Positions 1 through 64,000 of a stretch of DNA of 64,000 nucleotides are shown piece by piece. The DNA lies in assembly GCA_028281285.1 (NCBI GenBank), contig JANQKF010000013.1, forward strand, positions 1 to 64,000. Reading direction: 5' to 3'. The notes below the pieces were generated by a model. It was not told the DNA's origin, ran no database searches, and worked only from the letters and a program-made list of their open reading frames with translations. Position 1 is the stretch's first letter. Every line of letters begins with the position of its first letter. Both the position numbers and the translations under genes were made by a program. This stretch comes from Cyclobacteriaceae bacterium (GTDB lineage: Bacteria; Bacteroidota; Bacteroidia; Cytophagales; Cyclobacteriaceae).

Positions 1-72
1 CAGTCCCTAGGGGAATCGAACCCCTGTTTCCAGGATGAAAACCTGGCGTCCTAACCCCTAGACGAAGGGACC
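1..72 (-). tRNA. tRNA-Glu (anticodon TTC)
   Basis: Read on the minus strand the segment folds as a complete cloverleaf. The acceptor stem GGTCCCT pairs with AGGGACT (first pair G-T). The anticodon stem CCAGG/CCTGG encloses the loop TTTTCAT, so the anticodon is TTC (Glu). The T arm AGGGG/CCCCT encloses TTCGATT. The discriminator G is base 1 of the window, so whether CCA is encoded cannot be seen. The D arm carries the GGGGTTAGGAC pattern. Length and stems are normal and no intron is present. Confidence 0.95.
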
Positions 73-184
73 ATGGATTTCGGTCTGCAAATATAGAGGG
101 TCATTCAATTTTTACAAAAAAATATTCAGCAATATTCTTTTTACCGGCCCTGTAAGAAACTGTTTCCCGGATCATGCTGTTGAG

Positions 185-215
185 TTGGTTTTAGTCCGAG
201 GGATTTATACATTTG
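185..215 (+). promoter_or_regulatory. Bacteroidota-type promoter of gap
   Basis: TTG at 185-187 and TACATTTG at 208-215 are separated by 20 bases. This matches the Bacteroidota housekeeping promoter (-33 TTG, -7 TAnnTTTG) exactly. The start of transcription would lie near 222, giving a leader of about 30 bases before the gap ATG. No other feature is visible between the tRNA and gap. Confidence 0.7.
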
Positions 216-227
216 CACCCTCATTAA

Positions 228-1244
<1,017 letters not shown>

Positions 1245-1264
1245 GAACTTTCTTACAGAATTTG

Positions 1265-1293
1265 AAAGCCCGGGTAAATGCCAGGGCTTTTTT
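1265..1293 (+). terminator. Rho-independent terminator after gap
   Basis: AAAGCCC (1265-1271) pairs with GGGCTTT (1284-1290), extended inward by GG/CC with one bulged A, and is followed by a T run. It ends inside the last codons of the convergent aminopeptidase gene. The T tract is on the plus strand, so it serves gap best. Confidence 0.8.
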
Positions 1294-3850
1294 ATTGCAC
1301 CTTAATCTCCGGATTCAATCGTTTGTAGGCCCTTTTCATCATATCAGCCGATTGCTGAATCTTCATTTTCAGCTGTCGATTATAATCCGGGTTACTTTCC
1401 AGAAATTCCTCCACGGCTTCTACTGCTTCTTTTGAATTGTGATTCCCAAGGTTTTGATCTAGCCAACGTTTGGGGAAGAAAATGTCTCCGGTGATTTGAA
1501 TCTCTTGAAGTAGATCCAAACTTGGCCGGATATATTTCACAGCCGCTTCCCTTCGCAAAGGATGGTGCAAATAACCAAGCGCTCCCAATACCCAGGATTC
1601 GGTTTGTCGGTTTTCTTCATTGCTCAACGATTCGAAAAAAGCATCTCTCACTTCAACACTATTGGACAACGATGGCTTAATAAATTCAAACCTCCTTTTT
1701 CTATCCGGATTTTCTATGGCCGCTAGCTGTTTATCAATTATTGTTTGTGCTTGCAGTGGCATTTTAATGGCCAATTGACCTGCCAATGAGGTGCGATCGT
1801 TTTCTGACAAATTGAGTCCAGGCACTTTGGCATGACTTGCACCTATCCAGATATCATAAAGTCTGTTAACATTATTATCCGTTATTGTCACGTTCCGGAA
1901 GGCATTAAAGAATATCTTCTTCTGACTTGGTGTCTCTGCTTTGTCGCTCATACAATGATACAATGTCCTTTCCAAGTCTGGGGCAAGTCGTTCCCGTTGT
2001 TCATTGGTCAGAAATGACCAGTAGACTCTATTTAACTGGCTGAGCACCAAATTGAGCATTAGTTGATTCTTTTCCTGGACAACTACCCACTTAATCAGCT
2101 CAATGTATTCTTCAGGGGTTATTACGTTGCCCTCGAGAAACTGCTCATATAGATTAATGAATGCCACGCCCTTCTCCAGATCACTCATCGTTCTCCAGTG
2201 ATTCGTAATAATATCCTTCGATATGGGGAAGACACCATAACCCGTACCATTGGCATTGAACAAAGCGTCTTGGGTAAAAAATTGCTCAGGGTAAACACTC
2301 AAATCCAACTGGGCCATTGTGGGCGACATTATATTATAATTATCAGCGTCTTTCTTCAGGCTTTCCACAGTGAATTGTTGAAACCACACCCTACCCTGTT
2401 CCTTTGGATCGGATTGTCCAAGTTTTCCATTCTTCAGATTGAAATGGGGGCGATCTGGTGTATTTACCCAAACATTGCTCCATTCAATTAAGTCAGCCGA
2501 AGTCTTCCGATTTAAAATCCTAATCAAATCCGGCCAGGTCGCATTCTTGTTGGAGTAAGTCTGAAGGTACTCCTGCATCCCTTCCTGAAACTTATTCTCT
2601 CCAACCATCATCTCCAACTGTCGCATCATGATGGGAGCCTTATTGTAAATGATTGCTCCATACATCTGTCCGGCCTCATTCAGGTTGGGAAGATTCTGGC
2701 GTATAGGGTTTGCGCCTTCAGTGCGATCAACCGAGTACGCTGATGGATAGTGCCGTACATGAAAATTCAGGTCATGGTCGATATCCGGGAAACTTGGATT
2801 CACCATTTTGGCAGCCATGAAATTGGCAAAGACTTCCTTAGTCCAAACGTCATCGAACCAGTCCATAGTCACCAGGTCACCAAACCACATATGGGCGGTT
2901 TCATGGGCGATCAGACTGGCTCTGCTCAGTAATCTGGATTGAGAGGGACTTTCATCAAGAAACAAACTACTAGCTCGATATTGAATAGCTCCAACATGTT
3001 CCATCCCGCCATACTGGAAGCTTGGAATCAAGGCGAAGTCGAATTTCTTGAATGGATATTTAATGCCTGTGTATTGTTCCAGCCACTTAATGGAAGCATC
3101 ATGGAGATAAAAGATCAAGTCAACATTTCTATCCACTTTAGCCTGATCAGTCTCACGATGGATCATAGTCATCTCTCTTCCTCCGATCTTTCTGTTGATT
3201 GCTTTAAACTTTCCTGCAACAAAGGAAAACAGATAGGTACTTATCAAATCAGATTTGTGGAATTTGATGGCCTTTCTACCATCCACAACATTCAGAATTT
3301 GAATCGGTGCATTTGCAATTGCCGACCAACTCATTGGTAAGTTTAAAGTAAGATCGTAAGTCGCCTTCAAGTTAGGCTGATCAAAACACGGAAATGCAGT
3401 TCGCGCCCGATCGGGAACAAACAACGTATACAAATACTCCTCGTTCCGGTTCAGTGAAGACTCCCCGGCAAAGAAATTGATTTCTATCTTGTTGGTGCCA
3501 ACTTTAAGTCTTTCCTTGTCAATAATGATATGCTCATTCTGAAAATTGATCTCCTGATTGGCATCGTTTACGATAATTCCCTTCAACTTATCAACTGACT
3601 CCCGAAAATCAAGTTGTAGATCACCTTCTACCTCATCGAGATCAAATGAGAGCACTTCCAGTGCCTGGATTTGCTGCTCTTTATTCTCAGGTATGCGAAA
3701 CTCCAGATTATAATTTACATTCGAAATATGTGCTTTGCGATAGGACGCCAGTTCCCATGAAACACCCGGAACAATACCGATCGATTCTTCACCTCCACTA
3801 CAGGCCATCATTGTGGCAATCAGTAAAAGTGCCAGTACTCTTTTTGTCAT
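1292..3850 (-). CDS. M1-family zinc aminopeptidase, lipoprotein
   Basis: Likely removes N-terminal residues from peptides outside the inner membrane. The signal peptide ends in a lipobox, MMAC, with Cys17 as the lipidation site. The gluzincin core is clear: HETAH at residues 316-320 gives two zinc ligands and the catalytic Glu, and E339 in WTKEVFANF is the third ligand. The exopeptidase substrate motif, GAMEN in classic members, is GGMEH at 281-285. The C-terminal half is helical, as in the M1 family. At 852 residues it is a normal length. It is the last gene of the ubiE-led operon, and its ATG overlaps the stop of the preceding gene (ATGA), suggesting coupled translation. Confidence 0.92.
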   Translation of the reverse strand: MTKRVLALLLIATMMACSGGEESIGIVPGVSWELASYRKAHISNVNYNLEFRIPENKEQQIQALEVLSFDLDEVEGDLQLDFRESVDKLKGIIVNDANQEINFQNEHIIIDKERLKVGTNKIEINFFAGESSLNRNEEYLYTLFVPDRARTAFPCFDQPNLKATYDLTLNLPMSWSAIANAPIQILNVVDGRKAIKFHKSDLISTYLFSFVAGKFKAINRKIGGREMTMIHRETDQAKVDRNVDLIFYLHDASIKWLEQYTGIKYPFKKFDFALIPSFQYGGMEHVGAIQYRASSLFLDESPSQSRLLSRASLIAHETAHMWFGDLVTMDWFDDVWTKEVFANFMAAKMVNPSFPDIDHDLNFHVRHYPSAYSVDRTEGANPIRQNLPNLNEAGQMYGAIIYNKAPIMMRQLEMMVGENKFQEGMQEYLQTYSNKNATWPDLIRILNRKTSADLIEWSNVWVNTPDRPHFNLKNGKLGQSDPKEQGRVWFQQFTVESLKKDADNYNIMSPTMAQLDLSVYPEQFFTQDALFNANGTGYGVFPISKDIITNHWRTMSDLEKGVAFINLYEQFLEGNVITPEEYIELIKWVVVQEKNQLMLNLVLSQLNRVYWSFLTNEQRERLAPDLERTLYHCMSDKAETPSQKKIFFNAFRNVTITDNNVNRLYDIWIGASHAKVPGLNLSENDRTSLAGQLAIKMPLQAQTIIDKQLAAIENPDRKRRFEFIKPSLSNSVEVRDAFFESLSNEENRQTESWVLGALGYLHHPLRREAAVKYIRPSLDLLQEIQITGDIFFPKRWLDQNLGNHNSKEAVEAVEEFLESNPDYNRQLKMKIQQSADMMKRAYKRLNPEIKVQ

Positions 3851-4422
3851 ATTAAAATCAGGTCTTTACGTAATTCGGGCGGAATACCAAAGTGATCATC
3901 CATGAAGCCATCCATTTCGTCTTTGGTTTCTTTCGAAAGCAATTCGGTGATTTCTTCCATTGCTGTCCCTCCGATTAAGAATGGTGGCATAAAGTTGGTC
4001 ACTAACTCATTCCCTTTGCAGCAAGCCCCTATTTGAAATTCATCCAACTCTTTCACGTCAGTCCCTTTAACCATGCAATGCGTCATCCATTTCTCAGGAT
4101 TGTTGGGAAAATCATCAATTCTCTGCTGCATTCCTTGAAGGTCTGTGTTATTCATCATGTAGTTGGAAAGGGTGAACATGCTTTCAACGGACATCCCTTC
4201 CTTCATTTTCTCATAACAAACACTGCAAATGGCATATTCGAACAACACCTGAACGCTTTCCATTTCAGGATACCTTTTGAAGACCTTTTCCACCATATAA
4301 AAACGATCCCCAAGGGTCAGATCATGGTCACAATCAATACAATGACTCATAGGAGCCTTGGTATCCGAATTATGAAAAATCTTGGGTACAAGTATTGGCG
4401 ATTTATTTTCTTCCTCACTCAT
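3847..4422 (-). CDS. Uncharacterised Cys-rich cytoplasmic protein
   Basis: 191 residues without signal peptide or membrane segment. Two CxxC pairs (CIDC near residue 28 and CSVC near 67) and a later CC pair suggest a small zinc-binding knuckle, as in zinc-ribbon proteins. The rest is acidic and Met-rich with predicted helices. I do not recognise the family. The gene sits 66 bases after the SDR stop and overlaps the M1 aminopeptidase start by 4 bases, so the two are probably made together. A role tied to the peptidase is only inferred from position. Confidence 0.75.
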   Translation of the reverse strand: MSEEENKSPILVPKIFHNSDTKAPMSHCIDCDHDLTLGDRFYMVEKVFKRYPEMESVQVLFEYAICSVCYEKMKEGMSVESMFTLSNYMMNNTDLQGMQQRIDDFPNNPEKWMTHCMVKGTDVKELDEFQIGACCKGNELVTNFMPPFLIGGTAMEEITELLSKETKDEMDGFMDDHFGIPPELRKDLILI

Positions 4423-4488
4423 GGGTATTAATCCTTCCTTAACTTAAGTAATTGCCTCACCTTAGACAACCTAAAGTATTTTCCTGGC

Positions 4489-5238
4489 TCAAAGTTGTTT
4501 ATTCACTATAGTAGAACTCGCTTGTTCAGAAGGAAATACGATGACATCGCTCAGGTTGACATGGGCCGGTCTGGTCACGATAAACTGAATAATGTCTGCG
4601 ATATCTTCTGCTTTTAAAGCCTCATATCCCTGGTAAACTCCCTTACTCCTCTCTTGATCACCTTTAAATCTGACCATTGAGAATTCTGTCTCCACTAAAC
4701 CGGGGCAAACTTGAGATACCTTGACCCCCGTTCCGTTAAGATCAAGTCGCATTCCGTTATTTATAGCATCAACAGCATGCTTAGAAGCACAATAAACATT
4801 ACCATTTGGGTAAACCTCTTTTCCAGCAATGGAGCCAATATTTATCACGTGTCCACTTCCACGATCAATCATTCCGGGAATCACTGATTTGGTAACATAA
4901 AGCAGTCCCTTGACATTGATGTCGATCATCGCATCCCAATCATCTACACTACCCTCCTGAATGGACGATAGCCCATGAGCATTCCCGGCATTATTAATCA
5001 GTACCTCCATGTTCTTCCATTCATCAGGAAGATTGGCGAATTGGTTTTCGACTTCCTCTCGATCCCGAACATCAAACACCATTGAATAGGAATCTGTGGA
5101 TAGCTCTTGTTCCAGTGCTCCAAGTCTTTCCGATCTCCTACCACAAATGATAAGCTTATAACCTACAGCGGACAACGCCTTTGCCGTGGCCCATCCTATT
5201 CCAGAAGAGGCACCGGTAACTAATGCAATTTTGCTCAT
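4489..5238 (-). CDS. Short-chain dehydrogenase/reductase (YdfG-like)
   Basis: Classical SDR of 249 residues, probably NADP-dependent and acting on 3-hydroxy acids or similar small alcohols. Motifs seen: cofactor TGASSGIG at 8-15, NNAG at 82-85, catalytic Ser136, Tyr149 and Lys153 in YCASK. Arginines after the second strand (GRRSER) favour NADP. The overall pattern is that of the YdfG/serine dehydrogenase group, but the substrate cannot be read from sequence. It starts one base after the porT stop, so it is part of the ubiE operon. Confidence 0.9.
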   Translation of the reverse strand: MSKIALVTGASSGIGWATAKALSAVGYKLIICGRRSERLGALEQELSTDSYSMVFDVRDREEVENQFANLPDEWKNMEVLINNAGNAHGLSSIQEGSVDDWDAMIDINVKGLLYVTKSVIPGMIDRGSGHVINIGSIAGKEVYPNGNVYCASKHAVDAINNGMRLDLNGTGVKVSQVCPGLVETEFSMVRFKGDQERSKGVYQGYEALKAEDIADIIQFIVTRPAHVNLSDVIVFPSEQASSTIVNKQL

Positions 5239-5239
5239 G

Positions 5240-5971
5240 TTAATCAGAGAAATGTAAATACAGTGTAAAAACGTGAGTCGATATTCGCTTCAAACCATCT
5301 GTATAGAAATTACTATCACCATTTAGGGCATTGATGATTCCTGATGAATACCTAAGCTCTGGAGCGAATTTAAAGTATTTGTTATAAAACTCTGCTCCAA
5401 TACCAATCTCTGCTTTAACATCGAGCTTTCTCGCGTTAAGTCGGATTGCTGTAGGGTCCTCATCAGCCTTTCCGGAGCGTAAGGAACCTGTAATTCCTCC
5501 AACTAAGTACATTCTGGTATTTCCTCTCCGAATGGAGCGGTATTTCAAAAAGATTCCGGGCTCTATTCTGGTGCTTTCGACTAATTGAGTCTCAGAAGGT
5601 TGATCTGTATAATTATATGCCACAGCGTACTGATAGAGGCCTATTTTAACAGGAACCACTCTCAAAGTGAATTGATCCTGTAACCTGAAATTGACCATGA
5701 ATCCCAAATTGAACCCTGGGCGTTTCAAAGAGTTTATTGAATGCACATTTTCATAAGCATCTGTGTCAAACACGTCTGAATACCGGATATTGAATGAATT
5801 CTGATGAAAGCCCAGAAAAAAACCGTATTTGAGAAGCTTTTGATCACTTTCTGGCCGGTGTATGTTCTTCGCGGTCTGGGCGATACCGACATGACCAAGA
5901 AAAAGCAGCAGAAGTAAGACTACTTTTGACCTATGTATATTGAACTTATGCCAAACGTCAATGGCTTGCAT
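5240..5971 (-). CDS. porT: Type IX secretion outer-membrane protein PorT
   Basis: PorT is a beta-barrel outer-membrane protein needed for type IX secretion and gliding in Bacteroidota. Here a hydrophobic signal segment (VVLLLLLFLGHVGIAQ) is followed by alternating strands, the typical early YGFFLGFHQNSFNIRYSD segment, and an aromatic C-terminus ending LYLHFSD. The position directly after ubiE is the usual one for porT. The chosen ATG overlaps the end of ubiE by 52 bases; the n-region before the hydrophobic core is then 16 residues and includes a His and Trp. No nearer ATG exists, so the start is likely but not certain. The T9SS-tagged protein at 55264-56784 would be a client of this system. 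Confidence 0.85.
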   Translation of the reverse strand: MQAIDVWHKFNIHRSKVVLLLLLFLGHVGIAQTAKNIHRPESDQKLLKYGFFLGFHQNSFNIRYSDVFDTDAYENVHSINSLKRPGFNLGFMVNFRLQDQFTLRVVPVKIGLYQYAVAYNYTDQPSETQLVESTRIEPGIFLKYRSIRRGNTRMYLVGGITGSLRSGKADEDPTAIRLNARKLDVKAEIGIGAEFYNKYFKFAPELRYSSGIINALNGDSNFYTDGLKRISTHVFTLYLHFSD

Positions 5972-6654
5972 ACTGTATTCTTAAATCCTACGCTCTCTAA
6001 AATATCCAGAAACCGTTGTCCATCTGGGAATGCTTCTACTGATTCTGGTAGATAAGTATAAGCTGCCTGGTCTTTAGATATGATCTTGCCAATAATTGGC
6101 AGGATGTATTTAAAATAAAAATAGTACAATTGTTTCATTGGAAAACCAGTCGGTCTTGAAAATTCAACAATTACTGTTTTTCCTCCGGGCTTTAATACCC
6201 GGTACATATCTGAAAGCCCCTTTTTTAGATGTTCAAAGTTCCTTACACCAAAGGAAACGATCACCGCATCGAACTTATTATCATCAAAAAGGAGCTTTTC
6301 GGAGTCCCCCATTTGTAATTCAATGCGATCTTCAAGGCCCTTTTTCTTCATTTTTTTCTTGCCGATCTCCAGCATGCCGGCCGAAATATCCACTCCGATC
6401 ACTTTGTCAGGATTGAGTGCAAGTGCTTCAATCGCAAAATCCCCCGTCCCGGTGGCAATATCCAGAATCTGTTTTGGCTGATCATTTTTGAGTTGCTTGA
6501 TCGCCTTTTTTCTCCAACGAATATCAATTCCCAGGCTTAAGAAATGATTAAGGAAGTCGTACCTGTGACTGATGTTATCGAACATCTCCGCTACCTGCTC
6601 CTTTTTTCCTGCTGCTTTTTCCTTGTAAGGTACTACTGTCATAATTTGGTGCAA
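5920..6654 (-). CDS. ubiE: Demethylmenaquinone methyltransferase
   Basis: Adds the last methyl group to demethylmenaquinone using S-adenosylmethionine. The 244-residue protein shows the UbiE/MenG signature near the start (MFDNISHRYDFLNHFLSLGID), the SAM loop ILDIATGTGDFA and the later VSFGVRNFEH block. As Bacteroidota respire with menaquinone, the menaquinone reaction is the expected one. It is the first gene of a leftward operon running through porT, an SDR, a Cys-rich protein and an M1 peptidase. The minus strand upstream carries TATTATTG, close to the -7 consensus, but no well-spaced -33 was found. Confidence 0.95.
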   Translation of the reverse strand: MHQIMTVVPYKEKAAGKKEQVAEMFDNISHRYDFLNHFLSLGIDIRWRKKAIKQLKNDQPKQILDIATGTGDFAIEALALNPDKVIGVDISAGMLEIGKKKMKKKGLEDRIELQMGDSEKLLFDDNKFDAVIVSFGVRNFEHLKKGLSDMYRVLKPGGKTVIVEFSRPTGFPMKQLYYFYFKYILPIIGKIISKDQAAYTYLPESVEAFPDGQRFLDILESVGFKNTVCKPLTFGISSIYIGQK

Positions 6655-6749
6655 TAATACGAATCAAACAGGGTGTTTCTGAATAATGTTCGCATTAATC
6701 TCAGTATTCTGTTGAATGTAGGTTTGAGAATTCTTGCTACTTTCAGGCT

Positions 6750-7352
6750 ATGGATAAAATTAGTTCAAAACGTCTGTTTGCTGAAGGCCTATTGATTGTC
6801 TTCAGTGTCCTTTTTGCACTTTTTATTTCCCAATTGGTAGAAACCAACAAGGTCAAAAAACAAACTCGTCAAGCAATTGAAAGAATCGATCAGGAGATCG
6901 ATCAAAACAATCGTCATATGGATCGGTGGATTGAGAAACATACACGACTAAAGAACCGATTGGATTCACTAGTCGCTGGTCATCTGGATGATGTGATGAA
7001 TGAATTCAAGAATCAAAAATATTTTGACCTGGGGATTTTAATGCAAGGTGAGGCTTTGGTTGATGCACTTATAGTGGAAACAGCATGGAAAACGGCAGAA
7101 TCCACGAATATCATGTCTCATTTTGACTATGATACTGTCGAGGAGTTCACCACGATCTACGGTATTCAGGACATTATCATGAAGCAAACACTCTCTAAAA
7201 TTTTGGATATTGTTTTTTCCAGAGAAACGTTAGACCTTGACAACCTTGAAGCGACTCTTTACCAACTAAACCAACTCATGTTTGAACTTAACGGACAGGA
7301 AAGCGTGCTTTCCGGAATGTATAAACGGAGAATCCATTCAAGAAACAAATGA
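6750..7352 (+). CDS. Small single-pass membrane protein, unknown
   Basis: 200 residues. A transmembrane helix at about 10-27 (EGLLIVFSVLFALFISQLV) is followed by a Lys-rich patch and a long helical, probably coiled-coil, domain (ERIDQEIDQNNRHMDRWIEKH). This is the layout of a membrane-anchored protein with a periplasmic helical domain. I recognise no family signature. The gene is divergent from ubiE and alone on its strand. A degenerate TACTTTCA lies just before the ATG. Function unknown. Confidence 0.7.
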   Translation: MDKISSKRLFAEGLLIVFSVLFALFISQLVETNKVKKQTRQAIERIDQEIDQNNRHMDRWIEKHTRLKNRLDSLVAGHLDDVMNEFKNQKYFDLGILMQGEALVDALIVETAWKTAESTNIMSHFDYDTVEEFTTIYGIQDIIMKQTLSKILDIVFSRETLDLDNLEATLYQLNQLMFELNGQESVLSGMYKRRIHSRNK

Positions 7353-7390
7353 GCGATTAAGGCATCTGAGGACCAAATAACCCAAGTTAG

Positions 7391-7414
7391 AAGGGGCGTT
7401 TTTCAACGCCCCTT
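7391..7414. terminator. Perfect 10-bp hairpin between convergent genes
   Basis: AAGGGGCGTT (7391-7400) and AACGCCCCTT (7405-7414) form a perfect stem with a 4-base loop. There is no T run on either side, so it is not a textbook intrinsic terminator. Its place between the ends of two convergent genes still suggests a transcript-end or RNA-stabilising role for one or both. Confidence 0.45.
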
Positions 7415-7455
7415 CACTCATCAACCGCTTCTGAAATCACAGTTAACGCTGGGTA

Positions 7456-8664
7456 CTAAAGAAACAACTTCAGATTAGCTCCAAAACTCCAATTCGCCTC
7501 ATTCAATCTTACCTCAGATAATACCTCCAAGGGTTGGTTGATTTCTCCAAAGCCACTGAAATTGGCACTGGTGTTCGTCCAAAAAGCGGTAGCCTCGACT
7601 CCAAACTTTACTCTTCCTTTCCCAAAGTCAAGGCCTAAGGTGGCACCTCTCTTCATTACTTCACCTACAAAACCACTGCCTCCTAGTTCGCTGATCTCTC
7701 CTCTCTGATAGAATACGCCTATTGATGGATTGATGAAATTTCTTACACTTCCCATTGAGAAACCAAAACCGGACATCGACACATAATGGCTTGCGTCAAA
7801 GCCATCGTAGGCACAGGTTACACAATTATTGGATCCCCATCGACCTCCGTTGTGATGGCTTCCCATGTTGGCGATGCTTCCCCATCCCCCATAACCATTG
7901 TCTTCTCCAAATTCCCATTCCTGAGTCATGTAATCAGCCCCAATCATAAAATTTCTGGTAAGTGGTAAGCGAACTCCTACTTTATAACCAACTGATTCAT
8001 TCACATCAATGTAATTTCCATCATTTAGGTCGAGATAGGTAGGAAGGTCATAGGTAGCTCCGGCATTTATTCCAATAAGAAATCTTTTATATGGTTTTCT
8101 AACTCTAGGTTGCTTAACAATCACCTCTTCAGGCTCCGGCTGCTCCTCTACTCGTGCCTGGATTTGAGGCCTTGGCTGCGGCTTAGGCTCTGTTATTTTA
8201 GGTTTAGGCGGCTCAACCTGTGTAACCACCGGTGGTGGTACCTCAGTGTTAGCTTTCTTTACTAAGCCTTGAATCACCACCGACCATTTTTTCGGGTTTG
8301 TGTCATCCTGAACAAATATCGGGCTTGCCTGACGCTGCCAGACTATGTTCTGCGCGGCTAACAGGTCAATTAAATGGTCATTGATTGTGAGGTAATCCTT
8401 TTCAAGGATAGTCTTATAAGCCTCAGTACTTACGACTGGATTCAATCTAAGATTGATTGCATTTTGAAGTGCATCCAAGGTGGCATCCATTACCAGTTTC
8501 TTCTTTGCACTTACGTTAATATCGTCATGAATGTCCTTAGTATTCGCAAGCACAATTGTCGCTTCACCCATCACCTCGTGCCACTTGGTGTGCCACTGTC
8601 CCTTCAAACTCGTGGTACCCACAATAAGCACCACCATCACAATTCTTAATCTTATCATCTTCAT
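7456..8664 (-). CDS. Outer-membrane beta-barrel protein with Pro-rich linker
   Basis: 402 residues in three parts: a signal peptide (to about residue 22, ending LKGQ); an N-terminal mixed domain to about 145 (WHEVMGEATIVLANTKDI, VVIQGLVK) that I do not recognise; a proline/glutamate-rich linker at about 146-190; and a C-terminal barrel-like domain from GINAGATYD to the terminal FGANLKLFL. Aromatic-terminated alternating strands support an eight-stranded barrel. The linker may cross the peptidoglycan. Two Cys (NNCVTC) in the barrel loop could form a disulfide. It lies 45 bases after the sigma/anti-sigma-like pair, probably in the same transcript, and may belong to that regulon. Confidence 0.75.
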   Translation of the reverse strand: MKMIRLRIVMVVLIVGTTSLKGQWHTKWHEVMGEATIVLANTKDIHDDINVSAKKKLVMDATLDALQNAINLRLNPVVSTEAYKTILEKDYLTINDHLIDLLAAQNIVWQRQASPIFVQDDTNPKKWSVVIQGLVKKANTEVPPPVVTQVEPPKPKITEPKPQPRPQIQARVEEQPEPEEVIVKQPRVRKPYKRFLIGINAGATYDLPTYLDLNDGNYIDVNESVGYKVGVRLPLTRNFMIGADYMTQEWEFGEDNGYGGWGSIANMGSHHNGGRWGSNNCVTCAYDGFDASHYVSMSGFGFSMGSVRNFINPSIGVFYQRGEISELGGSGFVGEVMKRGATLGLDFGKGRVKFGVEATAFWTNTSANFSGFGEINQPLEVLSEVRLNEANWSFGANLKLFL

Positions 8665-8709
8665 CTTATCTTGTATTGCATCTTCTAAATGCAGCTACAA
8701 GACCGATGG

Positions 8710-10242
8710 TTACAGGGCTTTCTTTTTTATTTTAATTTGTAAGCCAATATTAAAAGAAAAGCGGCCTTCTGATGAAATTCTTGAAAACGGATTGTTGAAG
8801 TTTGGAATAGCAAAAAGCTTTACTCTTTCACTAATATCGTAGAGGCCTCCTGCCCCGAGATTATAGTACAATCTGGATTCGTTGAGCAGGTTCAGGCTCG
8901 ATTCATATACGGCTCCCACCCTCATCATCAACTTTATTTTTCTCTGACCGATAAGGTAATTGTATGAAGAGTTTAGTCTTATTCTATCATTTCCTGTCCT
9001 ATTACCAGTATTCGGACCCGTATGAATCAAAGCTCCAATTTCAAAAAATGAACTGGAGTCAAAATAGTTGATTATACCCAATCCGAAATACGTCTTGTGG
9101 CTCGCTGATATCTGCGTTGAAGCGAACCAGTTTTTCCAGATTTGGCGATCGCCCGATTCTCTACTGAGTAAGGATCTTCTTGGTGCATCAGAGTTTGTTC
9201 TTTGTCGAAAGAGATCAAATTGAATCCCAGTGTTGACTGATAGTAATTTTCCTCTCTCGCCTGTCAGCGAATGTTGATAGGACACCATGGATGTCAATCG
9301 AGTACCGGACTTTAAATCGTAAAACAAGCCAGCACCAACAGATGGTCCAAAATTTGAGTCTACACCCAGCCCGAAAGCACCTTCAATACCCAATTTTAGC
9401 CTGGATTCACCAATGAGCTGGGTATAGCTTGCCTTCCATTGGTAATTCGAAAATGTCAGAGACAGGAAATTCTGATCATTCAGGTAGAATCCTCCTCCAA
9501 ATGCCGGGCTCAACCAATCCTCGTTAATTCTGAACCTTGATTGAGTACCAAGAGTATTGCCGTACCCTAGCCCGGTATGTACAAACCACTTTCGTTTTCT
9601 CTGTTGAATGGTGTCTGCCCGATAATTAAAATCAGTAGTGAGAGTATCAACCGAACCAATGAATTCGGCCAAAGATTCGAGAGGGAATAAGTTTTCGACC
9701 CTTGAAATATCAAAGCTCAACTGGTTCTTCAGTACCTTCCCGGGACCTTGCCAATCACCTCGATGAACAGAGTTCTTGTCCCCTACCTTAGATGGTTCCT
9801 TGCTCTTGGGTAATGGATTAAGGGACTGATCTGAAGGGACATCCGTCTGCTCTACTACCTTTTCTTCTTGCGCTACTGAAAGGTCACCCTGGACAGTTCC
9901 ATCAGAAACCTTTTTCTTATCAGAAATTCTTTCGATTTCTTCACTTGCGACCTCATTGTCTTTGTCTGACGACTTCCCTGCACCCTCCTTGATTTCCGAT
10001 TTCGTCTCATTCTGATCTATATTTTTTTCTCCACTTTGCGATAGCCAAACACCTGTCACGACTACGCTTAGTAAAGTCACTCCCAAGATCACCTTTTTCC
10101 ATAAAGTCGAGGCTGCACCAACTGTTCCTGCATCTGCAATCTCCGAGGCAATTCCCGTCCAAAGTTCATCGGCAGGCTCCTCCTTATAGTTCTTAAGGTC
10201 GTCCTTAAATATTTTGTCGATATAGTGATTGTTCTCTTTCAC
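8710..10242 (-). CDS. Predicted ECF partner: cytoplasmic/TM N-terminus plus beta-barrel C-terminus
   Basis: 510 residues. The first 48 are cytoplasmic and contain the LWTGI segment typical of Bacteroidota proteins encoded next to ECF sigma factors. A transmembrane helix spans about 49-69 (KKVILGVTLLSVVVTGVWL). Residues 70-215 are a charged, disordered periplasmic linker. From about 215 the sequence alternates as an outer-membrane barrel ending FSFNIGLQIKIKKKAL. The GTG start shares its G with the TAG stop of the sigma gene, so expression is coupled. Inferred role: membrane-spanning anti-sigma-like sensor that holds the sigma factor; neither a zinc anti-sigma motif nor a FecR domain is visible. 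Confidence 0.75.
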   Translation of the reverse strand: MKENNHYIDKIFKDDLKNYKEEPADELWTGIASEIADAGTVGAASTLWKKVILGVTLLSVVVTGVWLSQSGEKNIDQNETKSEIKEGAGKSSDKDNEVASEEIERISDKKKVSDGTVQGDLSVAQEEKVVEQTDVPSDQSLNPLPKSKEPSKVGDKNSVHRGDWQGPGKVLKNQLSFDISRVENLFPLESLAEFIGSVDTLTTDFNYRADTIQQRKRKWFVHTGLGYGNTLGTQSRFRINEDWLSPAFGGGFYLNDQNFLSLTFSNYQWKASYTQLIGESRLKLGIEGAFGLGVDSNFGPSVGAGLFYDLKSGTRLTSMVSYQHSLTGERGKLLSVNTGIQFDLFRQRTNSDAPRRSLLSRESGDRQIWKNWFASTQISASHKTYFGLGIINYFDSSSFFEIGALIHTGPNTGNRTGNDRIRLNSSYNYLIGQRKIKLMMRVGAVYESSLNLLNESRLYYNLGAGGLYDISERVKLFAIPNFNNPFSRISSEGRFSFNIGLQIKIKKKAL

Positions 10243-10799
10243 TATGCGCTCATTTGCTGTTTTAGTTGTTTTTGCAATATTGCCCTGGCCCGCATCAATC
10301 GCACCTTGGAGTTAGATACAGTGATAGCTATCATTTCTGAAATTTCCTTATGCGAATAACCTTCTATTGAATACAGGTTGAAAACCACGCGATAGTCATC
10401 TGGCAGTTGTTGAATCAACTCTATCAATTCTTTCGCATCTTGAATATTAATGGTTCCGGCAGGCCCTTCTATCACTTCTTCGACCAGGTCACTTTGTGAA
10501 GCTTCATGTTTTTTATTCCTCCTAATGTATTCGAGGCACGCATTGATCATTACCCGCCTGATCCAGAAGATCAACGCTTGTTTAGGTTCATATTTCCCCA
10601 AATTCTTAAACACCTTTATAAACCCCTCCTGCAACATGTCGCTAGCCTCATCTCTACACTTAGCATACCTTAGGCAAAGCCCATACATATCTGCCCTGTA
10701 TTTTGAATACAGGCTGTATTGTGCCTTCTGATTTCCCTTTAGGCAATCTTGTATGAGTCTATTTTCTTCCAGCGGTTGCAATGAGCTTGAGCGATACAA
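10242..10799 (-). CDS. ECF RNA polymerase sigma factor
   Basis: 185-residue sigma-70 family factor. Region 2 (DMYGLCLRYAKCRDEASDMLQEGFIKVFKNLGKYEPKQALIFWIRRVMINACLEYIRRNKK) binds core enzyme and the -10 element. Region 4 (QLPDDYRVVFNLYSIEGYSHKEISEMIAITVSNSKVRLMRARAIL) carries the helix-turn-helix for -35. There is no region 1 or 3, so it is of the extracytoplasmic-function class. The frame opens with TTG at 10799, as an in-frame TGA is just upstream and no ATG lies before region 2; the first residues are therefore less certain. It is immediately followed by the membrane-spanning barrel protein. Confidence 0.92.
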   Translation of the reverse strand: MYRSSSLQPLEENRLIQDCLKGNQKAQYSLYSKYRADMYGLCLRYAKCRDEASDMLQEGFIKVFKNLGKYEPKQALIFWIRRVMINACLEYIRRNKKHEASQSDLVEEVIEGPAGTINIQDAKELIELIQQLPDDYRVVFNLYSIEGYSHKEISEMIAITVSNSKVRLMRARAILQKQLKQQMSA

Positions 10800-10892
10800 T
10801 CATTCTTACATACGACCCAGCACGAAATACCCTACAACTAGTATTCCAACTTACAAATGCAGGGAATTAGAAAATGGTTACAAAAGGCATAA

Positions 10893-10922
10893 AAAAAGCC
10901 GCGATTCAAATTTCACGGCTTC
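10893..10922 (-). terminator. Rho-independent terminator of the SlyD-like gene
   Basis: On the minus strand AGCCGTGA pairs with TCGCGGCT (8 bp with one G-T) around the loop AATTTGAA, followed by a run of T. It lies just beyond the stop of the FKBP gene and separates it from the sigma operon. Confidence 0.85.
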
Positions 10923-10945
10923 TTTTTAACAAGTTTTAATATTTA

Positions 10946-11374
10946 TTAGTTAATCGACACAAGCTCAATATCAAAGATCAAGTCTTTGCCGGCCAAATCA
11001 TGATTGGCATCAATTACTACTTTGTCATCATGCACCTCGGCCACTTTCACCGGGACTTGCTGTCCGTTAGGCTGACTCATCGCCAGTTGCTGACCGACCT
11101 CAGGATTCAGATCAGGAGGAAGGTTCGTTCGTGGTACGTCTATTATTAAATCGGGATTGGATTCACCGTAGGCCTCAGCAGCTACAATTTCTGCAGTGAC
11201 TTTCTCGCCTACTTGCATACCATTCACGGCAGCATCAAATCCTTTGATCATCATTCCTGCACCTACTTCAAATTCCAGGGGTGCTCTTCCTTCGGATGAG
11301 TCAAAGACTGTTCCATCACTTAAACGACCGGTATAATGTACCTTTACCTGATCTCCTGCTTTTGCTTTAGACAT
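10946..11374 (-). CDS. SlyD-like FKBP peptidyl-prolyl isomerase
   Basis: Cytoplasmic prolyl isomerase/chaperone of 142 residues. The FKBP half-motifs VKVHYTGRLSDGTVFDSS at the start and an inserted flap domain (about 70-120, including AEAYGESNPDLI and VPVKVAEV) are the SlyD arrangement. DANHDLAGKDLIFDIELVSI at the end closes the FKBP fold. The histidine/cysteine-rich metal-binding tail of E. coli SlyD is absent, so nickel handling is not expected. Single-gene transcript with a strong promoter and terminator. Confidence 0.92.
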   Translation of the reverse strand: MSKAKAGDQVKVHYTGRLSDGTVFDSSEGRAPLEFEVGAGMMIKGFDAAVNGMQVGEKVTAEIVAAEAYGESNPDLIIDVPRTNLPPDLNPEVGQQLAMSQPNGQQVPVKVAEVHDDKVVIDANHDLAGKDLIFDIELVSIN

Positions 11375-11406
11375 TTTCTTTAAAATTTCTGATTTTCAAT
11401 GGCTTG

Positions 11407-11436
11407 CAAAGGTAGACAAAAGTCCCTCCAATCAAA
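11407..11436 (-). promoter_or_regulatory. Promoter of the SlyD-like gene
   Basis: On the minus strand TTTG (11433-11436) and TACCTTTG (11407-11414) are 18 bases apart, a full match to the Bacteroidota consensus. The predicted start is near 11400, about 26 bases before the ATG at 11374. Confidence 0.7.
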
Positions 11437-11469
11437 CTTATATAAGTATTTAGTTGCTACTTTTGCCAG

Positions 11470-12057
11470 ATGATCAAGGAGGCAAAGTTCGTAATCAGTA
11501 ATACGGATTATCAAAAATGTCCGAAACCCGATAAGCCGGAGTTTGCATTCATCGGACGTTCTAATGTGGGAAAGTCTTCGTTGATCAATATGTTGACCCA
11601 GCGGAAAAATCTGGCCAAGACTTCCGGTAAACCAGGAAAGACTCAACTCATCAATCACTTTGCTATTGATGATTCATGGTATCTGGTGGACTTACCGGGT
11701 TATGGCTATGCCAAAACCAGCAAGGCAAAGCGAAGCGAATGGGGGAAAATGATTGAAGAATACCTTCTGCATCGAGAAAACCTTCAAATCGTTTTCGTAT
11801 TGATTGACAGTAGACTTGATCCTCAGAAAATTGATCTTGAGTTCGTCAACTGGCTTGGAGAAAACGGAATTCCTCTAGCCCTGGTTTTTACGAAAACCGA
11901 CAAGCAAAAAAGAAACAAAACACAACGATCCATTACCCTTTTCCGAAACGCATTATTGAAAACATGGGAAGAGACACCTCTGATGTTCTCGACTTCTTCG
12001 GTAACCGGAGACGGTCGAGAAGAAGTACTTAGGTACATCTCCGAAATCCTGAATTAA
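11470..12057 (+). CDS. engB: Ribosome biogenesis GTPase EngB (YihA/YsxC)
   Basis: Essential GTPase for late assembly of the large ribosomal subunit. In 195 residues the G1 motif GRSNVGKS is at 29-36, the switch region SGKPGKTQ follows, G3 DLPGYG is at 74-79 and G4 TKTD at 141-144. The GYGYAK continuation and total length are typical of EngB rather than Era or Obg. The ATG is preceded closely by TACTTTTG; that -7-like element would place the transcription start at the ATG, so the true promoter is unclear. Confidence 0.96.
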   Translation: MIKEAKFVISNTDYQKCPKPDKPEFAFIGRSNVGKSSLINMLTQRKNLAKTSGKPGKTQLINHFAIDDSWYLVDLPGYGYAKTSKAKRSEWGKMIEEYLLHRENLQIVFVLIDSRLDPQKIDLEFVNWLGENGIPLALVFTKTDKQKRNKTQRSITLFRNALLKTWEETPLMFSTSSVTGDGREEVLRYISEILN

Positions 12058-12070
12058 TTTTTTGTTTTAC

Positions 12071-12101
12071 TTGATAGGGCGGTAAGCTTCCATTTTCTTT
12101 G
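12071..12101 (+). promoter_or_regulatory. Candidate promoter of the DUF5606 gene pair
   Basis: TTG at 12071-12073 and TTTCTTTG at 12094-12101 are 20 bases apart. The -7 element differs from TAnnTTTG at one position. It lies about 20 bases before the ATG at 12121 and after the engB stop, so it probably drives the next two genes. Confidence 0.45.
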
Positions 12102-12120
12102 CGACTCAAATGAATATAGC

Positions 12121-12549
12121 ATGACCTTCGAAGAAATAGCTTCTGTTGCTGGAAAAGGTGGACTTTTCAAAGTACTTAAACCCTCTCGATCAGGCGTGAT
12201 CCTTGAATCGATGGATGCCAGGAGAACCAAACTTGTGGTGGGTGCAGATGCACGCGTATCCATTCTCAGTGAAATATCAATTTACACTTACTCTGAGGAA
12301 GGATCCGTTCCATTGGAAGATGTGATGAAGAAGATTCACGAAGAATTCGAAGGAGATACCGGACTTGATAAAAACTCCGATCCTGACGAGTTGAAATCAT
12401 TTCTGAAACATGTACTTCCGGATTACGATGAGGATCGAGTATACGTTTCTGACATCAAAAAATTGGTAACCTGGTACAATTCGCTCTCGGCAAACCACAG
12501 CGAACTTTTCGTTAATTCCCAGGAGATTTCTACTGATGAAGAAGAATAG
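12121..12549 (+). CDS. DUF5606 family protein
   Basis: 142 residues matching a family found in Bacteroidota. The recognisable N-terminal half reads as beta-strands (FEEIASVAGKGGLFKVLKPSRSGVILESMDARRTKLVVGADARVSILSEISIYT). The C-terminal half (FLKHVLPDYDEDRVYVSDIKKLVTWYNSL) is helical. No catalytic motif, signal peptide or membrane segment is present. The biochemical role is unknown; strong conservation and housekeeping neighbours suggest a core cytoplasmic function. The stop is followed directly by the ATG of the next gene. Confidence 0.85.
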   Translation: MTFEEIASVAGKGGLFKVLKPSRSGVILESMDARRTKLVVGADARVSILSEISIYTYSEEGSVPLEDVMKKIHEEFEGDTGLDKNSDPDELKSFLKHVLPDYDEDRVYVSDIKKLVTWYNSLSANHSELFVNSQEISTDEEE

Positions 12550-12861
12550 ATGAATCAAGATGATCTCCAAAGCAGCACGGAGTTGATCATCCGGGATTTT
12601 CGGTTGGAACCAGAAGCACTGACTGTGAGGGATGGCGAAGCTTCCTATTCCGCTCTTATTGAAAGACTTGTAAAGGTAGTAGACCACCTTATTTCAACAG
12701 ATTTTAACAAACTGCTCAATATCCTCTACAGAATAGATGTTTCTGAAGAGAAGTTAAAGGACGCTTTATCTAATAATACTGAAAATACCTCAGAAATTAT
12801 TGCTCAAATGATTTTTGAGCGCGAACTCCAAAAAGTCGAAACCAGGAAAAAATATTCTTAA
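12550..12861 (+). CDS. Small conserved-looking cytoplasmic protein
   Basis: 103 residues, beginning directly after the DUF5606 stop with no gap, so surely co-transcribed. It is acidic and helical. The segment [41 protein letters not shown] looks like an amphipathic helical domain. No known motif. It ends overlapping the convergent fbp stop by four bases. A structural or regulatory partner of the DUF5606 protein is a plausible inference from spacing only. Confidence 0.75.
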
Positions 12862-13850
12862 AGTCCAGAAGCTTCTTCTACCATTTCTTTACTTCCTACA
12901 AAAAATGGAACCCGCTGGTGCAATTCTGTGGGTACGATATCCATAATTCGACCTTTTCCGTCAGTAGCCTTTCCTCCAGCCTGTTCAACGATGAAAGCCA
13001 GACAGTTGCATTCGTACATCAAACGTAACTTGCCTTCCGGAGCCTTGGCCGTAGCAGGATAGATATAGATTCCGCCTTTCAGCAGATTTCTGTGAAAGTC
13101 AGCTACCAATGAACCAATGTATCTGGCTGAATATCCTCTCTCCCGACATTTTTCAATATACTCCTTTACTTCAGGCTGAAATGAATGGTAAGAGCCTTCA
13201 TTGACTGAATATATACTCCCGGTTTCCGGAATCTTCATGTCTTGATGTGAGAGAATGTATTCACCCAATGAAGGCTCGTAGGTGAAGCCATTCACACCAG
13301 CACCCGTTGTATAGACAAACATAGTGGATGATCCATAAAGTATATATCCGGCTGCAACCTGGGCATTCCCTGGTTGAAGTACATCTTCCATAGTAGATTC
13401 GGTACCTACCTCTGTTTTCCTTCTATAAATTGAAAATATGGTTCCAATGGAAACATTAACATCGATGTTTGATGATCCATCTAAAGGATCTATAGCAATC
13501 ACATATCCACCATTTCGATTAAGGTGAATCATCTCCTCTTCTTCCTCAGAAATTACCGCAGCGACTTCACCTCCTTTTTGAAGTGCACGGCTGAATCGGA
13601 TGTTTGCAGCAACATCCAAATTCTGTTGCTCCTCTCCTTGTACGTTCTGTCCACCATAAGCTCCGGTGATATCAGCCAGGCCGGCCATATTAATCTCTCT
13701 ATTCACTACTTTTCCCGCATAAGCGAGGTCTCTCAATAATTGAGACAATTCGCCAGTGGCGTATGGAAAAGCTTCCTGGTTTTTCATTATAAAGCGGTCC
13801 AAATTGGTACCTACAGGGAGGGCAATTCGAGAATTTTCTGCTGCAGCCAT
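12858..13850 (-). CDS. fbp: Class I fructose-1,6-bisphosphatase
   Basis: Gluconeogenic enzyme that hydrolyses fructose 1,6-bisphosphate to fructose 6-phosphate with Mg2+. The metal and phosphate motif DPLDGSSN is at 121-128, preceded by the acidic SEEEEE stretch. [17 protein letters not shown] and [30 protein letters not shown] are class I blocks. The 330 residues are normal. Paired with gap and the downstream aspartate kinase it belongs to the core metabolic set. It is divergent from the aspartate kinase gene. Confidence 0.96.
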
Positions 13851-13923
13851 TTAGGGCAATAATTTGAATGTTGAGATTCGTTAATAACTTGCAGCGAAAT
13901 TAATAAAATTAACACACGTCCTT

Positions 13924-15183
13924 TTGAAAGTATTCAAATTTGGTGGGGCCTCGATCAAAGATTCTTCCGCGGTCCGTAACATGATCCAAATCATTCAGGC
14001 CAACCAGTCCGAACCCTTAGTAGTCATAGTGTCTGCAATGGGCAAAACAACCAATGCCATCGAGGGAATTTTGGCATTGGCAATGGAAGGTCAAGATTTT
14101 TCCAAAGAACTTGTCGAGCTTCAAAAGTTCCACAACAATATCGTCAAAGAACTATCACTATCGCATGATGAAATTCTGACCAAGGAAATTGGTCAGACCT
14201 ATGAAGAGTTGGAAAATCAAATCAACAGTTTCAGCTCATCTTTGGGTTATGACTTTCTTTATGACCAAGCCGTATCACTCGGAGAGATATTATCTTCCAG
14301 AATTGTAGATGCTGCGTTGAATCATGCAGGCACTCAAAGTTTTTGGATGGACGCCAGAAAGGTTGTTAAAACTGACAATTTACATAGAGCAGCCAAAGTC
14401 GATTGGGGAGCAACACAAAACATCATCCGCTCAAATGTGTCTCAACATATTGAAGATCATATAGTTGTATCTCAAGGCTTTATTGGTTCTAATTCCAATT
14501 TTGATACCACCACATTGGGCAGAGAAGGGAGCGACTTTACTGCTGCGATTTTTGGCACATCCCTAAATGCCGATTCGGTAACTATCTGGAAAGATGTTCC
14601 AGGGGTTCTGAATGCTGATCCCAAAAAGTTTGATAACACCAAAAAATATAAACAGTTGCCTTTTAAGGAGGCTGCGGAGATGACCTATTACGGAGCCACG
14701 GTTATTCATCCTAAGACTATTAAGCCCCTGGCACAAGCAGATATCCCCCTTTATGTCCGATCATTTGAACATCCAGATGAACCGGGCACCTTAATCAATG
14801 AATGTATAATTCCTAACCTGGCTCCTGCCATTATTCACAAGGATAGGCAGACGGTTATATCTTTCAAGATCAGTGATTTTTCTTTTATCAATGAGCACCA
14901 CATAAGCCTGATTTTCGAAAATATTAATCGACTTAATCTTACCATCAACCTGATGCAGAACTCGGCCATTTCTTTTACTATCTGTATGGACGACAATCCT
15001 GCTAAAAGAGAGATGCTTATGACCTCTTTGAAAGAGAATTTCTCAATCTACTATAACGAAGGTTTGGAATTGATCACGGTGAAAAACTACAATCAAAAAA
15101 CCATCAACGAGTTGATGAAGGATGTCGAAGTTATCATTGAACAACGTTCAAGAAACAACTTTCAAATGGTTTATAAGGCCTAA
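13924..15183 (+). CDS. lysC: Monofunctional aspartate kinase (TTG start)
   Basis: Phosphorylates aspartate as the first step to lysine, threonine and methionine. The 419 residues open with KVFKFGGAS (Lys5 contacts ATP), followed by the kinase blocks SLGEILSSR and TLGREGSDFTAA. The C-terminal part holds the ACT-type regulatory region (about 300-400), so feedback control by an amino acid is expected. No homoserine dehydrogenase domain is fused. The start is TTG: the family N-terminus begins exactly there and no ATG precedes the FGG motif. It ends four bases inside the convergent kinase gene. Confidence 0.93.
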   Translation: MKVFKFGGASIKDSSAVRNMIQIIQANQSEPLVVIVSAMGKTTNAIEGILALAMEGQDFSKELVELQKFHNNIVKELSLSHDEILTKEIGQTYEELENQINSFSSSLGYDFLYDQAVSLGEILSSRIVDAALNHAGTQSFWMDARKVVKTDNLHRAAKVDWGATQNIIRSNVSQHIEDHIVVSQGFIGSNSNFDTTTLGREGSDFTAAIFGTSLNADSVTIWKDVPGVLNADPKKFDNTKKYKQLPFKEAAEMTYYGATVIHPKTIKPLAQADIPLYVRSFEHPDEPGTLINECIIPNLAPAIIHKDRQTVISFKISDFSFINEHHISLIFENINRLNLTINLMQNSAISFTICMDDNPAKREMLMTSLKENFSIYYNEGLELITVKNYNQKTINELMKDVEVIIEQRSRNNFQMVYKA

Positions 15184-16049
15184 ATGAAACGCTCAATTAT
15201 ACGCTTTATCTGTCCCAGGTAACTCGTGCCGAACAAATTGAGATGGACCAATAACGGGTATAGATTGTAAAGGTCGATCCGTGCATCAAACCCTGGCTCC
15301 AAAGGAAAATGCTCATTATAGGCTTCGTAAAACCTTCTTTCAAATCCTCCAAATAATGTCGTGAAGGCTATTTCTATTTCCCTACTGCCAAAGTAAACCG
15401 CAGGATCAATTAACCATGCATTTCCATCAGGGCCGGTCATAAAATTACCGCTCCATAAATCACCGTGCAGTAAGGAAGGAAGTACATCTGGCATCAAATT
15501 ACTCATGTTTGCCATTAGCCCTCCAAGATTGATATCGGTTTGAATGTCAATTAATCTGTTAGTCCTGGCAAGCTCCAATTGAGGTTCTAGTCGCTGCTCA
15601 ATAAAAAAGTCAATCCATGAGATCCGAAAATCATTTGATTGATGAAGTCTACCTATATAATTGGAGTGATCCAATCCATGTTGATCAAAAGAAGTTCTAT
15701 GTAATTCTGCCAGTTGTTGACCAAACCTATCCCAATAGTCACTTTGCCTGGGTGCGGGTTCCAGGTATTCTAAAATCAGAAAATCAATTCCATTCACTTC
15801 ACCAGCGCACAAAGGTTTGGGCACCCCAATACACTTGGCATCAATCAATAGATTCAAACCCATTGACTCCTTTCTAAACATACCATCTGGAGAACTGGAG
15901 TTCCATTTTAGAAAAAAGTTGGTTCGGGAAGTCTCACATTTAGTAGCACTATTGATGCATCCTCCTCCGATCGAAGTATGCCTGATCAATCGAAGGTCGT
16001 CATCCAATTGTCTAAGGGCAGTTTTTAGAAATTCCTCTGTACTTAACAT
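15180..16049 (-). CDS. Fructosamine/ketosamine-3-kinase family protein
   Basis: Aminoglycoside-phosphotransferase fold enzyme of 289 residues. GGCINSATKCETSRTNFFLKWN holds the nucleotide loop and the ATP-binding Lys. LLHGDLWSGNFM carries the catalytic HGD, and WLIDPAVYFGSREIEIAF the Mg-binding Asp; these are the fructosamine-kinase family blocks. Known bacterial members phosphorylate ribulosamines or erythrulosamines on proteins, which then break down spontaneously and free the lysine (deglycation). Its ATG shares one base with the stop of an LMW phosphatase gene, a partnership that fits a deglycation unit. The exact sugar is not readable. Confidence 0.88.
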   Translation of the reverse strand: MLSTEEFLKTALRQLDDDLRLIRHTSIGGGCINSATKCETSRTNFFLKWNSSSPDGMFRKESMGLNLLIDAKCIGVPKPLCAGEVNGIDFLILEYLEPAPRQSDYWDRFGQQLAELHRTSFDQHGLDHSNYIGRLHQSNDFRISWIDFFIEQRLEPQLELARTNRLIDIQTDINLGGLMANMSNLMPDVLPSLLHGDLWSGNFMTGPDGNAWLIDPAVYFGSREIEIAFTTLFGGFERRFYEAYNEHFPLEPGFDARIDLYNLYPLLVHLNLFGTSYLGQIKRIIERFI

Positions 16050-16519
16050 TACTTTTCTTCCATCAGGAAATCGAGCAATTCATCTGTAGTTCGGTCCAAT
16101 ATCTCAAAGACATTTTGGAATCCTTGAGGACCTCCATAGTAAGGGTCGGGCACATCCTCTCCTTTGCCGAGTGGGTCAAAATCCCTCATTTTGACGACCT
16201 GGGCGGTCGCATCTACGGGCTTTCGATACAAAACATCAGACATGTTAGAATCATCCATCGGAAGGATATAATCAAAATCCTCAAAATCCTCAACTCGCAG
16301 CTGTCTTCCCAGATGATCGTAATCAATCCCGTTCTCCCGGGCATTGGAGACTGATCTTCTATCAGGGTGATCACCAATATGATAAGCAGCAGTACCACAA
16401 GAATCTATGTGAAACTGATTATTCAGTCCTCTATCATGTACTTTCTTTCTAAAAATCCCTTCTGCCAATGGTGATCGACAAATATTTCCAAGACAAACAA
16501 AAAGCACCTTAGTTTTCAT
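16049..16519 (-). CDS. Low-molecular-weight protein tyrosine phosphatase family
   Basis: 156 residues. The P-loop CLGNICRS places nucleophile C9 and R15. The general acid is D125 in DPYYGG. The two Tyr after the acid are typical of tyrosine-phosphate enzymes. Besides phosphotyrosine, members of this family have been linked to dephosphorylating ribulosamine 5-phosphates, the step before ketosamine 3-kinase. The gene is the first of the pair (TAATG overlap) and has its own well-formed promoter overlapping the divergent crotonase start. Confidence 0.93.
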   Translation of the reverse strand: MKTKVLFVCLGNICRSPLAEGIFRKKVHDRGLNNQFHIDSCGTAAYHIGDHPDRRSVSNARENGIDYDHLGRQLRVEDFEDFDYILPMDDSNMSDVLYRKPVDATAQVVKMRDFDPLGKGEDVPDPYYGGPQGFQNVFEILDRTTDELLDFLMEEK

Positions 16520-16570
16520 AATTGACTTTTATTTACTCCTTCTTTTATAGAATTTAGCCACTCTCCAAAG

Positions 16571-16601
16571 CAAACCTATGGAATTCATAAAAGTAACCAA
16601 A
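16571..16601 (-). promoter_or_regulatory. Promoter of the phosphatase/ketosamine-kinase pair
   Basis: On the minus strand TTTG (16598-16601) and TAGGTTTG (16571-16578) are 19 bases apart, a full consensus match. It reaches into the first codons of the divergent enoyl-CoA hydratase gene. The predicted start is near 16564, about 45 bases from the phosphatase ATG. Confidence 0.6.
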
Positions 16602-17351
16602 GACTATGCAGAGCACGTTGCTCTCATCCGACTCAACAGACCTAAGGAGTTAAATGCCTTGAATCTTCAATTAATGGGGGAAATCCGAGATACACTCAAA
16701 GAACTGGATCAGGACGACTCCGTAAGGGTGATCATCATAACTGGAAATGAAAGGGCTTTTGCAGCCGGTGCCGATATCAAACAGATGGCTGGAAAAGGAA
16801 CTATTGATATGTGGAAGGTAGACCAGTTCAGTACATGGGATCAGATCAATAAAACCAGAAAACCCATCATTGCGGCCGTTTCGGGATTCGCTTTAGGCGG
16901 AGGATGTGAATTGGCAATGACCTGTGATATGATAATTGCATCCGAGACTGCTCAATTCGGCCAACCCGAAATCAAAATTGGCGTGATGCCTGGAGCTGGT
17001 GGTACACAGCGCTTAACCAAGGCTTTGGGCAAAGCAAAAGCCATGGAATTAGTCTTGACCGGTAAGTTTATTGGAGCCGATGAAGCCTTGAAATACGGTC
17101 TGGTCAATAAGGTGGTGCCGGTTGAACTATATTTGGAAGAAGCGGTTAAGCTTGCAAGTGAAATAGCCACAATGTCTCCAATTGCGGTCCAAATGGCCAA
17201 GGAATCTGTCAAGAGATCCTTCGAGGTTCACCTTGAAGAAGGGCTACACTTTGAAAGAAAGAACTTCTACATGCTCTTCTCAAGTGAAGACCAAAAGGAG
17301 GGGATGGCAGCGTTTGTGGAGAAAAGGAAGCCCAATTTCAAAGGGAAATAA
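16578..17351 (+). CDS. Enoyl-CoA hydratase (crotonase family)
   Basis: Hydrates trans-2-enoyl-CoA in fatty-acid or short-chain acyl-CoA breakdown. At 257 residues it matches a mitochondrial-type enoyl-CoA hydratase. The oxyanion-hole segments AFAAGADI and FALGGGCELA are present, and both catalytic glutamates are there: E111 (GGGCELAM) and E131 (GQPEIKIG). Having both argues for true hydratase rather than isomerase activity. It is alone on its strand with a shared terminator behind it. Confidence 0.93.
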   Translation: MEFIKVTKDYAEHVALIRLNRPKELNALNLQLMGEIRDTLKELDQDDSVRVIIITGNERAFAAGADIKQMAGKGTIDMWKVDQFSTWDQINKTRKPIIAAVSGFALGGGCELAMTCDMIIASETAQFGQPEIKIGVMPGAGGTQRLTKALGKAKAMELVLTGKFIGADEALKYGLVNKVVPVELYLEEAVKLASEIATMSPIAVQMAKESVKRSFEVHLEEGLHFERKNFYMLFSSEDQKEGMAAFVEKRKPNFKGK

Positions 17352-17376
17352 AAAAGCCCGGCACTTATCCGGGCTT
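17350..17376. terminator. Bidirectional terminator between crotonase and DUF6588 genes
   Basis: AAGCCCGG (17354-17361) and CCGGGCTT (17369-17376) form a perfect 8-bp stem with a 7-base loop. On the minus strand it is followed by a T run, so it ends the leftward DUF6588 transcript best. On the plus strand it follows the crotonase stop immediately with a weaker T tract. Confidence 0.8.
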
Positions 17377-17395
17377 ATATTCAAGTTCTTCTAGT

Positions 17396-18430
17396 TTACC
17401 TAAAACTGAATCCTACACTAGCGGTGAGCGTATTATACTCCTGCATTGCATATTCTCCGGTAACCGTTAAAAACAACAACTTCAACCTGAGTCCGAGATT
17501 GGCTCGAACACCACTGTTACTAAAGTTAAAAGCAATTGGATCGTTGAGTATCGTTGACTCCGTTTCGAATGTTCCGTTAAGGCCAAAGTCAATATCCGAC
17601 TTTGCGTAGCCCAAACCTCCAAATACAGTGAACATCGCAAGTTTTTTGGAGATCACACCCTGAAAAGTCATAGCAGACGCATCAAAATTGGCAGTCTGAT
17701 TGTTGGTAGGATCATCCGGATCAAACTTCATAAATGCCTCTAGTTTGGTATATCCGAAGAAGACCGAGAGATCGAACGGAAGCAACTTGGAAGCAGGCAA
17801 CCATTGTTTGATATCATGCATCAAGCCAATTCCAAATACATTTAATCCGAAAGCATCATTATCTGAAAACGTTGAAGTCGTCACTGATTCAGGAATAATC
17901 CTCAATTTCAACTCCGTACCTTTAAACAACCCTATGCCTGCCTGGATCATTGGTGTGGGCACCGCATTCATGGTGAAATCCTCTTCAATACCTAAACCCG
18001 TAGGGGCTGTAATTCGAATCAATTCATTGCCGTCACCGTCTAAAAATGTCAATTCAGGTAATTGGTCCGCACCAAGGTTTGGTCCAAAAAGTGTCGGCAA
18101 TTCTGCACTTGTCCCATTAGTCAAACGGACATTGGTATAGTCGGAATTTCGAAAGGTGAAAACTTCATTTGCCGTTGGTACTCTTGATACACTTACGGCA
18201 ACATTAATGTCAAAACCAAACAGTTTATGGGGTTTGGCAGTATTATACCAACCGCTATTCATACCAAATCCAAAACCAACAAATGCCGGTTCGAGATAGC
18301 TCTCCAGCAGCTTATTTGCGTCTTCTACGCCCGCTTCCAAGAATGAATCAAATCCTATTTGAGCTTTACTGCTGAATGGAAGTGAAACAAGTAGTGCTAG
18401 TCCAAAAAATCGTGTTATAATTTTTTTCAT
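17396..18430 (-). CDS. DUF6588 family outer-membrane protein
   Basis: 344 residues with a clear signal peptide (MKKIITRFFGLALLVSLPFSSKAQ). The rest is a series of alternating aromatic strands and Gly/Asn turns (FVGFGFGMNSGWYNT, GVRANLGLRLKLLFLTVTGEYAMQ) ending in SVGFSFR, a classic outer-membrane barrel C-terminus. The GFGFGMNSGWY start and overall build match DUF6588. No function is known for the family. It follows a lipoprotein gene by 24 bases and is probably in the same transcript. Confidence 0.75.
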   Translation of the reverse strand: MKKIITRFFGLALLVSLPFSSKAQIGFDSFLEAGVEDANKLLESYLEPAFVGFGFGMNSGWYNTAKPHKLFGFDINVAVSVSRVPTANEVFTFRNSDYTNVRLTNGTSAELPTLFGPNLGADQLPELTFLDGDGNELIRITAPTGLGIEEDFTMNAVPTPMIQAGIGLFKGTELKLRIIPESVTTSTFSDNDAFGLNVFGIGLMHDIKQWLPASKLLPFDLSVFFGYTKLEAFMKFDPDDPTNNQTANFDASAMTFQGVISKKLAMFTVFGGLGYAKSDIDFGLNGTFETESTILNDPIAFNFSNSGVRANLGLRLKLLFLTVTGEYAMQEYNTLTASVGFSFR

Positions 18431-18454
18431 CTTCTTGTCTTAATGGGTGAAAGG

Positions 18455-19051
18455 TTAGTCAACCAATTGAATTCTGGCTGTGACATCAAAGGCAAAAACA
18501 AGATTGAAATTCACCTGCTGAGTTTGAAGAGTCACGTCACGACCAGTCATGGTAATGTTCATTTCAAATGCATCACCGTTTTGTATCGCTGACTCAAGCT
18601 GATTAATTGTTCCTTGGTTCACATTACCAGGGTTGTTCTTATCATATAAAGTGACATCGGTAACATTGTTTTGTGCATCCGGAACGATAATAGTCAGAAG
18701 TGGTTGATCTGCACCCCCATTAATGCTAATTGAAACATCTAATTCAAGATCGGCCGAACTTCCAGCTGGAAATCCATCAATCGTATAATTGATAAAATTG
18801 ATAGTGAACAATTCGGCATCGGATAAATAGTCACTGAAATCATTATCACCAATGTCAATTGTTCCGGTATTTACATCAATTGGTGGAGTTTCCGGAACCA
18901 ATTGACCCACTGCTAGCGCAGGGACTTCAATATCCACGGCAATCGGATCTATGTCGATTGTTTTGGACACATCAGCCTCATAACCTGCGTCACCACAAGC
19001 AAAAACCAATAGGGCCATTACGAGTAGCAAAAAAAATCTCTTGTTCATCAT
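18455..19051 (-). CDS. Secreted lipoprotein, unknown
   Basis: 198 residues. The signal peptide ends in a lipobox LVFAC (Cys19). The mature part is rich in Asp, Ile and Val with repeated beta-type segments (IDIDPIAVDIEVPALAVGQLV) and no cysteine. It shares general style with the lipoprotein encoded just upstream but no clear alignment. Located in a small envelope cluster (lipoprotein, lipoprotein, DUF6588 barrel), so a surface role is likely. Family not recognised. Confidence 0.7.
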   Translation of the reverse strand: MMNKRFFLLLVMALLVFACGDAGYEADVSKTIDIDPIAVDIEVPALAVGQLVPETPPIDVNTGTIDIGDNDFSDYLSDAELFTINFINYTIDGFPAGSSADLELDVSISINGGADQPLLTIIVPDAQNNVTDVTLYDKNNPGNVNQGTINQLESAIQNGDAFEMNITMTGRDVTLQTQQVNFNLVFAFDVTARIQLVD

Positions 19052-19181
19052 AAATCAGGTTAGTGAAAAGGTTGTCTAAAATACGCTTTTTATGCAAATA
19101 CATATAATGATTTGCGAATAGTCCTCATGAATTAAGGTCAAGTCAAATTGGAGAATCGGGAGAATTCATCACTCAATACAA

Positions 19182-19784
19182 CTAGTTCAAGCGTGTTCTT
19201 ATTGTGATATTCAGGAAAATATGTATCGAAAACCCTTGGTTGTCTCCACTTGCCGAATCAATTCCTACTCCGAATTGGAGGCCGGCAATTTCCTTCAAAG
19301 CCTCCTTGATAATTTGAATACCGGCATTGTCATCTCCCAGAATGTTCCATGCAGAAAATCTGTCATATACTTTAATCCGATCAGTATTTGTCACGATACC
19401 CGCTCCGTTGGTCAATGGTAATGCAATTCCCTGGAGATCAACCGGGTTGAAGTTTAGAACAAAGAGGTTGGAGGAGTCTACCTGTATTCGATCAACACCG
19501 ATAAACAAGTGCTCAAGCCTAAGCGAATTCTCTTCTGATAGCCCACTGATTTGAAGTTCAACAGAATTAAGCTCAACCAAGTCTAAGTTGTCAAGAAATT
19601 CCTCAAACTCCTGACGCATTATATCCACATCCAGCCGTATCATGGCTGGATCTTGTCTTAAAACTGCTCCTTCAAACTCAAATAGAATTTCGGACTCTTT
19701 CGTAACCTCACTATAGGTGTCCTCTCCACCACAAGAGGACAAAAAAGCACCGAAAATCAGTACAACCCAAAGAATACGATACAT
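19182..19784 (-). CDS. Secreted lipoprotein, unknown
   Basis: About 200 residues from the ATG at 19784; a TTG 24 bases further up gives a longer frame, but the signal peptide begins naturally at MYRILWVVLIFGAFLSSC, with the lipidated Cys in a good lipobox. The mature part is a beta-rich acidic domain (ILFEFEGAVLRQDPAMIRLDVD). No family is recognised. TATTTTTG lies upstream on the same strand but without a well-spaced -33. It is divergent from perR. Confidence 0.7.
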   Translation of the reverse strand: MYRILWVVLIFGAFLSSCGGEDTYSEVTKESEILFEFEGAVLRQDPAMIRLDVDIMRQEFEEFLDNLDLVELNSVELQISGLSEENSLRLEHLFIGVDRIQVDSSNLFVLNFNPVDLQGIALPLTNGAGIVTNTDRIKVYDRFSAWNILGDDNAGIQIIKEALKEIAGLQFGVGIDSASGDNQGFSIHIFLNITIRTRLN

Positions 19785-19950
19785 GGTCTTAGCAAAGGTT
19801 GAAGACAAAAATACTGATTTCTTTCATTTACATATAGATTTTAGAGATTCACTTTGCATCAACATATGTTCTTAAGACAATGTCGCAATTTTCGAACAAA
19901 ATCTGTTGTATATAAGTTGATCATATCTTAAATTGTGAAATATTCTTAAT

Positions 19951-19965
19951 TAGGAATCATTCTTA
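19951..19965 (+). promoter_or_regulatory. Candidate PerR box (7-1-7 operator) before perR-katG
   Basis: TAGGAAT-C-ATTCTTA is a 7-1-7 inverted repeat with six of seven pairs matching. This is the layout of Fur-family boxes and is close to the PerR form TTATAAT-N-ATTATAA. It ends 7 bases before the perR ATG, fitting autorepression of the perR-katG operon that is relieved by peroxide. A second, overlapping partial palindrome ATTCTTAATTAGGAAT (19942-19957) could extend the site. Confidence 0.5.
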
Positions 19966-19972
19966 TTTAAAA

Positions 19973-22628
<2,656 letters not shown>

Positions 22629-22655
22629 TTTCTGATTAAATAGTTAACTCATTTC

Positions 22656-22686
22656 AAAACCCTGATGGAAACGTCAGGGTTTTTTA
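22656..22686 (+). terminator. Rho-independent terminator of perR-katG
   Basis: ACCCTGA and TCAGGGT form a stem around an 8-base loop, flanked by an A run on the left and followed by a T run. The T run ends about 13 bases before the waaA ATG, which leaves almost no room for a separate waaA promoter. Confidence 0.85.
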
Positions 22687-22698
22687 TTTTTGTGGCCA

Positions 22699-23937
22699 AT
22701 GAAAGTCGCCCTGTACAATTTTTTTATCCTGTGCTATTCGATGGCGGCTACTATAATCTCTCCGTTTAATGCCAAGGCACGAAAGTTCGTGAATGGCAGA
22801 AAAGGTCTTTTGAGGAAAATCAGAGCCGACTTTTCTCAAAACACGCATCCAATTGCATGGTTCCACTGTGCCTCACTGGGAGAATTTGAGCAAGGTAAAC
22901 CCGTAATGGAGTCTTTTAAAGCATCTAACCCCGAATTCAAAATCCTAGTCACCTTCTTTTCACCTTCAGGCTACGAACAGAGAAAGTCCTATTCGGGAGC
23001 TGAATTCATCTATTATCTTCCGTTAGATCACCCAACAAACTCCAGGAAATTCTTATCCCTGGTAAAGCCACAAATAGTATTCTTCATCAAATATGAGTTT
23101 TGGTATAATTATCTAAACCAAATAAAAGAAGCTGATATCCCATTATTCAACATATCTGGCCTATTTACACCTGACCACGGCTTTTTCAAGTCGAATGGCC
23201 TGCAACGACAGATGCTATCCTTCTTTAATCATTTCTTTGTGCAGAACCAGCAATCGAAAGATTTATTAGATGGTATCGGAGTAAAAAATGTAAGTGTTTC
23301 AGGAGATACAAGATTCGATCGTGTTATCGAGACGCTCAACAACCCTGAGCGTTATCCGGAAATTGATCAGTTCAAATCCGACAAGCTCCTCATGGTAATA
23401 GGTAGCAGTTGGCCAGAAGACATGGCTGTGCTGTACGATTTCATTAATCAGAGTGATACCAATATAAAATTCTTAATTGCCCCTCATCTGGTTGACAGCA
23501 CCAGTGTTAAGAAACTAGAGGAAGGGTTGAAAGTAACCTTCTCAAAATGGACCGAAAGAAGGTCTGACTTGACCAATGACAAGGTCCTTATCATCGATAC
23601 CATCGGGATGCTTTCTTCTCTCTATCAATATGGAAACTTTGCCTACATAGGTGGGGCCTTTAGAGACGGGGTACATAATATTCTGGAAGCCGTAGCCTTT
23701 GGACTTCCCGTGGTTTTTGGCAATAAACACTTGGACAAATTCCCTGAAACACTTGAGTTGATTGAACGTGGTGGGGCGTTTTCCGTTGCCAATAAGGGTG
23801 AAGTCTCTGACACTCTCACCCGTTTACAAGATGATACTCGTTACCGTCAGACAGCCTCTGACATTTGTAAATCTTATGTCTCTGAGAAGTCCGGTGCCAC
23901 CAAAATAATCCTTGATCATATCAATCAGTTCTTATGA
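22699..23937 (+). CDS. waaA: 3-deoxy-D-manno-octulosonic acid (Kdo) transferase
   Basis: Transfers Kdo from CMP-Kdo to lipid A precursor at the inner face of the cytoplasmic membrane. The 412-residue protein has the N-terminal anchor region, the WFHCASLGEFEQGKP block, FFIKYEFWYNYL, and the C-terminal VGGAF-type YIGGAFRDGVHNILEAVAFGLPVVFGN donor-site motif, all typical of WaaA. I chose the ATG at 22699; a TTG nine bases earlier would start within the katG terminator. The stop overlaps rsgA by four bases. It shows the organism makes Kdo-containing lipopolysaccharide. Confidence 0.93.
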   Translation: MKVALYNFFILCYSMAATIISPFNAKARKFVNGRKGLLRKIRADFSQNTHPIAWFHCASLGEFEQGKPVMESFKASNPEFKILVTFFSPSGYEQRKSYSGAEFIYYLPLDHPTNSRKFLSLVKPQIVFFIKYEFWYNYLNQIKEADIPLFNISGLFTPDHGFFKSNGLQRQMLSFFNHFFVQNQQSKDLLDGIGVKNVSVSGDTRFDRVIETLNNPERYPEIDQFKSDKLLMVIGSSWPEDMAVLYDFINQSDTNIKFLIAPHLVDSTSVKKLEEGLKVTFSKWTERRSDLTNDKVLIIDTIGMLSSLYQYGNFAYIGGAFRDGVHNILEAVAFGLPVVFGNKHLDKFPETLELIERGGAFSVANKGEVSDTLTRLQDDTRYRQTASDICKSYVSEKSGATKIILDHINQFL

Positions 23938-24857
23938 AGGGGCGAGTATTCAAATCCACTGGATCATGGTACGAGGTACACACTGAAGGGGGTAAAATGG
24001 TGCAATCACGGCTAAGAGGCAAGTTCAAACAAAAAGGACTGAAGATCAACAACCCAATTGCAGTAGGCGACATTGTCGAGCTTGAAATTGAGGAACATGG
24101 AGACAAGACTGCAGTAATTACAAAAATCGAGGATCGTAGCAACTACATCATTCGTAAATCGACAAGAAAGACCGGGTTTGCTCACATACTGGCTGCCAAT
24201 ATCGATCAGGCACTTTTGATGGCCACGGTCGCTTTTCCAAGGACCTCTGTAGGATTCATTGACAGATTCCTGGTGAGTGCAGAATCCTTCCGAATCCCTA
24301 CAATTATTGTATTTAACAAGGCGGATATTTTAGAGGAAGATGGATTTGAATACGTAGCTGAACTACGAGAAATGTATGAAGGAATTGGCTACAAAACCGC
24401 GTTTGTTTCGGTAATCGAAGATGAAGGGCTCAAAGAAATTCAAAGCCTCCTCAACGGGAAGACCACATTAATTTCAGGACACTCCGGTGTGGGTAAATCC
24501 TCATTGCTCAACAGATTAATTCCTGGTCTCAACCAACAGATTGGCGAAGTCTCCACCTTTGCGAATAAAGGCACTCACACTACAACCTTTGCAGAAATGT
24601 TTGCCATTGATACCAACAGTTTTGTGATCGATACTCCGGGCATCAAAGAATTGGGCCTGTATGATATGACCACGGCTGAGATCAGCCACTATTTCCCGGA
24701 AATGCGCCAGATGATTGGCGCATGCAAATTTCATAACTGTACGCACACCAATGAGCCCGGTTGTGCCGTTATTCAGGCATTGGAAGATGGAGAAATCCAT
24801 CCTTCACGCTTCAATAGTTATCTTAGTATGTTAGAGGACGAAGACAACCGAAGATGA
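23934..24857 (+). CDS. rsgA: Ribosome small-subunit-dependent GTPase RsgA
   Basis: Circularly permuted GTPase that checks late assembly of the 30S subunit. The 307 residues show an OB-fold at the start (about 1-70), then G4 (FNKAD) before G1 (GHSGVGKSSLLN) and G3 (DTPG), the permuted order of the family. A C-terminal zinc motif CKFHNCTHTNEPGC is present. ATGA overlaps join it to waaA upstream and to the AraC gene downstream. Confidence 0.96.
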   Translation: MKGRVFKSTGSWYEVHTEGGKMVQSRLRGKFKQKGLKINNPIAVGDIVELEIEEHGDKTAVITKIEDRSNYIIRKSTRKTGFAHILAANIDQALLMATVAFPRTSVGFIDRFLVSAESFRIPTIIVFNKADILEEDGFEYVAELREMYEGIGYKTAFVSVIEDEGLKEIQSLLNGKTTLISGHSGVGKSSLLNRLIPGLNQQIGEVSTFANKGTHTTTFAEMFAIDTNSFVIDTPGIKELGLYDMTTAEISHYFPEMRQMIGACKFHNCTHTNEPGCAVIQALEDGEIHPSRFNSYLSMLEDEDNRR

Positions 24858-25642
24858 AATACTACTCTGAAATGCATGAAATAGGTCATGAAGGACATAC
24901 CTTCCAAACGGATTCCTTCAATCCGATTCCGCAGTTGTCTCATCATATTCAGAAGTATTTTGCCCTAAGAAAAGAGGATCAACTATCCAATTCAAGTTAT
25001 TGGTATATGTTGCCTGACAATAATGTTCACTTGATATTCTATTTGTTTAATCACAAGGACAAGATTGTTCCTGATTGGAGAGTTATCGGGCCTCGCTCAA
25101 AACACAAAATAATTGATCGAACCGACCGTAAATTTACATTTTGCTGCACCTTCAAGCCTGGAGGATTCAGGAATTATTCCAATGTTCCTATCTCCGAGTT
25201 GGTTGACCGTTCTTCACCGGCTGGCGCAATATTGAGGCAATATTCTTATCACTTGTTTGAGAAATTGACTCAACTTGCTTTGGTCGAAGATATTAAGGGG
25301 TTCATATCCACATTCGAGGCCTTCTTATTGACCTTTCCAGGGAAGAGTTTATTCAGGCCGGACACAATTTTTGACAACATTGCCCTCTGCTCATCAACCA
25401 CCGAAATGGCCAGAGCACTAGGCTATTCAGAACGTCATTTGAGAAACCTCACCAAAGAGCATATTGGACATTCACCCAAGCTCATGCTACAAATTCAACG
25501 ATTGACAAAAACACTTCATCGCAGTGTAGAAGATGATGATTGGACTCAGATAGCCTATTCCTCAGGCTACTATGATCAATCTCATATGATCTCAGATTTT
25601 CAAAAATTCATAGGTTCCAGTCCTACTCGACTATTCTCCTGA
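24854..25642 (+). CDS. AraC-family transcriptional regulator
   Basis: 262 residues. The N-terminal part (NVHLIFYLFN to FKPGGFRNYSNVPISELVDRS) looks like the beta-type domain found in Bacteroidota AraC regulators that carry a DUF6597-like domain. The C-terminal 85 residues are the double helix-turn-helix: first helix pair around MARALGYSERHLRNLTKEHIGHSPK, second around WTQIAYSSGYYDQSHMISDFQKFIGSSPT. The inducer is unknown. The start overlaps rsgA by four bases, while the secreted HExxH gene follows 59 bases later and may be its target. Confidence 0.88.
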   Translation: MKYYSEMHEIGHEGHTFQTDSFNPIPQLSHHIQKYFALRKEDQLSNSSYWYMLPDNNVHLIFYLFNHKDKIVPDWRVIGPRSKHKIIDRTDRKFTFCCTFKPGGFRNYSNVPISELVDRSSPAGAILRQYSYHLFEKLTQLALVEDIKGFISTFEAFLLTFPGKSLFRPDTIFDNIALCSSTTEMARALGYSERHLRNLTKEHIGHSPKLMLQIQRLTKTLHRSVEDDDWTQIAYSSGYYDQSHMISDFQKFIGSSPTRLFS

Positions 25643-25650
25643 TTGAGTTC

Positions 25651-25701
25651 CGAATTCTCCTATACACGAGTGGTTTCTGTCTTTAGCTTTGAGAAAAAAA
25701 G
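25651..25701 (+). repeat. Upstream element, copy A of two (before HExxH protein 1)
   Basis: 51 bases ending at the ATG of the first secreted HExxH gene align with the 52 bases before the second one (26751-26802). I count 36 identities over 50 aligned positions, including the blocks CCTATACA, TTTC and CTTTAG followed by an A-rich stretch. Neither carries a full TAnnTTTG, so this may be an activator-dependent promoter or a duplicated leader. Confidence 0.55.
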
Positions 25702-26700
25702 ATGAAGCGATTCTATTGGCTGATTTTGATTCTTGTGATTTCCTGCAGAGCAAATGCACAGGAAGACAACAGTAATCACCTTATTCCTTCTGCCTCTCAG
25801 TTTTTCGAATTCCACAATGCATTCTGGACCAACATGCACCATTTTCTTTACGTGAAAGCGCGTGCCCAGCTTAATACCCAAGATAGCCAAAGGCGCGCAG
25901 TTATAGGTGTGAAAAAAGATTTGGATCGGATTGATCAACTGCCAAAACGAGATCGAGACATTTGGGAAAAAACCCTCCTCTACTACCGCGAAAACCTTGC
26001 ATCTGCCAGCATACTTTTTGACAGGAAACTGAGTAAGATAAGTGGCCTGCTGGCACTTGAAGAAAGTAATAAATCTATCCAAACAGAGGAGTTGGATAAT
26101 GAGCTAGTACAAATCCTAACGCAGGCAGCCAAGGTGTACCGAGCTCATTGGTGGCCAGATCACAAAAAAAAGAACAAAGAATGGGTAGATAGCATGAGTC
26201 CCCTTCTTAAAGAACATGAAGTGAAACTCGAAAAACGTTTGACCAGCATTTACAACAACAAATGGCCGGCTGAAGGTATGCGAGTTGATGTTTGCGCTTA
26301 TACGAACTGGGCGGGAGCGTATTCAACATGGCCTCCCCAACGAATTGCTTATGCCAGTACTGACTCAACATTAGGTGGCACATCAGGTCTGGAGACGCTA
26401 TTTCATGAAGCGATGCATTTTGTGGAACGCGTGGTCTCCCGAGATTTATACCAAAAGACACGTTCTTTGGACAAGCAGATTCCTTCACAGTTCACCCATG
26501 CTATAATTTTCTATTCTTCCGGTTATGCTGTTAAGGAGGTGATTCCCGATCATGTTCCTTATGCATTGGCCCGAGGATTTTGGAATCGAGAACCCTGGAA
26601 AGGAAACCTGATTTTAATCGAAGAACACTGGGTGCCTTATCTGGAAGGAAAAATAAGCCTGGAAGAGTCACTTGACAGAATGGCGAAAAGCTTTAAGTAG
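25702..26700 (+). CDS. Secreted putative zincin metallopeptidase
   Basis: 332 residues. Signal peptide MKRFYWLILILVISCRANAQ; the Cys inside it is not in a good lipobox. HEAMH at 235-239, in LETLFHEAMHFVERVV, is an HExxH zinc motif in a helix-like context, and glutamates in the last 60 residues could supply the third ligand. The N-terminal 180 residues are helical. I do not recognise the family and no propeptide is obvious. It follows the AraC gene and precedes a second secreted HExxH protein with a shared upstream sequence. Confidence 0.75.
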   Translation: MKRFYWLILILVISCRANAQEDNSNHLIPSASQFFEFHNAFWTNMHHFLYVKARAQLNTQDSQRRAVIGVKKDLDRIDQLPKRDRDIWEKTLLYYRENLASASILFDRKLSKISGLLALEESNKSIQTEELDNELVQILTQAAKVYRAHWWPDHKKKNKEWVDSMSPLLKEHEVKLEKRLTSIYNNKWPAEGMRVDVCAYTNWAGAYSTWPPQRIAYASTDSTLGGTSGLETLFHEAMHFVERVVSRDLYQKTRSLDKQIPSQFTHAIIFYSSGYAVKEVIPDHVPYALARGFWNREPWKGNLILIEEHWVPYLEGKISLEESLDRMAKSFK

Positions 26701-26750
26701 ATTAAATATGAATTGTCAAGCAGAATAGGGCCCGTAGGCCAATAGGCTTC

Positions 26751-26802
26751 CGTTTTTTCCTATACAAGGATAATTTCGATCTTTAGTTTTAAGGAAAAAC
26801 TC
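26751..26802 (+). repeat. Upstream element, copy B of two (before HExxH protein 2)
   Basis: Counterpart of the element at 25651-25701, again abutting the ATG. Conserved blocks are CCTATACA, TTTC and CTTTAG followed by an A-rich stretch. The bases before it (26729-26750) include a short GC-rich palindrome around GGGCCC. Confidence 0.55.
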
Positions 26803-27393
26803 ATGCGACAGATTTTCTTACTTACCCTACTCTCATTTAGTATTTCTCTCAATGCCCAAACTTCCAAGCAGTTACAAATAGATACCAAAAATAATACTGA
26901 CAATGAAAAGGCTGTGATCCCTTTGGTAGAGGATTTGCTTTCAACCTATAATCTCGACAAGTGGATTTTTACCGATAAAGTGAGAATTGAGGCCTATGCT
27001 ATACCACATAGTCATCCTATCCTTACCTTGAACACGCGCTATGGAGAAGAGGACAAGGACCAACTTCTGGCCACGTTCATCCATGAGCAATTACATTGGT
27101 ATGTTGATGCCAAAGAGGAATCTGAAAAAAACGCAATTGCCACATTTCGAAAGAAATATAAGGATGTACCTTATAAGAATAAAGCCGGAGCACGTGACGA
27201 ATATTCAACATACCTGCACCTGATTGTTTGCTATTTGGAATATCGGAGTATGGCTTCCCTAATCGGTGAAGAAAAAGCCAAGCAACTCATGTGGAACCAA
27301 ACGCACTATACCTGGATTTACAACAAGATTATCGAGGACAAAGAATACATTGGCAAAGTAGTCGCTAAGAACGGTTTTGATTTGGTGAAATAA
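26803..27393 (+). CDS. Secreted small putative zincin metallopeptidase
   Basis: 196 residues. Signal peptide MRQIFLLTLLSFSISLNAQ. The motif HEQLH, in ATFIHEQLHWYVDAK near residue 97, fits HExxH. Glu in VCYLEYRSM, about 50 residues on, is a candidate third ligand. Apart from the motif I see little similarity to the larger neighbour. The family is not recognised. The shared upstream element and export suggest the two proteins are made together and act outside the cytoplasm. Confidence 0.72.
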   Translation: MRQIFLLTLLSFSISLNAQTSKQLQIDTKNNTDNEKAVIPLVEDLLSTYNLDKWIFTDKVRIEAYAIPHSHPILTLNTRYGEEDKDQLLATFIHEQLHWYVDAKEESEKNAIATFRKKYKDVPYKNKAGARDEYSTYLHLIVCYLEYRSMASLIGEEKAKQLMWNQTHYTWIYNKIIEDKEYIGKVVAKNGFDLVK

Positions 27394-27403
27394 CAGGATA
27401 GTC

Positions 27404-27790
27404 TCAACCAATTCTGTCTTTTACATATTCGATTTTTGTTTTGCCATGGGGTGCTGGCTTACCATCGGCACCTAGATTGACCATCACTATCGTGTCTATG
27501 GTGAGTATATCTTCATGGGTCAATTTGTTCCTTACCTCACAGCGGAGTGTTAAAGAGGTATTACCAAAGCTTGTGGCTTCTATACCCATTTCAATGATAT
27601 CCCCTTGGACAGGTGCATTGATAAAGTTGATCTCCGACATAAATTTGGTTACGATATGCTTATTCTCTAATTGGACTATCGTGTATAAAGCTGCTTCTTC
27701 ATCTATCCATTCAAGTAAACGACCTCCGAATAAGGTTCCATTAGGGTTAAGGTCTTCGGGTTTTACCCATTTTCTTGTGTGAAAGTTCAT
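27404..27790 (-). CDS. Acyl-CoA thioesterase, hotdog fold
   Basis: 128 residues of the YciA/BFIT-type hotdog family. The helix motif NPNGTLFGGRLLEWIDEEAALY carries the acidic residue expected at the active site. The strand block FINAPVQGDIIEMGIEATSFGNTSLTLRCEVRN completes the fold. It should hydrolyse acyl-CoA esters in the cytoplasm; chain length cannot be told. Divergent from the aminotransferase gene. Confidence 0.9.
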   Translation of the reverse strand: MNFHTRKWVKPEDLNPNGTLFGGRLLEWIDEEAALYTIVQLENKHIVTKFMSEINFINAPVQGDIIEMGIEATSFGNTSLTLRCEVRNKLTHEDILTIDTIVMVNLGADGKPAPHGKTKIEYVKDRIG

Positions 27791-27851
27791 GTCGGCAAGT
27801 TTTGTTTTAAAATCAATCTGTCCTTCTCTATTAACACGATAATCGCTAAAA

Positions 27852-27977
27852 ATGTCTCAAAGAATTCATGTCACTGGTAATATCCAACAAGGCTACACTA
27901 AAATCGCATTGGAGCTTTTGACCAACTTTAACGACCTTGTTAGCTCTTATGCTCCAGCAATACAACCCAAAAAATGA
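27852..27977 (+). CDS. Possible 41-residue ORF overlapping the aminotransferase start
   Basis: ATG at 27852 opens an uninterrupted 41-codon frame ending in TGA at 27975-27977, in a different frame from the aminotransferase, whose ATG lies inside it. The peptide (MSQRIHVTGN, then a helical IALELLTNF stretch) has a protein-like composition. It could be a small protein coupled to the downstream start or a leader peptide. It lacks the run of identical codons expected of a classical attenuator. Coding status is uncertain. Confidence 0.3.
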   Translation: MSQRIHVTGNIQQGYTKIALELLTNFNDLVSSYAPAIQPKK

Positions 27978-28848
27978 GAAAATACAAGTTTGGATAGGCG
28001 ATCGTCTTTATACTAGAGAAGACGCCAAGATAAGTGTGTTTGACAGCGCTGTTCAAGGAGGAGATGCCATTTGGGAAGGCTTGCGTGTCTATGAGAGTGG
28101 AGTTTTTTGCCTGAGTAGACACCTTGATCGACTTTTTGAATCAGCAAAGGCACTCGGGTTTGATGAGCTACCTTCCGAAGAGTTCATCCGATCAGCAATA
28201 AAGACCACTTTGAATGCCAATAGCATGAACCAAGATACGCACATCCGATTGACGCTAACACGAGGAAAGAAAGTGACCTCTGGTATGGATCCAAGACTCA
28301 ATCAACATGGCCCCTGCCTGATTGTACTGGCTGAATGGAAACCTCTGGTATATGATAATGAAAACGGCATTCGTGTAATCACTTCAACCCAACGAAGAAA
28401 CAACCCGCAATTCCTTGATTCTAAGATCCATCATGCCAACCTTCTCAATAATATTCTGGCCAAAATACAAGCCAATTTTGCAGGTGTTGACGCGGCAGTT
28501 ATGCTCGATCATAATGGTTTTGTATCCGAACTCAACGATACCAATCTCTTTATGGTAAGAGAAGGGAAACTCTTTACTCCTCATGCAGATGCCTGTTTGC
28601 ACGGGATCACAAGGGGTCTGGTGCTGGATATTGCCAAAAATACCCAAATCCCCTTTGAGGAGAAAAACCTATCTCTGGTCGATTTTTACAATGCAGACGA
28701 AGTTTTTGCTACAGGTACTATGGGTGAATTGACTCCTGTTTATGAAATCGATGGAAGAAAAATCGAAAATAATTCAGGTACTGACCTAAGAAATGACATT
28801 CAATCAGAATTCAACAAACTAATCCCACAACTCACTGAAGCATTGTAA
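27949..28848 (+). CDS. ilvE: Class IV aminotransferase (branched-chain type)
   Basis: PLP enzyme that transfers amino groups to or from branched-chain 2-oxo acids. From the ATG at 27949 it has 299 residues, and the PLP lysine is K159 in LDSKIHHANLLNN, the position found in IlvE. Fold-type IV blocks are FDSAVQGGDAIWEGLRVY, ELNDTNLFMV and ATGTMGELTPV. The longer frame from a TTG at 27937 is less likely. D-amino-acid or aminodeoxychorismate lyase activity cannot be fully excluded, but length and GTMGELTPV favour a branched-chain type enzyme. Gene symbol is a best guess. Confidence 0.85.
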   Translation: MLQQYNPKNEKIQVWIGDRLYTREDAKISVFDSAVQGGDAIWEGLRVYESGVFCLSRHLDRLFESAKALGFDELPSEEFIRSAIKTTLNANSMNQDTHIRLTLTRGKKVTSGMDPRLNQHGPCLIVLAEWKPLVYDNENGIRVITSTQRRNNPQFLDSKIHHANLLNNILAKIQANFAGVDAAVMLDHNGFVSELNDTNLFMVREGKLFTPHADACLHGITRGLVLDIAKNTQIPFEEKNLSLVDFYNADEVFATGTMGELTPVYEIDGRKIENNSGTDLRNDIQSEFNKLIPQLTEAL

Positions 28849-28857
28849 CCGAGAAAA

Positions 28858-28900
28858 GATTTGAGTTGTCTCAACTGAAAAATTATCAAAAACTCAAATC
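28858..28900 (+). promoter_or_regulatory. 10-bp inverted repeat abutting a start codon
   Basis: GATTTGAGTT (28858-28867) and AACTCAAATC (28891-28900) are exact inverted copies, and the right arm touches the ATG at 28901. Inside lies a competing small hairpin, AGTTG (28864-28868) with CAACT (28872-28876), that shares bases with the left arm. Two exclusive RNA folds are possible, one of which hides the ribosome site. Confidence 0.45.
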
Positions 28901-29296
28901 ATGAAACAGGCAAAAGCAAAACTCCTTCTATCATTGTCAATCCTTTTGTTGGTTGGACTATCAAACAATGTCTTGGCCCAAAATAAAACATCAAGCCAGA
29001 CATTTGAAATTAAAAACGAGGACTTAAAGGAATATGTAGGCCAATATAATCCTGACGATAATAGTTATTATTTCAATATCACTATCTCCATGGATGGAGA
29101 CGATCGGCTCATGGCCCAACCAACTGACAAATCTCAGCCAAACACCTTGATGGTAGCTACTGAGAAGGACTATTTTGACTTGGCCGGGACACCGTTGGTC
29201 ATCAATTTTAATCGGGATGATGCCGGGAAAATTGAATCATTGACTTTCACTCAAGGTCAGCAGAGTTTCACTGCCAAAAAGGTGAAAACACCATAG
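28901..29296 (+). CDS. Small secreted protein, DUF3471-like
   Basis: 131 residues with a signal peptide (LLLSLSILLLVGLSNNVLAQ). The mature part starts with a LKEYVGQYN segment, the opening of the small beta domain that follows serine hydrolases in many bacteria (DUF3471-like), and continues with SYYFNITISMDGDDRLMAQPTDK and FNRDDAGKIESLTF. Here it stands alone without a hydrolase. The role is unknown, with exported binding domain as the best description. Confidence 0.65.
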   Translation: MKQAKAKLLLSLSILLLVGLSNNVLAQNKTSSQTFEIKNEDLKEYVGQYNPDDNSYYFNITISMDGDDRLMAQPTDKSQPNTLMVATEKDYFDLAGTPLVINFNRDDAGKIESLTFTQGQQSFTAKKVKTP

Positions 29297-29301
29297 TTGA
29301 T

Positions 29302-29342
29302 GAGACTGGAGGGTGCAACTCTTCCAGCAGGAGTTGCGTCTC
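29302..29342 (+). other. Two-part hairpin between two plus-strand genes
   Basis: GAGAC (29302-29306) pairs with GTCTC (29338-29342), and GCAACTC (29315-29321) with GAGTTGC (29331-29337). The stem is interrupted by an 8-base bulge on one side only. No T run follows. It may end the small-protein transcript, protect its 3' end, or attenuate read-through into the permease gene 26 bases downstream. Confidence 0.45.
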
Positions 29343-29367
29343 CCTTGTAAACTCAACAACCAACACA

Positions 29368-31731
29368 ATGCTTAAAAGCTTTCTGAAGACCACTTTGCGT
29401 ACAATTCGCAAGAGTCCGCTTACCTCCTTTATCAACATTTTCGGCCTGGCTGCAGCTTTAGGAGTCGCCATTATGTGCTATTCCTTTGTCTCTTATGATC
29501 TCAATACCGATCAATTCCACGAAAACAGAGAGGAAATCTATATGGCCACAACCGTATTGAGCAGAACAGGAGAAGAAGCCAATTACGGAATTACTCCTGT
29601 CCCCTATTCGGAACGCCTGAGAAATGATTTTCCTCAAATCAAAAGAGTCGTGCGTATGGAAAACAGAAACGGCATCATGAGGGCTGGCTTGAAAGTTTTT
29701 AACGAACGCATCTCATTTGCCGATCCCGGCTTCCTGGACATGTTCACGTTTCCTTTAAAATGGGGAAACAAGTCTTCACTTGAGGAGCCAAACAAAATAA
29801 TTCTCAGCGAATTCACTGCTACGAAATACTTTGGAGATACCAACCCTGTTGGTGAAGCCATTACCTTCGATTTTGGAGATAAGAAATACACATTCGAGGT
29901 CGGAGGAGTAGCTGAAAAATTCCCTCCGGCACGGAGCATGGATTTTAGGGCGTTGGTCAACTTTGATCAGATCGAAATCATTGATCCCTCCTTCCGAATC
30001 AATGACTGGTCCAGATTTCTCGATGCCACCTTCATTCAGTTGGAAAATCCCAATGACCTTTCCAGCATAGAGCAAAGTGTACAGCAATTCGTGAGCATAC
30101 AAAACGATGTTCAAAAAGACTGGCCAGCAACTGAGTTTGGGTTTACTCCATGGACAAGGGTTTTCCTGGACGGTAATGATTTGAAAAATACTGTAACGGG
30201 GGGCACTGATGGTTTGGCACGTTTGGTATTGAGCATAATCGGTGCATTCATTCTTGTACTCGCAGTATTTAATTACATCAATATCGCTATTGTCTCTGCC
30301 ACGAAACGACTCAAAGAAATTGGTGTTCGAAAGGTTATGGGAGGAACTAGAAAATCTCTTATCACTCAGTTCCTATCCGAGAACGTTTTTATGACCTTGG
30401 TAGCTCTGATACTAGGGTTTGTTCTTGCAGTAACCTTGCTTATCCCAGGCTTTGACAATCTATTCCAAATTGGAATGGAATTCGATATCGCGCATACTGA
30501 ACTATGGATATTCTTGTTGATTTTGGTTGTGTTCACTGGGCTGGCATCAGGTGCTTATCCTGCGCTCTACATCTCAAATTTTAGTGCCGTAAACATCTTC
30601 AGAGGGCGTTTACGTTTTGGTGGAAAAAACCGACTTACAAAGGCCTTCCTTACATTCCAATATATACTGGCGTGCATAGCAGTGGTCGGTGGAATCATGT
30701 TCACTCAAAACACGGCTTATCAAAGGGCCAGGGATTGGGGTTATGACAAAGACCTTACATTAGCTGCCTATTTGGACAGTCCTCAGGAATTGATGCAACT
30801 AAAAGCTGTGATGGAACAGAACCCAAATATAGAATCCATTGCAGGATCAACTCATCATCTTAATCGAGGCAGAGGCAGCTTGCAAATAGAAACAATGGAT
30901 CTCGAAAAGCGAGATATCGTAACACTGGAAATCGGACCTAACTATATTGAGACCATGAAACTCAATCTACTTGAAGGAAGGTCTTTCGAGGAGAGAAGAG
31001 AAGCTGACTTTCAGAATGTCGTGGTGAACGAAAAGATGGCCCGGGTATTAAACCCCAATGGAGCATTGGGATCCAGGTTTAAAGTTGACAGTGTGACCTA
31101 TACCGTAATCGGAATTGTGGAAGACTTCCATCAATGGTCGTTCTTTGACCCAATCGAACCCATGATACTCAAGTTGGCTAGAGAGGATCAATATGCCTAT
31201 TTATCCATGAAGGTTAAAGATGGTACGCTTTTGAATACCCATGAAAGTCTTGAGAATTCCTGGACAGAACTATTTCCTGATAAGCCGTATAATGGCTTTT
31301 ATCAGGAATCAACTTTGGAATGGTATTTCAGGGAGATTGATGGGCATGGTAAACTAATGCGTTACGTGGCTACCCTGTGCATAATTCTTTCCTGTCTTGG
31401 GCTGTATGGTCTGGTTTCTCTAAATGTGGCCAGCAGAACAAAGGAATTCAGCATTCGGAAGGCGTTAGGTGCGGGACTTAAAAACCTTGCTCTGGTGATC
31501 AATCGACAATTCGTAGTGTTTATGATCATCGCCTTAGTATTGGGGCTACCTATAAGTTACGTCTTAATGGATGCCCTATTTGAAGCAGTGTATGCTTACT
31601 ACAAACCAATCACGATCATTCCATTTCTAATGGCAATGGTGATGGTTGTATTAATGGTCTTTCTCACTGTTTCTTCTCAAGTGAAGAAAGTAATGACCAC
31701 AAGTCCTACGGAAGGACTGAGAAGCGAATAA
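29368..31731 (+). CDS. FtsX/MacB-type ABC transporter permease
   Basis: 787 residues with the Bacteroidota double-FtsX layout: TM helix at the N-terminus (SPLTSFINIFGLAAALGVAIMCYSF), a periplasmic MacB_PCD domain, three TM helices (about 285-420), a second periplasmic domain, and three C-terminal TM helices. Coupling segments RLKEIGVRKVMGGTRKSL and TKEFSIRKALGAGLKN are conserved. No ATPase gene lies nearby, so it must use one encoded elsewhere. Probably exports a lipid, peptide or lipoprotein, or transmits force across the envelope; substrate unknown. It ends one base before the convergent glycosyltransferase. Confidence 0.9.
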   Translation: MLKSFLKTTLRTIRKSPLTSFINIFGLAAALGVAIMCYSFVSYDLNTDQFHENREEIYMATTVLSRTGEEANYGITPVPYSERLRNDFPQIKRVVRMENRNGIMRAGLKVFNERISFADPGFLDMFTFPLKWGNKSSLEEPNKIILSEFTATKYFGDTNPVGEAITFDFGDKKYTFEVGGVAEKFPPARSMDFRALVNFDQIEIIDPSFRINDWSRFLDATFIQLENPNDLSSIEQSVQQFVSIQNDVQKDWPATEFGFTPWTRVFLDGNDLKNTVTGGTDGLARLVLSIIGAFILVLAVFNYINIAIVSATKRLKEIGVRKVMGGTRKSLITQFLSENVFMTLVALILGFVLAVTLLIPGFDNLFQIGMEFDIAHTELWIFLLILVVFTGLASGAYPALYISNFSAVNIFRGRLRFGGKNRLTKAFLTFQYILACIAVVGGIMFTQNTAYQRARDWGYDKDLTLAAYLDSPQELMQLKAVMEQNPNIESIAGSTHHLNRGRGSLQIETMDLEKRDIVTLEIGPNYIETMKLNLLEGRSFEERREADFQNVVVNEKMARVLNPNGALGSRFKVDSVTYTVIGIVEDFHQWSFFDPIEPMILKLAREDQYAYLSMKVKDGTLLNTHESLENSWTELFPDKPYNGFYQESTLEWYFREIDGHGKLMRYVATLCIILSCLGLYGLVSLNVASRTKEFSIRKALGAGLKNLALVINRQFVVFMIIALVLGLPISYVLMDALFEAVYAYYKPITIIPFLMAMVMVVLMVFLTVSSQVKKVMTTSPTEGLRSE

Positions 31732-32685
31732 CTAAAGGAGACCCTTTTTTCTTTTCTTGTTGAGAAATCGGTAGTCCAATTTCAAGACAAGAAGCGTTTT
31801 ATACATCATAAGCCTGAAAGTACTTTCTTTCAGGCTTTTTAATAATTCAAAAAACTCTCCGGCAAGCTCAGATGCTCCCGATGTAATACAATGTCCAAGT
31901 TCATGGCGCACCCTTTCTCTTAATGCCTGGAATTCTGTGTTTGTCTTGCAAAGCTGATGTGCTTTATGACATACTATCAATGTGGATTGCAGTTGATGAT
32001 TACGTCTAAAATCATATTGAAAAGCAGACATTGAAGTTTTTACTTTTCTCTTAGACATAAGCACTTCATCCAAATAGGTGTATTTGGTAAATCGGCTTGA
32101 TCGGACCCAAAAGTCAAAGTCTTCAAATTCAAGATCGCTGTCATAGCCATTAAGCCTCTCCAATACGGATCTGTGGATCATCATAGTCGGAGTGCATATG
32201 AAATAACGTTTCAGAATCTCCTCAAAAACATCTCCATGAGGAACTTCCTTGAGCAAGCCCTTTTTTCTTAACTCCTCATTATGATTAGCAAGTATATCTG
32301 AGCTTTCATTGATGTAATTGGCATTTGAGAAACAAACACCACATTCAGCGTCCACTTTTTGTAACTGCTCAACACTTTTGGATATAAATTCCGCGTGCAT
32401 AACATCATCCAGTGCAAAATCAACAATGTAATCACCCTTAGATAGATCAAAGGCCTGATTGAAGGTAGATGTATATCCAATATTTGATGAATTAAGCTGA
32501 AGCTTAATGTTTTCTTTTCCTGCAACAAAATCTCTAATCACCTGTTGACTTGAGTCAGTGCTAGAATCATCACATATAATGATTTCCAGGTTTTCATAAC
32601 TCTGATCGAAAACACTTTTCAGCGCTTCTATAATGTAGCGCTCGTGGTTATAGGAAATACAAATAATTGAAACTAGGGGCTTCAT
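31732..32685 (-). CDS. Family 2 glycosyltransferase
   Basis: 317 residues of GT-A fold. VSIICISYNHERYIIEALKSVFDQSY opens the domain, IIICDDSSTDSS holds the nucleotide-sugar Asp pair, and FALDDVM provides the DxD-like metal site. Three quarters in, DSDLEFEDFDFWVR resembles the acceptor-side acidic motif. The C-terminal 100 residues are helical and Lys-rich. Cytoplasmic, membrane-associated enzyme adding a sugar to a lipid-linked glycan. It is the last gene of the glycan cassette and overlaps the flippase stop by four bases. Confidence 0.9.
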   Translation of the reverse strand: MKPLVSIICISYNHERYIIEALKSVFDQSYENLEIIICDDSSTDSSQQVIRDFVAGKENIKLQLNSSNIGYTSTFNQAFDLSKGDYIVDFALDDVMHAEFISKSVEQLQKVDAECGVCFSNANYINESSDILANHNEELRKKGLLKEVPHGDVFEEILKRYFICTPTMMIHRSVLERLNGYDSDLEFEDFDFWVRSSRFTKYTYLDEVLMSKRKVKTSMSAFQYDFRRNHQLQSTLIVCHKAHQLCKTNTEFQALRERVRHELGHCITSGASELAGEFFELLKSLKESTFRLMMYKTLLVLKLDYRFLNKKRKKGLL

Positions 32686-33935
32686 TTGAATAATAAACGC
32701 CTATTAAAGTAGACCAAGATGAGAAAGAATCCTATGAACCGCCACATGTGAGCAATGGTCAGTGCTTCTAAATTATATTGTTGGAGCAATATGCTGATGA
32801 GGGTCAGGTAAATTACAGCAGAGAAGAACTGTGCCTTAATGTACTTCCAGGTTTGAACACGTGCTGAAAGCAAGTAGGCCAAGAGATAGGACAGAATACA
32901 GAAAAAATCCCCCACCACCTGATATCGAACCAAGTAACTTGCTTTTTTAAATCCTGAGGCAAAGAAGAGCTCCAGGAAAAAAGAACGATTGAAATAATAA
33001 ATGGCAAGACAAAACACCATAAGAAACGCCACAAATCCCATAACCTTAGACACGTAACTCTTCAAGGCCACTGAATCGTGAATCAAAGAAGCCATTTTTG
33101 GATAGTAAACCACTCCTACTGTCCCCGTAAAGACCAGCAAATAACTATTGGACATTTTAGCCACAGCCTGCCATAACCCAGTACGATCAGTTCCAAATTC
33201 TGTGATGATGTAATCCCTGACTCCAAAATCCAATAGTTTACCAAAAGCAATTGAACTAATAGCCATCACGATAAAACTCCAGATCATTCTGGACGACTTT
33301 TTGTCCGGGGCTTTAAACGTCAACGGAATTGTCTTTCGTTTTCTCAGAAAGTAAAACAGTGCGCAAAAGAACATCAAAGAATAACCTACTGGAAAACTTA
33401 AAAGCGCCTGATCTAAATTGCCTCTGGTGATACCCAAATAGACTGTTCCAGTTAAAAGTACCACACCAATAATGCTGATGACAGCGTACGCTCTTACGTC
33501 ACGATAGGACAAAATAATGGCATTGAGCATGGCTGTCATTAATGTCAACAACACTGCGGGAATAAATATGACCAAGAACTGTACAGTGGATAGCTCGTCA
33601 ATGAATCGATCGAAGAAAAAGGATTTTCTCCAGAGTAATATTGCCAAGACCAATACCATGATAAGTATGGTCATCCAAAAGCCAGTTTGGAAAAGTTTCT
33701 TCTTTCGGTCCTCCTCCATTTGAGGGTCTGACCAATATTTCATAATACCTCGATTTACCCCCTCATTTGGTAGCAAGGTGAAGAGTGAAATGAGGTTTTG
33801 GAAGTGAGAAAGAAGAGTAATCCCGCTTGTTCCTAAAAAAACAGCAAAAAGTTTATTGATAGTTAGCCCACCTAATGCTCGGAAAACAACCGCACTGAAA
33901 GACCATGATGAACTTTTGAAGAATTGTGATTTCAA
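32682..33935 (-). CDS. Polysaccharide (O-antigen type) flippase
   Basis: 417 residues with about 12 transmembrane helices and few charged loops, matching the Wzx/MATE-like polysaccharide exporter group. The N-terminal SSWSFSAVVFRALGGLTINKLFAVFLGTSGITLLSHFQNL is the usual opening of these flippases. It should move a lipid-linked oligosaccharide across the cytoplasmic membrane. It starts 11 bases after the GNAT/FemAB-like gene and overlaps the glycosyltransferase. Confidence 0.85.
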   Translation of the reverse strand: MKSQFFKSSSWSFSAVVFRALGGLTINKLFAVFLGTSGITLLSHFQNLISLFTLLPNEGVNRGIMKYWSDPQMEEDRKKKLFQTGFWMTILIMVLVLAILLWRKSFFFDRFIDELSTVQFLVIFIPAVLLTLMTAMLNAIILSYRDVRAYAVISIIGVVLLTGTVYLGITRGNLDQALLSFPVGYSLMFFCALFYFLRKRKTIPLTFKAPDKKSSRMIWSFIVMAISSIAFGKLLDFGVRDYIITEFGTDRTGLWQAVAKMSNSYLLVFTGTVGVVYYPKMASLIHDSVALKSYVSKVMGFVAFLMVFCLAIYYFNRSFFLELFFASGFKKASYLVRYQVVGDFFCILSYLLAYLLSARVQTWKYIKAQFFSAVIYLTLISILLQQYNLEALTIAHMWRFIGFFLILVYFNRRLLFK

Positions 33936-33945
33936 CTACTCTGTT

Positions 33946-34875
33946 TTACCGCGAAGATAGGGCTTTTCGGAAGACTAAGCCCTTACTCTCCATCCCTCCT
34001 ATGTGCGATTTAAAACGATAAAGAGATTGGTTCATTTTGTTGCCAACATAGGAAGTGCCTAAATCCAGTAATTCAACGCCTTGATTCTGGCACCACTTAT
34101 ACATCCCGTCTACTAGTTTGACAATTGGGCTGTAATTGTTGAATGCAGGGTCATGGGCAGGGTAAAAGTGGTAAAGTATGCTATTGTTGACCCGAATGGC
34201 AATCGTGGCTGCAATCAGTTGTTCATTCGAATAAATGCCAAAAGGGATATAAGCCTCCTTATTCAGTTTTCTTGATTGATCCAGTTCTGCCCGGCCCATG
34301 GACAAGGGTTTATTGGCCATATTCCGCCAATCGTTGATTGCAGTGTAGACTCTTGAAAGTTCATTTTGAGGCAGATGACGAAATTCGAAGCCTGACTTGT
34401 TGCATTTCCTAAGTCGCCTCATCTCCATCTCTTTCATAATCAAATCGTGTGAAGAAACAGGGATTACCTGGAATACTCTTTCAGATTTCACATTATACTG
34501 TAAATCTTTTAAACATTGGGTTAGCACTCTTTGATCTTGATATGCTTCCGGACATTGACCAACCCGGATGAACCGTACTCCATTGGATTTTAATTCTCTT
34601 TCGACAAAAACCAAAAAGGTCATTAAGTCTTCAGATGACAATTGAGAATTGAATTCAATTCCTCCGAAGGGTGCCTTAAAAGGAGAAATGGCTTCTCCTT
34701 CTTCCAGGTTAAATGCGACATGTGCATCACACGAGTTGTCAACCGGATCATACCAATAGTAGTGAATCTGAGGCAGATCGTTATTGGCATTCAGAAATTG
34801 AGGAGTATTGTAGAGAAAAGAAATGTATCGGATCTCAGATTGATCTGGTAATTCATCAACGAGTCTATAACCCAT
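33946..34875 (-). CDS. GNAT/FemAB-like acyltransferase
   Basis: 309 residues from the ATG at 34875, which overlaps the cupin gene by 11 bases; a frame 15 codons longer would overlap by 56. Two GNAT-like halves are suggested: LMTFLVFVERELKSNGVRFIRVGQCPEAY in the first and IPFGIYSNEQLIAATIAIRVNNSILYHFYPAHD followed by DLGTSYVGNKMNQSLYRFKSHIGG in the second, as in FemAB-type and BioF2-like enzymes. Within a sugar cassette it probably acylates (acetyl or aminoacyl) an amino sugar made by the cassette. Substrate unknown. Confidence 0.7.
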   Translation of the reverse strand: MGYRLVDELPDQSEIRYISFLYNTPQFLNANNDLPQIHYYWYDPVDNSCDAHVAFNLEEGEAISPFKAPFGGIEFNSQLSSEDLMTFLVFVERELKSNGVRFIRVGQCPEAYQDQRVLTQCLKDLQYNVKSERVFQVIPVSSHDLIMKEMEMRRLRKCNKSGFEFRHLPQNELSRVYTAINDWRNMANKPLSMGRAELDQSRKLNKEAYIPFGIYSNEQLIAATIAIRVNNSILYHFYPAHDPAFNNYSPIVKLVDGMYKWCQNQGVELLDLGTSYVGNKMNQSLYRFKSHIGGMESKGLVFRKALSSR

Positions 34876-35257
34876 CAAACTCCTCCCTTCTCCGTATATA
34901 GTCTTCCTCAATAAATTCATCCGAAGCCAGACCTATCATCAAAGCATTCTGACTGAAGACCATTTTTCCCCACCATAGAGGAGGTATGTATAAACCGGTT
35001 TCAGGATTATCTAAGGTATAGCCAAGACGTTCACCATCTTTCGATTCCAGTAAAATCTCTATTCTACCGTTCGTACAAACAACCACTTGACGCGAAGTTC
35101 TATGGGCATGATTACCCCGGATCTGATGCTCGGGAATATCCCAAAGCCAATAAACCCTTTGAATCTCAAAAGGAACCTCATCCAAGCTCTGTGTAAAACT
35201 GAGTTTGCCACTCTCTGCCCGATGAGATCGAAAAGAAATGAGGAACGGCTTATCCAT
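34865..35257 (-). CDS. FdtA/WxcM-like cupin, sugar 3,4-ketoisomerase
   Basis: 130 residues from the ATG at 35257. RGNHAHRTSRQ carries H50 and H52, matching the catalytic histidine pair of FdtA-type dTDP-6-deoxy-hexulose isomerases. The jelly-roll strands VVVCTNGRIEILLE and TGLYIPPLWWGKMVF follow, and the C-terminus DEFIEEDYIRRREEF is typical. It should convert a dTDP-4-keto to a dTDP-3-keto 6-deoxy sugar on the way to an amino sugar. No dTDP-glucose or aminotransferase genes are in the window, so the supply must come from elsewhere. The start overlaps the HTH gene stop by eight bases. Confidence 0.82.
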   Translation of the reverse strand: MDKPFLISFRSHRAESGKLSFTQSLDEVPFEIQRVYWLWDIPEHQIRGNHAHRTSRQVVVCTNGRIEILLESKDGERLGYTLDNPETGLYIPPLWWGKMVFSQNALMIGLASDEFIEEDYIRRREEFDGL

Positions 35258-35507
35258 TGATGTACTCTTCGATTCTTTTGCTGTCAACTTCAGAGGTTTT
35301 ACCTGTGGAGATCTGATTGGCCACAAGCTTTGGATAGGCATCTCTCAATTCGAACAAGATGTTAAAAGCCAAAAGGACATGTCGATTGTCGGAACGCCTG
35401 CCATTAACTATCGACCGGATGGTATCTTTGCTTAAGCCCAATGCATCAGCAACAAGCTCATAGTCTCCGTCCTTTTTGAGGTTTTTTATTTCGTCAAAAC
35501 TTTTCAT
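35250..35507 (-). CDS. Small helix-turn-helix DNA-binding protein
   Basis: 85 residues from the ATG at 35507 (a GTG three codons earlier overlaps the operator). DYELVADALGLSKDTIRSIVNGRRSDNRHVLLAFNIL is a Cro/XRE-like helix-turn-helix with the recognition helix at KDTIRSIVNGRRS. The rest is short and helical. As the first gene of the glycan cassette it is placed to control that operon. It is divergent from the XRE regulator across a 24-bp palindrome. Confidence 0.72.
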   Translation of the reverse strand: MKSFDEIKNLKKDGDYELVADALGLSKDTIRSIVNGRRSDNRHVLLAFNILFELRDAYPKLVANQISTGKTSEVDSKRIEEYING

Positions 35508-35508
35508 A

Positions 35509-35532
35509 TTTGTCACTATATCGCGTTACAAA
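35509..35532. promoter_or_regulatory. 24-bp palindromic operator, copy 1
   Basis: TTTGTCAC, 8 bases, then GTTACAAA: an inverted repeat with 8-bp arms and one mismatch, ending just before the HTH ATG and 55 bases before the XRE ATG. Copy 2 at 36818-36841, read on the other strand, is identical at 21 of 24 positions, spacer included. A second perfect repeat, CGCGTT/AACGCG (35522-35537), overlaps its right half. Probable binding site of one of the flanking regulators. Confidence 0.65.
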
Positions 35533-35587
35533 ACGCGTCATTATTCTTGACCAATGTCCAATTTATTGAACATATTCACATTTCTAA

Positions 35588-36322
35588 ATGGCCTTCGGAG
35601 ATAAAATCAAAGAGTTGCGGAAGAAGCGTGGATTAAGCCAACAGGCACTCGCAGATCAAATCAACCGACTGTGCAACACTGACTTAAAGAGAAATACCAT
35701 TTCTAACTATGAAAGAGAAAAGAGTTTCCCAGATTATTACAAACTAATTGCGCTAGTCAATATTCTTGACACTTCTTCAGACAACTTGTTGGGGCTAAAT
35801 CAAAGACCACTACCTGGATTGGTATCTCCGAAAATACGTGAGGTTATTCATTCTGGCTTGGTTGAGGAATCCACACCTAATCGCCTTTCAGGGGAAATTA
35901 AGTCAAGATTGGAGGCCAGATCTAATCTGGGCAAAATTAAATACATTAGCCAAAAAGAACAAAACATTTATATAGAAAAGTATAAATGCCCTATATACAT
36001 AAAATCTCTTCCACATATTGTTATTCCATACTTAGCAGAAAAACATTATAGGGCATTTCAATTGTCATCCGCAATCCAGGCTTCTCTTTGGAAGGGTAAA
36101 GTGAATAAGGGCGATATTATTGTTTGCGAGATGTCGAACGTATCGGAAAGTAACCGTCAGGCCGGACTTTTTCTTACCATCTGGGATAAAGACGGTATAA
36201 GGATACTTCGGTATGGTGAACTGATTCAATTTCTGGGTGCACCCAATTTACTGGAGATTTGGGCTCCTCGTACTCTTATTAGCTACCAAGATTACCTATT
36301 GAATGATGTTTCCATGGAATAG
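35588..36322 (+). CDS. XRE-family regulator with S24-like C-terminus
   Basis: 244 residues. The N-terminal helix-turn-helix (about 6-66; IKELRKKRGLSQQALADQINRL and RNTISNYEREKSFPDYYKLIALVNIL) is XRE-like. The C-terminal part HYRAFQLSSAIQASLWKGKVNKGDIIVCE resembles the LexA/CI-type S24 fold, but the GDSM serine box is degenerate (LSSAI) and no clear catalytic Lys follows, so self-cleavage is unlikely. It could act as a dimerisation or ligand-sensing domain. Divergent from the glycan cassette; copy 1 of the palindrome lies in the shared promoter, so it is the first candidate to bind it. Confidence 0.82.
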   Translation: MAFGDKIKELRKKRGLSQQALADQINRLCNTDLKRNTISNYEREKSFPDYYKLIALVNILDTSSDNLLGLNQRPLPGLVSPKIREVIHSGLVEESTPNRLSGEIKSRLEARSNLGKIKYISQKEQNIYIEKYKCPIYIKSLPHIVIPYLAEKHYRAFQLSSAIQASLWKGKVNKGDIIVCEMSNVSESNRQAGLFLTIWDKDGIRILRYGELIQFLGAPNLLEIWAPRTLISYQDYLLNDVSME

Positions 36323-36326
36323 GAAT

Positions 36327-36779
36327 TCACAACTGGTTGTATCGTCTTCTTCCCTGAGAATAATATCGTCTTATTTCGGACTGGCTCAGGTAAGACAGGC
36401 CAATATTTTCGCCCTTTTGGGTAGAAATAATGGTGTAGTCAAGCATTTTTTTGAGTCGAATGACAGCTCCATTCCTTGTGGAAAAATACAGCATCCAACG
36501 AAGTGCAATCGGACATGGACTATTTTGACCAAACTTGAATTTATCTTGATAAAGGACCACGATAACAATACCTGGTAATCTGATGAATCTACCATCAAGC
36601 ATAGTATTCAAAGAGACATGCAGATTTCGGGCACATCCCAATGGAGATAACAGTAAACGAAAAGGGGTTTTCAATTTATAACGGAGGATCGTTCCGTCAT
36701 AGTTAGTACTATAAACAAGATTACTTGCCCTAAATGGGACGTTCATCTTATTGGAAACAGAAAAACCATGACTTTTCAT
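36327..36779 (-). CDS. Small LytTR-like DNA-binding protein
   Basis: 150 residues from the ATG at 36779. The pattern fits a divergent LytTR domain: VPFRASNLVYSTNYDGTILRYKL, then DGRFIRLPGIVIVVL (compare the FIRIHRSYIVNL consensus), then STRNGAVIRLKKML before a basic tail with several Arg. No other domain is present. A GTG at 36806 would extend the frame but lies in the -7 element, so ATG is preferred. The gene is convergent with the XRE regulator and has copy 2 of the palindrome in its promoter. LytTR assignment is by eye and moderately sure. Confidence 0.5.
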   Translation of the reverse strand: MKSHGFSVSNKMNVPFRASNLVYSTNYDGTILRYKLKTPFRLLLSPLGCARNLHVSLNTMLDGRFIRLPGIVIVVLYQDKFKFGQNSPCPIALRWMLYFSTRNGAVIRLKKMLDYTIISTQKGENIGLSYLSQSEIRRYYSQGRRRYNQL

Positions 36780-36805
36780 TGTACGACCATCAGAATAGGC
36801 TTGCA

Positions 36806-36841
36806 CAAAGGTAAAATTTTGTAACGAAATATAGTTACAAA
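36806..36841 (-). promoter_or_regulatory. Promoter with palindromic operator, copy 2
   Basis: On the minus strand TTTG (36838-36841) is followed 24 bases later by TACCTTTG (36806-36813), a perfect -7 element. The palindrome TTTGTAAC-(8)-GTTACAAA (36818-36841, perfect 8-bp arms) fills the space between them, where a repressor would block polymerase. Predicted start about 36799, 20 bases before the ATG of the LytTR-like gene. Confidence 0.6.
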
Positions 36842-37108
36842 TTCTAATTTATTTATTAACTTGCGCTTATCGACCTACCGTTAGATGGTTGAATAATCTA
36901 GGTAGTTATACCTCATCATTTCAAAGACGTTGAAGTGAATCATTTGTGTTTGTACTTACTCATAGAACTCTTAGTAAAACACAAAGTGTTTAGGTAATAT
37001 GCTTGATCGGAAAACGCATTTTCCGGTCAAGCATTTGTCATTTCAACCGACCAAGATTATCATACGACACCATCCAATAATTGAACCCTTTAGGTAAATT
37101 CGCACCGA
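36842..37108. other. Gene-free stretch with successive stem-loops
   Basis: Gene-free stretch, about 330 bases when counted from the LytTR-like ATG at 36779 to the EamA ATG and including the promoter described separately. No plausible ORF. Its middle holds four stem-loops (see the ncRNA entry). The last 75 bases before the EamA ATG are AT-rich, without a clear promoter. Confidence 0.6.
36875..37034 (+). ncRNA. Candidate structured RNA or leader of the EamA gene
   Basis: Four hairpins in tandem. H1: CTACC/GGTAG with inner TAGAT/ATCTA, 36875-36905. H2: CATTTCAA/TTGAAGTG, 36917-36937. H3: AAACAC/GTGTTT, 36977-36991. H4: a 16-bp stem 36999-37014/37019-37034 with a CGCA loop. H4 has its single mismatch as G-U only on the plus strand, so the RNA would be rightward. 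H4 is followed by a weak T tract, like a terminator or attenuator 75 bases before the transporter ATG. No known RNA family recognised. Confidence 0.4.
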
Positions 37109-38005
37109 ATGACTTATCTGTTACTCACGATTCTAGCGAATGTTGCCATTTTTCTGGCCTTTAGATCATTTGACAAATTCCGGATAAACACTTTCCCGGC
37201 AATTATTACCAATTACCTAATATGCGTAGTGACTGGCACACTGTACGTAGGTCCATCGAAAGTCATTCCTGAAATCAGCATCAACCAACCATGGTTTCCT
37301 GCGGCAATATTTATGGGAATAGTATTTGTCTCCACCTTTTACTTAATGGCAAGGACCACCCAACTCCGGGGGGTGGCAGTAGCAACTGTTGCCAGCAAGA
37401 TGTCACTAGCTATTCCCGTCATATTCAGCCTGTTCATTTTCAAAATTGGCACGAGTACCTTAGACACCTGGAATTATATAGGTATCATCACCGCATTTGT
37501 GGCGATCGTTTTAGTGTCCAAAAAGGAGGGTGGTCTTACCAAAGAAAAAATTAATCTCAGGTTTTTCATCCTGCCTTTTGCGGTTTTCTTTCTGGGAGGA
37601 ATTATAGATACCTCTCTTAACTACATTAACCATCGCTGGCTCACTGAAGAAATTGAAGCAATTTTCACGATTCTTATTTTTGGACTCGCCTTTCTGATTG
37701 GAACTAGCATAATTCTTATCAGACGAATAAAGGTAAGACCACGAGATATGTTTGCAGGCTTGATTCTGGGTATACCAAATTACTTTTCCATATACCTGCA
37801 GTTGAAAGCACTCTCCGCATTTGATAATAATGGCGCATTGCTTTATCCATCCCTGAACATCGGAATTATTATTGGTTCTACACTTGCAGCAATCATCCTC
37901 TTTAAGGAGCGACTGTCCCGAGTCAATAAATTTGGGATTGCGTTTGCAATACTGGCCATCTTCTTACTTAGTCATCGGGGAATAATCGACTATTTTGGAG
38001 CCTGA
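37109..38005 (+). CDS. EamA/DMT-superfamily transporter
   Basis: 298 residues with ten predicted transmembrane helices arranged as two five-helix EamA repeats: the first from YLLLTILANVAIFLAF, the second from INLRFFILPFAVFFLGGIIDT. The end, GIIIGSTLAAIILFKERLSRVNKFGIAFAILAIFLLS, is the usual EamA close. Drug/metabolite transporter of the inner membrane, often an exporter of small metabolites; substrate unknown. Its stop overlaps the next ATG (TGATG), and a possible structured leader lies upstream. Confidence 0.88.
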   Translation: MTYLLLTILANVAIFLAFRSFDKFRINTFPAIITNYLICVVTGTLYVGPSKVIPEISINQPWFPAAIFMGIVFVSTFYLMARTTQLRGVAVATVASKMSLAIPVIFSLFIFKIGTSTLDTWNYIGIITAFVAIVLVSKKEGGLTKEKINLRFFILPFAVFFLGGIIDTSLNYINHRWLTEEIEAIFTILIFGLAFLIGTSIILIRRIKVRPRDMFAGLILGIPNYFSIYLQLKALSAFDNNGALLYPSLNIGIIIGSTLAAIILFKERLSRVNKFGIAFAILAIFLLSHRGIIDYFGA

Positions 38006-38613
38006 TGCAAGATTCTTATTTGACCATTTCGAAAACCTCAGAAGGTTTGTACAAAGAAAAAGGAAGCAAGTTTCTGGCTTTTGCCATTCCCATTACTTCC
38101 GAGACTCAAATCAAATCCAGATTGGAATCACTCAGAAAAAAATACTATGATGCTCGTCATCATTGTTATGCCTATGTCTATGGCAATTCCGGAGAGCACC
38201 ATCGTGCAAACGATGATGGTGAACCCAACCATTCGGCAGGGGATCCCATTTTGGGCCAAATAAAGTCTCTTGAACTCACCAATACTCTTGTTGTGGTGAT
38301 CCGATATTTTGGAGGAACCAAACTCGGTGTGAGTGGACTTATTAATGCTTATAAAACTGCAGCTTCAGAAGCCTTGAATAATAATGAAATTATAAAGCAC
38401 CAAATCACTGAAATTCGTCAATTTCGATTTCCTTATAGTGAAATGAATAGTGTGATGAAATTGGTGAAAGACTTCGACCTGAACATTCTGGACCAAGGGT
38501 TCGATGGAGAAAGCACCCTGAAGGTCGAAGTAGTAGTCAGTAAAACAGAAGGCCTCGAGAAAAAAGTCAAATTACTTCAGGCAACAGGAAGTCAATTGAC
38601 CTTTATTGATTAA
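38005..38613 (+). CDS. YigZ/IMPACT family protein
   Basis: 202 residues. The N-terminal UPF0029 domain is clear: KGSKFLAFAIPITSE, ARHHCYAYVYG, RANDDGEPNHSAGDPILGQI and VVVIRYFGGTKLGVSGLINAYKTAA. The C-terminal ferredoxin-like domain has about 65 residues. The family is universal, linked in eukaryotes to translational control through GCN1; the bacterial role is not settled. Co-transcribed with the EamA transporter by one-base overlap. Confidence 0.92.
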   Translation: MQDSYLTISKTSEGLYKEKGSKFLAFAIPITSETQIKSRLESLRKKYYDARHHCYAYVYGNSGEHHRANDDGEPNHSAGDPILGQIKSLELTNTLVVVIRYFGGTKLGVSGLINAYKTAASEALNNNEIIKHQITEIRQFRFPYSEMNSVMKLVKDFDLNILDQGFDGESTLKVEVVVSKTEGLEKKVKLLQATGSQLTFID

Positions 38614-38975
38614 GCCAATAACCATTCCATCGCCATCTCCTCCTGCCAAAAGAGTTTTACACGATGATAACCGCCTTTAAACATGAAATTCTCCCAGGTT
38701 TTAAAAGCCGGGGTATCTTCTGCAATTAGGATTGCCCTTTTTAACTCTGTCGGGAAGTCCATCTCACGCAGTTTCTGTGCAATGAACTGATAGTCTTCAA
38801 TGGGGTTGGTCAACACGAGATTTGATGCATCTGTTATCACACGGGCAACATTTGAATCTTTGATTTTCTCAAGTAATCTCCCAAAATGTTCCAGGGCAGA
38901 TTCAGGGCTAAGGTCACCCCAGAGTTTGACACTGATAAATGACCTCTCTTTGTCCAAGTCAATGGAATACGACAT
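38610..38975 (-). CDS. SpoIIAA/STAS-like small protein
   Basis: 121 residues, no signal peptide. The alternation of strands and helices (SFISVKLWGDLSPESALEHFGRLLEKIK, VARVITDASNLVL, RAILIAEDTPAFKTWENFMF) resembles the STAS/SpoIIAA-like fold found in many Bacteroidota as a stand-alone domain. No phosphorylatable Ser is obvious in the usual DLS motif. Function unknown. It overlaps the convergent yigZ-like stop by four bases. Confidence 0.7.
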   Translation of the reverse strand: MSYSIDLDKERSFISVKLWGDLSPESALEHFGRLLEKIKDSNVARVITDASNLVLTNPIEDYQFIAQKLREMDFPTELKRAILIAEDTPAFKTWENFMFKGGYHRVKLFWQEEMAMEWLLA

Positions 38976-39127
38976 CTGTAATAATTCAGTTATTTAGGTT
39001 CAAGCGCCACGAAACTAAACCGTTTTTGCTATCAATTTCACTAATTCCAAAAACTTCATACTTTACCCTCAAATTGTCTCATTCCTGACGTTGATAAGTA
39101 CGTTTTACATGGGTTATCTTCGAGTTT

Positions 39128-39670
39128 ATGAAGACACCTTCGAGACCAAACCGAATCATGATCATTGGGAATTGTGGTTCTGGCAAGTCCACTCTTTCAC
39201 GACAGATTCGATCCATCACTTCACTACCATTAATTCATCTTGATAAAGAATATTGGAAGCCGGGATGGGTGGAAACACCCAATGATATTTGGTTGGAAAA
39301 ACTTCAAGGATTGGTGAACAACAATCAATGGATCATTGACGGAAACTATGGTAGTTCTATGGACATGAGAATGCAACGAGCGGAGATGATTATCGTAATG
39401 GAAACAAGCACACTCAAGTCTTTTTATCGTGTGGTCAAACGGCAATTACAGTATTGGGGTAAGAGTAGACCTGATATGGCCGAAGGGTGCGTAGAGCGTT
39501 TTAGTTTAGGCTTCCTTCACTATGTACTTATATACAATATCACTCGAAGACCAAGAAACAGAAGACTTACGGAAAAGTATAGCGAAGGTCGCATACTGTT
39601 CAGAATACAATCGAAAGGTGATCTGGATACTTTGATTGACTATTTGAAGTCGTGCAATTATCCAGCTTGA
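39128..39670 (+). CDS. P-loop kinase-like protein (topology-modulation/FlaR type)
   Basis: 180 residues. Walker A GNCGSGKST is near residue 14 and is followed by LIHLDKEYWKPGW, the typical pair of the adenylate-kinase-like group annotated as DNA topology modulation protein FlaR. Later WIIDGNYGSSMDMRMQRAEMIIVME provides the lid and acidic segment. It probably phosphorylates a small molecule or nucleotide; the topology name is historical. TACGTTTT at 39099-39106 with TTG 22 bases before may be its promoter. Confidence 0.85.
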   Translation: MKTPSRPNRIMIIGNCGSGKSTLSRQIRSITSLPLIHLDKEYWKPGWVETPNDIWLEKLQGLVNNNQWIIDGNYGSSMDMRMQRAEMIIVMETSTLKSFYRVVKRQLQYWGKSRPDMAEGCVERFSLGFLHYVLIYNITRRPRNRRLTEKYSEGRILFRIQSKGDLDTLIDYLKSCNYPA

Positions 39671-39708
39671 CTAGGCTAAACCTTCCAATTGGTTTATCTT
39701 GATCATCT

Positions 39709-40293
39709 ATGGAACCAAAACCTACATTTTTTCCCACACCTGAAGACTTTCGAAAATGGATGGAAGTCAATCATGATTCAGAGACGGAGCTTTGGGTAGG
39801 CTATTACAAAAAGGCCAGTGGTAAGCAAAGCATCGACTGGCCCCAATCAGTGGATGTAGGTTTGTGTTTTGGATGGATCGATGGCATTCGTAAAAGTGTA
39901 AATGAAGAAAGCTATAAGATTCGCTTTACTCCCAGGAAGCCAAAAAGTCATTGGAGTAATGTCAACATCAAGAGAATAGAGAAACTTAAGGAATTAGGTC
40001 TTGTAACCAAGGCCGGTTTAGAAACCTACGCCAAACGAACCGAGGAAAATTCCGGACGAGCTTCTTTTGAACAGAGTGAAATTAGTCTGGGTAAGGAATT
40101 CGAAAGGGAATTCAAAGCGAATAACAAGGCCTGGTCATTTTGGCAAAAACAACCTCCCGGAGTAGTTCGACAATGTACATGGTGGGTAATTAGTGCCAAA
40201 AGAGAAGAAACCAGGCGAAGTCGGTTGGAAAAGCTTATTATGCACTCCGAAAGACAAGAGCGGATTCCTCAGATAAGAAGACCAGGTAAATGA
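39709..40293 (+). CDS. YdeI/OmpD-associated family protein
   Basis: 194 residues matching the YdeI family: FFPTPEDFRKWMEVNHDSETELWVGYYKKASGKQSIDWPQSVDVGLCFGWIDGIRKSV is the hallmark start. RFTPRKPKSHWSNVNIKRIEKLKELGLVT follows, and the C-terminal part is the OmdA-like helical segment. The family is cytoplasmic with a debated role in stress. Its stop overlaps the GNAT gene by four bases. Confidence 0.9.
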   Translation: MEPKPTFFPTPEDFRKWMEVNHDSETELWVGYYKKASGKQSIDWPQSVDVGLCFGWIDGIRKSVNEESYKIRFTPRKPKSHWSNVNIKRIEKLKELGLVTKAGLETYAKRTEENSGRASFEQSEISLGKEFEREFKANNKAWSFWQKQPPGVVRQCTWWVISAKREETRRSRLEKLIMHSERQERIPQIRRPGK

Positions 40294-40811
40294 AATATAA
40301 ATTCCCTATCGAAAGTGAACGTCTTAAGATGCGAGCCTTGACTCCTGATGACGTTGAGGTATGTTCAGTTTTCTTTATTAATAATCCTCAATTGCATTTT
40401 GTAGGTGTAAAAGAAAATAAACCACCCAAAGAACACGCTGAATTTTGGCTCAATCGACAATTCAAGCGCTATGAAGACTATGGCTATGGGATGCTGGGGA
40501 TAATTGAAAAGACTACTGGAGAATATATTGGACAGGTTGGAATAATTGAAAGGGACATCGAAGGAGAAAAGTTCTACGAGATTGGATATGCGATTAACCC
40601 TTCGCACTGGGGAAAAGGAATTGCCTCAGAAGCTGCCATTAGAATGAAGGACTATTTCATCGAACATAATTTTGACAAAAAAGTAATTTCCCTGATTCAC
40701 GTGGACAATATAGGTTCGCAAAAGGTAGCCACTCGAAACGGGATGTACCGTTGGAAAGAATTTACTTTTGAGGGAGATCCTTGTTATATCTATCGTCATG
40801 ATATAACGTAA
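40290..40811 (+). CDS. GNAT-family N-acetyltransferase (RimJ/RimL-like)
   Basis: 173 residues. ESERLKMRALTPDDVEVC opens the RimJ/RimL pattern. IGQVGIIERDIEGEKFYEIGYAINPSHWGKGIASEAAIRMKDYF carries the acetyl-CoA loop (WGKGIASEA), and HVDNIGSQKVATRNGMYRWK is the family end. It transfers an acetyl group to an amine, perhaps a protein N-terminus or small molecule; acceptor unknown. Coupled to the YdeI-like gene. Confidence 0.92.
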   Translation: MKYKFPIESERLKMRALTPDDVEVCSVFFINNPQLHFVGVKENKPPKEHAEFWLNRQFKRYEDYGYGMLGIIEKTTGEYIGQVGIIERDIEGEKFYEIGYAINPSHWGKGIASEAAIRMKDYFIEHNFDKKVISLIHVDNIGSQKVATRNGMYRWKEFTFEGDPCYIYRHDIT

Positions 40812-40833
40812 CCACTTGTAGAGAAGTCAAAGG

Positions 40834-40876
40834 CAAGGTTGACATTAATCCTTATATTTCTATGCACTCAACCTTG
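40834..40876 (+). promoter_or_regulatory. 9-bp inverted repeat just before a start codon
   Basis: CAAGGTTGA (40834-40842) and TCAACCTTG (40868-40876) are exact inverted copies 25 bases apart, the right arm five bases before the ATG at 40882. It may be an operator or an RNA hairpin that hides the ribosome site. A TATATTTC (40853-40860), one base off the -7 consensus, lies between the arms. Confidence 0.4.
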
Positions 40877-40881
40877 ACGTT

Positions 40882-43104
40882 ATGCTCCAATTCCTTAAGC
40901 GAATAATTCAGTCCATTCGGCCACCTAAAGGTCCGGATATTTCCGAACCGCAAGTGTTTTGGCGAGGTGTCTTTTTCGGATTGCTGGCTCTAAGCTTGTT
41001 CGTCACCTTCCTTTCAGGCTTCCTGTTTCGCACAGGTCTTTCACCTTATTTGATGGCGGCTGCTACAATGATTATTGGCTTCGTAGGATTCTGGGTTTTC
41101 CGCTTCATGGCCAGCTTAATTCATGTGGCAATAAACAACGTACCCACTTTCGTTTTCTCCTTGATTCTGGGCACAATCGCAATTTTCAGTCTGGCCAGGG
41201 AAATGCGATTTGGCTGGCCCCAGTCGGTTCTGAATGATTCCATAATCGTGTCAATGCTTAGCTTTGGAGCCTTTGCGGGTTCCTTGCTCGTTTTGTTCAC
41301 GAGGAAAAGCAAAGTCAGACTCCTTCATATTTTCCTGGTTTTATTTTCAGTTGCTCTTACCATCCTATCAATATCCTGGATCTTGAATGAGGGCCGTGAC
41401 CCCTATCCCATTTCGTTCGAGCAAACTGAGGTTTCATTGCTTTCTGAAGTTGGTATCAATAACCCCGGAGTCCCGGGCGATTATTCTTCTGAATTCTTCA
41501 CCTATGGAAACGGATCTGACATTAGAAGACCCGAATATGCGGAAGTCAAATATAAAACTGAAACTGTCGATGCATCTAAGATCATTACAGACTGGAAGGG
41601 TAAAAAGGCGAAGTGGCGCAAAAGATATTGGGGGTTTTCGAATAAAGAGTTTCCATTAAATGGGCGTGTATGGATGCCCGAAGGTGAGGGCACTTTCCCG
41701 TTGATTCTTATTGTACACGGTAACCATGGCATGGAACATCATTCCGATCCCGGTTATGCTTACTTGGGAGAACTACTCTCAAGTCGTGGGTTTATTACTG
41801 TTTCTGTCGATGAAAACTTTATCAATGGCACATGGTCAGGAGACTTCAGAGGTAAAGAAATGCCAGCAAGAGCCTGGATCCTTTTAAAGCATTTGGAGCA
41901 ATGGAGAAACTGGTCGAACGACCCGGACCATGAACTTTATCAAAAAGCTGACTTGAATAGTGTCATGCTCATGGGCCATTCACGAGGTGGTGAGGCCATG
42001 CCCATCGCGGTGACCTACAACAGGCTAACTCATTTTCCCGATGATGCCTCGGTCGAATTTGACTTCGATTTTGGCATTAAGGGGGTTGCCGCAATCGCAC
42101 CTACCGATGCACGATACTTCAGGCGGCTGGAACTTGAAGATGTCAATTACTTCTCCATCCAAGGCTCTTATGACAGCGATGAAGCGAGCTTCTTTGGACT
42201 AAGACAATATCATCGCGTAAATTTTTCTGACAGTTCTGACCACTTCAAGGCCGGTTTGTATGTCCATCTGGCAAATCACGGGCAATTCAATTCCATTTGG
42301 GGGCGGAAAGACGCTGGTCTTCCTTATGGGTGGTTCTTAAATACCGGGCCGATGATGTCAGGTGATGACCAAAGGGAAATCGCAAAGGTCTATCTGGGCG
42401 CCTACGCTGAAGCAGTACTTCATGGAAATAGGACCTATCTACCACTTTTCAATAATGCAGCCGTTGCCAAAGATTGGCTTCCGGATGAATTGATGATCAA
42501 TAACTATTCAGATGCCAACACCGAAGCCATCCAATCATTCGGTGAAGATGTCAATTTGACTAGTGGAACAGAAGAGGGCAGCACAATCTCAGGTAATAAC
42601 CTTAAAATCTGGAGAGAAGAGCCTTTGAAGTTCAGAGACAATGACCTTCAAGGTGTGAAAGTCGCGGTGCTGGGTTGGGCCAAAGACGACAAGGATCCGT
42701 ATTATGAATTGACCCTTAAATACGCTTTGGATACCTCTACAACAAAATCCATCTATTTATCACTCGCACGCGGAAACCACAGTGAACTCAAAGCAGAAAC
42801 AGAGGAAGAAGATGATCTGGATTTTACCATAGAACTAATCGATGAATTTGGCAATACAGCCTATACTCGATTGGGTGATTCAAAAAAACTAGCACCACGC
42901 GTGAAGGTGAAGTACATGAAAATCGATGACATGAACGGCAGATTCGGGAGCAATTCTGAAGCTACCTTAGAAACATTCCACCTGCCTTTATCCGCCTTTG
43001 ATGAAATCGCCAGCATAGATGGCATACAAAAAATAAGACTCCGATTCGATCAGACTCAGCATGGGGTATTGATTGTGAATGAAATTGGTGTCAACCATCG
43101 CTAA
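40882..43104 (+). CDS. Membrane-anchored alpha/beta hydrolase, multidomain
   Basis: 740 residues. About five transmembrane helices occupy residues 27-165. A linker and small beta segment follow, then an alpha/beta-hydrolase domain from about 255: the oxyanion segment ILIVHGNHGM and nucleophile elbow GHSRGGE with Ser367, with a His in the LANHGQFN stretch as candidate catalytic base. The last 170 residues are a beta-sandwich-like domain (SGNNLKIWREE to VLIVNEIGVNHR). It probably acts on esters or peptides in the periplasm. The substrate is unknown. Confidence 0.85.
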   Translation: MLQFLKRIIQSIRPPKGPDISEPQVFWRGVFFGLLALSLFVTFLSGFLFRTGLSPYLMAAATMIIGFVGFWVFRFMASLIHVAINNVPTFVFSLILGTIAIFSLAREMRFGWPQSVLNDSIIVSMLSFGAFAGSLLVLFTRKSKVRLLHIFLVLFSVALTILSISWILNEGRDPYPISFEQTEVSLLSEVGINNPGVPGDYSSEFFTYGNGSDIRRPEYAEVKYKTETVDASKIITDWKGKKAKWRKRYWGFSNKEFPLNGRVWMPEGEGTFPLILIVHGNHGMEHHSDPGYAYLGELLSSRGFITVSVDENFINGTWSGDFRGKEMPARAWILLKHLEQWRNWSNDPDHELYQKADLNSVMLMGHSRGGEAMPIAVTYNRLTHFPDDASVEFDFDFGIKGVAAIAPTDARYFRRLELEDVNYFSIQGSYDSDEASFFGLRQYHRVNFSDSSDHFKAGLYVHLANHGQFNSIWGRKDAGLPYGWFLNTGPMMSGDDQREIAKVYLGAYAEAVLHGNRTYLPLFNNAAVAKDWLPDELMINNYSDANTEAIQSFGEDVNLTSGTEEGSTISGNNLKIWREEPLKFRDNDLQGVKVAVLGWAKDDKDPYYELTLKYALDTSTTKSIYLSLARGNHSELKAETEEEDDLDFTIELIDEFGNTAYTRLGDSKKLAPRVKVKYMKIDDMNGRFGSNSEATLETFHLPLSAFDEIASIDGIQKIRLRFDQTQHGVLIVNEIGVNHR

Positions 43105-43164
43105 GGTGATTAATCCGATGAAGTTCCAGAAATTAGTGCTTCCACGGTGAATTGATTTGTTGTA

Positions 43165-44016
43165 ATGGAAACAGTGCCAGTTAAAATTATCAAAGCCTCA
43201 GGTCAACATGCTCTCTATTCAGGAGAAAAGCTTATCAGATCTCTGGAGAAATCAGGCGCTTCTCAGGCCATAATAAAAGAAGTACTTTCCAGAGTTCATA
43301 AGGAATTGTATGAAGGAATAACGACCAAACAAATTTATAAGCTTGCGTATAAATTGATCAAACAAATGGCAAGACCAGTAGCCGGCAGGTACAAACTCAA
43401 ACAAGCCATTTTTGAACTGGGGCCAACAGGTTATCCTTTTGAGAAGTTTGTAGGGGAAATTTTAAAAAACCAGGGTTTTGAGACCGAAGTTGGGGTTTTG
43501 GTCCAAGGTAAATGTGTTACACACGAAGTCGATGTAATAGCCAGAAAACCCGAAATGGATATCTACATTGAGTGTAAATTCCACAATTCGAGTGGGAGAA
43601 AAACAGACATAAAGGTGCCTCTATATGTTAACTCCAGGATTATTGATATTACTGACGGTCCCGAGGAAAAAGCAAATAAAATCCAGAAGGGGTGGCTTGT
43701 AACGAACACACGGTTCAGTACTGATGCACTAACCTACGGAAATTGCACCGAAAAAATAGATATGATAGGTTGGGACTTCCCAAAGAAAGGGAATCTGGCA
43801 GACAGAATTGCATTTTCAGGCTTATTCCCAATAACTTGTATGACAAGGCTATCCAGAAAACAAAAACAAAGTATGTTAGATCAGGGGATAGTGCTGTGCA
43901 AAGACCTATTGGGTTCGGCTGAAATTGAAAAAATGCTGCATTTACCACCGACCTCTTTAGAAAAGGTATTGAATGAAGCCAGAGAAATCAGCCAAGTTTT
44001 TGGCAAGAGTAATTGA
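43165..44016 (+). CDS. ATP-cone domain fused to an Mrr-type nuclease
   Basis: 283 residues. Residues 5-88 form an ATP-cone (VKIIKASGQHALYSGEKLIRSLEKSGA to AGRYKLKQAIFELGPTGY), the nucleotide-sensing module of ribonucleotide reductases and NrdR. The next domain begins PFEKFVGEILKNQGF and carries the PD-(D/E)xK nuclease motif D123...E136-x-K138 in EVDVIARKPEMDIYIECKF, as in Mrr-type restriction enzymes. The C-terminal 60 residues look helix-hairpin-helix-like. No methylase or specificity subunit is nearby. It may cut DNA or RNA under control by ATP/dATP. Confidence 0.82.
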   Translation: METVPVKIIKASGQHALYSGEKLIRSLEKSGASQAIIKEVLSRVHKELYEGITTKQIYKLAYKLIKQMARPVAGRYKLKQAIFELGPTGYPFEKFVGEILKNQGFETEVGVLVQGKCVTHEVDVIARKPEMDIYIECKFHNSSGRKTDIKVPLYVNSRIIDITDGPEEKANKIQKGWLVTNTRFSTDALTYGNCTEKIDMIGWDFPKKGNLADRIAFSGLFPITCMTRLSRKQKQSMLDQGIVLCKDLLGSAEIEKMLHLPPTSLEKVLNEAREISQVFGKSN

Positions 44017-44041
44017 ATCAGATAATTATTAACTTTAGTCT

Positions 44042-44449
44042 ATGTCAAGGAAATCAGGTATATGGATTGACCTACAAAGGGCCTTAATTTATCACCTCCT
44101 ACCATCAGGAGATACGGATTGGCTGGAAGTTCAATCCAATGTTGACGACTCACGGCCGGTTGGTGGCTCAGGAAGCTCTACTCCGTTTGGATCTCAGGAT
44201 GCCGTATCAGAGCAAAAATTTCTAGAGAGAAGGAAGCACCAACTACAGGGTTTTTTTCAACGCGTCTCAGAACACTTATCAGGTAGCAATGAGCTGGTAA
44301 TATTCGGGCCTGCAGAAACCAAGGACAAGCTAAGTCAATTCTTAAACGGTGTAGCCAATCGGTCCTATCATCTACATCCCACTCAGGCTTTGGATAGTAT
44401 AACAGAAAACCAAATCAAAGCCGCCATAAGAGATTTCTATGGCAAATAA
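44042..44449 (+). CDS. Small eRF1/Dom34-domain-like protein
   Basis: 135 residues. GIWIDLQRALIYHL at the start, ERRKHQLQGFFQRVSEHLSGSNELVIFGPAETKDKLSQFL in the middle and ENQIKAAIRDFYGK at the end resemble the bacterial eRF1-like (host-attachment-type) small proteins common in Bacteroidota. Those share a fold with one release-factor domain. A ribosome-linked role is possible but unproven. It follows the nuclease gene by 25 bases and is probably co-transcribed. Confidence 0.65.
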   Translation: MSRKSGIWIDLQRALIYHLLPSGDTDWLEVQSNVDDSRPVGGSGSSTPFGSQDAVSEQKFLERRKHQLQGFFQRVSEHLSGSNELVIFGPAETKDKLSQFLNGVANRSYHLHPTQALDSITENQIKAAIRDFYGK

Positions 44450-44479
44450 GCTTCTTGACTTTTCAATTCAATAGCCTCT

Positions 44480-46849
44480 CTATTCGTTTCTTAATGATTG
44501 TGCAGGGTTGGTCTTGGCGGCCCTTAGCGCTTGATTAGAAACGATTAGCAAGGCGAACACCAACGCAATAATGCCAGTGACAGGAAAGATCCACCACGCA
44601 ATATCGACACGAATCGGATACCTGTCCAAATAGTCATTCAACAACCACCATGCTAAAGGAGCAGAAAGCGCGAAGGCGATGACTACAAGGATCGAAAAGC
44701 TTCTGGACATTAAGGTCAGCAAACTTGCAATTGAAGCTCCAAGCACCTTTCGAATCCCTATCTCCTTAATACGCTGTTGTGCAGTGAATGACGCCAAGCC
44801 GAATAGCCCCAAACCGGTAATAAAGATCGTCAGAATGGCGAAAATAGTAGCTAATTTCCTAGTCAGATTGATGTTTGTAAACTTGCGCTGGAAAGCGACA
44901 TCGACAAAAGAGTAATCAAAGGGATAAGCCGGGTTGTACTTTTCAAACACCGCCTGGACTTTCTCTAGTTGTGCAGGTAAATCATTCGTCTTTGGGAGTC
45001 TCAAGGTAAGAGGCCCTCCCCAGTTTCTATCCATAATCATAAACAAAGGGCGTATCGTCTCGTAAGGCGAAGCCATGAGCACATTATCAATAACACCAAT
45101 CAACGGTCTTTTCATACCCCATAAATCCAGCTGAGTGCCAATAATTGGCTCCTCAAGACCCATAAGATCCAAGGCAGCTTTATTGATAATAATGGCAGCT
45201 GTATCAGTGGCATATTCTCTGGAAAAATCTCTTCCGTGAAGCATTTTTACACCCATCGTTTTGGCATAATCATATTCTGTGGCGATGGTAGCAAACATTA
45301 CACGTTGTGATTCTGGTTTACCAGGCCAACCCAAAAAGTTGTTAGAATTGATCTGCGTGATCGAGCTGTTCGAAATTGTCATCGACAATGCAGCCCCCGT
45401 TCGCTTCAGCTCCTGGTCGATTAATTCATAGTTTTCAAGAATGTCATCGGTTTGAGGAATAGTAATCAGGTTCTCCTGATCATAGCCTAGTTCCCGACTC
45501 TGAGCAAGCTCAATCTGCTGGAAGATGACCACCGTGGCAATAATTAAGAACATGGAAACCAGAAACTGAACCACCACGAGCACCTTCCTTGGGATATTTC
45601 CACTTTTTCCAGAAGACACCGCACCCTTTAAGGTTCTTAATGGGTTAAATGAGGAGAGATAAAGAGATGGATAACTACCAGAGAGCAAACCTGTGGCAAA
45701 CACAATGATCAGAGCGAACATCCAAAAGTCGGAAGACATAAAATCAATTGACAGTTGCTTATTTACCAAGTCATTGTAAGACGGCAACGCCACCATTGTT
45801 AACAAAATAGCAATCATAAACGAAATCAGTGAGATGAGGACTGACTCTCCATAAAACTGAGCAATCAATTGTCCTCTTCTCGATCCCAATGTCTTTCTTA
45901 TGCCCACTTCCTTAGCCCTTCGTTCTGACCTTGCTGTGGATAGATTCATAAAGTTGATGCAGGCAATAACCAGAATAAACAATGCGATGACCGTAAAAAG
46001 CTGCACATAGTCAGCCTGACCACTTTTGGCTACACCTCCCTGAAAGTTGGAATATAACCTCCACTTCTCCATGTTATGCAAATGGAACCATCGAGGAACG
46101 TCTGTCTGACCTTTCTCAACTAAAATATCATGAATACCTTCATTGACCTCTTGCTCTTTACTGGCATCACTTAGCTCGACAAATACCTGGAAAGAGTAAT
46201 TACCCCAGTTTGTTTTATTTCGAACTACCCATGGATTAATTGTTTCTCTATGTTTCCAGGGAATCAGGTAATCAAATTGAAACGAAGTATTGTCAGGAAT
46301 ATCTTTGACGATACCAGTGACTTTGAGGTGGCTTTCATCATCAACCACTACAACCTGTCCCATTGGGTCTTCGTCCTTAAATAACGTCTGAGCCAGTGAT
46401 TCGGAGATCACAATTGATGACGGATCATCGAGCACCTGACTGGCTTCTCCTCTCAGTAATTCATATTCGAACATTTCCAGAAATTCCTCACTCACAAAAA
46501 AGCCTCTTTGCATAATTCTGGTATCACCTACCGTCATAAGCCGGTTTCCACCCCAACCAGTAACTACAGAATTCACGATATGACTGTGTGCAGTTTTGAA
46601 TTCTTCGTAGGATGGCAATGGTATTGAACGCCATGAGTTTATTCTTCCATCAAAATCGGCACTGGCATACACTTGGTAGAGTTTGTCAGACTTTGGAAGA
46701 AACTTATCAAAAGAGGTCTCATTCTGAACCCAGAGAAGAATGAGAATACTACAAGCAATACCTATAGACAGCCCTGAGATATTAATGACCGAGTAGGATA
46801 CATGTCTTCGAAGGTTTCGAAGCGCAATGCGAAGGAAATTCCTGAACAT
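44480..46849 (-). CDS. FtsX/MacB-type ABC transporter permease
   Basis: 789 residues. Same layout as the permease at 29368: N-terminal TM (HVSYSVINISGLSIGIACSILILLWV), MacB_PCD domain, three TM helices, second periplasmic domain and three C-terminal TMs. Conserved coupling segments are RRAKEVGIRKTLGSRRGQLI and QQRIKEIGIRKVLGASIASL. The two proteins are distant paralogues. Again no ATPase is adjacent. Substrate unknown. Confidence 0.9.
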   Translation of the reverse strand: MFRNFLRIALRNLRRHVSYSVINISGLSIGIACSILILLWVQNETSFDKFLPKSDKLYQVYASADFDGRINSWRSIPLPSYEEFKTAHSHIVNSVVTGWGGNRLMTVGDTRIMQRGFFVSEEFLEMFEYELLRGEASQVLDDPSSIVISESLAQTLFKDEDPMGQVVVVDDESHLKVTGIVKDIPDNTSFQFDYLIPWKHRETINPWVVRNKTNWGNYSFQVFVELSDASKEQEVNEGIHDILVEKGQTDVPRWFHLHNMEKWRLYSNFQGGVAKSGQADYVQLFTVIALFILVIACINFMNLSTARSERRAKEVGIRKTLGSRRGQLIAQFYGESVLISLISFMIAILLTMVALPSYNDLVNKQLSIDFMSSDFWMFALIIVFATGLLSGSYPSLYLSSFNPLRTLKGAVSSGKSGNIPRKVLVVVQFLVSMFLIIATVVIFQQIELAQSRELGYDQENLITIPQTDDILENYELIDQELKRTGAALSMTISNSSITQINSNNFLGWPGKPESQRVMFATIATEYDYAKTMGVKMLHGRDFSREYATDTAAIIINKAALDLMGLEEPIIGTQLDLWGMKRPLIGVIDNVLMASPYETIRPLFMIMDRNWGGPLTLRLPKTNDLPAQLEKVQAVFEKYNPAYPFDYSFVDVAFQRKFTNINLTRKLATIFAILTIFITGLGLFGLASFTAQQRIKEIGIRKVLGASIASLLTLMSRSFSILVVIAFALSAPLAWWLLNDYLDRYPIRVDIAWWIFPVTGIIALVFALLIVSNQALRAAKTNPAQSLRNE

Positions 46850-46951
46850 GAGTGTATAGTTTGAGTTTTTGACCTAATTCCAAGACTTCAAAGCCTGCAA
46901 TTCGTTACACGCCTTGAAAAAAATATATAACCTGACCGATTCTTGGATTAA

Positions 46952-47917
46952 CTATTTACGCACCCGGATATCTCCTGAGCCTGTCTCAATAGTAATTCGA
47001 ATATCTTTAGAGCCAACTTTAGCTTCTTTTATAATTCTGACATCACGATCTCTCCATCCTCGCCCATCTTCCTCATATTCCTTGTCAAAATCAAAAGGAG
47101 CCGTAATGTCACTTCGTTTGTTGGTTTCCAATCTAAAGTCGCCTGAAATGGTTGTCCCATTATAGTCTAAGGTCGCACTCCCAGATCCTGTACCAATATC
47201 CAGATCATGGTTCAGTTCAGCAGCAAGTTCAATCATTACACTTCCGGAGCCAGTATTAAATTCCGAATGATCAGTAATGGTCACTTGAGATGCTTCAATT
47301 CTGCCACTTCCGGTATTCAAGTCAAATTCTCCCTCAGCGCGATCTATGGTAATTGCACCTGAGCCAGTATTCAAATCGGCACCACCTTTTGAGTTGCGTA
47401 CTCGAATACTTCCTGATCCGGTATTACCATCAATACGACCATCAACATCTGAAATCATAATTCGACCCGAGCCTGTATTCATTCTCATATCTCCGTTAAC
47501 ATCCATTATTTCTATGCTTCCGGAGCCTGTAGAAACATTAAGTTCAATGTTTATTCCATCAACCTCAATGCTTCCGGAGCCAGATCGGTAGTCTAATTCA
47601 ATGCCATCAGGCACTTCAAGCGTCCATTCGGCTCTTCCTCTGGAACCCCATCCGCCTCTTCTTCTAAAATCTTCATCAATTATAAGACGGTCTCCGCGCT
47701 GTTCGAAAGTTGGTCTGTAATCATCATCATCGTAGGTGTACTCTAGCGTGACCTTCACTTCATTAGAGCTACTTTTTTTGATTGTTCCGCTTCCTGAGGC
47801 TGTTTCAAGTCGGATGCTCTTGATCCCAGAATACGATTTGTTAACAGTTTTTTGACCAAAGGCAGCAGTGACGATAAATAATGCTGCCAGTGTTAAGGTT
47901 ATTTTGAGCTTGTTCAT
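46952..47917 (-). CDS. Secreted DUF4097-type beta-helix repeat protein
   Basis: 321 residues from the ATG at 47917 (signal peptide MNKLKITLTLAALFIVTAAFGQ). The body is a series of strands ending in TGSG or SGSG turns (for example NVSTGSGSIEI, MNTGSGRIMI, GNTGSGSIRV, LNTGSGAITI, LNTGSGRIEA, FNTGSGSVMI) at roughly 19-residue steps, the pattern of the DUF4097 beta-solenoid. Exported, with no anchor. The exact role is unknown; such domains often sit in envelope-stress or adhesion settings. The longer frame with eight extra residues would spoil the signal peptide. Confidence 0.85.
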   Translation of the reverse strand: MNKLKITLTLAALFIVTAAFGQKTVNKSYSGIKSIRLETASGSGTIKKSSSNEVKVTLEYTYDDDDYRPTFEQRGDRLIIDEDFRRRGGWGSRGRAEWTLEVPDGIELDYRSGSGSIEVDGINIELNVSTGSGSIEIMDVNGDMRMNTGSGRIMISDVDGRIDGNTGSGSIRVRNSKGGADLNTGSGAITIDRAEGEFDLNTGSGRIEASQVTITDHSEFNTGSGSVMIELAAELNHDLDIGTGSGSATLDYNGTTISGDFRLETNKRSDITAPFDFDKEYEEDGRGWRDRDVRIIKEAKVGSKDIRITIETGSGDIRVRK

Positions 47918-48017
47918 TGTGTTTGATTTTCCTAAAGACATAGCCTTTAGAAAAGGGATGCATTGTGGTTCAAATAATTGTAGGGATTACCTATCTTCCT
48001 AAAAGATTTTGACAAGA

Positions 48018-48545
48018 ATGCCGGATAGCAAAGCGTTCATTATTTCGCAGCTTGAAGCGAATATTGAGGTATTTAAGGGGCTTCTCACCAATTTGGATGA
48101 AGAAATGGTAATGTGGAAACCAACAAGTGACAGATGGTGTATGCTGGAAATTGTTTGCCATTTGATAGATGAAGAAATCCATGATTTTCGTGCACGGGTA
48201 GGAGCCGCTTTAGACGCAGATCAATACCCGTTTTATGCTATTGATCCGGTCGGTTGGGTTACTGAGAGAAAGTATATTGAACAAGACTACACTTCGAAAG
48301 TAAACGAGTGGATCAATGAACGAACAAAGTCAATAGATTGGTTACGGTCCCTGGATAATCCCGATTGGGAGAACTCATTTCAACATCCGGATTTTGGCCC
48401 TGTAAGTGCGAGTCATTTTCTATCCAATTGGCTGGCGCATGATCATATTCATGTTCGACAAATCAACCGAACCAAACGCACCTATCTTGAGCATATTTCT
48501 GATGAAAACCTTGAGTATGCGGGTAAATGGAATCCCGAAGTTTGA
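48018..48545 (+). CDS. DinB-like four-helix metal-binding protein
   Basis: 175 residues from the ATG at 48018 (a TTG three codons earlier is less likely). Histidines expected of the DinB/YfiT metal site are present: CHLIDEE near residue 50 and HDHIHVRQI near 140. WKPTSDRWCMLEIVCHLIDEE is the diagnostic block. Family members use the site for thiol-transfer or unknown chemistry; this one is not further assignable. The next gene begins 17 bases after its stop. Confidence 0.88.
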   Translation: MPDSKAFIISQLEANIEVFKGLLTNLDEEMVMWKPTSDRWCMLEIVCHLIDEEIHDFRARVGAALDADQYPFYAIDPVGWVTERKYIEQDYTSKVNEWINERTKSIDWLRSLDNPDWENSFQHPDFGPVSASHFLSNWLAHDHIHVRQINRTKRTYLEHISDENLEYAGKWNPEV

Positions 48546-48562
48546 ATTACCTATATTCAATC

Positions 48563-49516
48563 ATGAACAAACGAATTACTTGTCTGCTATTCATCGCTCT
48601 AATGATGGCGTGTAGCGAGAACAAAAAAGAAACCGAGTCAGAAGAACCCAGATCCGTATTGAATGTCTCCTCCGGACGAGTTGAACGATTAGAGAATTTT
48701 GAATCTCAGTACGTTTCGGCAAGAAACGTGGATATCTGGCTTCCGAAAGGGTATAGCAAAGACAAGAAATACAATGTGCTTTATATGCACGATGGACAAA
48801 TGCTCTATGATTCTACCTCTACCTGGAACAAACAAGAATGGAAGGTTGATGAAATCATGAGTGAACTCATCGGCTTTGGTACGATCCCTCCTACCATTGT
48901 AGTCGGTGCCTATAATGGAGGTGCACATCGTCATGCGGATTACTTTCCTCAAAAGCCCTACGAATCTTTAGATGAAGCAGCGCAGGAATACTTGATGAAT
49001 GAAGCCAAACGAAATGAAACTGAGCTTTTTGCAGTGCCGGTCCGATCAGATGGGTATCTGAAGTTTTTGGTAGAAGAGCTCAAACCTTATATCGACTCTC
49101 ATTATTCTACGAACACCGGCCGGGAAAGCACCTTTGTCGCAGGTTCCAGTATGGGAGGCCTGATCTCGTGGTATGCTATCTGTGAATACCCCGAGGTATT
49201 TGGTGGAGCGGCATGTCTTTCCACGCATTGGCCAGGTACTTTTTCTGTTGAAAACAACCCTATTCCACAAGCATTCATAGATTATCTCAAGGCAAATTTG
49301 CCGGATCCGGCCAGTCACAAAATCTATTTTGACTTTGGAACCGAGACGCTGGATGCTCTTTACGAGCCTTTTCAAATCATGGTCGATGATGTAATGTTAG
49401 AAAATGGATGGACTGCCAAAAACTGGATGAGTAGAAAATTCCAGGGAGAGGATCATTCAGAAAGAGCCTGGCAGAAGCGTTTGGACATTCCAGTGACCTT
49501 CTTAATGGAAAATTGA
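48563..49516 (+). CDS. Esterase D-like alpha/beta hydrolase, lipoprotein
   Basis: 317 residues from the ATG at 48563. The signal peptide ends in the lipobox LMMAC (Cys17). The hydrolase shows the VLYMHDGQML block of the esterase-D/enterochelin-esterase-like group and the nucleophile elbow GSSMG with Ser196. An acid (DFGTET) and terminal His (GEDHSERAWQKR) complete a plausible triad. It should act on small esters outside the inner membrane. Shares the transcript with DinB upstream and the AraC-type regulator downstream (TGATG overlap). Confidence 0.88.
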   Translation: MNKRITCLLFIALMMACSENKKETESEEPRSVLNVSSGRVERLENFESQYVSARNVDIWLPKGYSKDKKYNVLYMHDGQMLYDSTSTWNKQEWKVDEIMSELIGFGTIPPTIVVGAYNGGAHRHADYFPQKPYESLDEAAQEYLMNEAKRNETELFAVPVRSDGYLKFLVEELKPYIDSHYSTNTGRESTFVAGSSMGGLISWYAICEYPEVFGGAACLSTHWPGTFSVENNPIPQAFIDYLKANLPDPASHKIYFDFGTETLDALYEPFQIMVDDVMLENGWTAKNWMSRKFQGEDHSERAWQKRLDIPVTFLMEN

Positions 49517-50583
49517 TGTTTGAAGAAATAAATCAACTACTCCAGTTTTGCATTATTGTCGTTGGTTTATTCTTGATTTTTTTTCTTCTAAACAACAAGG
49601 AGATCAAAAGTAATCTTTGGTTAGCTGGGTTAATTTTCACCCTTGTCATCCATTTTGTCAACTTGTTTGCGGTCAACCGTGATGCCATTATTCCAAATCT
49701 GGGGATGGTTTATGGGTTAGCCTATGGCCCCTTTATCATTTATTTCATTACATCTCATAGTCAGCCGATTAAATCGAGGGCCCTAGTAGACTATATTCCA
49801 GCTTTTGTTCTTCTGCTTTGGATATTGCTGGTAGATAGACAAAGGCTGCAAACCCCTAAGCTCGATTTGGAAATCACCCGAATTCTGGTTTTTGGGCATG
49901 TTATTTACTATTTAGCCAAGGCCAGAAGATTATCTCGCCAATTAAAGCTTCTTGCCATACAGACGAGATCAAAAATTGATAATATCAAGATTCGGCTTGT
50001 TGAAAGAGTAGTTCTTGTATTGGCCTTCATCTTCCTTATTGCATTAGCCGAGCCTTTTGTTTCCTTTGCCTCCGATGTCCGTTTCAATGAGGTGTTACAG
50101 ACATTGATTTCTGTCTTCGTGCTTCTGGGTATTCTTAGTTTTATTTATCAAGGGTTAGAAAATCCGTTTGTTTTCCACGAGCTGACTTCAAATGAACGGG
50201 AGATTGCCTCAGAGGCCCAAAAACAGTATTCCTCATCACCTCTAAGTCAAGAACAGTCCGATCAATACTTGAGCATTTTGTTGAGTACTATGTCAAATCA
50301 AAAACCCTATAAAGATTTTAATTTGACAATTGATCAATTATCTCAAATTACGGAAATCCCCTCGCGACATCTCTCCCAAATCATTAATAGTCGCTTGAAT
50401 CAGAATTTTTTTGACTTCATTAATTCCCATCGCATTGAAGACGCCAAAGGTCAACTTCTCGACCACGACAAAAGGATCTCAGAAATAATGTACGACATAG
50501 GCTTTTCCTCCAGATCCTCTTTTAACACCGCTTTCCGGAAATACTCGGGACAAACTCCAACTCAATTTCGAAAATCAAACTAA
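49516..50583 (+). CDS. Membrane-embedded AraC-family regulator
   Basis: 355 residues. About seven transmembrane helices lie in the first 215 residues (IIVVGLFLIFFLL through ISVFVLLGILSFIY). The C-terminal AraC DNA-binding domain has its first helix pair near LTIDQLSQITEIPSRHLSQIINSRLNQNFFDFINSHRIEDAK and its second near RISEIMYDIGFSSRSSFNTAFRKYSGQTPTQFR. A membrane-bound sensor-regulator with the 7TM half as sensor is the natural reading. The ATG overlaps the esterase stop by one base, so it may report on that enzyme's product. Confidence 0.9.
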   Translation: MFEEINQLLQFCIIVVGLFLIFFLLNNKEIKSNLWLAGLIFTLVIHFVNLFAVNRDAIIPNLGMVYGLAYGPFIIYFITSHSQPIKSRALVDYIPAFVLLLWILLVDRQRLQTPKLDLEITRILVFGHVIYYLAKARRLSRQLKLLAIQTRSKIDNIKIRLVERVVLVLAFIFLIALAEPFVSFASDVRFNEVLQTLISVFVLLGILSFIYQGLENPFVFHELTSNEREIASEAQKQYSSSPLSQEQSDQYLSILLSTMSNQKPYKDFNLTIDQLSQITEIPSRHLSQIINSRLNQNFFDFINSHRIEDAKGQLLDHDKRISEIMYDIGFSSRSSFNTAFRKYSGQTPTQFRKSN

Positions 50584-50656
50584 AAGATGTTCGAGTTTGC
50601 GAAGTCGAACAAGAAAGTCATGCGCAACCACCTAATTGTCAAAAAAGGCAATTCTC

Positions 50657-52540
50657 ATGCACCGACTCTTATTTTTATCACTATTTATTTCTCTATTATT
50701 TCCAAAGTTCGGTATCACCCAACAGAATCAAGCGGACTCGATATTCTCATCCAACAATGTTGAAACCTGGGCCGACTCTGTCATACTGAATCGAATGAAT
50801 AAGCTCCACATTCCGGGTGCATCATTCGCCTTGGTCAAAGGAACAGAAATAATTCTCTTAAAAGGTTATGGCCATTCAAACCTTGCTCAATCAGTCCCAA
50901 TGGACCCACATAAGTCGCACTTTGATATGGGTTCAATTCCCAAGGCCCTTGTGGCAACAGCAATGCTCCAGCTCGTTGCAGATCATGATTTAGATTTACA
51001 TACTGGGGTTGATAAATGGGTGCCTTATTTTGATTCCAATTCTGAATTTGGCCAACCTATCACGATCCATCATTTATTGACACATTCTGCGGGGCTTGAT
51101 GTTATGTCAAATATTGGAAGCGCCTCTCGTTTGGCGAACGAAGTTCCGGAGTTGGATAAATTTATAAGGCAAAATCAACCGGTGCAAGTAGCCACACCGG
51201 GCCAATCAATCAGCTACTCAAATTTGGGATACGCTATTCTCGGGAGAATTATGGAAATAGTCTCCGGCATGTCCTTCCCGGACTACATGGAAGAGAATGT
51301 CCTTATCCCTCTGCACATGAACAATAGTTCGTTTCACGCCAAACTTAGCCCGGAAATGGAATCCAACAGGGTAATTGGTTATGAATTCCTACAAGGAGCC
51401 AATCATAGCGTACCAATCAACTTCCAGTTCAATTCACCCGCTGCCGGTCTACGAAGTACGGCTGGAGACATGGCTAATTTCATGATAATGCAATTAAACC
51501 ATGGGGTATTTAGAGGCACATCAATTCTGGACAGCACGATGATCGCAAAGATGCAAAGCCGTCAATTCAGTAATCATTCTGACATAAAGGGGATTGGCTA
51601 TTCATTGCGTGAGGAAGTCTACAATGGTTGGAAGACCCTCGCACAAAACGGAGGTTGGCAGGGCTTTAATCATGATTTCTACCTTTTCAAAGAACATGGT
51701 ATCGGAATGATAGTCTGTCTCAATGCAGATGACAACTCTGAAATCGGGTCCGCTTTGGTCGAAAGTTTCACCAAGCACTTTCTGCCACCAAAAGGTATCA
51801 AAAAGCCGGAGCCCCAACCACTAAATAATATTGAAGAATATGTGGGTGTCTACCGAACCAACCAATATTCCAGAACTACCATTTCGAAACTAGGCTTGCT
51901 CCTAGGGTTTATAAACGAGTTGGAAATCAGGATTGTCAATGACTCACTTGATTATTATGGCACCAAGCTAATTTATGAAGGAAATGATGTATTCAGGCGA
52001 TCGGATGGTGGCGGTAAAATTGCCTTTAAAAGAAATAGGAATAATGAAATTGAAAGAATGATTCGAGACTATAGTCACTACGATGCCAATGAAAAAATAC
52101 CCTTCTACAAAACTTCCACAATGAATGCGATCTATTATTTAGTCATCCTCTTCATCGAATTAGTGGTATTGGTACTCTCGGCACTGCACTGGATTAGGGG
52201 TCAAAGAAAGAAATCACTCGACCCAACAAGGAAACGGTTTCTTCTTTTCCAAATCTCATCCTCCTTGTTGCCCATTTTATTCATCATCGGTCTTTTCCTT
52301 GAATTTTCGGCTGTCGGTCCATGGGACTTTCAATATGGTATCACCCCAATGTTAAAGGGCTTACTATTTGTCCCATTCTTAATGATTATTCAATTGGTAT
52401 TCATGGTATATATTCTTCTTAAATCATACCAATCACCAATCAAACCTGGTCAAAGATTATGGTTTCTTCTTTCCTTGGTCAACTTAGGTGCATTTTTATT
52501 ATTTCTTTGGACCTGGAATTTTATTGGATTCAACTATTGA
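50657..52540 (+). CDS. Class C beta-lactamase-like serine hydrolase with C-terminal membrane helices
   Basis: 627 residues from the ATG at 50657, where the signal peptide MHRLLFLSLFISLLFPKFGITQ starts. The penicillin-binding fold has SxxK as S93-I-P-K96 and YSN at 188-190. The third motif (usually KTG/HxG) falls in LAQNGGWQGFNHDFYLF. After a DUF3471-like region (about 400-480, EEYVGVYRTNQY), four transmembrane helices end the protein. It probably works on D-Ala peptides or small esters in the periplasm rather than giving drug resistance. Confidence 0.88.
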   Translation: MHRLLFLSLFISLLFPKFGITQQNQADSIFSSNNVETWADSVILNRMNKLHIPGASFALVKGTEIILLKGYGHSNLAQSVPMDPHKSHFDMGSIPKALVATAMLQLVADHDLDLHTGVDKWVPYFDSNSEFGQPITIHHLLTHSAGLDVMSNIGSASRLANEVPELDKFIRQNQPVQVATPGQSISYSNLGYAILGRIMEIVSGMSFPDYMEENVLIPLHMNNSSFHAKLSPEMESNRVIGYEFLQGANHSVPINFQFNSPAAGLRSTAGDMANFMIMQLNHGVFRGTSILDSTMIAKMQSRQFSNHSDIKGIGYSLREEVYNGWKTLAQNGGWQGFNHDFYLFKEHGIGMIVCLNADDNSEIGSALVESFTKHFLPPKGIKKPEPQPLNNIEEYVGVYRTNQYSRTTISKLGLLLGFINELEIRIVNDSLDYYGTKLIYEGNDVFRRSDGGGKIAFKRNRNNEIERMIRDYSHYDANEKIPFYKTSTMNAIYYLVILFIELVVLVLSALHWIRGQRKKSLDPTRKRFLLFQISSSLLPILFIIGLFLEFSAVGPWDFQYGITPMLKGLLFVPFLMIIQLVFMVYILLKSYQSPIKPGQRLWFLLSLVNLGAFLLFLWTWNFIGFNY

Positions 52541-52599
52541 CCATTTCGGCAGGTCTTTGAGTAACAAGAACAATCAGGGAGTTATTCAGTTGGTTTGAC

Positions 52600-53367
52600 A
52601 TGAGAAAAATACTTTCCATTGTCAACCTGCTCATCTTAGGGTTAGTCGTCTTCTGGAATTATTATGCCAATGCCAAAGGCATAAATGAGAATTCTGTGGG
52701 GTCGCTGAGTGCTGAATATGACAATCTGTTTACTCCTGCCAGCTATGCTTTTTCCATCTGGGGTCTTATCTACCTTGCATTAATCGGCAACGCCATTTTC
52801 CAATTAACAGCTGCATTCCGCAAGAAAAAGGACGAGTTTATCGAAAAGATGGGACCTTGGCTAATGTTGGCCAATATTGGTAATGGAGCTTGGATCTGGC
52901 TTTGGCTAACGGAAAGAACAGGTTGGAGTGTGGTGATAATGATTCTGATCTTACTTTGCCTAATCAAGCTGATTCTAAATCTCCGGATTGGCGTACAACG
53001 GACTACCAGGCTCGAGGAATTTTGGGTCAAACTCCCTGTTGGCCTGTATGTAGGATGGATCACTGTGGCTACGGTAGCCAACATTTCCGCCTACCTCGCA
53101 AAACTGAACTGGCAATTTCTCTTCAGTGGTGAAGTATGGACAATTATTATGCTGATTATCGCCACGACACTCTACACTTTTGTACTCTCACAAAGAAAGA
53201 TGATCACCTATACAATCGTTGGTATCTGGGCCATTACTGCAATCATGGTCAGGCATTGGGGATCAATCGCTTCTATTCAATGGGTTGCCCTAGGGTGTAT
53301 AGTGTTATTGGTTCTGGGAGTTCTGATGAAGTCAGTCAAAAAATCCAATACAGTTATTGCTTCCTGA
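52600..53367 (+). CDS. TspO/MBR-like multi-pass membrane protein
   Basis: 255 residues with seven predicted transmembrane helices. LFTPASYAFSIWGLIYLALIGNAIFQ matches the characteristic block of TspO-like tryptophan-rich proteins, and many Trp sit at helix ends. It is longer than bacterial TspO (about 160), so it belongs to the extended group. Possible ligands are tetrapyrroles or lipids, not provable here. The last 14 bases overlap the convergent peptidase gene. Confidence 0.75.
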   Translation: MRKILSIVNLLILGLVVFWNYYANAKGINENSVGSLSAEYDNLFTPASYAFSIWGLIYLALIGNAIFQLTAAFRKKKDEFIEKMGPWLMLANIGNGAWIWLWLTERTGWSVVIMILILLCLIKLILNLRIGVQRTTRLEEFWVKLPVGLYVGWITVATVANISAYLAKLNWQFLFSGEVWTIIMLIIATTLYTFVLSQRKMITYTIVGIWAITAIMVRHWGSIASIQWVALGCIVLLVLGVLMKSVKKSNTVIAS

Positions 53368-55072
53368 TATCAGTAAGTATTCGGTCTCTTTTCAGGTTCA
53401 AGGCATCCAATTTTTCAATAACTGCAGACTTAAATTGATCATTTCGTGAACCACCAACATCATAAGTAGACTCTATTGCCTTTTGATACCAGTCAGCCCA
53501 AGTTGACAAAATATCGTCTTCTTTGGCTAAATCGGCACCATCAGCCACTTCTTTATTGCTCAGATTATATTCACCTTCCAATCTTCTATAGGCGGCATCA
53601 GCTACTTCATTGAGAACATAGTAAGGCATTTCCGGCTTATTCTCTGTCAGCATGAGTGCAATTGAAAGTGCTCCTGTTCCGACATTTTTCATAGTTTTTT
53701 TGGAAACCTTGTCTATCCTATCTTGGTCTGTATGGTAGAATTGATCGGTGAAATGCCATAAAAGAAGTCCGGGGATATCAGCAGAAAGAAAGGGTACATG
53801 ATCGCTACCTCCTTCAAATGGATTATAGTTAACCTCCCAATTCTTTTGCTTACCAATCCATTGAAACTGTCTGATAACTAAATCATTAAAATAATGAGGC
53901 TTCATTTGTTCTTTCCGCATCACTCTGCCTCCCCACTGAGAATGCTTTTCGGGTCCTCGCGTCCAGATGGCTCCCGGATCGGGCATTTTTTCAATCAAAA
54001 ACGAACCTCCGGTGATGGCCGTGTTTTCACCGACCATATCCAGGCTCATTCCCCATTTTATATTCTGAGCACGAGTTTTATCCTCTTCAATAAATCTTCT
54101 TGTTGAGATTATTTCATCTCCAAAGAGATAAGTAATAGTCCGCTCAGGATCGATGGATCCTTCTTTCAATAGTTTTGCACTAACCACCGCTGTCTCTGCC
54201 AATACTGCAACTCCACTGGCGTTGTCGTTAGCTCCGGGTTCCTGAACATGAGCACTAAAAACAAACCTTTCTTCAGGCAACTTACTTCCTCGTAGTTCGG
54301 CTACAAGCGTAAGTTCTTCCGCATTATAAACCTTGGTTTCAAGATTCACTTTGACTTTGTTGTTTCCGGCTTTAAGTGCAGCGTCTAATTTTTGCTTAGC
54401 GGCAAAGGAGAGCATAAGACCAAACCCTTTATTCTCGGGGTCTCTACGAATTGCTTTGAATTGAATTGAGTTTTGGTTCTTTTCTGGTCGCAGATATCCG
54501 GGCATAGAATAACCAATAGCTCCTACCGCTCCATTCCGGATCACCGCAAGATTGTAAATTGTGCTCACATTAGTCTCCCCATAGGCAATCTTGCCCTTCA
54601 CATTGCTCATATCCAAGCCTCTACCCGACCCCACGTACACCACTTCGAATTCCCGTTCGCCATCGGTACTATAAGAGTTCATAGCCATCATATGACGATT
54701 GGTGTTGAAATTCAATAATTCTTCTCCGTTAGACAGCTTAAAGGAACCGGATACAGGCTCCCAGGTGGTCACTCGCATCGGACGCTTTTCGATTCTGTAA
54801 ACCAGCCGAGCTGAAGAATCTGCTTCATCTTCAAGGATAAACCCTGCTTTTTCCAACCTTTCTACTACATGATAGATGCTTTCATTGAATCCTGTATTTC
54901 CAGGAATTCGCCAGTATTTCTCTATAAAAGCAACTGTATTGAAAGCCTCCTGCTCATCAAAGACACCATCAACCTTCTCATAGTATTCCTTGAAAAAGTC
55001 ATTGTCCTGATAGCCTCTTGCGGTGACTGTCAAAAGGATTAAGGAGAGACCATAAAAATATTTTCTTATCAT
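53354..55072 (-). CDS. Secreted M28-family metallopeptidase
   Basis: 572 residues with a signal peptide (MIRKYFYGLSLILLTVTARG). The zinc-peptidase part shows FSAHVQEPGANDNASGVAVL (first His and the bridging Asp), YLFGDEI (acidic catalytic/metal pair), WGMSLDMVG (Asp ligand) and FYHTDQDRID (last His). The first site usually reads HxD; here it is HVQ, so one conserved Asp is changed to Gln. A PA-type insert (IGYSMPGYLRPEKN) sits before the catalytic domain. Probable aminopeptidase outside the cytoplasm. Activity should be checked because of the HVQ change. Confidence 0.85.
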   Translation of the reverse strand: MIRKYFYGLSLILLTVTARGYQDNDFFKEYYEKVDGVFDEQEAFNTVAFIEKYWRIPGNTGFNESIYHVVERLEKAGFILEDEADSSARLVYRIEKRPMRVTTWEPVSGSFKLSNGEELLNFNTNRHMMAMNSYSTDGEREFEVVYVGSGRGLDMSNVKGKIAYGETNVSTIYNLAVIRNGAVGAIGYSMPGYLRPEKNQNSIQFKAIRRDPENKGFGLMLSFAAKQKLDAALKAGNNKVKVNLETKVYNAEELTLVAELRGSKLPEERFVFSAHVQEPGANDNASGVAVLAETAVVSAKLLKEGSIDPERTITYLFGDEIISTRRFIEEDKTRAQNIKWGMSLDMVGENTAITGGSFLIEKMPDPGAIWTRGPEKHSQWGGRVMRKEQMKPHYFNDLVIRQFQWIGKQKNWEVNYNPFEGGSDHVPFLSADIPGLLLWHFTDQFYHTDQDRIDKVSKKTMKNVGTGALSIALMLTENKPEMPYYVLNEVADAAYRRLEGEYNLSNKEVADGADLAKEDDILSTWADWYQKAIESTYDVGGSRNDQFKSAVIEKLDALNLKRDRILTDIRKQ

Positions 55073-55263
55073 GCTCGTCTTGATCAGCTAAAAAGAAGCT
55101 TCAATTTCTAATTTTGTCACGAATATTCTTCATGAACGACAAAATAAACCCCTTGTTTTGAACCGATAGCAATTCCGACATCTGAAAACTTACCTATGAT
55201 TGGTTAACAATCTACCAGCTGATGGCAACCGTATTGCCACTTAAGTTCCCTTTTAAGCGATGA

Positions 55264-56784
55264 CTAATTCTTCACAATTATCTTTTTGGTAAATACATTA
55301 CCATCAATGGAAAGCTTGTATAAATAGAGACCTGCTGCCACCCTGCTGCCATCATAAGATTTTAGATTCCAATTTACTTCCTTCTGACCCGGAGGCTGAA
55401 TCGTCTCATCGAGTACTTCCCTAATCGGGTTTCCGTTTGTATCAAAGATTTCGATTGCCACCCTGGAAGGTTTATGAAGTCGATATCGAATGGTGACTTC
55501 TTGCTGAGCTGGGTTTGGAAAATTGATCAACCCAAGGGTCCGGTCCAAAACAATTTCGTCATTTGAAGTCACCACACCTAAGGTAGCCGTGTAAACTGCA
55601 CCCCCATCTCTGTTGTCAGAGTCATTCATCCTGGCTCCAACAGACAGGTCTGTATTCGATACGGCCACTGAGGCACCAAAGAAATTGTGGGATGTGGATT
55701 CCGGTTCGTCAATCACCTGTTTCAATCTCCACGATCCTCCTTCGTTTTCATAGTAGAACAACCGACCTACATCCAATTTATCATCGATATTGGCCTTTGG
55801 TGCTCCAACCACCAGTCGGAAGTCGGCCATTTCCAAATGTCTACCAAAATAGTCGTTCAATTCCCCCTCAGAATAACTGATTTGTTGTTGTTCATTCCAT
55901 ACCCCATTATCAACACTGAAATAGTACACTGCCCCTGAATTGTTAGTGAACCCATCGGCCAAATAAGCGCCAACCACTACATCGCTTCCATTGATTGCCA
56001 CTGAGCTTCCAAAGTAATCCTTCTCCGTTCGATTGGAAGCTTTCAGTTTTATTATTTCTGCAAAATTGCCTTCACTACCTTCAAATAAATACGCGGCTCC
56101 GCTCTTAGATACAAGGTCGGTTTGATTCGGAGAACCGACCACGATTACACCCGATGCATTTATATCAATGTCATAGCCGAAGTTATCTTGACTTTTACCA
56201 TCTGAGGCTTCTAATTTCTCGACCTCCACCCAATTATCTCCTGATTTTTCAAACACGTAAGCCGCCCCGGATTCACTTTGAATCCCATCGGCTTTAATGG
56301 CTCCTATAACAATTGATGTTCCATTTGTGGTTACTGAATGACCAAAATAATCGGCAGCAGATGCATCGGAGGCGCTTAAAACAGTCGATAGTGTCCATTC
56401 GGTACCATCGAATTCGTATACGTGAGCTCTCCCGGTAAAAGGGCCTTCTTCGAAGCTCCCTATTGCCCCAACCACCAATACCGATCCTTTCACATCCACA
56501 GAGAATCCAAAATTCTGAAAGGCATTACCATCGGCATCAACTATTTCCTGAAAAGATTGCCATGCATTTCCGCTCTTACGGTAAATCACCACCTTACCCG
56601 CATCTTCACCACTATCGGTGGTGGTATGGGGAGAACCAACTGCCAACCACTCTTCATCGATAGCCAATGTCCAACCATAGTGCTCATGGTTATTACCTCC
56701 TGAATAGTCAATTTCTGAAACCTCTTGAGCAGTAACAGAAAATGTCAAACTCACCAAAATCGCTGTTATAATCAGATTCTTCAT
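55264..56784 (-). CDS. T9SS-sorted FG-GAP-like repeat protein
   Basis: 506 residues. Signal peptide MKNLIITAILVSLTFSVTAQ, then about seven 50-57-residue repeats of the FG-GAP/beta-propeller sort (DYFGHSVTTNGTSIVIGA, DNFGYDIDINASGVIVVGS, DYFGSSVAINGSDVVVGA). A type A T9SS sorting domain closes it: NFPNPAQQEVTIRYRLHKPSRVAIEIFDTNGNPIREV to GLYLYKLSIDGNVFTKKIIVKN. It would be carried across the outer membrane by the T9SS that includes PorT and attached or released outside. Its ATG is three bases after the stop of the 68-residue-repeat protein, so they form one operon. Confidence 0.9.
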   Translation of the reverse strand: MKNLIITAILVSLTFSVTAQEVSEIDYSGGNNHEHYGWTLAIDEEWLAVGSPHTTTDSGEDAGKVVIYRKSGNAWQSFQEIVDADGNAFQNFGFSVDVKGSVLVVGAIGSFEEGPFTGRAHVYEFDGTEWTLSTVLSASDASAADYFGHSVTTNGTSIVIGAIKADGIQSESGAAYVFEKSGDNWVEVEKLEASDGKSQDNFGYDIDINASGVIVVGSPNQTDLVSKSGAAYLFEGSEGNFAEIIKLKASNRTEKDYFGSSVAINGSDVVVGAYLADGFTNNSGAVYYFSVDNGVWNEQQQISYSEGELNDYFGRHLEMADFRLVVGAPKANIDDKLDVGRLFYYENEGGSWRLKQVIDEPESTSHNFFGASVAVSNTDLSVGARMNDSDNRDGGAVYTATLGVVTSNDEIVLDRTLGLINFPNPAQQEVTIRYRLHKPSRVAIEIFDTNGNPIREVLDETIQPPGQKEVNWNLKSYDGSRVAAGLYLYKLSIDGNVFTKKIIVKN

Positions 56785-56787
56785 GGC

Positions 56788-59700
56788 TTAGTCTTTAGTG
56801 ATGTTAAAGTTGATTGACTGGGTCTCACCTGTATATGTAAATGTATATTTACCGGGCTCACCTTCTGCCAAGGAATATCCGAATGGAACTACAATATCAA
56901 TGGTATATGTCTGTCCCATTACAAGATCATTAAAGTGTATTTTCCCTTCCGAATCTGTAATGCTCATTGGCTCAAAAGCACTTGCAGTTCCTTTGGTATC
57001 GTAAAATCCATTCTCATTCTCATCGATAAAAACCATAATTCCTGCATGAACCGTTTCTTCATTTGCATTTGTAATCGTTACAGTTCCTGACACCGATGAT
57101 TCATGCACAATCGGGCTCGTAAATTCTGAATAGTGGGGAGCATTGGTGCTATCTTGAATTACGTAGTAGAAGTAGAGTTTATCTCCATGTACCACCTTAC
57201 TTGGATTGAATAAAAGGTTTGTTTCTCCAAACCCATGTTCATCCACCTCTCCATAATCGATAGTTGCGAGCTGATGCCCACCGTAAGCGGCAGTATCATT
57301 CCAAAATACCGTCAATAAAGTGGAATCCGGAAACTGTGCCCAATATTCCATATCCACGGAGATTTTGCCACTGTTTGTCACTTCGGCCGAGATTTCCGCA
57401 ATCGGAACAGGATGAAAATAGTTGACTCTTATACCCAGCGAGTCTACATTGTTTGTGCTTCTATACGAAACCAAAAGGTCATATTGCCCCGGGGCAAGTG
57501 ATGAAAAGTGATTTTGAATACTATCATTCTCCGGTTCATGATTGACGATAAGAAGATTTAATGCAGAATCATTTTCAACTTTGGTGATTTGGTCCTGCAA
57601 TTCCATTATTGGAGGTTCGTCCTCCGCAACTTCGGTTTTTTGAACCTCATATATATCATAAAATCCATCAGGCCCAATCACCGAAACATACACTTCATCT
57701 ACAACCTTTCTCAGGTCGAGCTCAACAAACAATGACGTCTTGTCGGGAGGTAGCTCGAAAGAACGGACTTCTTTCACCCATTCTGTTTCTTCAACACCTT
57801 CCCTTCCATTCTCATCACGTGGATCAAATAAGTCCGCTGTTTCAGTATTCACCATATTACCCAGTTCCCGACTGATTTCGCTTTTGATGCTATTTACAGT
57901 ACCTGAACCGATAATATCCACTTTTCGATTGCTGAACTTGTATCTTGCCCCAAAATAGTGTCTTCCAAAAAACCAGTAAGAAGCCCAACCTGCTCCATAG
58001 CTACTACTTAAATGGTGCGGATTGTACCGGATACCTCCGTCTATACTGCCTAAGGTTTTACCCCCAACAATAGGTATACTGTGAGGCACCTTCAATTTCA
58101 CATCAATCAAGGCATCAAAATCGCCACTTGAAGTAAGCTTCGCACCAGCATTGAATTCCACCAAAGGATCGGAAGGGATTTTCATATTGGCACTTACGCT
58201 GTACGATCTGCCCCAAATCAAATTCATTGCGATTGACCCGTCTCCTAATATTGAACGCCAACTATTGTCCCCATGACGATATGCTCCTATTAATAAACTG
58301 GCCTCTAAAAAAACCCCTTTCCCGGATATGGTCACATCGTCTTCCTGGTATATTAGTGCGGCTTCACGACCGGCCAGTGACACTGGTCCTCCAAAGGTAA
58401 AAGCCACAGATCCCTCAAAATAAACACCGGTAACCACATCAATCGGGACATTTATTCCTGGTAAAATCTCCCTATATAAGATGACTGGAGTACTGGGGTC
58501 AGCTAAATTGAACATGCCTCCCTCGATATGGACTAACTCTATCCCGGTATCACCAATGGGAATGGCCGTTTCGAACGAAGTAGCATCAAAGGAGATATCG
58601 ATCGAGTTCAATTTCGCGGGTGATCCTGCAAATGTCATTTTCGCATCCACCTCATATCCCGGAGGAATTGACACATCGAGCTCGGCATCATGGATCACAT
58701 CATTTCTAAAGCTTATTTCAATTTTTTTGAAATCAATGGCTCCTAAATCAACATGATCCACTTCTATCTTGAAGTCGGTTAGTTTAATCTTGTCGTGGGA
58801 ACCGGACACATCGAGCTCCAACCCGTTTGAACCATCTTCGCCTAAATCCACGATCACACTCCATACCTCGTCTACTTCGATTTCCCCAGTGATATAGAAT
58901 TTTGAACTCTTATAATTCACTTCAACATCTCTGGTAGTCACTTCAAGGTTGCCTAGCTTGAAATCAGAATTGATTGTGACATCAAACGAATGAAGTTTTC
59001 CATTTCGAAACTGCATCCCGGGATCATCGGCTGTTCCCATATCAGCATCGATATCCTCCCCACTAAGGGCAAGCTGAATATCCCCATGAAAATCAAAATA
59101 ATCGTTGCCGCTATCCCATACCACACCAACATCATCTGTTTTAACAGTTAGCCCTTTAAGACTAAAGTCTTCCGTTATTGAGAGGTTAATATGTTTTAAA
59201 TCACCGTTTTGAAATACGAGTCCTGGGTTTGAATTATTTCCCATACTGATCACCGCATCATGACCTTCGATGGTAAACTTGGCTGAACCATACATTTCAA
59301 AATGACTCTGATTCTTGTCGTAATGGAAAGTCAAGTTGGTGGGTTTGAACGTAAATGCCTTTAAGCTGAAGTTGGCATCGACAGTCATATTAATGTGTTG
59401 AATGACTTTATTCTTTACCACAATGCCCGCATCGTTAGCATCACCAAGTCCAATATCTATTTCTTCACCATCGAACCGAGCTGAGGTACTCCCATAAATT
59501 TCGTAGTGATTGCTCGACTTGTCCCATTCAAATGTCAAACCATCGGCCTCAAACTCCATCGATTTCAAGGTGAAGTCTGTTGAAACCCCGAGGTTAATGT
59601 GTTGAAGAATTCCTCCGCTAATTTCGATTCCCGGGTTGTCTGCATTTCCTAATGTCACTTCTATCGATTCTCCATCAAAGGAAGCTGATGCAGCTCCATA

Positions 59701-60726
59701 AATTTCGAAGAAATTTGAATTCTTATCCCATAAGAAGGTCAATCCATCTGCTGTAAAGTCCATGTTCTTTAGAGAGAAATTCGCAGAGATATCAATGTTG
59801 AGATGATCGATCACACCATTGACCATTTCGATACCAGGGTTATCATCATCTCCCAAAGTCACAGTCATGGTTTGGCCATCAAAAGAAAGGGTTGCGGAGC
59901 CAAACATTTCAAAATTATCGGATGCCTGATCCCATTTGAAAGTCAGACCATCCGGTGAAAAAGACATGGATTTTAAACTAAAATCGGCCGTTACTCCCAA
60001 ATCAATGCTTGTAACTGCTCCATTGACAATTTCAATTCCCGGAGTGGAATCATCGCCTAAAGTGATATCCATCGATTCGCTATCGAAGCTGACAGTTGCT
60101 GCTCCGAACATTTCAAAGTTGCCAGAAACTTTGTCCCATTGAAATGTCAATCCATCAGGTGAAAAACCAAAAGACTTCAAATTGAAATCTGCAGTAACAC
60201 CCAAATTGATCTTGTCCACCGTCCCATTGTTGATTTCAATTCCGGGACTGTCAGCATCGCCCAGGGTAATATCCATGGTCTCACCATCGAAGCCAACATT
60301 AGCTCCTCCAAAGATTTCAAAAAGCTGGTTGCCATTGTCCCACTGAAATGTAAGGCCATCAGGAGAAAAACTTATGGACTTTAGATTGAAGTCCGCAGTA
60401 AGCCCCATAAGCACCTGATCAAACGTACCGTTGGTGATTTGAAGTCCGGGACTATTTTCATCACCAAATGATACGGTTATTTCATCTTCACCAAGCTTGA
60501 CCACAGCTGCCCCAAATAATTTAAAGATATCGGCCCCATAGGTTAGCGTCAAACCATCAGGCGAAACAGTGAGCCCATGAATTGTAAAATCAGTAGTGAT
60601 AGCCACGGAAGCCACTTCATCATCAAAAGTGATCCCTACAATACCATTCACATCAATTTCTGTGGCAAGGCAATTAATCGAGAGGGTTAACCCCGCGATA
60701 AGGGCAAACAGTTGAGGTCGTTTCAT
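56788..60726 (-). CDS. 1312-residue secreted protein with nine 68-residue repeats
   Basis: Signal peptide MKRPQLFALIAGLTLSINC. Residues 44-652 are about nine tandem units of 66-68 residues; key positions are DFxLK, DGLTFxWD, FExxG, FDGE, LGDxxxPGIE and NG. Units 2-6 are the most alike; 1, 8 and 9 are worn. Residues 653-1000 are beta-rich with lipid-barrel-like strands (FGGPVSLAGREAALIYQEDD, IAMNLIWGRSYSVSANMK, SYWFFGRHYFGARYKFS). Two further beta domains follow, the last an SdrD/CNA-like module with FIDENENGFYD. No T9SS tag is seen. I do not recognise the repeat. Co-transcribed with the T9SS cargo gene. Confidence 0.85.
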   Translation of the reverse strand: MKRPQLFALIAGLTLSINCLATEIDVNGIVGITFDDEVASVAITTDFTIHGLTVSPDGLTLTYGADIFKLFGAAVVKLGEDEITVSFGDENSPGLQITNGTFDQVLMGLTADFNLKSISFSPDGLTFQWDNGNQLFEIFGGANVGFDGETMDITLGDADSPGIEINNGTVDKINLGVTADFNLKSFGFSPDGLTFQWDKVSGNFEMFGAATVSFDSESMDITLGDDSTPGIEIVNGAVTSIDLGVTADFSLKSMSFSPDGLTFKWDQASDNFEMFGSATLSFDGQTMTVTLGDDDNPGIEMVNGVIDHLNIDISANFSLKNMDFTADGLTFLWDKNSNFFEIYGAASASFDGESIEVTLGNADNPGIEISGGILQHINLGVSTDFTLKSMEFEADGLTFEWDKSSNHYEIYGSTSARFDGEEIDIGLGDANDAGIVVKNKVIQHINMTVDANFSLKAFTFKPTNLTFHYDKNQSHFEMYGSAKFTIEGHDAVISMGNNSNPGLVFQNGDLKHINLSITEDFSLKGLTVKTDDVGVVWDSGNDYFDFHGDIQLALSGEDIDADMGTADDPGMQFRNGKLHSFDVTINSDFKLGNLEVTTRDVEVNYKSSKFYITGEIEVDEVWSVIVDLGEDGSNGLELDVSGSHDKIKLTDFKIEVDHVDLGAIDFKKIEISFRNDVIHDAELDVSIPPGYEVDAKMTFAGSPAKLNSIDISFDATSFETAIPIGDTGIELVHIEGGMFNLADPSTPVILYREILPGINVPIDVVTGVYFEGSVAFTFGGPVSLAGREAALIYQEDDVTISGKGVFLEASLLIGAYRHGDNSWRSILGDGSIAMNLIWGRSYSVSANMKIPSDPLVEFNAGAKLTSSGDFDALIDVKLKVPHSIPIVGGKTLGSIDGGIRYNPHHLSSSYGAGWASYWFFGRHYFGARYKFSNRKVDIIGSGTVNSIKSEISRELGNMVNTETADLFDPRDENGREGVEETEWVKEVRSFELPPDKTSLFVELDLRKVVDEVYVSVIGPDGFYDIYEVQKTEVAEDEPPIMELQDQITKVENDSALNLLIVNHEPENDSIQNHFSSLAPGQYDLLVSYRSTNNVDSLGIRVNYFHPVPIAEISAEVTNSGKISVDMEYWAQFPDSTLLTVFWNDTAAYGGHQLATIDYGEVDEHGFGETNLLFNPSKVVHGDKLYFYYVIQDSTNAPHYSEFTSPIVHESSVSGTVTITNANEETVHAGIMVFIDENENGFYDTKGTASAFEPMSITDSEGKIHFNDLVMGQTYTIDIVVPFGYSLAEGEPGKYTFTYTGETQSINFNITKD
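58972..60597 (-). repeat. Eight tandem ~204-bp coding repeats
   Basis: DNA for protein units 1-8 of the 1312-residue protein; unit 9, degenerate, continues to about 58771. Units 2-8 are exactly 68 codons each and keep frame and phase. The neighbouring middle units share long near-identical stretches, which suggests growth by local duplication. Unit 1 is two codons shorter. Confidence 0.8.
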
Positions 60727-60842
60727 GTAGTGAATAGTTTTGGTCAGTCAATGAACACTCAGCGCTATAACCTACCCAACCTCATCCAACATGTCTAAAC
60801 ACCGAGACATTGAACTGTTTTGGAATATACTGAATTATCAAA

Positions 60843-61718
60843 TTAAATTTCCTGTATAAAGCCTCTTAATTCCTGATCAGGTCCTAATCCAAGCTTTTTC
60901 TTAAGCCGACTTAATGCTCTGCGAACAGAGGCCGATTCTACATTGGTAAGATTGGCAATCTCTTTATTTACCAGACCAATTCTGAGATAGGCACAAATTC
61001 GCTGTTCATTGGCTGAAAGATCACTGAACTGTGCTAAGAGTTTTTCAAAAAAATCAGGATGTACCTCTTCAAAATGCTTTTTGAAGTTATCCCAACTCTT
61101 ATCATGATCTATATAGGATTTGATTTCGCGACTGATGGTCCTTATTTCGGGAGCATGCATGTTATTGGTCACCGTATCCAGACGCTTAAGATGATCTAAT
61201 AATTGATTCAACAATCCATTTTTCTGAAAGTCAGACATTGCTGAGGAGGTGAGCTCTCGTTCCTTTTGTTCCAAGGACTCTTCAAGCAGTTTTTTTTCCT
61301 TGGCCGCCAGAATTTCCACCTGTCTAAATGCTCTGGATAACTTTAAAGCACTTTGAAGTCGTGCTCTGAATTCGATGGGATCGAATGGCTTACGCAAGAA
61401 ATCAACAGCACCGGTTTCCATCGCTGTTTTGATATCCAATGATTCGATCATAATGCCTGTGGCCACTATAATTGGGATTTTCTCAAGTTCAGGGTTGGCC
61501 TGTATTCTGCTAATGGCCTCTAATCCATTCATGACAGGCATTTCCCAGTCCATGATGATTGCATCAGGATGTTCGGCTTCAGCCAATTCGCAAGCTCTCA
61601 ATCCATCCTTTGCATAAATTATTTCCACCGCCTCCGTATCAAGATAGTCGAGTACTACTTTGAGGTTAGCCGGATCATCGTCAGCAACAAGTATTTTATC
61701 CTTTGGTGCCTCTTTCAT
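60843..61718 (-). CDS. Response regulator with LuxR-type HTH
   Basis: 291 residues. The receiver domain (about 8-125) has the acidic pocket DDD at 13-15, phospho-acceptor D57, T87 and K110. A coiled coil follows (about 130-165, LAAKEKKLLEESLEQKERELTSSAMS). The C-terminal helix-turn-helix DLSANEQRICAYLRIGLVNKEIANLTNVESASVRRALSRLKKKLG is LuxR/NarL-like. Starts three bases after the histidine kinase stop, so the pair is surely one system. The repeat-protein operon begins 117 bases downstream of its stop and is a candidate target. Confidence 0.92.
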   Translation of the reverse strand: MKEAPKDKILVADDDPANLKVVLDYLDTEAVEIIYAKDGLRACELAEAEHPDAIIMDWEMPVMNGLEAISRIQANPELEKIPIIVATGIMIESLDIKTAMETGAVDFLRKPFDPIEFRARLQSALKLSRAFRQVEILAAKEKKLLEESLEQKERELTSSAMSDFQKNGLLNQLLDHLKRLDTVTNNMHAPEIRTISREIKSYIDHDKSWDNFKKHFEEVHPDFFEKLLAQFSDLSANEQRICAYLRIGLVNKEIANLTNVESASVRRALSRLKKKLGLGPDQELRGFIQEI

Positions 61719-61721
61719 TGC

Positions 61722-64000
61722 CTATTCCTTGGAGTTTGATGACATACTAACCAATTCGTCATATCGAGATTGATCACCCTCAAAAATGGCGTCTTCGAGA
61801 TTTGATTTCCAAGGGGACTTAATGTCTTGATCCTCCATCGTTTTTAAAATCTTATTGATATCACCAACTTGATACACCTTGAGTTCTTTCAGATCGGAAG
61901 AGTACCCCTCAATCATGAGTCGTTCGGCCTCAAGAATCAGACCCACTCGTAAGTCCTCTTCACTTTTATGCTCGGTAAGTTCCTGATCGACAACAGGAAG
62001 AGTGATAACCAGAGTGGCTCCTGTTCCCAATTCTGAATCGGCCCAAATCTTTCCTCCATGTGCCTCTACGGCCATTTTACAAAAAGTCAAACCTAATCCA
62101 GTAGACATGGCCACTCCTGCCTTTCCGTTTCCTGAACTCCAAAATTTATCAAAAATTTTCTCCACCTTATCCGCAGGAATGCCTTCTCCATGATCCCTCA
62201 CTGAGAGTTCCAGAAACCCATTCTCAGATTTACCAAGAGATATGGTGATAATACCATCGTCTTTAGAGTATTTGATCGCATTGGTAAGTAGATTGACGAT
62301 GACCCGGGTGATCATATTATTATCAACTTTCACCAGAATTTGTTTTGGAATCAGGTTTTGAAGATGAATGTTTTTCGCCTTCATCAACAATTCCACCTGG
62401 CGTTTAGCCTTAAGAACAAGTTCGTCCAGATAAGCAGTTTCAATCTTCGGTTCTAACTCAGCCCGTTCATACTTGTCAACATCAAGCATGTTTGTCACAA
62501 GGTGTAGCAATTGATAGCCTGCACTCGTCACATCTTTTGCTTTAGTTCGATCCAGTTTACTCTCTGACAACCCGATGATCGTATTCAATGGGTTTTTCAT
62601 GTCATGAGCAATCATCTGTGTAACTCCGGTTTTGAATTTACCTAGCTCCTTGAGCTCAGTATTCATTTCCTGTAATTCCTGAGCCTGGTTCGAAATGGCT
62701 TCCTTTTGTCTTAATATTTCGTCACTTTTTTCTTTAAGACTGAGATTTATACGTGTTTTGGTCCGATAGAAGCGATAATAAATAAGTGCCACTACCAGAA
62801 GCACAGCAGCACCTCCGGTCGTAATCCACTTGAATAGCTTTTGCTCGGCAATCTCGGCATTAAGGACGGCTTCGTCCCTTTCTTGATCGGAAAGCAATCG
62901 CTGCTTTTCTCGTTCAGCGACAAATTGGCTCTCGAGTTTTGCAAATTCTCTTAATCGATTTTCACCTTGTAGCGAATCTTTTGCCGATTGATTAATTAGA
63001 GAGTATTCAAGGGCCTTTTTGAAATTTCCACTTTTCTCGTAGCTACTCGCCAACCATTCGCTTCCTGTAACTACCCCTGGCAGGCTCCCACTTTCCTGAG
63101 CGAGTTGCATTCCCCGAATGAAATCTGATCGGGAATCTGCTATTAAACCCATGGCTTCATGCAATCTCCCCAATTCAAACCAAACACTTGATAAGTTTCT
63201 CTTACTACCATTTGCCTTATAGATGGTCATGGCATTTTCGTAATACTGCTTGGCCAATTCAAACTCCTTTTTGTCTCGATAGATATTTCCCAAACTGAAA
63301 TACCCGGATGCCTCCTGTGTCCGATTGTAATATCGTTTACTAATAGCAATGGCTTCATTGTGAAAAAATATGGCAGAATCTGCCATATCTAAATCGGATA
63401 AACCTCGTGCTACTCTGTTATAGGCAGCAGCCCTTCTACCCATGTTTCTTTCTCGTTCCGCAAGACCTGTGGCAAGGATGGCAAACTTCAAACTTTCCGT
63501 ATAGTTCTTCTGCTCCCTGTACAAAATAGATATCTGAGTTAATGCTGTAAACTCGATATCTTTCAAACCAAGTGTTTTACCAATAGCCAAGGCCAACTGA
63601 AAATTATTCATTGCCTGCGTTTCATCGCGTATTTCCTTGTAAAGTTGTCCTTGATTAAGGTAAATGGTAGCCTTTACGTTTTCTTCTTTCGACTCTTCGA
63701 AATAGTCTAATGCAGCAATATATTCTCTCAATGCCGATGCATATTGATTATTTCTCCAATAGATAAGGCCAATATTCACTCGTGTCATGGCAACACCTCT
63801 ATCGTCATTGAGTCCTTCCTGAAATTCAACGGCTTTTTGATAATTCTCTATCGCTAAGTCAGTTTCTCCGAGTGCAAAATGATTGACACCAATAGAATTA
63901 AATGCTCTTGCCTTACTCCAATCACTCCCGACCATATTGGCAATCTTGAGTGCTTCCTCTCCAAACTCCAGGCCCCTTTTGGGGTCGGTGGAATTGAGAA
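61722..64000 (-). CDS. TPR-containing sensor histidine kinase (5' end outside window)
   Basis: The frame stays open to the right edge (the codons before the first visible ATG at 63935 continue a TPR-like sequence), so the start is off the window. Numbering from that Met: TPR repeats 1-330, a coiled coil, one transmembrane helix 370-388, a second coiled coil, HisKA with phospho-acceptor H444 (IAHDMKNPLN), and HATPase with the N box (NLLTNAIKYS), DHGEGIP and GLGLTFCK motifs. About 90 extra residues follow the kinase. Periplasmic TPRs sensing an unknown cue with cytoplasmic kinase is the standard layout in Bacteroidota. Confidence 0.92.
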   Translation of the reverse strand, partial: LNSTDPKRGLEFGEEALKIANMVGSDWSKARAFNSIGVNHFALGETDLAIENYQKAVEFQEGLNDDRGVAMTRVNIGLIYWRNNQYASALREYIAALDYFEESKEENVKATIYLNQGQLYKEIRDETQAMNNFQLALAIGKTLGLKDIEFTALTQISILYREQKNYTESLKFAILATGLAERERNMGRRAAAYNRVARGLSDLDMADSAIFFHNEAIAISKRYYNRTQEASGYFSLGNIYRDKKEFELAKQYYENAMTIYKANGSKRNLSSVWFELGRLHEAMGLIADSRSDFIRGMQLAQESGSLPGVVTGSEWLASSYEKSGNFKKALEYSLINQSAKDSLQGENRLREFAKLESQFVAEREKQRLLSDQERDEAVLNAEIAEQKLFKWITTGGAAVLLVVALIYYRFYRTKTRINLSLKEKSDEILRQKEAISNQAQELQEMNTELKELGKFKTGVTQMIAHDMKNPLNTIIGLSESKLDRTKAKDVTSAGYQLLHLVTNMLDVDKYERAELEPKIETAYLDELVLKAKRQVELLMKAKNIHLQNLIPKQILVKVDNNMITRVIVNLLTNAIKYSKDDGIITISLGKSENGFLELSVRDHGEGIPADKVEKIFDKFWSSGNGKAGVAMSTGLGLTFCKMAVEAHGGKIWADSELGTGATLVITLPVVDQELTEHKSEEDLRVGLILEAERLMIEGYSSDLKELKVYQVGDINKILKTMEDQDIKSPWKSNLEDAIFEGDQSRYDELVSMSSNSKE

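Follow-up and report, generated by a model that had tools for sequence, protein, structure and literature searches.

An XRE-type regulator, a divergent gene for a small HTH protein and a palindrome that stands between them and, in two of three genomes, again behind the regulator are found together in some members of the genus Roseivirga, and we lean towards reading them as a CI/Cro-like switch, possibly phage-derived, that controls a glycan operon and a small RNA. The window, which is the whole stretch of 64,000 nucleotides analysed, belongs to a genome (G000) of 40 contigs and 5,162,273 bases (5.16 Mb) that falls in the same genus as an uncultured Roseivirga sp. (G016; CANLOY010000002.1) and R. 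spongicola UST030701-084 (G017; NZ_LRPC01000012.1). It was compared with 19 genomes of the genus (its own included), 295 genomes of the family, and a sample of 395 genomes of the phylum. In all three Roseivirga genomes named above, the XRE gene is divergent from the small HTH gene, which heads an operon that in the window continues with an FdtA-like isomerase, a GNAT/FemAB-like enzyme, a Wzx-like flippase, and a glycosyltransferase.

Table 1. Features of the locus, in window positions
Feature	Position	Strand	Remarks
Family 2 glycosyltransferase	31732..32685	-	PF00535, E=2.4e-23
Wzx-like polysaccharide flippase	32682..33935	-	PF13440, just above cut-off
GNAT/FemAB-like acyltransferase	33946..34920	-	PF13480, PF02388
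FdtA/WxcM-like sugar isomerase, operon gene 2	34865..35257	-	PF05523, E=1.6e-33; ATG 35257 judged to be the start because it overlaps the HTH stop
Small HTH protein, 85 aa, glycan operon gene 1	35250..35507	-	Weak HTH_31/HTH_3 matches, below cut-off
Putative operator site 1, TTTGTCACTATATCGCGTTACAAA	35509..35532	+ as read	Core GTAACGCGATATAGTGAC, 35512-35529 on the minus strand; 13/18 core columns identical in three genomes
XRE regulator, 244 aa	35588..36322	+	HTH_19/HTH_3 domain and degenerate S24-like tail
150-aa ORF, unnamed family	36327..36779	-	Likely start ATG 36779; matches in 6/295 family genomes, own included
Perfect Bacteroidota -7 box of the 150-aa ORF, TACCTTTG	36806-36813	-	
Putative operator site 2, TTTGTAACTATATTTCGTTACAAA	36818..36841	- as read	Core GTAACGAAATATAGTTAC, 36821-36838; counterpart GTAACGAAGCAATGTTAC in G016
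-7-like box of the predicted small-RNA start, TAACTTGC	36857-36864	+	
Probable small RNA, ~170 nt	36869..37036	+	Hairpin 36916-36938, loop AGACG; conserved GTTTAGGT; terminator stem 37001-37032
EamA's own -7-like box, TAAATTCG	37095..37102	+	Kept in genus

On sequence grounds, the case for the two putative operators rests on exact duplication, absence elsewhere, and conservation rather than on symmetry. An earlier note on this DNA had described the palindrome as present twice, with 21 of 24 positions matching between the copies, and both its placing and its count were right. The exact pattern TTTGTNAC-N8-GTNACAAA occurs at these two places only in the whole 5.16 Mb, not in many unrelated copies, and the reversed control pattern does not occur at all. 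With up to two mismatches allowed the window still contains just these two, against a mean of 0.44 matches in shuffled sequence. Symmetry of the palindrome by itself is weak evidence, because 7 of 100 shuffles gave at least two matches; perfect inverted repeats in the three Roseivirga gaps were likewise at chance level, being equalled by 169, 619, and 798 of 1000 shuffles.

In all three genomes the gap that separates the divergent HTH and XRE genes contains site 1, with its 18-bp core 4-5 bp from the HTH start (4 bp in the window) and 52-58 bp from the XRE start. The identical columns of this core (13 of 18) compare with 15 of 58 in the remaining gap (one-sided Fisher p=0.0006). Across G000, G016, and G017 the core pattern GTAACGNRNNNNNGTNAC is found at four places, all of them at this locus, while its reversed control gave 3, 6, and 2 matches; site 1 of G016 is one base off the strict pattern. 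When one mismatch was allowed, a single match away from the locus appeared in G000 and five in G016. The 16 genomes of the genus that lack the XRE gene summed to 62 one-mismatch matches against 167 for the reversed control, so that there is no sign of a wider regulon; one exact core match, in G004, lies elsewhere, within a 441-codon open frame. The suggestion that the palindrome tracks with the XRE gene was borne out, in that it adjoins the orthologues in all three genomes having both XRE and HTH, and a scan of the 13 other regions between EamA and Wzx (the slot described below) gave nothing that scored comparably (11.1 at best, where the five sites score 18.1-24.7). Site 2 is retained in one of the two relatives with XRE and HTH: in G016 it stands about 78 bp past the XRE stop, and in R. 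spongicola no counterpart was found in the 18 kb read.

The distribution of the two proteins is narrow. XRE orthologues were found, among the 19 genomes of the genus, in G016 and G017 only (47% and 40% identity), the remaining XRE matches in the genus being weak and to other XRE regulators. The small HTH protein (69% identity in G016 and 62% in G017) is present in the same three genomes, with one weak match in a further genome, G260, when the 295 family genomes were searched (17 of the genus genomes being among those listed); in the sample of 395 phylum genomes, whose listing does not contain G016 or G017, the window's own genome was the sole match. By profile comparison the S24-like tail of XRE is real. 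The whole protein aligned with S24 regulators of the genus over 208 columns (hhalign 99.2), and the tail alone aligned with the tails of these regulators over 112 columns (hhalign probability 97.9, E=3.9e-13). PF00717 matches one of the S24 paralogues of the genus and none of the three XRE orthologues. The peptidase residues of the tail have been lost: the GDSM and VYKR of the paralogue L025, whose Ser and Lys we take to be the catalytic residues, are replaced in all three. The label XRE/S24-like in the earlier note is thus apt for the tail, but not for the peptidase serine and lysine, which are gone. A single-sequence structure model of XRE was too low in confidence to use (pLDDT 39.5).

Beyond site 2, the conserved neighbour is probably a plus-strand small RNA of about 170 nt. 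The plus-strand stretch after the site aligns between G000 and G016, the two sequences that make up this comparison, with conservation of the GTTTAGGT stretch and of the AGACG loop. All nine pairs of the hairpin form in both genomes, two of them changed on both sides, and slid versions pair at 29-44%; the shuffle control for the hairpin is not decisive, since 131 of 500 shuffles do as well. In the terminator, which was paired by hand, 13 of 14 pairs are kept, with four changed on both sides and one broken, and the G000 terminator has a poor U run. Folding z-scores were -5.1 in G000 and -2.1 in G016. A covariance model of the hairpin part recovered its two source sequences strongly, the next match in the 19 genomes having E=0.0235. 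Candidate homologues in G012, G010, G005, and G009 were weak matches (E 0.02-0.9) and were set aside, the place in G012 being without a terminator-like hairpin by eye. R. spongicola, which has site 1 only, gave no match to the small RNA at E≤1, so the second arm, site 2 together with the small RNA, is not universal. Rfam gave no match to the stretch after site 2; its one match at E≤1 in four sources was a miRNA family elsewhere (L033 1640-1691), below the gathering score. The predicted start box in G000 fits a TAnnTTGY class described in Flavobacterium psychrophilum (PMC9723704), a fit that is only suggestive because the G016 counterpart is TACCTTCA. RNAduplex comparison of the small RNA with the start regions of local genes, 11 from the window and 9 from G016, pointed to no target consistently; the lowest z-score, -2.72, was for EamA in G016, and EamA in G000 scored +0.33.

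On the CI/Cro-like reading, XRE would, most likely and by analogy, be the protein that chiefly binds GTAAC-N8-GTTAC. Bound at site 1, it would block the glycan operon led by HTH, either where the operon starts or shortly after, and would probably tune its own gene; the 24-bp form of the site stops 1 bp away from the HTH start codon, a placing that suits repression. At site 2, which overlaps the predicted upstream promoter regions of both the small RNA and the 150-aa ORF, it would act on the small-RNA start region and, in this strain only, on the oppositely read 150-aa gene, and looping between the two sites, 1.3 kb apart, may be possible. The small HTH protein, made along with the glycan enzymes, may serve as a Cro-like opponent of XRE. 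Since the S24-like tail lacks the peptidase residues, release would come not by self-cleavage but through the HTH partner or another signal, and the switch could be bistable.

Several other readings of the same locus deserve weighing. The earlier note had one regulator controlling the glycan operon, itself, and a second regulator of LytTR type through site 2. The sequence supports one regulator acting locally, with a site of its own placed between it and the glycan operon, but does not support the second regulator, and we consider this version quite improbable. In its favour, site 2 is followed on the minus strand by the -7 box TACCTTTG and the start codon at 36779, which makes the 150-aa gene a plausible site 2 target in this strain. 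Against it, the ORF matched no Pfam, NCBIfam, or PHROGs family at E≤1, LytTR included, and it is missing beside the kept site 2 in G016. Relatives of the ORF, at 24-32% identity, were matched at nine other places in six family genomes (its own included). Also against this version, in six of eight of these loci (L113, L114, L115, L117, L118, and L120) the relatives stand directly behind the gene for a large protein; from sequence features, we take these large proteins to be probably secreted surface proteins. Members of the ORF family measure about 150-190 aa. A single-sequence structure model of the ORF, at pLDDT 32.4, was too low to use. The related claim that site 2 fills the space between -33 and -7 of the ORF promoter holds for the perfect -7 box but not for the other end, where the outer TTTG would have to stand about 4-5 bp closer to the gene to serve as a standard -33; the leader would be about 22 nt (-7 consensus and leader lengths as given in PMC6847099). 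It is also unlikely, in our judgement, that what follows site 2 is no more than an EamA leader or attenuator, or a plain terminator, with no small RNA made. The stretch does immediately precede EamA, and a terminator-like hairpin closes it, yet past the terminator EamA has a -7-like box of its own, TAAATTCG, which genomes lacking the stretch keep too (in six of the eight loci examined, of 18, the other two having TACCTTCG and TATTTTCG). With this box kept in the genus, the small RNA is not needed as an EamA leader; moreover, a second hairpin and an unpaired part are conserved within the stretch.

A different division of labour would make the small HTH protein the main binder, autoregulating the operon through site 1 and controlling site 2, with XRE answering to another signal. 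The abutment of site 1 on the HTH start codon in all three genomes fits this, as does the highly conserved recognition region of the HTH protein, but that of XRE is highly conserved as well. In phage precedents, moreover, both proteins use palindromic operators, and the typical dimeric palindrome binders are XRE/S24-type regulators, which leaves the HTH protein as an improbable choice for the main role. Hardly credible is the idea that the sites are inverted recombination sites between which the XRE segment flips. The two cores do face each other, inverted, in G000 and G016, but the orientation of the segment is identical in both genomes, R. spongicola has one site only, and no recombinase was recognised by eye among the ORFs listed at 24-48 kb, part of which were also searched with profiles. 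Site 1 also touches a start codon, as operators do.

Returning to the CI/Cro-like switch, the layout of its genes matches that of phage switches, and sequence homology points weakly towards phage. Lambda CI/Cro and Mu c/Ner are divergent phage switches. They and the system of the hankyphage repressor RepCHP resemble the Roseivirga locus in that a small HTH gene heads an operon and is divergent from the gene of an XRE-type repressor, with a palindromic site in the gap (in Roseivirga identified by sequence). Silencing of RepCHP is reported to raise phage gene expression (PMC12135933), and in hankyphage an XRE-like gene, judged by eye, is divergent from small genes, MuA, and MuB. The gene order of Mu-like phages of Bacteroidota is similar to that of the Roseivirga locus; in Winogradskyella phage Peternella_1 the regulator and a small gene are followed by transposase and transposase B, as in the prophage region of G260 described below. 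Unlike these switches, the Roseivirga locus has as its cargo a chromosomal glycan operon in place of transposase genes, a second site at a probable small RNA, and a degenerate S24-like tail.

The weak match in G260 (L170), the one remote relative of the small HTH protein in the 295 family genomes (E=2.1e-4; 35% identity over 49 aa), leads a Mu-like prophage operon, with an XRE gene of 111 aa running divergently from it. Among the products of this operon are a MuA-like transposase (phrog_310), a MuB-like protein (phrog_296), and Mu Gam. L170 (contig 16, 3000-17000), from another genus of the family, is a Mu-like prophage region that also encodes a DnaA-C-like protein. Its gap contains a 20-bp palindrome, TTGTGC-N8-GCACAA, with the same 8-bp spacer and 6 bp from the HTH start. 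It differs from the Roseivirga locus in that its XRE protein has no tail, MuA, MuB, and Gam lie downstream, and the palindrome has other letters and is near chance level (equalled by 90 of 1000 shuffles of the gap). No pairwise alignment was obtained between its XRE protein and that of the window. A profile of the HTH family that included the G260 protein had no significant match in five phage left ends (best E 0.13) or in 11 viral contigs (best E 0.42), and in the viral contigs neither a small HTH relative nor a Mu-like transposase was confirmed. Homology of XRE was set aside as a route to a phage origin, its viral and phage matches spanning the HTH domain and little more; its longest plasmid match covered residues 4-161 at 27%, on an Emticicia oligotrophica plasmid.

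Among systems that control surface structures, the capsule operons of Bacteroides led by UpxY/UpxZ are likewise glycan operons that begin with the gene for a regulator. UpxY/UpxZ are antitermination factors, often accompanied by invertible promoters, whereas the Roseivirga regulators are HTH proteins. XRE regulators of the Caulobacter holdfast occur in both phage and host and control surface adhesion; in contrast to the Roseivirga locus, their control runs through the holdfast inhibitor hfiA, and they have many binding sites on the chromosome (PMC10688885). A literature search, mostly of papers outside subscription, found no system with the combination described here.

A fuller account can be put forward tentatively: a captured immunity region of a transposable phage, with a c-like repressor, a Ner-like protein, and an operator, may drive a surface-glycan operon as a possibly bistable switch, a second operator may put a new small RNA under the same repressor, and the chromosomal slot that holds these genes may be exchanged between species for another regulatory cassette, an AAA ATPase with its own palindrome repeats, or for nothing. 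Surface glycans often determine which phages infect a cell and how cells adhere to surfaces. If true, the account would offer a compact system for testing whether cells split into glycan-on and glycan-off states, and would be a case of a phage control region reused by its host. Since the locus is compact and R. spongicola UST030701-084, a named strain, carries the version with a single site, the main claims are directly testable.

The EamA and Wzx genes that bound the slot are on one contig in 16 of the 19 genomes of the genus, with EamA alone seen in G009 and G011 and neither seen in G013. The Wzx flippase has strong matches in 15 other genomes of the genus and none in G013, and G009 and G011 are not among the matches listed. 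Beside FdtA and GNAT, the slot between EamA and Wzx holds XRE and HTH in 3 of the 16, an ATPase in 4, and neither in 9. On a tree of both proteins these states are scattered: G015, closest to the window, has the ATPase, and G017 pairs with G018, whose slot has neither cassette; support is only 0.37 at the node where G016 meets the G012/G006 pair. Such patchiness is as expected for an exchanged cassette. In G017 about 300 bp separate HTH from FdtA (L033 9688-9991), genes that overlap in the other two genomes. The slot ATPase is 371-374 aa long in G015, G012, G006, and G010, and PF01637 was found in the two scanned. A different palindrome, TACAAGTTGTA or near it, is present in two or three copies in three of the four ATPase slots, with none exact in G006, and the ATPase with its palindromes is a second, unrelated regulatory cassette in the same slot. 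At L086, L087, and L089 (G015, G012, and G010), the ATPase gene heads the same glycan operon, downstream of its two or three copies. The palindromes of the ATPase slots are 14 or 28 bp apart, and one copy reads TACAACATGTA.
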